Assembly: GCA_016283945.1 (NCBI GenBank)
Contig: JAEENW010000155.1
Coordinates: 1 to 36,444, forward strand
From: Bacillota bacterium
GTDB lineage: Bacteria > Bacillota > Clostridia > Peptostreptococcales > Anaerovoracaceae
Length of the DNA stretch: 36,444 nt
Reading direction: 5' to 3'
Position numbers and translations under genes: made by a program. Positions 1 through 36,444 of the stretch are shown piece after piece (within the stretch, counting starts at the first letter, position 1; every line of letters starts with the position of its first letter). The notes beneath the pieces are model-generated. The model had not been told where the DNA came from. It did not search any database and was given only the letters and a program-made list of their open reading frames with translations.

Positions 1-226
1 GATCTGCCCCCACAAGGCCGTAACCAAGAAGCCGGCTGAAGTCCGTATGGGTTCAGGAAAGGGAGCTCCCGCTTACTGGGTAGCTGTCGTAAAGCCCGGC
101 AGGATCATGTTCGAGATCGCCGGAGTGCCCGAGGAGGACGCCAAGGAGGCCATGCGCCTCGCCTCCCACAAGCTCCCGATCAAGTGCAAGTTCGTCAGCA
201 AGGCAATGCAGGAGGCTAAGGCGTAA
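1..226 (+). CDS. rplP: 50S ribosomal protein L16, C-terminal part (5' truncated by window)
   Basis: Frame 2 reads ...[42 protein letters not shown]..., typical L16 C-terminus; TAA at 224-226 overlaps the rpmC ATG. Confidence 0.95.
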
Positions 227-429
227 TGAAGATCGAAAAGATAAGAAATATGAGCCAGACCGAGCTTGCGAGCGAGGAGATGAAGCTCAAGAAGGAGCTC
301 TTCAATCTCCGCTTCCAGCACGTGACCGGCCAGCTCGAGAGCCCCGCGAAGATGAAAGAGATCAAGAGAGACATCGCGAGGATCAAGACCGTGATCAGAG
401 AGAACGAGCTCAAGGCAGCCGATAAGTAG
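226..429 (+). CDS. rpmC: 50S ribosomal protein L29
   Basis: 67 aa, [31 protein letters not shown]; spc operon position. Confidence 0.96.
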
Positions 430-446
430 AAAGGAGGACGTGGACA

Positions 447-707
447 ATGGCAGAAGAAAGAAACGCAAGAAGAACAGTGACCGGTATCGTTACCAGCAAC
501 AAGATGGACAAGTCCATCGTTGTGAGCACTGAGGAATCCCGCCGTCACGCTCTCTATGGAAAGTCTACCAAGATCACCAAGAAGTACATGGCGCACGACG
601 AGAACAACGAGTGCGAGATCGGCGACAAGGTCATGATCATGGAGACCAGGCCTCTCTCCAAGAGCAAGAGATGGAGACTGGTCAAGGTCGTAGAGAAGGT
701 TAAATAA
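447..707 (+). CDS. rpsQ: 30S ribosomal protein S17
   Basis: 86 aa, [19 protein letters not shown]; operon position. Confidence 0.96.
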
Positions 708-718
708 GGAGGCACCAG

Positions 719-1087
719 ATGATCCAGAATGAAACAAGACTGAAGGTCGCCGACAACTCCGGTGCTAAGGAACTCCTTTGCATCAGGATCCTCGGAGGTA
801 CCGGTCGTAAATATGCGAATATTGGCGACATCATCGTATGTGCCGTTAAGGACGCCACCCCGGGCGGTATCGTCAAGAAGGGCGACGTAGTCAAGGCCGT
901 CATCGTCAGAAGCGCTACCGGCGCCAGGAGAGTCGACGGAAGCTACGTAAAGTTCGACCAGAACGCGGCTGTCATCATCAACGAAGACAAGACCCCGAAG
1001 GGGACCCGTATCTTCGGACCGGTCGCCAGAGAGCTCAGAGACAAGGGCTTCATGAAGATCGTGTCCCTTGCTCCGGAAGTACTGTAA
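719..1087 (+). CDS. rplN: 50S ribosomal protein L14
   Basis: 122 aa, [27 protein letters not shown]. Confidence 0.98.
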
Positions 1088-1100
1088 GGAGGCCCATCTA

Positions 1101-1406
1101 ATGAAGATCAAAAGGAACGACACCGTCCAGGTGATCACCGGCAAGGATAAGGGCAAGACCGGCAAGGTCCTCGCCGTATATCCCAAGAACAATACCGTAA
1201 TCGTCGAGGGCGTCAACATCCAGACCAAGCACGCCAAGGCCCAGGGCGATCAGCCCGCCGAGATCCGCAAGGTCGAGGGACCCATCGATGCTTCCAACGT
1301 GATGTACTACGACAGCAAGGCCAAGGCTCCCAGCCGCATCGGCTACGTCGTCGAGAACGGCACCAAGAAGAGAATTTCCAAGAAGTCCGGTCAGGTGATC
1401 GATTAA
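1101..1406 (+). CDS. rplX: 50S ribosomal protein L24
   Basis: [23 protein letters not shown] (KOW motif); start moved from ORF 1068 to the ATG at 1101 behind TAAGGAGG. Confidence 0.95.
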
Positions 1407-1427
1407 TTTCGAAAGGAGGAAACAGAC

Positions 1428-1967
1428 TTGTCAAGACTTAAAGATAAGTACAAGGAGCAGGTATTCCCTGCCCTCAAGGATAAGTACAATTACGATAACG
1501 TTATGCAGGTTCCGAAACTCGAAAAGATCACCCTCAACATGGGACTCGGAGATGCAAAGGATAACCCCAAGCTGCTCGAGATGGCGGTGAAGGAAATGGC
1601 TGAGATCGCGGGCCAGGCTCCGGTCGTCACCAAGTCCAGAAAGTCCATCGCGAACTTCAAGGTCAGAAGCGGAATGTCCGTAGGCTGCAAGGTCACCCTT
1701 CGCGGCGAGAGGATGTACGAGTTCGCCGACAAGTTCTTCAACATCGTGCTCCCCAGGGTCAGAGACTTCAAGGGCGTGAACAAGAATTCCTTCGACGGCC
1801 GCGGCAACTATTCCATGGGCGTCAAGGAGCAGCTGATCTTCCCTGAGATCGTTTACGACAAGGTAGAAAAGGTCAGAGGCATGGATATCGTATTCACCAC
1901 TACGGCAAAGACCGACGAAGAGGCCTACACGCTTCTCGAGATGCTGGGCATGCCGTTTGAGAAGTAG
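1428..1967 (+). CDS. rplE: 50S ribosomal protein L5 (TTG start)
   Basis: 179 aa, [43 protein letters not shown] at 1428 behind AAAGGAGG. Confidence 0.96.
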
Positions 1968-1976
1968 GAGGGCACA

Positions 1977-2162
1977 ATGGCTAAAACATCTCTCAAAGTC
2001 AAGCAGCAGAGAGCTCCCAAGCACTCCACACAGGCTTACAACCGCTGCAAGATCTGCGGAAGACCGCATGCTTATCTGAGAAAGTACGGTATCTGCCGTA
2101 TATGCTTCAGAGAGCTGGCTTACAAGGGTGAGATCCCCGGAGTCAGAAAGGCCAGCTGGTAG
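1977..2162 (+). CDS. rpsZ: 30S ribosomal protein S14 type Z (zinc-binding, four-Cys form)
   Basis: 61 aa with [25 protein letters not shown]. Confidence 0.96.
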
Positions 2163-2182
2163 AGGGGAAGGAGGTAACAACA

Positions 2183-2581
2183 ATGACTATGACCGATCCT
2201 GTAGCAGATATGCTCACAAGAATCAGAAACGCGAACACAGCAGGACACGATTTTGTTGATATCCCTGCTTCCAAGATCAAGAAGAACATCGCCGAGATCC
2301 TCGTCAAGGAGGGTTACATAAAGGGCTTCGAGCTCGTTGAAGGCGAGAAACAGGACATCATCAGAGTTCAGATGAAGTACGCCGAGGGCAAGCAGAGAGT
2401 CATCACCGGCATCAAGAGGATCTCCAAGCCGGGACTCAAGGTCTATGCCAAGGCCGCCGACGTCCCCAGGGTTCTGGGCGGACTCGGGATCGCCATCATC
2501 TCCACCTCCAACGGCCTTGTCACCGACAAGGAAGCCAGGAAGCTCGGAGTAGGCGGAGAAGTAATCTGCTACGTTTGGTAA
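2183..2581 (+). CDS. rpsH: 30S ribosomal protein S8
   Basis: 132 aa, [38 protein letters not shown]. Confidence 0.97.
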
Positions 2582-2601
2582 TAAGGAAAGGAGAAGAACA
2601 A

Positions 2602-3141
2602 ATGTCCAGAATAGGAAAACTGCCTGTGACTGTTCCCGCCGGCGTTGAGATCACCGTCAGCGACTCGAACCTTGTTACCGTCAAGGGACCCAAGGGAACT
2701 CTCTCCCAGCAGATCAGCAAGCTCATCAAGGTAGAGAACGAGAACGGAACTATCACTCTCACTCCCTCGAACGAGAGCCGTGAGGCCAACATGCAGCACG
2801 GACTCGCCAGGAGCCTCGTCCACAACATGGTCGTAGGCGTCACCGACGGCTATCAGAAGAAGCTCGAGATGACCGGCGTCGGCTACAGAGCCGAGAAGAA
2901 GGGCGACACCCTCATCATGCAGCTCGGTTATTCCCACCCGGTCGAGATGAAGGATCCCGAAGGAATCACCACCGAGGTCCCCAGCCAGACCGAGATCCTG
3001 GTCAAGGGCGCCGATAAGGACAAGGTCGGCAACTACGCCGCCATCATCCGCGCCTGGAGAAAGCCGGAGCCTTACAAGGGCAAGGGTATCCACTACGCGG
3101 GCGAGTACATCCGCCGCAAAGAAGGCAAGACCGGTAAGTAA
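2602..3141 (+). CDS. rplF: 50S ribosomal protein L6
   Basis: MSRIGKLPVTVPAGVEITV; ATG at 2602 behind AAAGGAG. Confidence 0.97.
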   Translation: MSRIGKLPVTVPAGVEITVSDSNLVTVKGPKGTLSQQISKLIKVENENGTITLTPSNESREANMQHGLARSLVHNMVVGVTDGYQKKLEMTGVGYRAEKKGDTLIMQLGYSHPVEMKDPEGITTEVPSQTEILVKGADKDKVGNYAAIIRAWRKPEPYKGKGIHYAGEYIRRKEGKTGK

Positions 3142-3157
3142 GGGAGGACGATGAAAC

Positions 3158-3517
3158 ATGAACAGCAGAAATGACAATCGAGTCAAAAGACATGAGAGAG
3201 TCAGAAAGAATGTATTCGGAACTCCCGAGATGCCCAGGCTTTGCGTGTTCAGAAGCTCTAAGAACATCTACGCGCAGGTCATCGACGACGTGAACGGGAA
3301 GACCCTCGCCGCGGCGTCCTCTCTCGACAAGGAGATCAAGGAGCAGGCTGCTTACGGCGGAAACAAGGCCGCCGCGAAGCTCGTCGGCGAACTCGTCGGC
3401 AAGAGAGCCAAGGAAGCCGGGATCGAGACCGTCACCTTCGACAGGGGCGGCTACCTCTATCACGGAAGAGTTAAAGAGCTGGCTGACGGCGCTAGAGCTG
3501 CAGGCCTTGATTTCTAA
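3158..3517 (+). CDS. rplR: 50S ribosomal protein L18
   Basis: 119 aa, [34 protein letters not shown]. Confidence 0.97.
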
Positions 3518-3532
3518 GGAGGATCACCGGAT

Positions 3533-4036
3533 ATGGCAAATAAGATAGATGTCTCCAAGCTTGACCTCAAGGAATCCATCGTCAATATCAGAAGGGTCAC
3601 CAAGGTAGTCAAGGGCGGAAAGAATTCAAGATTCAGCGTCACCGTAGTAGTCGGCGACAGCGACGGCCACGTCGGGCTCGGCCTCGGCAAGTCCGTCGAG
3701 ATCCCCGAGGCCGTCAGAAAGGCCAGCGAGGACGCCAAGAAGAATCTCATCAGCGTTCCGATGAAGGGAACCACCATTCCCCACAGGACCGAAGGCTTCG
3801 CGGGCGCGGGCAGAGTGCTGCTCATGCCGGCTGCCCCCGGTACCGGCGTCATCGCGGGCGGCGCGGCCAGGACCGTGCTCGAGTTCGCGGGCATCAAGGA
3901 CGTCAGAGCCAAGTCTCTGGGCTCCAGCAACGCCGGCAACGTCGCCAACGCGACTCTCGCGGGCCTCAAGAGCCTCGTGACCGTAGAGCAGGTCGCCAGA
4001 CTCAGGGGACTCAGCAAGGAAGAGATTTTAGGATAG
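3533..4036 (+). CDS. rpsE: 30S ribosomal protein S5
   Basis: 167 aa, [31 protein letters not shown]. Confidence 0.97.
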
Positions 4037-4048
4037 GAGGTAGGAGCA

Positions 4049-4225
4049 ATGCTTAAGATCACGCTTATAAAGAGCACCATAGGTTCTACTCCTTACCAGA
4101 AGAAGGTCGTCGAAGCCCTCGGACTTCGCAAGATGCACCAGACCGTGGAGCTTCCCAACACCCCGCAGACCAGGGGCGCCGTGGCCAAAGTCTCCCACCT
4201 TTTGCAGGTAGAAGAAGTTGAGTAG
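4049..4225 (+). CDS. rpmD: 50S ribosomal protein L30 (58 aa, below the ORF-track cutoff)
   Basis: MLKITLIKSTIGSTPYQKKVVEALGLRKMHQTVELPNTPQTRGAVAKVSHLLQVEEVE, read directly; between rpsE and rplO. Confidence 0.96.
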   Translation: MLKITLIKSTIGSTPYQKKVVEALGLRKMHQTVELPNTPQTRGAVAKVSHLLQVEEVE

Positions 4226-4237
4226 GAGGGCGAACGA

Positions 4238-4678
4238 ATGAAACTACACGAACTCAAAAAGCCTGCCGGATCCACCTTCAAGCCCAAGAGAAAGGGCAGA
4301 GGGACCGGCACCGGAAACGGCACCACTTCGGGTCGCGGCATGAACGGCCAGAACTCCAGAAGCGGCGGCGGCGTCCGTCTCGGCTTCGAAGGCGGCCAGA
4401 TGCCCCTTTACAGGAGGATCCCCAAGAGAGGATTCACCAACCACTTCAGAACTGACTACGTTGCAGTGAACGTCGAGTCCCTCAACATCTTCGAGGACGG
4501 CACCGTCGTCACCCCCGAGATGATGATCGAGGCGGGCCTTGCCAAGGCCATCACCGGCGGCATCAAGATCCTCGGAAGCGGCGAGCTCAAGAAGAATCTC
4601 ACCGTTCAGGCTCAGAAGTTCAGCAACAGCGCGATCGACAAGATCGTTGCCGCGGGAGGAAAGGCAGAGGTGGTCTAA
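4238..4678 (+). CDS. rplO: 50S ribosomal protein L15
   Basis: 146 aa, [45 protein letters not shown]. Confidence 0.97.
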
Positions 4679-4679
4679 G

Positions 4680-5963
4680 ATGGGCATTTTCCAGACAGTG
4701 ATCCAGGCCTGGAAGATACCCGAGATGAGGAAGAAGATGCTGTACACCCTCATGATGCTCATCATCTTCCGCCTCGGCTCGAACATCCCCGTACCAGGAA
4801 TCAACCGCGCGATGCTCGCGTCCATGTTCGATTCCAACAGCGCGGGTCTGTTCGGACTCTACGATATCTTCTCGGGCGGTGCCTTCAGCAACTTCACCAT
4901 ATTTGCTCTGGGCATCTCGCCGTACATCACGTCGTCCATTATCCTGCAGCTGCTCGCAGTGGCTATCCCCTATCTGGAGGAGCTCTCCAAGCAGGGCGAG
5001 GAGGGAAGGCGCAAGATCGCGGCTATCACTAGATATACCACCCTGGCGCTCGCGCTGATCCAGGCCATCGGCTACACCTTCGGCCTGTTCAGCGGGATAC
5101 TGACCGACTCCAGCTTCTTCTCCAAGTGCGTCATCGTGCTGGTGCTGGTAGCCGGCTCCATCTTCCTGATGTGGCTGGGCGAGAGGATCAACGAAAACGG
5201 CATGGGCAACGGCATCTCGCTGCTGATCTTCGCCGGTATCGTCTCCAGGATCCCGACCGCCATCAAGAGCACCCTCAAAGGTGTCGCTGACGGCACCGTG
5301 GGGATCATCTCCGTCCTCATCTTCTGCGTGTTCGCGGTGATCGTCATCATCGGCATCATCCTCGTGCAGGAGGGAACCAGGAAGATCCCCGTTCAGTACG
5401 CGAAGAGAGTCGTCGGACGCAAGATGTACGGCGGACAGACCACGCACATTCCCATCAAGGTGAATCAGGCCGGCGTCATCCCCGTGATCTTCGCGGTATC
5501 GATACTGCAGCTCCCCAGCACCATCGCTTACATGGTGCCCGGCAGCGGCTTCGCCAACTTCGTGCAGAAGTATCTGAGCTCCACGGGCAACCCCGGAGTG
5601 TGGATCTACTTCGTGCTCGACATCTTGTTCATCATAGCCTTCACCTACTTCTACGGCGCGATCAGCTTCGACCCCGTGCAGATCGCTGACCAGATGAAGA
5701 CCAACGGCGGATTCATCCCCGGCATCAGACCGGGCAGACCCACCTCGGACTACATCGCCAAGGTCAGCAGCAGGCTCAACCTCGTGAGCGCGATCTTCCT
5801 CGCGATCATCGCCTCCCTGCCGACCCTGCTCTCGCACTGGTCAAGCCTGCAGATCGGCTTCGGCGGTACCTCGCTGGTCATCGCCGTCGGCGTAGCGCTC
5901 GAGACCATGAAGCAGCTTGAGACCATGATGATGATGAGGAACTACAGCGGATTCCTCAAATAA
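4680..5963 (+). CDS. secY: Preprotein translocase subunit SecY
   Basis: MGIFQTVIQAWKIPEMRKKMLYTLMMLIIFRLGSNIPVPGIN; start moved from ORF 4539 to ATG 4680; 427 aa. Confidence 0.96.
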   Translation: MGIFQTVIQAWKIPEMRKKMLYTLMMLIIFRLGSNIPVPGINRAMLASMFDSNSAGLFGLYDIFSGGAFSNFTIFALGISPYITSSIILQLLAVAIPYLEELSKQGEEGRRKIAAITRYTTLALALIQAIGYTFGLFSGILTDSSFFSKCVIVLVLVAGSIFLMWLGERINENGMGNGISLLIFAGIVSRIPTAIKSTLKGVADGTVGIISVLIFCVFAVIVIIGIILVQEGTRKIPVQYAKRVVGRKMYGGQTTHIPIKVNQAGVIPVIFAVSILQLPSTIAYMVPGSGFANFVQKYLSSTGNPGVWIYFVLDILFIIAFTYFYGAISFDPVQIADQMKTNGGFIPGIRPGRPTSDYIAKVSSRLNLVSAIFLAIIASLPTLLSHWSSLQIGFGGTSLVIAVGVALETMKQLETMMMMRNYSGFLK

Positions 5964-5974
5964 GGAGGCAGCGC

Positions 5975-6616
5975 GTGAAGAGAATCGTTCTGCTCGGACC
6001 TCCGGGAGCCGGCAAGGGCACCCAGGCGACGGGCATTTCGCAAAAATACGGCATACCTCATATCTCGACCGGAGACATCTTCCGCGCCAACGTCAAGGAA
6101 GGCACTCCGCTCGGGAAGAAGGCCAAGGAGTATATGGATCAGGGTCTACTGGTCCCGGACTCCCTGGTGTGCGACCTCGTGGAGGACCGCCTCTCGCAGC
6201 CTGACTGCGAGAACGGCTACCTGCTCGACGGTTTCCCCAGAACGGTCTTTCAGGCCGAGAGGCTGGACAGCTTCCTCGGCTGCGCGAGCTCTGAGCTCTG
6301 CGTGGTCGACATAGAGGTCCGCCCCGAGGCTCTGCTGCCCAGGCTCACAGGCCGCAGGGTCTGCATCAAGTGCGGAGCTCCGTACCACGTGCTGACCAAG
6401 CCGACCAGGGTGCCCGGCGTCTGCGACATCTGCGGAGGCCTGGTCGTCCAGAGAGCCGACGACAGCGAGGAGACAGTCATGAACCGCCTCAAGGTCTATG
6501 ACAGCTCCACAGCTCCTCTCATCGACTACTACGGAGACGGAAGGCTGATCCGCATCGACGGAGAGAAAGCTCCGGACGAGGTCTTCGCGGACATCACCTC
6601 CGCCGTGGGAGAGTAA
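5975..6616 (+). CDS. adk: Adenylate kinase (GTG start, zinc-type lid)
   Basis: MKRIVLLGPPGAGKGTQA; lid Cys pairs CIKCGAPYH...CDICGG; GTG at 5975 behind AAGGAGG. Confidence 0.96.
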   Translation: MKRIVLLGPPGAGKGTQATGISQKYGIPHISTGDIFRANVKEGTPLGKKAKEYMDQGLLVPDSLVCDLVEDRLSQPDCENGYLLDGFPRTVFQAERLDSFLGCASSELCVVDIEVRPEALLPRLTGRRVCIKCGAPYHVLTKPTRVPGVCDICGGLVVQRADDSEETVMNRLKVYDSSTAPLIDYYGDGRLIRIDGEKAPDEVFADITSAVGE

Positions 6617-6619
6617 GTC

Positions 6620-7387
6620 ATGATCGTGATCAAATCGGAGCATGAGATCGAGCTGATGGCGAAGGCCTGCAGCGTTCTCGGCGAGATGTTCATAGAACTC
6701 CCCGGGATCATAAAGCCGGGCATCTCCACCAGGGACATCGACAAGTGGGTCGACGATTTCATCCTGAAACACGGTATGACACCCGCATTCAAGGGCTACG
6801 GCGGGTTCCCCGCCGCGGCCTGCATATCGGTCAACGAGGAGGTCGTTCACGGCATCCCCTCGAGAAAGAAGATCCTCAGGGAGGGCGACATCGTGAGCGT
6901 CGACCTCGGGACCATATACAAAGACTACTATTCCGATGCTGCCAGGACCTATCCGGTCGGCGAGATCAGCGAGGAGAACGCCAGACTGATCCGCGTCTGC
7001 AGGGAGAGCTTCTTCGAGGGGCTCAAGTACTGCAGGGCGGGCGCCAGACTCGGAGACGCCGAGCACGCGATCCAGGAGTACGTCGAAGCCAGAGGCTTCT
7101 CCGTGATCCGGGATTTCACGGGCCACGGGATAGGCAGGGACCTCCACGAGGACCCCGCGATCCCCAACTACGGCAAGGCAGGCCACGGACCCAAGCTGGT
7201 CCCCGGAATGACATTGGCCATCGAGCCGATGATAGCCGTCGGAGATTACGACGTTGAGATATTGTCCAACGACTGGACGGCCGTTACCACGGACGGATCA
7301 TTCGCGGCACACTACGAGAACACGATAGTTATAACCGAAGGCGAACCGAGGATATTGACGCTTGAGCCGGAAGGAGGTCTGATCTGA
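6620..7387 (+). CDS. map: Type I methionine aminopeptidase
   Basis: 255 aa, [23 protein letters not shown]...[18 protein letters not shown]. Confidence 0.96.
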
Positions 7388-7605
7388 TGGCAAAAAACGA
7401 CAGCATAGAAGTCACAGGAACCGTGCTCGAGGCCCTGCCCAACGCCATGTTCAGGGTTAAGCTTGAGAACAACTTCGAGGTCCTGGCCCACATTTCCGGC
7501 AAGATGAGGATGAACTTCATCCGCATACTTCCGGGAGACAGGGTGAGGCTCGAGCTCAGCCCCTACGACCTGACGCGCGGCAGGATCACATGGAGAGACA
7601 AGTAG
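7387..7605 (+). CDS. infA: Translation initiation factor IF-1
   Basis: 72 aa, [28 protein letters not shown]; start overlaps the map stop. Confidence 0.97.
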
Positions 7606-7627
7606 TCCCGAATTGGAGGAAATAGAA

Positions 7628-7741
7628 ATGAAAGTCAGAAGTTCAGTTAAGCCCATCTGCGAGAAGTGCAAGGTCATCAAGAGAAACGGCAAGGTCATGG
7701 TGATCTGCGAGAACCCCAAGCACAAGCAGGTGCAGGGCTAG
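7628..7741 (+). CDS. rpmJ: 50S ribosomal protein L36 (37 aa, Zn-binding form)
   Basis: [37 protein letters not shown], read directly. Confidence 0.96.
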
Positions 7742-7742
7742 T

Positions 7743-7822
7743 GGCGCGCCTTTCAAACGGAAAGAGCGCCTCTAACTAAGGTATTGTGCGCCGGCGGGGC
7801 TCACTCGGTCCCGGGTTGGCGC
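7743..7822 (+). promoter_or_regulatory. Candidate structured leader between rpmJ and rpsM (two GC hairpins with interchangeable arms)
   Basis: GGCGC(7743-7747)/GCGCC(7766-7770) enclosing CTTTC/GAAAG; GCGCC(7788-7792)/GGCGC(7818-7822) enclosing CGGG/CCCG. Confidence 0.5.
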
Positions 7823-7864
7823 GTCAAATTATAAAAATAGTTGCAGTACAACAGGAGGTAATTT

Positions 7865-8236
7865 ATGGCTCGTTTGGCCGGTGTCGATCTTCCCAACAAC
7901 AAGAGAGTGGAGATCGGCCTCACCTACATCTACGGTATCGGCCTCCCCACTTCCAAGGCTATCCTTGCGAAGGCCGGAGTTGACCCGAATACCAGAATTA
8001 AGGATCTTTCAGAGGATGAGCTCGGTGCCATCAGAAAGATCATCGATTCCGAGTACATGGTGGAAGGCGACCTCAGAAGAGAGGTCTCCCTCAACATCAA
8101 GAGGCTGATGGAGATCGGCTGCTACAGAGGAATCCGTCACAGAAGGAATCTGCCCGTCCGCGGACAGAATACCAAGAACAACAGCCGTACCCGCAAGGGC
8201 CCCAAGAAGACTGTTGGTCGTTCCAAGTCTAAATAG
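7865..8236 (+). CDS. rpsM: 30S ribosomal protein S13
   Basis: [26 protein letters not shown]. Confidence 0.97.
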
Positions 8237-8257
8237 TCGAGAAGGAGGACCAAGGCA

Positions 8258-8653
8258 ATGGCACAGGCAAAGACTACCGCTCGCAAGAAAAAGAGAGAGC
8301 GCAGGAATATTGAAAGCGGTCAGGCTCATATCCAGGCTTCCTTCAATAACACTCTCGTTACACTTACCGACCTTTCCGGAAACACCATCTCCTGGTGCAG
8401 CGCCGGCTCGCTCGGCTTCAAGGGTTCCAGAAAGTCCACTCCGTTCGCGGCTCAGATGGCTGCCGAAGAGGCTGCCAAGCCCGCTATCGAGCAGGGACTC
8501 AAGACCGTTGAAGTGTTCGTAAAGGGCCCCGGTTCCGGCAGAGAAGCTGCCATCAGAGCTCTTTCCGCCGCAGGACTCAGCATCACGATGATCAAGGACA
8601 TCACTCCGATCCCCCACAACGGATGCAGACCTCCGAAGAGAAGAAGAGTATAG
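8258..8653 (+). CDS. rpsK: 30S ribosomal protein S11
   Basis: [46 protein letters not shown]. Confidence 0.97.
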
Positions 8654-8674
8654 TCAGGAAGGAAGGAAAAGAAA

Positions 8675-9265
8675 ATGGCAGTAAACAGAGATCCTATCCT
8701 CAAGAGAGCCAGATCACTGCAGATCGATCCCGGCCATCTCGGAGTTTTCAAGGAATCCAAGAGATCTGCTCAGAGGAGCTCCTACAAGAAGATGAGCAAC
8801 TACGGCATCCAGCTCAGAGAGAAGCAGAGAGCCAAGTTCATCTACGGCGTGCTCGAGAAGCAGTTCTATAATACATTCGAAAAGGCGGCCAGGAAGCCCG
8901 GTAAGGCCGGTGAGAACCTCCTCATCATGCTCGAGGAGAGACTCGACAACGTGGTCTACAGAATGGGACTTTCCACCACCAGAAGAGAGGCCAGACAGCT
9001 CGTCAATCACAGGCACTTCACCGTGAACGGCAAGATCGTCAACATCCCCTCCTATCAGGTCAAGCCCGGCGACGTCATCGCCGTCAAGGAGAGAAGCACC
9101 AAGTCTCCGAAGTTCAAGGAGATCAAGGAGATGGAAGTCGGCATTCCCGCCTGGCTCTCCGTCGACCGCGACAAGCTGGAAGGCAAGGTACTCGCTGATC
9201 CCACCAGGGAGCAGATAGACACCCCCATCGACGAGCAGCTCATCGTCGAGCTCTACTCCAAGTAA
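8675..9265 (+). CDS. rpsD: 30S ribosomal protein S4
   Basis: 196 aa; [44 protein letters not shown]. Confidence 0.97.
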
Positions 9266-9311
9266 TAAATAAAAAGACGAGAAGCCATTTTATTTAAGAA
9301 GGAGGGTCTAG

Positions 9312-10259
9312 ATGATAGAAATTGAAAAGCCGAGCATCATTTGCGAGTGCTCTGACGATGATCCCAGCTATGGGAAGTTTATCGTAGAACCTCTCGAAAG
9401 AGGCTATGGCAATACGCTGGGCAACAGCCTCAGAAGGATACTTCTGAACTCCCTTCCCGGCACCGCAGTGACCTCCATCAGGATCGACGGGATACTCCAC
9501 GAGTTCTCCACGATCCCCGGAGTCAAGGAAGACGTCACCCAGATAATCCTCAACCTCAAGCAGCTCTCCCTCTCCCTCCACGGCGAGGACAAGAAGAGAG
9601 CGATCATCAACGCGGTCGGGCCCAAGGAGGTCACCGCGGCTGACATCATCGCCGACAGCAGCCTCGAGATCTGCAATCCCGAGCTGCACATCGCGAGCCT
9701 TGAGGCCGGAGCCAGCCTGGTCATGGAGCTCAACATCTCCACCGGCAGGGGCTGGGTACCCGCGGATCAGAACAAGGACGAGAACACCCCGATCGCGGTC
9801 ATCCCCATCGACAGCATCTACACTCCGGTGAGGAAGGTCAACTTCACGGTTGAGAACACCCGTGTAGGCCAGGTCACCGATTTCGAGAAGCTTATCCTCG
9901 AGGTCTGGACCAAGGGAAACATCGATCCGAAGGAAGGCGTCGCCATCGCCGCGAAGATCATGCAGGAGCATCTGCAGCTCTTTATCGATCTCACCGACAA
10001 CATCGAGAAGGCCAGCATCATGGTCGAGAAGGAGGAAGATCACAAGGGCAAGGTGCTCGAGATGAGTGTTGAAGAACTGGAACTCTCCGTTCGTTCGTTC
10101 AACTGCTTAAAACGTGCCAACATCAACACCGTTGAGGAGCTCACCAAGAAGACCGAGGAGGACATGATGAAGGTCCGCAACCTCGGAAAGAAGTCCCTCG
10201 ACGAGGTGAAGCACAAACTTGAAGAATTAGGACTTGGCCTCAAGCCAAGCGACGAATAG
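9312..10259 (+). CDS. rpoA: DNA-directed RNA polymerase subunit alpha
   Basis: 315 aa; [39 protein letters not shown]-terminal [22 protein letters not shown]. Confidence 0.98.
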
Positions 10260-10274
10260 GAAGGAGATACTTCA

Positions 10275-10616
10275 ATGCCCGGATACAGAAAGTTGGGTGT
10301 CAAAAGCGCCCACAGGAAGTCCATGCTTAGAAATCTCGTGACCGATCTCTTCCGCTACGGCCGCATTCAGACCACTGACTGCAGAGCTAAGGAAGCCAGA
10401 AGAGAGGCTGAGAAGATGATCACCCTCGCCAAGAGAGGCGACCTCCACGCGAGGCGTCAGGCTCTGGCCTACATCAAGGATGAGGACGTCGTCAAGAAGC
10501 TGTTCGATGAGATCGCTCCCAAGTACGAGGAGAGACACGGCGGATACACCAGGATCCTCAAGCTCGGTCCCCGTCAGGGAGACGTAGCTGAGGCCGTATT
10601 CCTCGAGCTCGTATAG
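10275..10616 (+). CDS. rplQ: 50S ribosomal protein L17
   Basis: [34 protein letters not shown]. Confidence 0.97.
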
Positions 10617-10674
10617 CCCGGGAGAGCCCGGAAGGCGCGTTGAACGCTGCCCCCGGGACGGACGCAAAAGCTCA

Positions 10675-10710
10675 GACCGGCTCTGCCAGCAAGGCGGGGC
10701 CGGTCTTTTT
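10675..10710 (+). terminator. Intrinsic terminator ending the spc-alpha operon
   Basis: GACCGGCTCTGCC-AGCAA-GGCGGGGCCGGTC-TTTTT; 13-bp stem including two G.U pairs. Confidence 0.92.
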
Positions 10711-10784
10711 GCGCGCTTTGGAGGCGCGGGACGGCATTACGCGGGCGCGGAGACCCCGGCTTAGCCCTCCGCGCTTTGAACTTG

Positions 10785-10793
10785 TGGTATAAT
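10785..10793 (+). promoter_or_regulatory. Extended -10 promoter for the nadX cluster
   Basis: TGGTATAAT (TGn-TATAAT) 22 bp before the nadX ATG; no clear -35. Confidence 0.7.
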
Positions 10794-10815
10794 CGAGCAA
10801 ACGGAGGTACCGGAC

Positions 10816-11553
10816 ATGACAAAGGTAGGAATAATCGGAGCCGGAAGGCTCGGAAGCATAGTAAGAGAGGCCATAGAGCAGGGCAAGGCGCCCGAGTGCG
10901 AGCTCGTGGGCGTGGCGTCGAGGAGCCTGGGCGTGAGCGCGCAGGACCTCATAGACCGCGGCGCCTCGATCATCATAGAGGCGTCGAAGCCGGACGCACT
11001 GAAGGAGCAGCTCATAGGGATACTCGAACAGGGCGTGAGCGTGATCCCGCTCTCGACCGGAGCCTTCGCCGACGCGGAGTTCCTCGAGAAGACCAGGGAG
11101 GCGGCCAGAAGGAGCGGCGCCCGCGTATACCTGCCTCACGGGGCGGAGGGCGGCTTCGACCTCGCCGCGACCTTCAGCCTGATCCCGGGAATGAAGGGCA
11201 CAGTGGTACAGTACATCCCCGAGCGCTCCAAGATGCCCGACGGAAACCCGATGAAGGCCCTCCCCGAGAGCTTCAAAGGGACCGCGCTCGAGGGCTTCGC
11301 GCTCTCGCCGTCCCACCTGAACGTGGTAATAGAGACCTCGATAGCCTGCGGAGGCTTTGAGAATACCTTCTACGAGACCAGGATCCCGGCGGACGGGAAG
11401 GGAGGCTTCGCGCTGGAGCTCGAAAACGACGCCGCAGCCGCCGAGATCAGGATAGTGAACAAGCCGCCGAAGGACGGCATCCCGATGATGAGCGTTATAG
11501 CGCTGAGCGCGGTATCCACGCTGAACAGGGTCACCCAGCCGGTGACTTTCTAG
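10816..11553 (+). CDS. nadX: Aspartate dehydrogenase-like NAD(P)-dependent oxidoreductase
   Basis: MTKVGIIGAGRLGSIVREAI Rossmann start; VYLPHGAEGGFDLAATF; ALSPSHLNVVIETSIACGGFENTFYETRI, consistent with the L-aspartate dehydrogenase family. Confidence 0.75.
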   Translation: MTKVGIIGAGRLGSIVREAIEQGKAPECELVGVASRSLGVSAQDLIDRGASIIIEASKPDALKEQLIGILEQGVSVIPLSTGAFADAEFLEKTREAARRSGARVYLPHGAEGGFDLAATFSLIPGMKGTVVQYIPERSKMPDGNPMKALPESFKGTALEGFALSPSHLNVVIETSIACGGFENTFYETRIPADGKGGFALELENDAAAAEIRIVNKPPKDGIPMMSVIALSAVSTLNRVTQPVTF

Positions 11554-11608
11554 GAGCGCGCGTCCAGCCATGAACGTGCGCCGCGTTCCGCGAAGAAGGG
11601 AGCTTCAA

Positions 11609-12187
11609 ATGAAGAGGATAGACATACTGCTTTTCGACGATTTCACCGCGCTGGACGCCTTCGGACCGGCTGAGGTGCTCGGCGGTCTCGAGGACTGCGC
11701 TCTGAGCTTCGTGTCTCTCGCGGGAGGAGAGGTGGGAAACCATCTGGGGCTAAGGGTCATGACGGAGAAGCTCGACCCGGAGGAACCGCGCTTCATACTG
11801 CTCGTCCCGGGCGGCTTCGGCACCAGGCCGGGCTCCAGGGACCCGGAGCTCCTAGGGCTCATCAGAGAGGCCGCGGCGAGCTCCGAGTATCTGCTCAGCG
11901 TCTGCACGGGCTCCGCGCTGCTCGCGGCCGCGGGGCTGCTAGAAGGCCTGCGCGCGACCTCTAACAAGACCGCCTTCGAGTGGGCGTCGGGCTGCGGCCC
12001 CGCCTTCTGGGACAGGCAGGCGCGCTGGGTGCGCGACGGCCGCGTCTTCAGCTCCGCCGGAGTCTCGGCCGGCATAGACATGGCGCTCGGCTTCGTCTCC
12101 GAGATATACGGCGGCGAGAAGGCGGAGTCCATAGCTCGCAGGATAGAGTATCACCGGAATCCCGACGCGGACAGAGATATATTCTAG
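11609..12187 (+). CDS. DJ-1/PfpI family protein (isonitrile-hydratase-like or GATase-1-like domain)
   Basis: MKRIDILLFDDFTALDAFGPAEVLGG; nucleophile-elbow Cys in LLSVCTGSALLAAAGLLEGLRATSNK; ATG 11609 behind AGAAGGGA. Confidence 0.82.
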   Translation: MKRIDILLFDDFTALDAFGPAEVLGGLEDCALSFVSLAGGEVGNHLGLRVMTEKLDPEEPRFILLVPGGFGTRPGSRDPELLGLIREAAASSEYLLSVCTGSALLAAAGLLEGLRATSNKTAFEWASGCGPAFWDRQARWVRDGRVFSSAGVSAGIDMALGFVSEIYGGEKAESIARRIEYHRNPDADRDIF

Positions 12188-12247
12188 GCCGGCAGCTTAA
12201 AGGCACGCGGCCAAGGATAACGCAGTCAAAGATCAAAGGAGGCTGAG

Positions 12248-13405
12248 ATGGAGCTTCACATAGACGCTGAGCGCCTGCTGGAGGACTTCAGGGCGCTGCA
12301 CGCGATGCCCGAACCGGGCTTTCACGAATACAGGACCACGGAGTATCTCAGGAAGAGGCTGGCGGAGGAGGGCTTTGAGCTGCTGCCGCTGACGGAGACG
12401 GGCGCGCTGGCGCTCGCGGACAGCGGGCTTCCCGGACCGTCCTACGCGTTCAGGGCGGATATCGACGCGCTGAGCTTCCTGGACGCCGAGGGCAGGACTT
12501 ATTACAAGCACGCCTGCGGGCACGACTCGCACGCGGCGATGCTTCTCGCCGCGGGGACCGCGCTGAAGAAGGCGGGCATACCGGGGCGCGGCAGGCTCTA
12601 TCTTCTCTTCCAGCCCGCCGAGGAGACCCTTCAGGGAGCAGCCGCGGTGCTCAGAGCCGGGCTGCCCCATCTTGACGGCATGATAGGAATGCACATAAGG
12701 CCGGAATACGAGCTGGCCGAGGGAAAGGCTGCGCCCGAGCTCAGGCACGGCGCGGCGCTTCCGACCAACGTGCGCTTCACGGGCAAGGGCGCGCACGGCG
12801 CGAGGCCCTTCCTCGGAAGGAACGCGCTCTCCGCGGCGGCGCTTGCCGTCACCATGGTCGACGCCCTCGCGAAGGGCTCTGAGGAATACGGCCTGCCGGA
12901 GGCGGATCACTCCGCCTCGGAGGGCAGAGCGATGGAGCTCCCCTGGTCGGCAAAGGCGACGGTATGCTCCACTCCGGGAGGCGTGCACAACCTGATACCG
13001 GAGAGGGTCGAGCTAACCTTCGACCTCAGGGCGAAGGACAACGTGCTCGTCGCCGCTCTCACAGCCGCCGTCGACGATATCTGCGCGAAGGCGGCCTCGC
13101 GCTTCGGCTGCGAGTCTGAGATAAGCCGCCTGACGGGCTACGCGGCGGATTACGATCCCGCGCTCAGCGCTGTCTGCGAGGAGGCCATACGCGAAGTCTT
13201 CGGCGAGGCCTCTCCCTCCTTCAGCACGGTGGGGAGCGAGGACTTCCACATCTATCACGCCGAGGGCGGGATCCCGACGGCGTACATGGCCCTGGGAAGC
13301 GACCTTAAGCCCGGACTGCACGCCCGCGACATGAGCTTCAGCCCCTCCTGCCTGCCCGCGGGAGCCGAGCTCTTCTACAGGGCGGCTGAGAAGCTTCTGG
13401 GTTAG
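12248..13405 (+). CDS. M20 family metallo-amidohydrolase (N-acyl amino acid hydrolase type)
   Basis: 385 aa; HACGHDSHAAMLLAA, LLFQPAEETLQGAA, MIGMHI. Confidence 0.88.
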   Translation: MELHIDAERLLEDFRALHAMPEPGFHEYRTTEYLRKRLAEEGFELLPLTETGALALADSGLPGPSYAFRADIDALSFLDAEGRTYYKHACGHDSHAAMLLAAGTALKKAGIPGRGRLYLLFQPAEETLQGAAAVLRAGLPHLDGMIGMHIRPEYELAEGKAAPELRHGAALPTNVRFTGKGAHGARPFLGRNALSAAALAVTMVDALAKGSEEYGLPEADHSASEGRAMELPWSAKATVCSTPGGVHNLIPERVELTFDLRAKDNVLVAALTAAVDDICAKAASRFGCESEISRLTGYAADYDPALSAVCEEAIREVFGEASPSFSTVGSEDFHIYHAEGGIPTAYMALGSDLKPGLHARDMSFSPSCLPAGAELFYRAAEKLLG

Positions 13406-13453
13406 AGAAGCGGCTCCGCGGACCGAACGGCGCCGGGCGCTCAAAAAGCAAAG

Positions 13454-13482
13454 AAAAAGCAGCACTTCCGTGCTGCTTTTTT
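13454..13482. terminator. Bidirectional intrinsic terminator between convergent genes
   Basis: AAAAAGCAGCAC-TTCC-GTGCTGCTTTTTT. Confidence 0.9.
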
Positions 13483-13612
13483 ATATATCTGCGGGCTCCG
13501 GGCCCGGTATCCGAATGTCTGTCCCGGCGCGGGCGCTAAGCCCTTCCGGGGATGCGCTCAGGCGCTTAGGCACTTAGGCCCTGCCGGGGAGGCGCTCCAT
13601 CTCGGGCGCTTC

Positions 13613-14512
13613 TTACTTCACCCTGTTGAAGCTGCCGTAGGTGCTGTTCACGCCGGAGATGACTGAAAAGCTTCCGGGATAACCGTCGATGATCTTCTCG
13701 CAGTCGACGATCTGGTGGCGGTTGACCACGCAGATGAGCATGCTCTTCTCCTCGCCGCGGTACATGCCGCGCGCGTTGACGAGGGTACAGGCGTGGTGGA
13801 GCTTCTCCATGAGCTCGGCGGCGAGCTCGTTGGGGCTGTCCGTGAAGATCTCGAACTTGATCGCGGCCTTGGCGCCCTTGAGGATGATGTCGCTGATCCA
13901 GGTGCTCACGTAGTTGACGATGATGCAGAGGATGACCGGCGCGTAGGTCCTGCCGTAGACGAAGAAGGACGCGAGGGCGATCGCGGTGTTGATCATGAGG
14001 TTGATCGTGGTGATGTCGTACTCGGGGTTCTTCGCGCGGATGAGGGCGGCGATGATGTCGGTGCCGCCGGTGCTTCCGCCTATCCTGTAGGCGAGGGCGA
14101 AGACAACTCCGAGCACGAAGCCCGCCGCTATCGCCGCCATGATGGCCTCGCCTCCGTCAGTCGCCTTGAAGACGATGTCGCTGAGGTCCATCGAGCGGAA
14201 GATGATGTTGGCGAGCGAGTGTATGATAACGAAGAAGCCGCTGCGGATCGCGAAGCCGCGGTTGAGCTTGCTCCATCCGATGATGAGGAGAGGGATGTTG
14301 ACTATGAGGCTGAAGTATCCGACCTTGAAGCCGAAGAGGTACTGCAGCATGGCTCCGATGCCGCCCAGACCCGCCGGAGCGAAGTCGTTGTAGTAGATGA
14401 AGATCTCGCTGAAGAAGTCCAGCGCCACCGCGAGGACGAATATGAACGCGAGGTCTATTCCGAGCTTTCCCTTTCTGTTTTCTTCCATGTCGGCCACCTG
14501 TTCCTTATCCAC
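13613..14512 (-). CDS. YitT family membrane protein (DUF161 + DUF2179)
   Basis: 299 aa, multiple TM segments; GGSTGGTDIIAALI; C-terminal SMLICVVNRHQIVDCEKIIDGYPGSFSVISGV. Confidence 0.85.
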   Translation of the reverse strand: MDKEQVADMEENRKGKLGIDLAFIFVLAVALDFFSEIFIYYNDFAPAGLGGIGAMLQYLFGFKVGYFSLIVNIPLLIIGWSKLNRGFAIRSGFFVIIHSLANIIFRSMDLSDIVFKATDGGEAIMAAIAAGFVLGVVFALAYRIGGSTGGTDIIAALIRAKNPEYDITTINLMINTAIALASFFVYGRTYAPVILCIIVNYVSTWISDIILKGAKAAIKFEIFTDSPNELAAELMEKLHHACTLVNARGMYRGEEKSMLICVVNRHQIVDCEKIIDGYPGSFSVISGVNSTYGSFNRVK

Positions 14513-14587
14513 GGCTCCGCGTCCGGGAAGCGCCGCCTGCCGGCGGTAAATTTGTTTTTTACAAACAACGAATTGCGTTAATATCTA

Positions 14588-14629
14588 ATAATAGTTGGGT
14601 GTGAAATACAATCCACACCCAACTATTAT
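14588..14629. repeat. Perfect 16-bp inverted repeat spanning the -10 region of the YitT promoter
   Basis: ATAATAGTTGGGTGTG (14588-14603), 10-nt spacer, CACACCCAACTATTAT (14614-14629). Confidence 0.9.
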
Positions 14630-14652
14630 AATCAGCGTTTTCTCTTTGTAAA
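14625..14652 (-). promoter_or_regulatory. Near-consensus sigma-A promoter for the YitT gene
   Basis: Minus strand TTTACA (14652-14647), 16-bp spacer, TATAAT (14630-14625). Confidence 0.75.
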
Positions 14653-14682
14653 GAGTTTTTTTCGCGGAAAAACGAGCTTATT

Positions 14683-15624
14683 TCAGCCCTCCTCGCCCAC
14701 GGTCTGAAGCTTCTCCATGGAGCCGTAGCGCTTGACCAGCTCGGCGAAGTTCTCCTCGTCGTAGAAGCTGAGCTCGCCGTTTCCGAAGGCCTTGGAGACC
14801 TCGATCATGTAGCGGGCGGCTTCCTCGACGTCCATGGGGTGGCTGGCGCCGCTGGCGCAGCCGGGGACCATGGTCTCGGCGGTTATGGCGATGCCGACGC
14901 AGGGCGCGGCGCTCGCGGTCGCGGGCTGGAGTATGGAGTTCATGTGGTAGAGCTTGTTGGCGTAGGGGGTGATGTCCTGCATGGAGAGCGGGAAGACCGC
15001 CGGAAGCTGGCCGGTGGTCACCTGCATGACCTGGAGCAGGTCCTCGGAGACCGGCAGGATCCAGCCCTGCATCACGGTGTTGGAGATGGCGAAGCCCCTC
15101 TTGTTGATGATCCTGTTGCCCTTGGTGGTGTCGACGGTGAGTATGGCGTCGAGCTCGGGGGTGACCTCCTCGCGGTTGACGTCGGCCATCTCGACAGGGG
15201 AGTTCATGAAGGGAACGGGCTTGTGCGGGGTGGTCGGGGCGTGCGGGCAGATCTGCGTGGAGACGAAGACGTCGCCCTTGAGCACGTCGCCCTTGACCTG
15301 CATGTCCAGAAGCTTGGCCGCGCAGGCGAGAGCGCAGAGAGCGCCGTCGCCGTCGGAGACGAAGCCCGTGATCTCGGGGCGGGCGCCTATGCCGCCGAGC
15401 CTTCCGAGCAGGCCGATGGTCGGCGCGCTGCCGCCGGAGGCCTTGCCCTCAGAGCCGGGTATCCTGATCTTTACCATGTCGGTGGTCCCCTTGGGACCTT
15501 CGATCACCTTGATCTCGACGTCGGCGTCGGGCTTAATCCCGAGCAGGTAATCCTTTACCGCCTGGCCGCTCGCGGCGGGGTCGTCGAGGATGTCGAATAG
15601 TTCTATGATCTGTTTGATGAGCAT
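14683..15624 (-). CDS. DUF1177 family protein, function unknown
   Basis: [29 protein letters not shown]...[30 protein letters not shown] 15624 behind GGAAAGGAAA preferred over GTG 15651. Confidence 0.75.
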
Positions 15625-15711
15625 GAGTGTTTCCTTTCCCGGAAGGCTCACAAAAAATGCCGCTCCGTATCGTCAAAAACAATAATAACAGGAATGCGAG
15701 AGCACTGCAAA

Positions 15712-15743
15712 CACTTGCAAGTGCGGGATCAAACAGTTATAAT
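15712..15743 (+). promoter_or_regulatory. Sigma-A promoter of asnS with palindrome over the -35
   Basis: TTGCAA (15715-15720), 17 bp, TATAAT (15738-15743); perfect palindrome CACTTGCAAGTG (15712-15723). Confidence 0.8.
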
Positions 15744-15804
15744 TTTTATGTTGCGCCAAGGGGCGCGAAGTTTTTCCATTTATCGAGTTTTAGAGGTGAA
15801 ACAA

Positions 15805-17202
<1,398 letters not shown>

Positions 17203-17277
17203 ACGGCGCCTGAGGGCCGCGCGCCTTCCGGACCGGAAAGATAAAAAGCAGAATTTACATAGGAGGATTCTTAAAAC

Positions 17278-19200
17278 ATGAAGGGTTACAAGACCGAGAA
17301 CATCAGAAACATCGCTCTGCTCGGGCACGGCAGCAGCGGCAAGACCACCTTCCTTGAGGCCGGTCTCCTCGCTACCGGAGTCATCACCAGGCTCGGCCGC
17401 GTCGAGGACGGAAACACCGTATCCGACTTCGACAAGATGGAGATCGAGAAGGGTTACTCCATCTCCGCCACCATGGTCCCCGTTGAGTACAACAAGGTAA
17501 AGATCAACTTTATCGACACTCCGGGCGTGTTCGACTTCGTGGGAGAGGTCAATTCCGCTCTCAGAGCCGCCGAGGCCGCAGCCATCTTCGTGGACGCTTC
17601 CTCCGGTATCCAGGTCGGAACCGAGAAGGCCTGGAATTACTGCAAGGCCGCCGGCATGCCCAGGTTCTTCGTCATCAACAAGATCGACAAGGACAACGTC
17701 GACATCAGCAGTCTCATCTCAGAGCTCGGGGGAAAGTTCGGCAGCTCCGTCATGACCATGGACGACACCGACTCCATCAACGAGGCGATCGCCGAGACCG
17801 ACGAGGCTCTCATGGAGAAGTTCTTCGAGGGTGAGGAGTTCACCGAGGAGGAGTTCAACAACGGACTCAAGGCCGCTCTCAAGCTGGGCGACATCTGCCC
17901 GGTATTCACCTGCTCCGCCGTCAAGGGCACCGGAGTCAAGGAAGTGCTCGACGCCATGATCAAGTACGTTCCGCATCCCGAAGGGGCCGCCAAGACCGTC
18001 GAGGGCGAAGCCGAGTACGGCGCAGGTCCGACCGCTGCCTTCATCTTCAAGACCATCGCCGATCCGTTCCTCGGAAAGATCTCCCTCGCTAAGGTCGTCC
18101 GCGGCAAGCTGACCCCGGCCATGATGCTCTACAACCCGACCGCTGAGAAGGAAGAGAAGCTCGGCTCCATGTTCTTCATGAGAGGAAAGACTCAGGGAGA
18201 CTGCCCCGAGGCCGTTCCCGGAGACATCGTGGCTCTCGGAAAGCTCCAGTACACCCAGACCGGCGACACCCTCTGCGACAAGGGCAGCATCGTGAGATTC
18301 GCTCCCGTGGAGTATCCGCAGCCGACCCTCTTCACCGCCATCGAGCCGAAGGCCAAGGGCGACGACGCCAAGGTAGCCGCGGGCATCGCGAAGATCAGGG
18401 AAGAGGATCCCTCCTTCGTATATGAGAGGAACGCCGAGACCCGTCAGTCGCTGCTGGGCACCCAGGGCGACATCCAGGCGGGCATCATCCTCTCCAAGCT
18501 CAAGGACAGGTACGGCGCCGACGTCGAGACCGTTCCCCAGAAGGTCGCTTACAGAGAGACCATCAAGGGCACCTCTGACGTCCAGGGCAAGCACAAGAAG
18601 CAGACCGGCGGCAGCGGCCAGTACGGCGACGTCTACGTCAAGTTCAGCCCCAGCACCGAGGAGTTCGAGTTCGCCGACGAGACCGTAGGCGGCTGCGTCC
18701 CCAAGCAGTTCATCCCCGCGGTCGAGAAGGGCCTCAGGGAGTGCATGGAGAAGGGTCCCCTCGCCGGCTGCAAGTGCCAGAACATCAAGGCCACCCTTTA
18801 CTACGGCTCCTATCACGCCGTAGACTCCGATGAAATGTCCTTCAAGCTCGCGGCGTCCATCGCCTTCAAGAAGGGCATCCAGGAGGCTAAGCCCTGCCTG
18901 CTCGAGCCGATCATGAAGGTCAAGGTCGTCGTTCCCGACGATTACACCGGAGACGTCATGGGCGACATGAACAAGCGCCGCGGCAGGATCATGGGAATGA
19001 CCCCGATGGCCGGCGGACTGCAGGAGCTCGACGCCGAGGCTCCGCAGGTCGAGCTGTTCAGCTACGCCAACGACCTCAGGGCGATGACCCAGGCCAGAGG
19101 CTCCTTCACGATGGAGTTCGAGCGCTATGAGGAGGTCCCCGGAAACCTCGCCACCAAGATCATCGAGGCCCACAAGGCCGAGGAAGAGGCGAACGCCTAA
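17278..19200 (+). CDS. EF-G-like GTPase (FusA paralogue), 640 aa
   Basis: P-loop GHGSSGKT, DTPGVFDF, NKID; EF-G domain IV/V-like C-terminus. Confidence 0.9.
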   Translation: MKGYKTENIRNIALLGHGSSGKTTFLEAGLLATGVITRLGRVEDGNTVSDFDKMEIEKGYSISATMVPVEYNKVKINFIDTPGVFDFVGEVNSALRAAEAAAIFVDASSGIQVGTEKAWNYCKAAGMPRFFVINKIDKDNVDISSLISELGGKFGSSVMTMDDTDSINEAIAETDEALMEKFFEGEEFTEEEFNNGLKAALKLGDICPVFTCSAVKGTGVKEVLDAMIKYVPHPEGAAKTVEGEAEYGAGPTAAFIFKTIADPFLGKISLAKVVRGKLTPAMMLYNPTAEKEEKLGSMFFMRGKTQGDCPEAVPGDIVALGKLQYTQTGDTLCDKGSIVRFAPVEYPQPTLFTAIEPKAKGDDAKVAAGIAKIREEDPSFVYERNAETRQSLLGTQGDIQAGIILSKLKDRYGADVETVPQKVAYRETIKGTSDVQGKHKKQTGGSGQYGDVYVKFSPSTEEFEFADETVGGCVPKQFIPAVEKGLRECMEKGPLAGCKCQNIKATLYYGSYHAVDSDEMSFKLAASIAFKKGIQEAKPCLLEPIMKVKVVVPDDYTGDVMGDMNKRRGRIMGMTPMAGGLQELDAEAPQVELFSYANDLRAMTQARGSFTMEFERYEEVPGNLATKIIEAHKAEEEANA

Positions 19201-19215
19201 TAACGAGTCAACGAT

Positions 19216-19251
19216 GGGGGAGCTGCCTCGGCAGCTTCCCCTTTGTTTTTT
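19216..19251 (+). terminator. Intrinsic terminator after the EF-G-like gene
   Basis: GGGGGAGCTGCCTCGGCAGCTTCCCC followed by TTTGTTTTTT. Confidence 0.92.
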
Positions 19252-19275
19252 CGGAAGAAAAGAGGAAATATCCGA

Positions 19276-20595
19276 ATGAGCATACTTGAAAGAGCAAGAA
19301 AATACGAAGATTACGTCATCTCCATGAGGCGCCGCTTCCACGAGGAGCCGGAGCTCTCTGGAGCCGAGTTCAAGACCATGGAGAAGATCGGCGCCGAGCT
19401 CACGGCGATGGGTCTCGAGCACGAGGAGGTCCCAAACGGCGGCATCGCGGCATTCATCCGCGGCGGAAAGGCCGAAAGAGACGCGGCCGGACGCGCCGGC
19501 AGGACCGTGCTCCTCAGGGCCGACATGGACGCGCTCCCCGTGGAGGAGCAGCAGAACCTGAACGGCACGAGGCAGTGCTTCTCGAAGATCCCCGGCGCCA
19601 TGCACGCCTGCGGCCACGACGGCCACACCGCGATGCTCCTCGGCGCCGCGAAGATACTCGATGAGATGAAGGCTGAGCTCGCGGGCGACGTCGTGCTCTG
19701 CTTCGAGAGGAGCGAGGAGACCCGCACCCCGGCGGGCGCGAGGTACATCTGGAAGTGGCTCGCCGACAAAGGCATCGAGCCCGACAGCTGCTACGGCACC
19801 CACGTGTTCTCCAACCTCGACAGCGGCATCGTCGGGATCAACGACGGGCCGATGATGTCCGGCATCAGCCGCTTCGACATCACCATCACCGGCAAGGGCG
19901 GACACGGCTCGCGCCCCGACCAGTCCAACAATCCCATAGACTGCTTCGCCATGATATATCAGCGCATGGAGGCGCTCAGGCTGCTGAAGAACGATCCGTT
20001 CAAGTCCGTGACCGTGTCCGTCGGCAAGCTCCAGAGCGGCATGCAGATCAACGTCATCCCCGAGAGCGTGAGCTTCGGCGGGACCGTCCGCTTCTTCGAC
20101 ATGGAGGAGTCCCACAAGTTCATGGACGCCTTCAGGGAGGCCATAGACGGCTGCGCAAAGCTCTGCGGCTGCAGGATAGACTACGACGTCTTCGAGGACC
20201 CGTTCTACATCTCGACCATTAACGACCCCGCGATGGCGCAGTTCGCGCGCAGGGTCATCAAGGAGGACTTCGGCGACGGAAGCGCCCGGCCCTGCGAGCC
20301 CTGGATGGCCTCCGAGACCTTCGGAGGGTATCTCGCGATGTGGCCCGGCGTGATCTGCCTCCTCGGCGTCAGGTCGGAGGAGAAGGGCAGCGGAGCCGCC
20401 CATCACAACGGCAAGTTCGATCTGGACGAGAGCGTCCTCATCAAGGGCTCCGCCGCGGCGGCGGTCTACGCGTCCAGGTTCCTCGCCGAGGGCGGCGGGA
20501 TCGCTGACAGCAGGAAGGGCGGCAAGCTCTCCCTCGAGGAGCTCCTCATCGCGAACCGCGACGACGAAGCCCGCCTCGAGTTCTTCGGAAAGTAA
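19276..20595 (+). CDS. M20 family metallo-amidohydrolase (second copy)
   Basis: MRRRFHEEPELSGAEFKTMEKI; HACGHDGHTAMLLGAAK; FERSEET at the catalytic Glu-Glu site; start moved to ATG 19276. Confidence 0.88.
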   Translation: MSILERARKYEDYVISMRRRFHEEPELSGAEFKTMEKIGAELTAMGLEHEEVPNGGIAAFIRGGKAERDAAGRAGRTVLLRADMDALPVEEQQNLNGTRQCFSKIPGAMHACGHDGHTAMLLGAAKILDEMKAELAGDVVLCFERSEETRTPAGARYIWKWLADKGIEPDSCYGTHVFSNLDSGIVGINDGPMMSGISRFDITITGKGGHGSRPDQSNNPIDCFAMIYQRMEALRLLKNDPFKSVTVSVGKLQSGMQINVIPESVSFGGTVRFFDMEESHKFMDAFREAIDGCAKLCGCRIDYDVFEDPFYISTINDPAMAQFARRVIKEDFGDGSARPCEPWMASETFGGYLAMWPGVICLLGVRSEEKGSGAAHHNGKFDLDESVLIKGSAAAAVYASRFLAEGGGIADSRKGGKLSLEELLIANRDDEARLEFFGK

Positions 20596-20609
20596 GGAGC
20601 CCGCCGCGC

Positions 20610-20770
20610 GGGATGCCGGGCGGCAGGTCCCGCCAAAGACACTTCGCGCGGGTGACGCGAGGAGGGGCATCCCCGCGGGCGAGGAGCGCCCGCACCGCAG
20701 GCCGCGGGGATACCGAGCGGCAGGACCCGCTAAAAGCCTTCCGCGCGGGCGGCGCGAGGAGGAGCATCCC
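20610..20770 (+). repeat. Two tandem 64-nt structured repeat units (20610-20673 and 20707-20770), period 97 bp, separated by a 33-nt spacer containing a hairpin
   Basis: 52/64 identical without gaps; GGGAT...ATCCC outer stem and two internal hairpins in each unit. Confidence 0.8.
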
Positions 20771-20808
20771 GGGGCGCGGCCGGATCACCGTATTGGAGGA
20801 TCGACAAC

Positions 20809-22224
20809 ATGGCAAAGAAAGCGAAAACAGTCTTCGTCTGCCAGGAGTGCGGCTTCGAGAGCCCCAAGTGGACGGGCCAGTGCCCCGTCTGCAGGGCCTG
20901 GAACAGCTTCGTCGAGGAGAAGGTCGCCGAACCCTCTGACGGCGACGTCAGGCGCCGCGGAGGCGCCGAGGGCGCGTCCGGCAGGAGCCCGCACAGGGCG
21001 GTCGCGAGGCGCATCCCCGAGGTATCCTCCGGGCAGACCACGAGGATAGACACCGGCATAGGCGAGCTCAACAGGGTGCTCGGAGGCGGCCTCGTCAAGG
21101 GGAGCCTCACGCTGATCTCCGGCGAGCCCGGCATAGGCAAGTCGACCATCATCATACAGGCCGCGAGCCGCATCGCGCAGAGCGAGGGGCCCGTGCTCTA
21201 CGTCTCGGGCGAGGAGTCCGAGGAGCAGATCAAGATGCGCGCCGACCGCGTCTGCGAGGGCGACCTCAGCGAGCTCTACGTGGTCTCCGAGACCGACATA
21301 GACGCCGTCATCCCCCTGCTCGACAGCCTGCAGCCGAAGTTCCTCGTCATAGACTCCATACAGACGATGTTCACGGAGGACCTCGAGTCTGCTCCGGGCA
21401 GCGTCTCGCAGGTCAGGGCCTGCGGCAATATACTCATGAACATAGGCAAGGGCCGCGGCATACCGGTCTTCATCGTGGCGCACGTCACGAAGAGCGGTGA
21501 GCTCGCGGGGCCCAAGATCGTGGAGCACATGGTCGACACTGTGCTGCACTTCAGCGGCGAGCGCAACCAGGACCTCAGGATACTCCGCGCAAACAAGAAC
21601 CGCTTCGGCACTACCTCGGAGATCGGAGCCTTCGAGATGCGCGAGGAGGGCCTCGTTCAGGTCGAGAACCTCTCGGCGAGCTTCCTCGAGGGGCTCGGCG
21701 ACGGAGAGGACGGAGCGGTCGCGACTGCGGTCTACGAGGGCACCAGGCCACTCCTCCTGGAGATCCAGGCTCTCACCGCGGCGACGAGCATGGGCTTCCC
21801 GAGGCGCACCGCCATAGGCATCGACGGGCCGAGGCTCGCGATGATAGTCGCCGTCCTGGAGAGAAAGGCCGGCCTGAACCTCATCAACCGCGACATCTAC
21901 GTGAACGTAGTGGGCGGCCTGAGGCCTGAGAGCACCTCCCCGGACCTCGCGGTGGCGCTGGCCATATGGTCGGACGAGAAGAACGCGAGGATCCCGCGCG
22001 ACACCGTCGTGATAGGCGAGGTCGGGCTCACGGGCGAGCTGAGGCCGGTGCAGAACGCGGACAAGCTGATACGCGAGGCGGACCGCATGGGCTTCAGGCA
22101 CATGATCCTTCCCAGGAGGAGCCTCGAGCGCTCGAGGGAAAAGACGGAGAAGCTCGAGCTCTACGGCGCGACGACCCTCAGGGACGCGATCGCTGCGGCA
22201 GAGCGGCTCGCGAAGCGCGGCTGA
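20809..22224 (+). CDS. radA: DNA repair protein RadA
   Basis: 471 aa; C4 zinc motif CQECGFESPKWTGQCPVCRAWNSF; GEPGIGKST; KNRFG. Confidence 0.97.
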   Translation: MAKKAKTVFVCQECGFESPKWTGQCPVCRAWNSFVEEKVAEPSDGDVRRRGGAEGASGRSPHRAVARRIPEVSSGQTTRIDTGIGELNRVLGGGLVKGSLTLISGEPGIGKSTIIIQAASRIAQSEGPVLYVSGEESEEQIKMRADRVCEGDLSELYVVSETDIDAVIPLLDSLQPKFLVIDSIQTMFTEDLESAPGSVSQVRACGNILMNIGKGRGIPVFIVAHVTKSGELAGPKIVEHMVDTVLHFSGERNQDLRILRANKNRFGTTSEIGAFEMREEGLVQVENLSASFLEGLGDGEDGAVATAVYEGTRPLLLEIQALTAATSMGFPRRTAIGIDGPRLAMIVAVLERKAGLNLINRDIYVNVVGGLRPESTSPDLAVALAIWSDEKNARIPRDTVVIGEVGLTGELRPVQNADKLIREADRMGFRHMILPRRSLERSREKTEKLELYGATTLRDAIAAAERLAKRG

Positions 22225-22394
22225 GGCCGGAGCGAGGTGCTGCAGCAGCGCGGCTGAGAAATCCTCATTGGCTTCACTTCAGCGACACCGTTTCGCGGTA
22301 TAATTTAGACGCAGGTGGTTGCCCTGGCAGGTCCCGGTGCTTCCCAAGGCGATATGTCAGATCAGAGAATTCTGTTTTAAAGGCGGTGGATTCG

Positions 22395-23072
22395 ATGGCA
22401 AAGATCCTTATAGTAGACGACGAAGAGATGATAAGAGCTGTCATACGCGAGTACGCGCAGTTCAACAATTACGAGACCGACGAGGCCGAGGACGGCATGG
22501 AGGCCGTCAACAAGTGCATGCTCAACGACTACGACCTCGTTATCATGGATATCATGATGCCCAAGCTCGACGGCTATTCTGCCTGCAAGCAGATCCGCAA
22601 GAGCAAAGACGTCCCCATCATCATGCTCTCCGCAAGGGGCGAGGAGTACGACAAGCTCTTCGGCTTCGAGCTGGGCATAGACGACTACGTGGTCAAGCCC
22701 TTCAGCCCCAAGGAGCTGATGGCGAGGGTCGCGGCGGTGCTCGCGAGGGGCCACGCGGCGGACGAGGGCAAGAAGCCCGCGCTGCTCACCTCGGGCGAGC
22801 TCGTGCTCGATCCGCAGTCGAGGACTGTCACGGTCGCCGGCGAGAGGGTGGAGCTCACCCTCAAGGAGTATGAGATCCTGCTCTACATGATGCAGAACAA
22901 GAACGTCGCCCTGTCCAGGGACAGGCTGCTCTCCGACATCTGGGGCTATGACTTCTTCGGCGACGACAGGACCATAGACACCCACATCAAGAACCTCAGG
23001 GGCAGGCTCGGAAGCTGCCGCGACAAGATCTCCACGGTGCGCGGAGTAGGTTACAAGTTCGAGGACAAGTAG
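22395..23072 (+). CDS. OmpR/PhoB-family response regulator
   Basis: MAKILIVDDEEMIRAVIREY; LVIMDIMMPKLDGY; winged-helix C-terminus DRTIDTHIKNLRGRLG. Confidence 0.95.
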   Translation: MAKILIVDDEEMIRAVIREYAQFNNYETDEAEDGMEAVNKCMLNDYDLVIMDIMMPKLDGYSACKQIRKSKDVPIIMLSARGEEYDKLFGFELGIDDYVVKPFSPKELMARVAAVLARGHAADEGKKPALLTSGELVLDPQSRTVTVAGERVELTLKEYEILLYMMQNKNVALSRDRLLSDIWGYDFFGDDRTIDTHIKNLRGRLGSCRDKISTVRGVGYKFEDK

Positions 23073-23073
23073 G

Positions 23074-24540
23074 ATGGACAAAGGCTCAAGGCGCAGCAGC
23101 ACGCTGCGCTTCAGGCTCACCCTGACCCTCATAGGCTTCGCGCTGATCATAACGGGGCTGCTGTGGCTCATGCAGGCGGTATTCCTGCCGGACTACTACG
23201 AGCGCTCTATGGAGCGCAAGGCGACGGGAGCCGTCGATTATGTGAGCTCTCTGTACGCGGACAGCGAGGAGCTCGACCTGGACGAGTACAAGTCCGTGCT
23301 CGAGGAGACCTCGCGCAAGAACGACATGTACATCTACGTCGAGTCGGAGGACGGGGACGTCAGCCTCTCCTCGGACAGCGGAGTCTTCGGCATGCGCCCG
23401 CGCGGCGATCAGAACGCAATCGACGAGGCGAGGGCGAGGCTGTACTTCGCGGGCGGCGAGAGCGTCAGCTTCAAGAGCACCAACGGCCGCAGCGACAACG
23501 TGCTCATCACGGTCTCGAGGGTAGACAGCGAGTACCGCGACTCTATATACGTATATTCCTTCACGACCCTGACCCCGATGGGGCCGGCGGTCGAGATCAT
23601 CAAGGCCCAGCTGCTCTGGGCGACCCTGATCTCCATAGCCATAGCCGCGCTGATCGCGGTGTTCTGGTCGAGGAGGCTCGCGAGGCCTGTCATCGAGCTC
23701 AGCCAGAAGGCGGAGTTCCTCAGGCACGGGGAGTACGACGTCGACTTCAGGACCGACGGCTACAGGGAGATCGAACAGCTCGGCGAGGTCCTCACCGACG
23801 CCGCAGAGGAGCTGGAGAAATCCTCCGTGCTGCAGAAGGACCTAATAGCCAACGTCTCGCACGACCTCAGGACCCCGCTCACGATGATCAAGTCCTACGC
23901 GGAGCTTATCCGCGACATCTACGGGGAGAACGAGCAGAAGAGGAACGAGAGCCTCGGCGTCATCATAGAGGAGACCGACCGGCTCTCCGACCTGGTCAGC
24001 GACCTGCTGACTCTCTCGAAGCTGCAGTCGGGCAGCGACAGCCTCGACAAGCAGGTCTTCGACCTGGTCAAGAGCGCCGAGAACATCTTCAAGGTCTACA
24101 AGGTGCTGGAGAACGACGGCTACAGGCTCGAGCTCGAAAAGCCGGAGGGCGAGCTCCTCGTCAACGGCGACGAGCGCAGGCTCCAGCAGGTCATCTCCAA
24201 CCTCATCTCCAACGCGGTGCGCTACAGCGACGAGGTCAAGGACATCAGCGTCAAGCTCGAGCGCACGGGCGGAAGGGTTCGCTGCTCTGTCAACGACTGC
24301 GGCATAGGCATAGACGAGGAGGATCTCAAGACCATCTGGAACCGCTACCAGAAGGCGAGCCGCCAGGGAGCCCGCGGGCACAAGGGCGGAACGGGACTGG
24401 GCCTCTCGATAGCCAAGGAGATTCTGGAGCTCCACGGGGCGAAGTACGGCGTAAGCAGCACCCCCGGAGTGGGCAGCTGCTTCTGGTTCGAGCTTCCCCT
24501 GGTGAGGCCCAGAGGGCGCTCCGGAGCCGCCAGGAACTGA
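23074..24540 (+). CDS. Sensor histidine kinase (two TM, HAMP, HisKA, HATPase)
   Basis: LIANVSHDLRTPLTMIKSYAELI; NLISNAVRYS; GGTGLGLSIAKEILELHG. Confidence 0.95.
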   Translation: MDKGSRRSSTLRFRLTLTLIGFALIITGLLWLMQAVFLPDYYERSMERKATGAVDYVSSLYADSEELDLDEYKSVLEETSRKNDMYIYVESEDGDVSLSSDSGVFGMRPRGDQNAIDEARARLYFAGGESVSFKSTNGRSDNVLITVSRVDSEYRDSIYVYSFTTLTPMGPAVEIIKAQLLWATLISIAIAALIAVFWSRRLARPVIELSQKAEFLRHGEYDVDFRTDGYREIEQLGEVLTDAAEELEKSSVLQKDLIANVSHDLRTPLTMIKSYAELIRDIYGENEQKRNESLGVIIEETDRLSDLVSDLLTLSKLQSGSDSLDKQVFDLVKSAENIFKVYKVLENDGYRLELEKPEGELLVNGDERRLQQVISNLISNAVRYSDEVKDISVKLERTGGRVRCSVNDCGIGIDEEDLKTIWNRYQKASRQGARGHKGGTGLGLSIAKEILELHGAKYGVSSTPGVGSCFWFELPLVRPRGRSGAARN

Positions 24541-24630
24541 TAAGCAGAGCTGTGGTTTTTGCCCCATTCATCCAGATATTTGAGGAAAAAACTTATTTAT
24601 ATATCCGCTTATCATATAGATAAATATATA

Positions 24631-24659
24631 TTGACACATATTCATAAGGGTGCTAATAT
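24631..24659 (+). promoter_or_regulatory. carD promoter P1 (sigma-A type)
   Basis: TTGACA-17 bp-TAATAT. Confidence 0.8.
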
Positions 24660-24679
24660 ATATCTTTTTTCGACGTGAA

Positions 24680-24709
24680 TTGACAAATCGAACTTTCGGG
24701 ATTTATAAT
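24680..24709 (+). promoter_or_regulatory. carD promoter P2 (sigma-A type)
   Basis: TTGACA-18 bp-TATAAT. Confidence 0.85.
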
Positions 24710-24732
24710 TGAATCCGGAGGTCCGATGAATC

Positions 24733-25203
24733 ATGTTTTCTATAGGGGATAAGGTCGTATACGCCATGCACGGAGCCGGAACCGTCAAGGCGATCGAGGA
24801 AAAGAAGATCCTGGGGGAGGTCAGGAGTTACTATATACTCCACATCTCGCACGGCAAGATGGAGATAATGGTGCCGACGGAGGGAGATTCCGCCGGATTG
24901 AGGCCTATTGTCAGCGAGGACGTCATCCCCAGAGTGGAGGACGTCCTGTCATCCGAGTCCACCCCGATGGACGACAACTGGAACCGCAGGAACCGCGAGA
25001 ACATGGAGCGCCTCAAGACGGGCGACATACTCGAGGTAGCGGGAGTTATCAGAAACCTCCTTCGCGTGGACAGGGTCAAGAGGCTCTCCACGGGCGAGAA
25101 GAAGCTCCTCATGAACGCGCGCCAGATACTCGCGAGCGAGGTCGCGGTGGTCACGGGCATGAGCGAGGAGGAGGCTCAGCAGCTGATCGACAGCAGGGTC
25201 TGA
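24733..25203 (+). CDS. carD: CarD family transcriptional regulator
   Basis: 156 aa; MFSIGDKVVYAMHGAGTVKAIEEKKILGEVRSYYILHI. Confidence 0.92.
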   Translation: MFSIGDKVVYAMHGAGTVKAIEEKKILGEVRSYYILHISHGKMEIMVPTEGDSAGLRPIVSEDVIPRVEDVLSSESTPMDDNWNRRNRENMERLKTGDILEVAGVIRNLLRVDRVKRLSTGEKKLLMNARQILASEVAVVTGMSEEEAQQLIDSRV

Positions 25204-25263
25204 AGGCCCTCGCCGGTTTAAATATATACAAATACTGAAGGAAAGGAGGAACCAAAACAGAAT

Positions 25264-26367
25264 ATGCTTAAGAAAGTATTCCGCATTGTAGTGGTATTCT
25301 GCGGGATGCTGTTCGGGTACGGCGTGGCGGATTTCCTGATCAGGGAGATAGCTCCCGAGAAGGGATACCAGTTTTCCAACACGGAGCTGATACTGTTTCA
25401 GTCCGTGGTCATATTTATTTTCGCACTTATATTTTTCAAGCTCTTCAACGCGCTGTACCATAGCGGAGAACGGATGGCCAGGAGCCTGGAGTCGAGCATC
25501 GAGCGCATGCCGGTCCAGGAGACCGTGCCGGGAGTGCTGGGGCTCATCATAGGTCTCGTCATAGCTTACCTGCTGTCGAGGATTATAAATGACATCAGGC
25601 TGCTGCAGACCTTCTACCTCAACACGATCATATCGATCATCCTGTACGTCGTTTTCGGAAGCATAGGGTATTCGGTGGGAAAGAATCTCTCCGGCAACGA
25701 GTCCCTGAGGAACGGGCTTGCCGGCGCCATTCAGGCGTCCGGAAGCAAGAGCCGCAAGGGCTCCAAGGGGCCGCTGCCCAAGATATTCGACACCAGCGTG
25801 ATCATCGACGGCCGCATCCACGACCTGATGAGCACGGGCTTTCTCGAGGGAGACGTCATCATCCCCGACGTCGTCCTTGTGGAGCTAAGGCACCTCGCCG
25901 ACTCCTCGGACTCGCTCAAGCGGGCCAGGGGCAGGCGCGGGCTCGACATCCTGAACTCCATACAGAGCGACTACGGGATCGAGATCTACAACACCGAGGG
26001 AGATAAGAGCCTCGCGGAGATCCCCGAGGTCGACGTCAAGCTGATCAAGCTCGCCCAGCTCATGCGGGGCGTGATAGTCACCAACGACTTCAACCTCAAC
26101 AAGGTCGCTTCGATCACCGGAGTGGGCGTGCTCAACATCAACGAGCTCGCCAACACCCTCAAGCCGGTCGTCCTGCCGGGCGAGGAGATGCAGGTCTTCG
26201 TCGTCAAGGAAGGCAAGGAGCGCACGCAGGGCGTGGGCTATCTCGATGACGGCACCATGATCGTGGTCGAGGAAGGCCGCTCCAGCATAGGCAAGACGGT
26301 GGAGACCGTGGTCACGAGCGTCCTGCAGACGTCCGCGGGCCGGATGATCTTCACAAAAGTCAAATAG
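25264..26367 (+). CDS. yacL: PIN/TRAM-domain membrane protein (YacL family)
   Basis: N-terminal TM helices then [44 protein letters not shown]; adjacent to carD and ispDF. Confidence 0.88.
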
Positions 26368-26391
26368 AGCACCCAAAAGAACAGCATCGCT

Positions 26392-26422
26392 TCGGGCGCG
26401 CGGCTGACCGCCTCGCGCCCGA
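26392..26422. repeat. Perfect 9-bp inverted repeat in the yacL-ispDF gap
   Basis: TCGGGCGCG (26392-26400) / CGCGCCCGA (26414-26422). Confidence 0.8.
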
Positions 26423-26445
26423 TATTCATTTACGGAGCAAAGTCA

Positions 26446-27657
26446 GTGAAGAGAGACATATCGCTCATCATAGCCGCGGCCGGCGCCTCAAGGCGCATGG
26501 GCGGCAGTATCCCCAAGCAGTACATGACGGTAGACGGCCTCCCCGTGCTCATCAAGTCGGCGAAGGCCTTTCTCGGCGTTCCGGAGCTGCTCGAGATAGT
26601 GGCCTGCGTCCCCGCGGGGGACGAGGAATACGCCGCTGGGCTCTTCAGGGAGCAGCTCGGGATGGAGGAAGTCGCGCCGCCCGCCGCCGGAGCTCCAGGA
26701 GGGCGCGGCGGAGAAGACCCCGGAGCGCGCGTGGAAGCGGAGCCCGGCCTTCCCGCGCTGAAGATCGTCCCGGGAGGGGCGGAGCGCCAGGATTCGGTGG
26801 CGGCCGCCCTCGCGGCCTGCTCTCCAGAGAGCTCCTTCGTCCTCGTGCACGACGGGGCGAGGCCCTTCGTGAGCCGCGCGACCGTGGACGGGGTCATAGA
26901 GGCGCTGAGGGGCGGTGCGGAGGCAGCGGTGCCCTGCGTCGTCCCCAAGAGCACCATACGCACGGCCGAGCGCACCCTCGACCGCAGCCAGCTCCGCGAG
27001 GTGCAGACCCCGCAGGGCTTCAGGCGCGGAGTCCTCGAAGAGGCCTTCAGGAAGGCCGCGGAGGACGGCTTCAGGGGAACCGACGAGGCGGGGCTTGCCG
27101 AGAGGGCGGGCGCCCGGGTAGAGATGGTCCAGGGCGATTACGCCAACATCAAGATTACAACAGCGGAGGATCTTCCGGAGATGATCAGGATAGGAAACGG
27201 CTACGACGTGCACAGGCTGGTGCCCGGGAGGAAGCTCATGCTGGGCTGCGTGGAGGTCCCCTATGAAAAGGGGCTGCTCGGCCACAGCGACGCGGACGTG
27301 ATCTGCCACGCCGCCGCGGACGCGCTTCTGGGCGCCGCCGCGCTCGGAGACATAGGCAAGGTGTTCCCCGAAAACGCCGCCTGGACGGAGGGCATGAGCG
27401 GGGCTGAGATATTGAAACGGACGGCTTCTCTCCTGCAGGAGAAAGGCTTTACGATAGGCAACTTAGATGCTATACTGATTGCCGAAAAGCCCAAGATATC
27501 GCCGTTTACGGAGCTCATGAGAGAGCGTATGGCGGAGGCTCTGGGAGTCCCGAAGTCCTGCGTCAGCGTCAAGGCGACGACCGAGGAGAGGCTCGGCTTC
27601 ACCGGCGACGGCAGCGGCATGGCGGCTCACGCGGTCGCGCTGATCAGGGGCCGCTGA
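26446..27657 (+). CDS. ispDF: Bifunctional IspD/IspF (GTG start)
   Basis: IspD: IIAAAGASRRMGGSIPKQY, VLVHDGARPFVS; IspF: GNGYDVHRLVPGRKLMLGCVEVPYEKGLLGHSDADV; 403 aa single frame. Confidence 0.93.
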   Translation: MKRDISLIIAAAGASRRMGGSIPKQYMTVDGLPVLIKSAKAFLGVPELLEIVACVPAGDEEYAAGLFREQLGMEEVAPPAAGAPGGRGGEDPGARVEAEPGLPALKIVPGGAERQDSVAAALAACSPESSFVLVHDGARPFVSRATVDGVIEALRGGAEAAVPCVVPKSTIRTAERTLDRSQLREVQTPQGFRRGVLEEAFRKAAEDGFRGTDEAGLAERAGARVEMVQGDYANIKITTAEDLPEMIRIGNGYDVHRLVPGRKLMLGCVEVPYEKGLLGHSDADVICHAAADALLGAAALGDIGKVFPENAAWTEGMSGAEILKRTASLLQEKGFTIGNLDAILIAEKPKISPFTELMRERMAEALGVPKSCVSVKATTEERLGFTGDGSGMAAHAVALIRGR

Positions 27658-27709
27658 AGGGCCGGGACACATTAAAGCGATAATCAATCACAGAGAGGAA
27701 TGACATATC

Positions 27710-29449
27710 ATGCGCGCATCACAGATGTTTTTAAACACCCTCAGGGAGGCACCCTCGGAGGCTGAGATACCCAGCCATATCCTGCTCCTCAGGACGGGTA
27801 TGATCAGCAAGCTCGTTTCCGGAGTCTATGGCTTCATGCCGCTCGGGATCAGGGCGCTCCAGAAGATCGAGACCATCATCAGGGAGGAGATGGACGCCAT
27901 CGGCGCCCAGGAGGTCCTGATGTCGGCGCTTCAGCCCGCCGAGCTCTGGCAGGAGTCCGGCCGCTGGTCCGCCTACGGCCCCGAGATGTGGAGGCTCAGG
28001 GACAGGAACGACCGCGAGTTCTGTCTCGGACCCACCCATGAGGAGATCTTCACCGATACCGTCAGGAGCCGCGTGAGCTCTTACCGCCAGCTCCCGATCA
28101 GCCTCTACCAGATCCAGCACAAGTACAGGGACGAGGCGCGCCCGCGCTTCGGCCTCATGAGGAGCCGCGAGTTCATCATGAAGGACAACTACTCCTTCGA
28201 CCGCGACAAGGCGGGGCTGGACAAGAGCTACATGGACAACTACAGGGCCTACAGCAACGTCTTCACCCGCTGCGGGCTCGACTTCAGGGCTGTCGAGGCC
28301 GACTCCGGCGCGATCGGCGGCTCCAACTCCCACGAGTTCTGCGCCCTCGCCGGCACCGGCGAGGAGGAGATCGTCTACTGCGACGGCTGCGGCATGGCCG
28401 CGACCTCCGAGAGGGCGGCCTTCAGGGACGCCCCGGCATCGAGCGAAGAGATGCTCGCGCTCGAGAAGAAGCTCACCCCGGGCACCAAGACCATCGAGGA
28501 CGTATGCGCCTTCCTCGGCCTGCCCCAGGAGAAGAGCGTCAAGGCGCTGCTCTTCCAGACGTTCGATCCGGACGATCCCGACGCGGGCTACAAGTACGTC
28601 GCCTGCTTCATCAGGGGCGACCGCCAGCTCAACAAGACCAAGCTCAACAACGCGCTCGATCTGCCCGACTACGCGGTGTCCTTCGCCGACGAGGCCGCCA
28701 TGGCCTCCGCGACCGGCTGCGTGGGTGGCTTCACCGGGCCCATCGGACTGCACGACTGCCTGATCATCGCCGACAGCGAGCTCACCGGCTGCAGGAACAT
28801 GTGCGCCGGCGCCTGCGAGGCGGATCACCACTACATCAACGTCAACTACGGCAGAGACTGGAGCGCCGACAAGGTAGTCGACCTCAAGCTCCTGCAGGAG
28901 GGCGACCCCTGTCCGGTCTGCGGAAAGCCCATGAAGAGCGCCCGCGGCATCGAGGTCGGCCAGGTCTTCAAGCTCGGCACCAAGTACTCCGTGCCCATGA
29001 AGTGCACCTTCAAGGACGAGAACCAGCAGGACCAGCCGATGGAGATGGGCTGCTACGGCATAGGCGTCACCAGGACCCTGGCAGCCGTCGTCGAGCAGCA
29101 TCACGATGAGCACGGCATCATCTGGCCGGTGTCCGTCGCGCCCTACCACGCGATGATAGTCATCGTCAACATCAAGGACGAGGCCCAGTGCGCCCTCGCC
29201 GAGGAGATCTACGAGAAGCTCACGAAGGCGGGCGTAGAGACCGTCATCGACGACCGCGACGAGCGCGCGGGCGTCAAGTTCAAGGACGCCGACCTGCTCG
29301 GCTTCCCCGTGCGCATCACCGTGGGCAAGGCTGCCGCTGAAGGAAACGTCGAATACAAGCTCAGGCGCGGAGGCGACATGGAACTCATCCCGGCCGGCGA
29401 GGCCGCGGAGAGAGCGATCGCCCTCGTGAACGCCGAGAGAAGAGGATAA
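27710..29449 (+). CDS. proS: Prolyl-tRNA synthetase (with inserted editing-like domain)
   Basis: 579 aa; MRASQMFLNTLREAPSEAEIPSHILLLRTGMI; RDEARPRFGLMRSREFIMKD. Confidence 0.96.
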   Translation: MRASQMFLNTLREAPSEAEIPSHILLLRTGMISKLVSGVYGFMPLGIRALQKIETIIREEMDAIGAQEVLMSALQPAELWQESGRWSAYGPEMWRLRDRNDREFCLGPTHEEIFTDTVRSRVSSYRQLPISLYQIQHKYRDEARPRFGLMRSREFIMKDNYSFDRDKAGLDKSYMDNYRAYSNVFTRCGLDFRAVEADSGAIGGSNSHEFCALAGTGEEEIVYCDGCGMAATSERAAFRDAPASSEEMLALEKKLTPGTKTIEDVCAFLGLPQEKSVKALLFQTFDPDDPDAGYKYVACFIRGDRQLNKTKLNNALDLPDYAVSFADEAAMASATGCVGGFTGPIGLHDCLIIADSELTGCRNMCAGACEADHHYINVNYGRDWSADKVVDLKLLQEGDPCPVCGKPMKSARGIEVGQVFKLGTKYSVPMKCTFKDENQQDQPMEMGCYGIGVTRTLAAVVEQHHDEHGIIWPVSVAPYHAMIVIVNIKDEAQCALAEEIYEKLTKAGVETVIDDRDERAGVKFKDADLLGFPVRITVGKAAAEGNVEYKLRRGGDMELIPAGEAAERAIALVNAERRG

Positions 29450-29521
29450 TAGAGGACGGGAGAGCCCACGCGGATGCGCAGGCCCCGGCCCCGCGCATCA
29501 GGCGGGGCGGAAGGAGACGCG

Positions 29522-30919
29522 ATGAAGGTCTACAATACCCTCACCAGAAAGAAAGAAGAGCTCGTGCCGCAGGACCCGAAGAGACTCACCATGTACGTCT
29601 GCGGCCCGACCGTATATAACTACATCCACATCGGAAACGCCAGGCCCATAGTCGTCTTCGACACCATGAGGAAGTACCTCGAGTGGAGAGGCCAGAAGGT
29701 CAAGTACGTTCAGAACTTCACCGACGTGGACGACAAGATCATAAACAAGGCCCGCGAGGAGGGCATCACCGCCATGGAGGTCGCGGAGAAGTACATCGAC
29801 GCCTATTACAACGACGTCAAGGCCCTCAACGTGACCAGGGCGACGGTGCATCCCAGGGTCTCCGAGACCATACCCGAGATCATAGCCTTCGTTCAGGGGC
29901 TGATCGACAAGGGCATGGCCTACGAGGTCCAGGGCGACGTCTACTACAGGACCAGGAAGTTCCCGGGCTACGGCAAGCTCTCCGGGCAGAACATCGACGA
30001 CCTGGAGGCGGGAGCCAGGGTCATGCCGGGAGACATCAAGGAGGATCCGCTCGACTTCGCGTTGTGGAAGGCGCGCAAGTCCGACGACGAGATCGCCTGG
30101 GAGTCCCCCTGGGGCATGGGAAGGCCCGGCTGGCACATCGAGTGCTCGGCCATGTCGAGGAAGTACCTCGGCGAGACCATCGACCTCCACGCCGGCGGCG
30201 AGGACCTGCAGTTCCCGCACCACGAGAACGAGATCGCCCAGACCGAGGGACTTACCGGAAAGACCTTCTCGCGCTACTGGATGCACAACGGCTTCATCAC
30301 CATGGACAAGGAGAAGATGTCCAAATCCAAGGGCAACTTCTTCCTGCTCCACGACATACTCAAGGACTACGACGGCGAGGTCGTGAGATATTTCCTGCTC
30401 TCCGTGCAGTACAGGGGACCGATCGATTTCTCCAAGGAGATCATGGATCAGTCCGCCGCCGCGCTGGGCAGGATGAGGAACTGCAAGGAGAACCTCAGGC
30501 ACCTCGTCTCCACCGGAAGCGGCAGCATGAGCGATGACGAGAAGGCTGCGCTCGAGGCTCTCGGAAAGCACAGGGAGAGCTTCATCGCCGCCATGGACGA
30601 CGATCTCAACACCGCCGACGCGATATCAGCGGTATTCGAGCTCGTAAGGGACATCAACACCGACGTGGCGCACGGCTGCTCCAAGGAGTTCGCGGAGAAG
30701 GCGCTCGGCCTGCTCGGCGAGCTGACCGGAGTGCTCGGCCTGCTCATCCAGGAGCCGAAGGCCGAGATCGAGCCCGAGATCCAGGCGCTGATCGACGCCC
30801 GCCAGGAGGCCCGCAAGGCCAAGAACTGGGCCGAGGCCGACCGCATCAGGGACGAGCTCGCGGCCAGGGGCATAACGCTCAAGGACACTCCGCAGGGAGT
30901 GCAGGTGGTGAGGTCCTGA
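29522..30919 (+). CDS. cysS: Cysteinyl-tRNA synthetase
   Basis: MYVCGPTVYNYIHIGNARP; KMSKSKGNF; ATG 29522 behind GGAAGGAG. Confidence 0.97.
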   Translation: MKVYNTLTRKKEELVPQDPKRLTMYVCGPTVYNYIHIGNARPIVVFDTMRKYLEWRGQKVKYVQNFTDVDDKIINKAREEGITAMEVAEKYIDAYYNDVKALNVTRATVHPRVSETIPEIIAFVQGLIDKGMAYEVQGDVYYRTRKFPGYGKLSGQNIDDLEAGARVMPGDIKEDPLDFALWKARKSDDEIAWESPWGMGRPGWHIECSAMSRKYLGETIDLHAGGEDLQFPHHENEIAQTEGLTGKTFSRYWMHNGFITMDKEKMSKSKGNFFLLHDILKDYDGEVVRYFLLSVQYRGPIDFSKEIMDQSAAALGRMRNCKENLRHLVSTGSGSMSDDEKAALEALGKHRESFIAAMDDDLNTADAISAVFELVRDINTDVAHGCSKEFAEKALGLLGELTGVLGLLIQEPKAEIEPEIQALIDARQEARKAKNWAEADRIRDELAARGITLKDTPQGVQVVRS

Positions 30920-31134
30920 TGGTATCGGTAGCCGATCTGACCCGCGCCGAGAGGGCCGAGGCCGAGGAGACCGAGCTCATCGAGGTCTCTGAGGAAGACG
31001 CGGACGCGAGGGGCGAGGGCAATCCCGCCTCCGCGGACGACATGTTCTGCACGGCTGCGGGAGCCGCCGCCTACAGACCGGGCGGCGGAAGCTCGAAGCT
31101 TCGCGAGATGCTCAACAAGGCGGACAGGGCATGA
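30919..31134 (+). CDS. Hypothetical 71-aa acidic protein, translationally coupled between cysS and mrnC
   Basis: ATG overlaps the cysS TGA (TGATG); TGA overlaps the mrnC ATG (ATGA). Confidence 0.6.
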   Translation: MVSVADLTRAERAEAEETELIEVSEEDADARGEGNPASADDMFCTAAGAAAYRPGGGSSKLREMLNKADRA

Positions 31135-31604
31135 CTGAGGAGATGAAACGCGGCGCGGCGGGAGTCCGCTGCGCGGACTCCGCCGGGGCCCCGGCGGCGG
31201 CCGAAGGCCGCGCCGCCGCGCCCGACGGGAATTCCATCGCCCTGGCGTTCCTGGGCGACGCGGTCTACGAACAGTATATAAGGGAAAGACTCGTAAGGAG
31301 CGGCAGGTGCAGGGGCCGCGCGGACCTCATGCACAGACAGGCCGCTTCCTTCGTGCGCGCCTCGGCCCAGGCCGAGGTCATAAGGGCTCTGCTTCCCGAA
31401 CTCAGCGAGGAGGAGCAGAGGACGGCGCTGCGCGCCCGCAATCACAGGATAGCTACCAAGCCGAAGAACGCCGACGCCGCCACCTACAAGTGGGCTACCG
31501 GCTTCGAGGCGCTGCTCGGAAGCCTGAAGCTCGCCGGCCGCGAGGAGCGGCTGAGGGAGCTGATGGACAGGGCCTGGGAGCTTCTCGACAGGGGGGAATC
31601 TTAA
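31131..31604 (+). CDS. mrnC: Mini-ribonuclease III with non-conserved N-terminal extension
   Basis: IALAFLGDAVYEQYIRERLV...LMHRQAASFVRASAQAEVIRALLPELSEEEQ...RARNHRI; downstream of cysS as in other Firmicutes. Confidence 0.9.
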   Translation: MTEEMKRGAAGVRCADSAGAPAAAEGRAAAPDGNSIALAFLGDAVYEQYIRERLVRSGRCRGRADLMHRQAASFVRASAQAEVIRALLPELSEEEQRTALRARNHRIATKPKNADAATYKWATGFEALLGSLKLAGREERLRELMDRAWELLDRGES

Positions 31605-31605
31605 C

Positions 31606-32835
31606 TTGCATTATCTGGACCAGTACAAGGGAATGACGCGCCAGATCTACCTCGTGTGCATCACGAGGACGATACTGGGACTCGGCTCCATGAGCAACGT
31701 CTTCAGCACCCTGCAGATGAGGAGCATACTGGGGCTCAAGGAGGCTCAGATAGGCCTCGTGGTCTCGGCCGCATCCATCATGGCGATGTCCTCGACCCTG
31801 CTCGGCGGAAGGCTCGCCGACCGCATAGGCCGCAAGAAGACCTGCCTGATCTCCACCGTGCTCGCCTGCACGAGCTACGCGCTCTCGTATTTCTACTGCA
31901 GGAAGCCGCTCATGGTCCTGCTCATCATACTCAACCAGTGCTTCGGAAACCTCGCCTATCCGGCCTTCACCGCGATAGTCGGCGACGAGGTCAAGAACGG
32001 CAGGATGCAGATCGAGGCCTTCTCGCTGCTCTACATGAGCTCCAACCTCGGCTTCGCCATAGGCCCCTCTATAGGCGGCATGCTCTACTACAACCACCTG
32101 GAGCTCGTCTACATACTCCAGCTGACCATGACCCTCGTCTCCGCGAGCTTCTTCCAGTTCTTCACGAGGGAGAACTACGACCCCGCCGAGGCCAGAAGGC
32201 AGGCGGCCCAGGAGCTCCACACCGGCGCCGAGGACAAGGACGTGAGCATTCTCACGATCTTCAGGCAGCACACCGCGCTCCCCGTGCTCTTCATCACCAT
32301 GGCGATACTCACCATGTGCGATCAGATGGTGAACTTCATGCTCACCATGCAGATGTCCGACTACTTCGGGGACATAGTCGCCTCCAGGTACTCCGGCTTC
32401 ATCTGGACCGTGAACTGCCTGTGCATAGTCTTCTTCACCCCGGTCATCATCACCGAGACGAAGAAGCACCACCAGTTCAGGAACATGTTCTTCGGACTGC
32501 TCCTCTACACCGCGGGATTCGGCTCCTACGCCTTCCTGCGCAGGCCCTGGCTCTTCCTGCTCTTCGGAGTCATCTGGTCTCTGGGCGAGATCATGATCTC
32601 CACGGGCGTCGGAGCCTTCATCGCGAGCAATTCGCCTCCCTCGCATCTGGCCAGGTGCCAGTCGCTCTACGAGGCGTCCAGATACATAGGCAGGGCTGCC
32701 GGTCCCACGCTCTTCGGCTTCCTGCTCGGCTTCATCAGCTATTCCACAGCGTGGATCATCAACGCCGGTATATGCCTGGCAAGCGCGTTCTTCATGCTCG
32801 CGATGTACCGGGTCTACAGCGCAAGGAAGGAGTAA
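31606..32835 (+). CDS. MFS transporter (TTG start)
   Basis: 409 aa, about 12 hydrophobic segments; GGRLADRIGRKKT loop motif. Confidence 0.9.
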   Translation: MHYLDQYKGMTRQIYLVCITRTILGLGSMSNVFSTLQMRSILGLKEAQIGLVVSAASIMAMSSTLLGGRLADRIGRKKTCLISTVLACTSYALSYFYCRKPLMVLLIILNQCFGNLAYPAFTAIVGDEVKNGRMQIEAFSLLYMSSNLGFAIGPSIGGMLYYNHLELVYILQLTMTLVSASFFQFFTRENYDPAEARRQAAQELHTGAEDKDVSILTIFRQHTALPVLFITMAILTMCDQMVNFMLTMQMSDYFGDIVASRYSGFIWTVNCLCIVFFTPVIITETKKHHQFRNMFFGLLLYTAGFGSYAFLRRPWLFLLFGVIWSLGEIMISTGVGAFIASNSPPSHLARCQSLYEASRYIGRAAGPTLFGFLLGFISYSTAWIINAGICLASAFFMLAMYRVYSARKE

Positions 32836-32838
32836 ACC

Positions 32839-33672
32839 ATGAGCAGAGCTGACGATCTCTTCATCCAGATGTGCAGGAAGGTCCTCGACGAGGGCTTCTC
32901 TACCGAGGGACAGCAGGTCCGCGCCCGCTGGGCGGACACCGGCGAGCCGGCTCACACCAAGAAGATCTTCGGTGTGGTCAACCGCTACGACCTCTCAAAG
33001 GAATTCCCCGCGCTCACGCTCAGGCCGGTCCCCTTCAAGACCTGCGTCGACGAGCTGCTCTGGATCTGGCAGAAGAAGAGCAACAACATCAAGGATCTCA
33101 AGGGCCACATCTGGGACGCCTGGGCGGACGAGAACGGCAGCATAGGCAAGGCCTACGGCTATCAGATGGGGAAGAAGTACATCTTCAAGGGCGGCGAGAT
33201 GGACCAGGTCGACAACGTGCTCTGGTGCCTGAAGAACGACCGCTACTCCAGGAGGATACTCACCAACCTCTTCAACTTTGAGGACCTGCACGAGATGGCG
33301 CTCGAGCCCTGCGCCTACTCCATGACCTTCAACGTCGTGGGCGACACGCTCAACGCGATACTCAACCAGCGCTCGCAGGACATCCTGGCCGCCAACGCCT
33401 GGAACGTCTGCCAGTACGCCGTGCTCGTGCACATGATGGCTCAGGTCTCCGGGCTCAAGGCCGGCGAGCTGGTCCACGTGATCGCCGACGCGCATATCTA
33501 CGACAGGCACCTCCCGATCATCGAGGAGCTCATCAAGAGGCCGAGCTATCCTGCCCCGAAGCTCTGGATCGATCCCGAGATCACCAATTTCTACGACTTC
33601 ACCGTTGACAGCTTCAAGCTGCTCGACTACCAGAAGGGCGAGCAGATCAAGGGCATCCCGGTCGCGGTTTAG
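32839..33672 (+). CDS. thyA: Thymidylate synthase (ThyA type)
   Basis: 277 aa; GHIWDAWADENGSIGKAYGYQ; catalytic Cys in MALEPCAYSMTFNV; DAHIYDRHLPIIEELIKR. Confidence 0.92.
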   Translation: MSRADDLFIQMCRKVLDEGFSTEGQQVRARWADTGEPAHTKKIFGVVNRYDLSKEFPALTLRPVPFKTCVDELLWIWQKKSNNIKDLKGHIWDAWADENGSIGKAYGYQMGKKYIFKGGEMDQVDNVLWCLKNDRYSRRILTNLFNFEDLHEMALEPCAYSMTFNVVGDTLNAILNQRSQDILAANAWNVCQYAVLVHMMAQVSGLKAGELVHVIADAHIYDRHLPIIEELIKRPSYPAPKLWIDPEITNFYDFTVDSFKLLDYQKGEQIKGIPVAV

Positions 33673-33700
33673 CGCGGCCGCATCGGAGGGCGCAAGCATC

Positions 33701-34210
33701 ATGAAAGCTCTGGTCTGCATAGACTTAGACCGCGCGATAGGCTTTGAGGGAGGCCTGCTCTTCAGGCTCCCCGAGGATCTCGCGTTCTACAAGAGGAGCA
33801 CGCTCGGAAAGACCGTGGTCATGGGCAGGAACACCCTGCTCTCCATGCCGCGCTCCAAGCCCCTGCCCGGGAGGAACAACCTCGTGCTCTCCGCCTCGAT
33901 GGAGGAGAGGGACGAGGAGCTCAAGGGCGGCTTCCGCTTCGCAGTGAGGAACACCCCTGAGCGCGCGCTCGAATACCTCCGCGAAAACGGCCTCTTCGGC
34001 GAGGCGGTGCTCAGCGGGGGAGAGGCGGTCTACAGGCGGTTTCTGGACGAGTGCGACGAGCTCGTCGTGACCCAGGTCATGGCGAGGGCGGAGAACGCCG
34101 ACGCGCACTTCCCCGAGTTCAGGGACAGCTTCCACATCGTAAAGGAGCTCGGTCCGTATTTCGCGGACGGGCTTATGTATTATAGAAGGACTTACAGAAA
34201 AAATGGCTAA
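33701..34210 (+). CDS. folA: Dihydrofolate reductase
   Basis: MKALVCIDLDRAIGFEGGLLFRLPEDLAFYKRSTLGKTVVMGRNTLLSMP; start moved from ORF 33605 to ATG 33701 behind CGGAGGG. Confidence 0.92.
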   Translation: MKALVCIDLDRAIGFEGGLLFRLPEDLAFYKRSTLGKTVVMGRNTLLSMPRSKPLPGRNNLVLSASMEERDEELKGGFRFAVRNTPERALEYLRENGLFGEAVLSGGEAVYRRFLDECDELVVTQVMARAENADAHFPEFRDSFHIVKELGPYFADGLMYYRRTYRKNG

Positions 34211-35420
34211 GAGAGACGATCCCAGATACAAGAGCGCGCCTTCGCGCAGCGGAAAGAACAGGCGCTCCGAGCACTTCGCGGCCGCGGGCGGAAGCTCCGA
34301 CAGGCGCGGCAGCGGCAGAAGCGCATCCGGCGAGAGCCGCTCCTACGGCAGGAACTCCTCCGGAGAGGGCCGCAGCTACGTCAGAAGCGCCTCCGGCGAA
34401 GGCCGAAGCTACGGCAGAACTGCCTCCGGCGAGAAGCGCTCCTACGTGAAGGGCGAGGCCCCAAAGCGCGCCTATGGAAAGGCAGCCGATGGCAGCCGCA
34501 GGCCGGCTGACGCCTCTCGCTCCACCAGAAGGGACCGCGCGGCATCCTCCGACGGGCCGCAGCGCGGCGCTGGAAGCCTTTCCGGACGCACCTATTCTCC
34601 CCGCAGGACGGACGAGCGCTCCTACGCGCCCCGCAGGGCGGACGAGCGTCCCTACGCTCCCGCCGAGGGCTTCGCCGAGAACCCTAACCTCATCATAGGC
34701 CGCAACCCCGTCACCGAGGCGATAAAGAGCGGCCGCACCATAGACAAGATACTCATGCAGAAGGACGGCGAGGGCTCCGTCAGGAAGATCGCCGCCATGG
34801 CCCGCGAGGAGGGCCTGCAGCTCCAGTACGTCGACAAGATCGTGCTCGACAAGCTCGCGCCGGGGCGCCCGCACCAGGGAGTCGCGGCCTTCGCCGCCGC
34901 CCACGACTACTGCGACGTCGAGGACATACTCGCCGCCGCGGAGGAGAAGGGCGAGCCGCCCCTCATCGTGCTGCTCGACGGGCTCGAGGATCCTCACAAC
35001 CTCGGCGCCATCCTGAGGAGCGCCGACGGAGCGGGAGCCCACGGAGTAATCATCCCCGCCAGGAGGTCCGTGAGCCTCACCGAGACCGTCGCCAAGGCCA
35101 GCGCAGGAGCGATAGAGTACGTCCCCGTCGCCAAGGTCAGCAATCTCGCCGCGGCGATAGACGAGCTCAAGGCGCAGGGCATCTGGATTGCCGCGGTCGA
35201 CATGGACGGCGAGAGCTACTCGAGCGCCAGGCTCGACGGCCCGCTCGCCATAGTCATCGGCAGCGAGGGCAAGGGCGTATCCCGCCTCGTCAAGGAGAAG
35301 TGCGACTTCGTCGTCTCCATCCCGATGAAGGGCAGGGTCAACTCGCTCAACGCCTCAAACGCCGCCGCCGTCATACTCTACGAGGCCGAGCGCCAGAGGA
35401 GCGCCGGAGCCGAAGGATGA
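34203..35420 (+). CDS. rlmB: RlmB-type 23S rRNA 2'-O-methyltransferase (SpoU/TrmH family) with long low-complexity N-terminal extension
   Basis: NLIIGRNPVTEAIKSGRTIDKILMQ; LLDGLEDPHNLGAILRSADGAGAHGVI; GSEGKGVSRLVKEKCD; overlaps folA by 8 bp. Confidence 0.92.
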   Translation: MAKRDDPRYKSAPSRSGKNRRSEHFAAAGGSSDRRGSGRSASGESRSYGRNSSGEGRSYVRSASGEGRSYGRTASGEKRSYVKGEAPKRAYGKAADGSRRPADASRSTRRDRAASSDGPQRGAGSLSGRTYSPRRTDERSYAPRRADERPYAPAEGFAENPNLIIGRNPVTEAIKSGRTIDKILMQKDGEGSVRKIAAMAREEGLQLQYVDKIVLDKLAPGRPHQGVAAFAAAHDYCDVEDILAAAEEKGEPPLIVLLDGLEDPHNLGAILRSADGAGAHGVIIPARRSVSLTETVAKASAGAIEYVPVAKVSNLAAAIDELKAQGIWIAAVDMDGESYSSARLDGPLAIVIGSEGKGVSRLVKEKCDFVVSIPMKGRVNSLNASNAAAVILYEAERQRSAGAEG

Positions 35421-36061
35421 CGGCAAAGGGCAGCGCCGGGCAGGGTGCCCCGGCAGGACAGCCCGCCTGCGCGAGGCTCACAGACGAACAGCTTTGGGAG
35501 AGGGCTTCTCTCGGGGACAAGGGCTCCGAGGAGGAGCTCTTCGCCCGCTACAAGGAGAGCGTGCGCGGAAGGGCACGCCTCTATTTTATGCCCGGAGCCG
35601 AGCGCGAGGACGTGGTGCAGGAGGGAATGATAGGCCTCTTCAACGCGATCCGGACCTACGACCCCTCGCGCGGGGCGAGCTTCTCGACCTACGCGGGGCT
35701 GTGCATCAATTCCCGCATACTCACCGCGGTGCGCGACAACTCCGGAAACCGCCAGCAGCCGCTCAACAGCGCCCGCTCGCTCGACGAGGCGCAGGAGACC
35801 GGTGACGGAGAGACCTCGACTCTGGGCGAGAGGCTTCCCGCGGGCCCGTCCTCGGATCCCGAGGAGGCGGCGCTCTCGAGGGAGCTCGAGGGCCTCATAG
35901 GGCCTGACAGCGGGATCTTCAGCAGACTCGAAAAGCGCGTGCTCGCGCTGCTAATGGAGGGGCGCGGCTACCGCGACATCGCGGAGGAGCTCGGCAAGAG
36001 CCCCAAGCAGATCGACAACGCGATACAGCGCATCCGGGGGAAGATCCGTAAGGTGCTGTAG
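35417..36061 (+). CDS. sigH: RNA polymerase sigma-70 family factor, SigH-like
   Basis: LFARYKESVRGRARLYFMPGAEREDVVQEGMIGLFNAIRTYDPSRGASFSTYAGLCINSRI; ATG 35417 overlaps the rlmB stop; position matches the Firmicutes yacL-rlmB-sigH order. Confidence 0.8.
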   Translation: MTAKGSAGQGAPAGQPACARLTDEQLWERASLGDKGSEEELFARYKESVRGRARLYFMPGAEREDVVQEGMIGLFNAIRTYDPSRGASFSTYAGLCINSRILTAVRDNSGNRQQPLNSARSLDEAQETGDGETSTLGERLPAGPSSDPEEAALSRELEGLIGPDSGIFSRLEKRVLALLMEGRGYRDIAEELGKSPKQIDNAIQRIRGKIRKVL

Positions 36062-36113
36062 GGGCGGCCGCGGCCGGCAGGCAGAGCGCGTACCGTATAT
36101 AAAGGAATACATT

Positions 36114-36444
36114 ATGGACATAGTCAAAACTCTGTGCTCCGAGCTCGGGAAGAGCCCGGAGCACGTCAGCAATGTGATAGAGCTCATCGACGGAGGGAGC
36201 ACCATACCCTTCATCGCGCGCTACCGCAAGGAGCTGCACGGCGGGATGGACGATACCTCGCTCAGAAAGCTCGCCGGGAGGCTCGAGTACCTGCGCGGGC
36301 TGGACGAGCGCCGGACGGCGGTCCTCGGCTCGATAGAGGCGCAGGGGAAGCTCACGGATGAGCTGCGCGCGGAGATCGATTCCGCGGAGACCCTCGCCAG
36401 GCTCGAGGACATCTACCGCCCCTTCAGGCCGAAAATGCGCACCC
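36114..36444 (+). CDS. tex: Tex family RNA-binding protein, N-terminal part (3' truncated by window)
   Basis: MDIVKTLCSELGKSPEHVSNVIELIDGGSTIPFIARYRKELHGGMDDTSLRKL...LEDIYRPFRPK. Confidence 0.93.
   Translation, partial: MDIVKTLCSELGKSPEHVSNVIELIDGGSTIPFIARYRKELHGGMDDTSLRKLAGRLEYLRGLDERRTAVLGSIEAQGKLTDELRAEIDSAETLARLEDIYRPFRPKMRT

Follow-up and report, generated by a model that had tools for sequence, protein, structure and literature searches.

An array of a dispersed 83-nt palindromic repeat upstream of radA in a Bacillota genome, probably a REPIN/BIME- or MITE-like non-autonomous element

The window analysed here, a 36,444-nucleotide stretch of Bacillota DNA, contains a 213-nt spacer between a gene for an M20-family peptidase and radA. 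Repeat units lie in this spacer in the layout (B)-S-A-M-B-S-(A), and the features of the locus are as follows.

19276..20595, plus strand: upstream gene, M20-family peptidase/amidohydrolase (Pfam PF01546, PF07687)
20610..20633, plus strand: incomplete B half (GGGATGCCGGGCGGCAGGTCCCGC) belonging to a truncated unit on the upstream side, by similarity to the B half of full copies
20634..20647, plus strand: spacer S1 (CAAAGACACTTCGC), like the 13-15 nt spacer between tandem copies elsewhere in the genome
20648..20730, plus strand: full A-M-B unit, the 83-nt imperfect palindrome that defines the repeat (R1, 93.4 bits; R2, 94.4 bits), with ends as in the isolated copies L007, L009, L010, L014 and L015
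20648..20674, plus strand: A half, GCGGGTGACGCGAGGAGGGGCATCCCC (alignments A2 and A3)
20675..20705, plus strand: M, an apical stem-loop with a covarying stem and the conserved loop GAGGAGCGCCYGCACCGCA (alignment A3), including a spacer hairpin described earlier
20706..20730, plus strand: B half, GGGGATACCGAGCGGCAGGACCCGC, roughly an inverted A half (alignment A3)
20731..20744, plus strand: spacer S2 (TAAAAGCCTTCCGC), like the spacer S between tandem copies elsewhere in the genome
20745..20770, plus strand: incomplete A half belonging to a truncated unit on the downstream side (blastn against the unit consensus)
20809..22224, plus strand: radA, separated by 78 nt from the full unit upstream (AAA_25, Zn_ribbon_LapB and ChlI domains; RadA relatives)

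On the minus strand, a 983-codon antisense open frame (window 17719-20670) has its start in the repeat and runs across the M20-peptidase and fusA-like genes; it is probably a high-GC artefact.

A preliminary description of this locus had reported two 64-nt units, at 20610-20673 and 20707-20770, which indeed align without gaps at 52 of 64 positions with a period of 97 bp. The match is real and far exceeds chance, as 300 first-order Markov resamples of the 213-nt spacer yielded no gapless 64-nt self-match above 38. The hairpin GCGGGCG-AGGAG-CGCCCGC was correctly placed, starting at 20675, and unit 1 folded alone forms the three-way junction that had been proposed (-34.6 kcal/mol, z -3.1); unit 2 is weaker (z -1.8). 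Folded as a whole, the spacer surpasses its shuffles by a modest margin (z -1.93), and the minimum free energy structure pairs differently: the outermost halves pair with each other and enclose a long central hairpin (20648-20730). This 83-nt unit has the same ends as isolated copies elsewhere and is offset from the 64-nt pair; the two-unit frame is not the natural one. Each of the 64-nt units corresponds to B-S-A, and the 97-bp period arises because an 83-nt unit is followed by a 14-nt spacer S (13-15 nt between tandem units). In this architecture, two inverted REP-like halves, A and B, flank a conserved stem-loop linker, M, with the short spacer S joining neighbouring units. Strong GC-rich hairpins between two co-directional genes might also suggest an intrinsic terminator between the peptidase gene and radA; we regard this as extremely improbable, as no T run follows either unit and copies elsewhere also lie antisense to co-directional gene pairs.

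The genome that carries the window is a draft of 1,817,210 bases in 236 contigs, 95% complete. The preliminary description had proposed a BLASTn-type search for scattered copies as a check on its idea of an RNA element; searching the genome with the spacer gave roughly 20 matching places at E<1e-4, spread over many contigs and on either strand, a result that tells against that idea. By covariance model, 14 full-length copies are present, in addition to partial ones. Both phases occur alone, A-M-B as well as B-S-A, the latter as pieces without M at L013, L016 and L017. A second subfamily (L008, L011, L014 and L015) shows GGGGCTCCCC / GGGGAGGAGCC instead of GGCATCCCC / GGGGATACC. Several contigs start or stop within the repeat (L176:4098, L177:1 and L182:3601), so that the copy number is probably underestimated. 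The carrier genomes described below are likewise fragmented drafts in which some contigs end within the repeat, and repeats of this kind may add to contig breaks in such assemblies.

Other repeats were also seen. A GC-rich repeat of ~500-700 bp lies around several palindrome copies (L173:10157-10864, L178:275-790, L181:952-1202 and L182:3139-3495) and had no match in Rfam. Its L173 and L178 versions are up to ~90% identical, and at the same point of the repeat L173 has ~140 bp more of palindrome units. An inverted duplication of ~290 bp (L174:1663-1940 and L174:10091-10376, 79%) comes with a B-S-A piece and a terminator-like hairpin, and a 280-bp direct repeat (L178:3087-3366 and L178:4218-4497, 85% identical) is not related to the palindrome.

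DNA and model searches found related units in five further genomes of the same family (G071, G126, G192, G038 and G114). The alternative offered by the preliminary description, a genome-specific REP-like repeat, was thus close to right in calling the repeat REP-like and wrong in confining it to one genome. Carriers make up 6 of the 351 sampled genomes of the family, in 4 of 93 genera, and even in the own genus only two of six genomes have the repeat. Across the class, the own genome was the sole match among 388 genomes, under strict filters by which weak matches can be lost. A plasmid collection gave nothing beyond short matches in unrelated high-GC organisms, and a phage collection held no match to the repeat. 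By their RadA proteins, the relatives are gut and rumen Bacillota metagenome-assembled genomes (MAGs), some labelled Clostridia or Family XIII.

Covariation among the copies supports a hairpin. Across 19 sequences placed on a hand-assigned hairpin, 92% of cells are paired and 31 are double-change cells, against 11 in shuffles. (A structure from RNAalifold on alignment A2 was set aside in favour of the hand-made hairpin, the two subfamilies being misaligned there.) In a larger set of 31 copies, drawn from the six genomes together, the paired cells amount to 94%, 13 pairs are changed on both sides and 77 cells carry double changes, whereas shuffles give 7.6 such pairs and 22.2 cells and none of 500 reaches either value; these numbers are biased towards the structure, as the alignment was fitted to the model. 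The signal is lost once the partners are slid by 1-3 columns. As the stem pairs covary strongly, we consider the hairpin conserved, and the word 'structured' in the preliminary description is upheld, although the structure belongs to a repeat and not to a regulator of radA.

Within the hairpin, the P1 stem is GGGT/ACCC with a variable outermost pair, and the bases flanking P1 form 79 Watson-Crick pairs, compared with 56 when flanks are swapped among copies (p 0.0002, in a control that ignores relatedness). The M stem occurs as CGTCC/GGACG, GCGC/GCGC and GATC/GATC. Reading the sequences, we found the internal loop, 5' GA / 3' GCAGG, kept in representatives of all six genomes and varied in some own-genome copies, for example with GG for GA; the apical loop is nearly invariant across most carriers. 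Such a fold, with an invariant internal loop and a near-invariant apical loop, conserved above the level of a REPIN spacer, makes some selected function possible.

Could that function be regulation of radA? The preliminary description had suggested an unnamed RNA element, with riboswitches as a comparison. Read in this way, the locus would be a cis-acting regulatory RNA of radA (a riboswitch or protein-binding leader) whose tandem domains recall the glycine riboswitch. The covarying stems and the invariant internal loop would suit such an RNA, as would the position of the unit, which in this window, in G192 and in G038 lies in sense orientation a short way ahead of radA, polA and dnaK, respectively. 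The closest relative examined (G068) has a RadA 84% identical and the same gene order, with a fusA-like gene, the M20 peptidase and radA, and its M20-peptidase/radA spacer is 75 nt long without the repeat, compared with 213 nt here; this is one relative, in which loss is possible. The G068 genome had no credible R1 match (best E 1.9), and 80 radA loci from other species gave no model match. No Rfam family matched at the gathering threshold, with nothing convincing at E up to 10 (nadA, P37 and Bp1_781 were dismissed as sub-threshold chance matches).

The surroundings of other copies bear on the same question. We counted orientations over the 25 full copies outside G126, using our own codon-based gene caller, in which a few flanking calls are weak; G126 was omitted for its unreliable gene calls (wrong-frame high-GC ORFs). 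None of the 25 lies inside a called gene, and the family is thus multi-copy and extragenic, as REP, BIME and REPIN sequences are. Relative to co-directional neighbours, 12 copies are sense and 9 antisense, the other four lying at contig edges or between convergent genes. The identified neighbours, among them hisS/aspS, rimP/nusA, yebC/polA, grpE/dnaK and topA/hslV, with a B-S-A piece between dacA and uvrC, are unrelated housekeeping genes with no common function. Neither association with radA nor strand is conserved, as other radA loci are without the repeat and orientation is mixed. Because copies are dispersed beside unrelated genes in both orientations and are absent at the other radA loci examined, we reject the RNA-element reading for radA; it is largely refuted and we hold it very unlikely. 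The radA spacer should accordingly not be catalogued as a candidate riboswitch.

In G114, each of the five copies is enclosed in a unit of 166-168 bp that ends in 27-bp terminal inverted repeats (GGTGGAGAGGGACGGTTCTCCTCCACC; GGTGGAGAGGGACGG...), with unrelated flanks, a MITE-like organisation. These elements are at L154, L156, L159, L162 and L165, and three of the five directly adjoin a probable Shine-Dalgarno sequence for the following gene. In the window, the unit ends GCGGGT...ACCCGC give the short, non-coding repeat terminal inverted repeats of its own. Near their ends, 4 of the 22 isolated copies carry a direct repeat of 4 nt or longer, where shuffling predicts 1.3; neither an excision product nor a clear target-site duplication was detected. 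No transposase occurs among the identified immediate neighbours of the copies. The REP transposase profile PF01797 (RAYT/Y1) had no match in G000, G071, G126 and G038 and was sub-threshold in G192, all drafts 79-98% complete. A RAYT/Y1_Tnp protein as mobiliser was set aside on this basis; G164 has one, yet no detected copy of the repeat. The manner in which copies spread is therefore inferred rather than observed.

Taken together, we conclude with a probability of roughly 0.8 that the locus is a tandem array in which one full unit of a dispersed 83-nt palindromic repeat stands between two partial ones, and that this repeat is a non-autonomous element of REPIN/BIME- or MITE-like character. Direct support comes from the dispersal of the repeat in many copies with common unit ends, its position between genes on either strand, its patchy distribution over genera, the repeat-free radA spacer of the closest relative and the covarying hairpin. 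Against this reading stand 14 full copies, a low number for a REP family, the missing GTAG tag, the failure to find a REP transposase in the carriers searched, an excision product or a clear target duplication, and loops more conserved than the spacer of a REPIN. Such an element would accumulate between genes, its copies perhaps arising by transposition of hairpin-forming DNA with a transposase acting in trans, and tandem arrays could gain and lose units through recombination or slippage with the 97-bp period. Any effect on radA would be at most passive, as a stem-loop in the M20-peptidase/radA transcript that might influence mRNA processing, stability or polarity.

A role for the transcribed hairpin itself is compatible with a mobile origin. 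The element could provide a binding site for a host protein, or a processing or stability signal for mRNA within operons, as has been proposed for REP and ERIC sequences. Many copies do lie in apparent operons (hisS/aspS, rimP/nusA, grpE/dnaK and topA/hslV, and the B-S-A piece in dacA/uvrC), and the internal and apical loops are conserved on stems that covary and include G-U pairs. However, the near balance of 12 sense and 9 antisense copies sits poorly with selection on a transcript, and recent spread or selection on a DNA hairpin can also give conservation; we consider such a selected RNA role conceivable but rather unlikely. More speculatively, and with little confidence, the 83-nt unit might be a compact structured nucleic acid whose internal loop (5' GA / 3' GCAGG) and apical loop are recognised by a specific protein, which could be a non-RAYT hairpin-dependent transposase or a host RNA-binding protein giving the dispersed copies a common post-transcriptional role.

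Among known systems, REPINs are REP doublets that form hairpins, occur as singletons and ordered tandem clusters, and are associated with RAYTs (PMC3116915), and classical REPs bear a GTAG tag (PMC3733652). The present repeat resembles REPINs and BIMEs (PMC3116915, PMC2817692) in its hairpin-forming inverted repeats around a linker, as halves, folds and covariation all indicate, in its extragenic location as singletons and ordered tandem clusters, and in its compensatory changes. Unlike them, the 83-nt unit of the window contains neither GTAG nor CTAC, the searched carriers yielded no RAYT/Y1 transposase, the sequence of the linker M is conserved as well, and full copies number 14 instead of >100. 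With no tag and no transposase found, we do not file the repeat as REPIN/BIME despite the similar way in which it would work. CGTC-tagged palindromic repeats likewise have no dedicated transposase and form subfamilies with alternative complementary stem residues (PMC3733652), but CGTC (GACG on the plus strand) is not at the unit end here and is lost in many own-genome copies; the main text of that survey mentions neither Firmicutes nor Clostridia (PMC3733652). The failure to find RAYT in the carriers searched raises the question of what spreads such hairpins without it.

Two further groups share other traits. BOX elements of Streptococcus pneumoniae are also modular composites that cluster between genes and have a predicted RNA fold, and they too belong to a Gram-positive lineage (PMC3049150); they differ in sequence and module plan (boxA-boxB(n)-boxC) and are reported with terminal inverted repeats and target-site duplications (PMC3049150). 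ERIC and other prokaryotic MITEs are, like this repeat, short (<200 bp), intergenic, non-coding and stem-loop forming (PMC10969869), and the G114 version adds terminal inverted repeats; unlike them, the repeat described here is GC-rich, with no parental transposon found (PF01797 and immediate neighbours examined) and no clear target duplication. The literature searched held no description of such a repeat in this family of bacteria. It is best read as a new family, patchily distributed in uncultured gut Bacillota (related MAGs being placed in Clostridia/Family XIII), within the broad class of short intergenic palindromic repeats that takes in REPIN/BIME-like, MITE-like and BOX-like elements.
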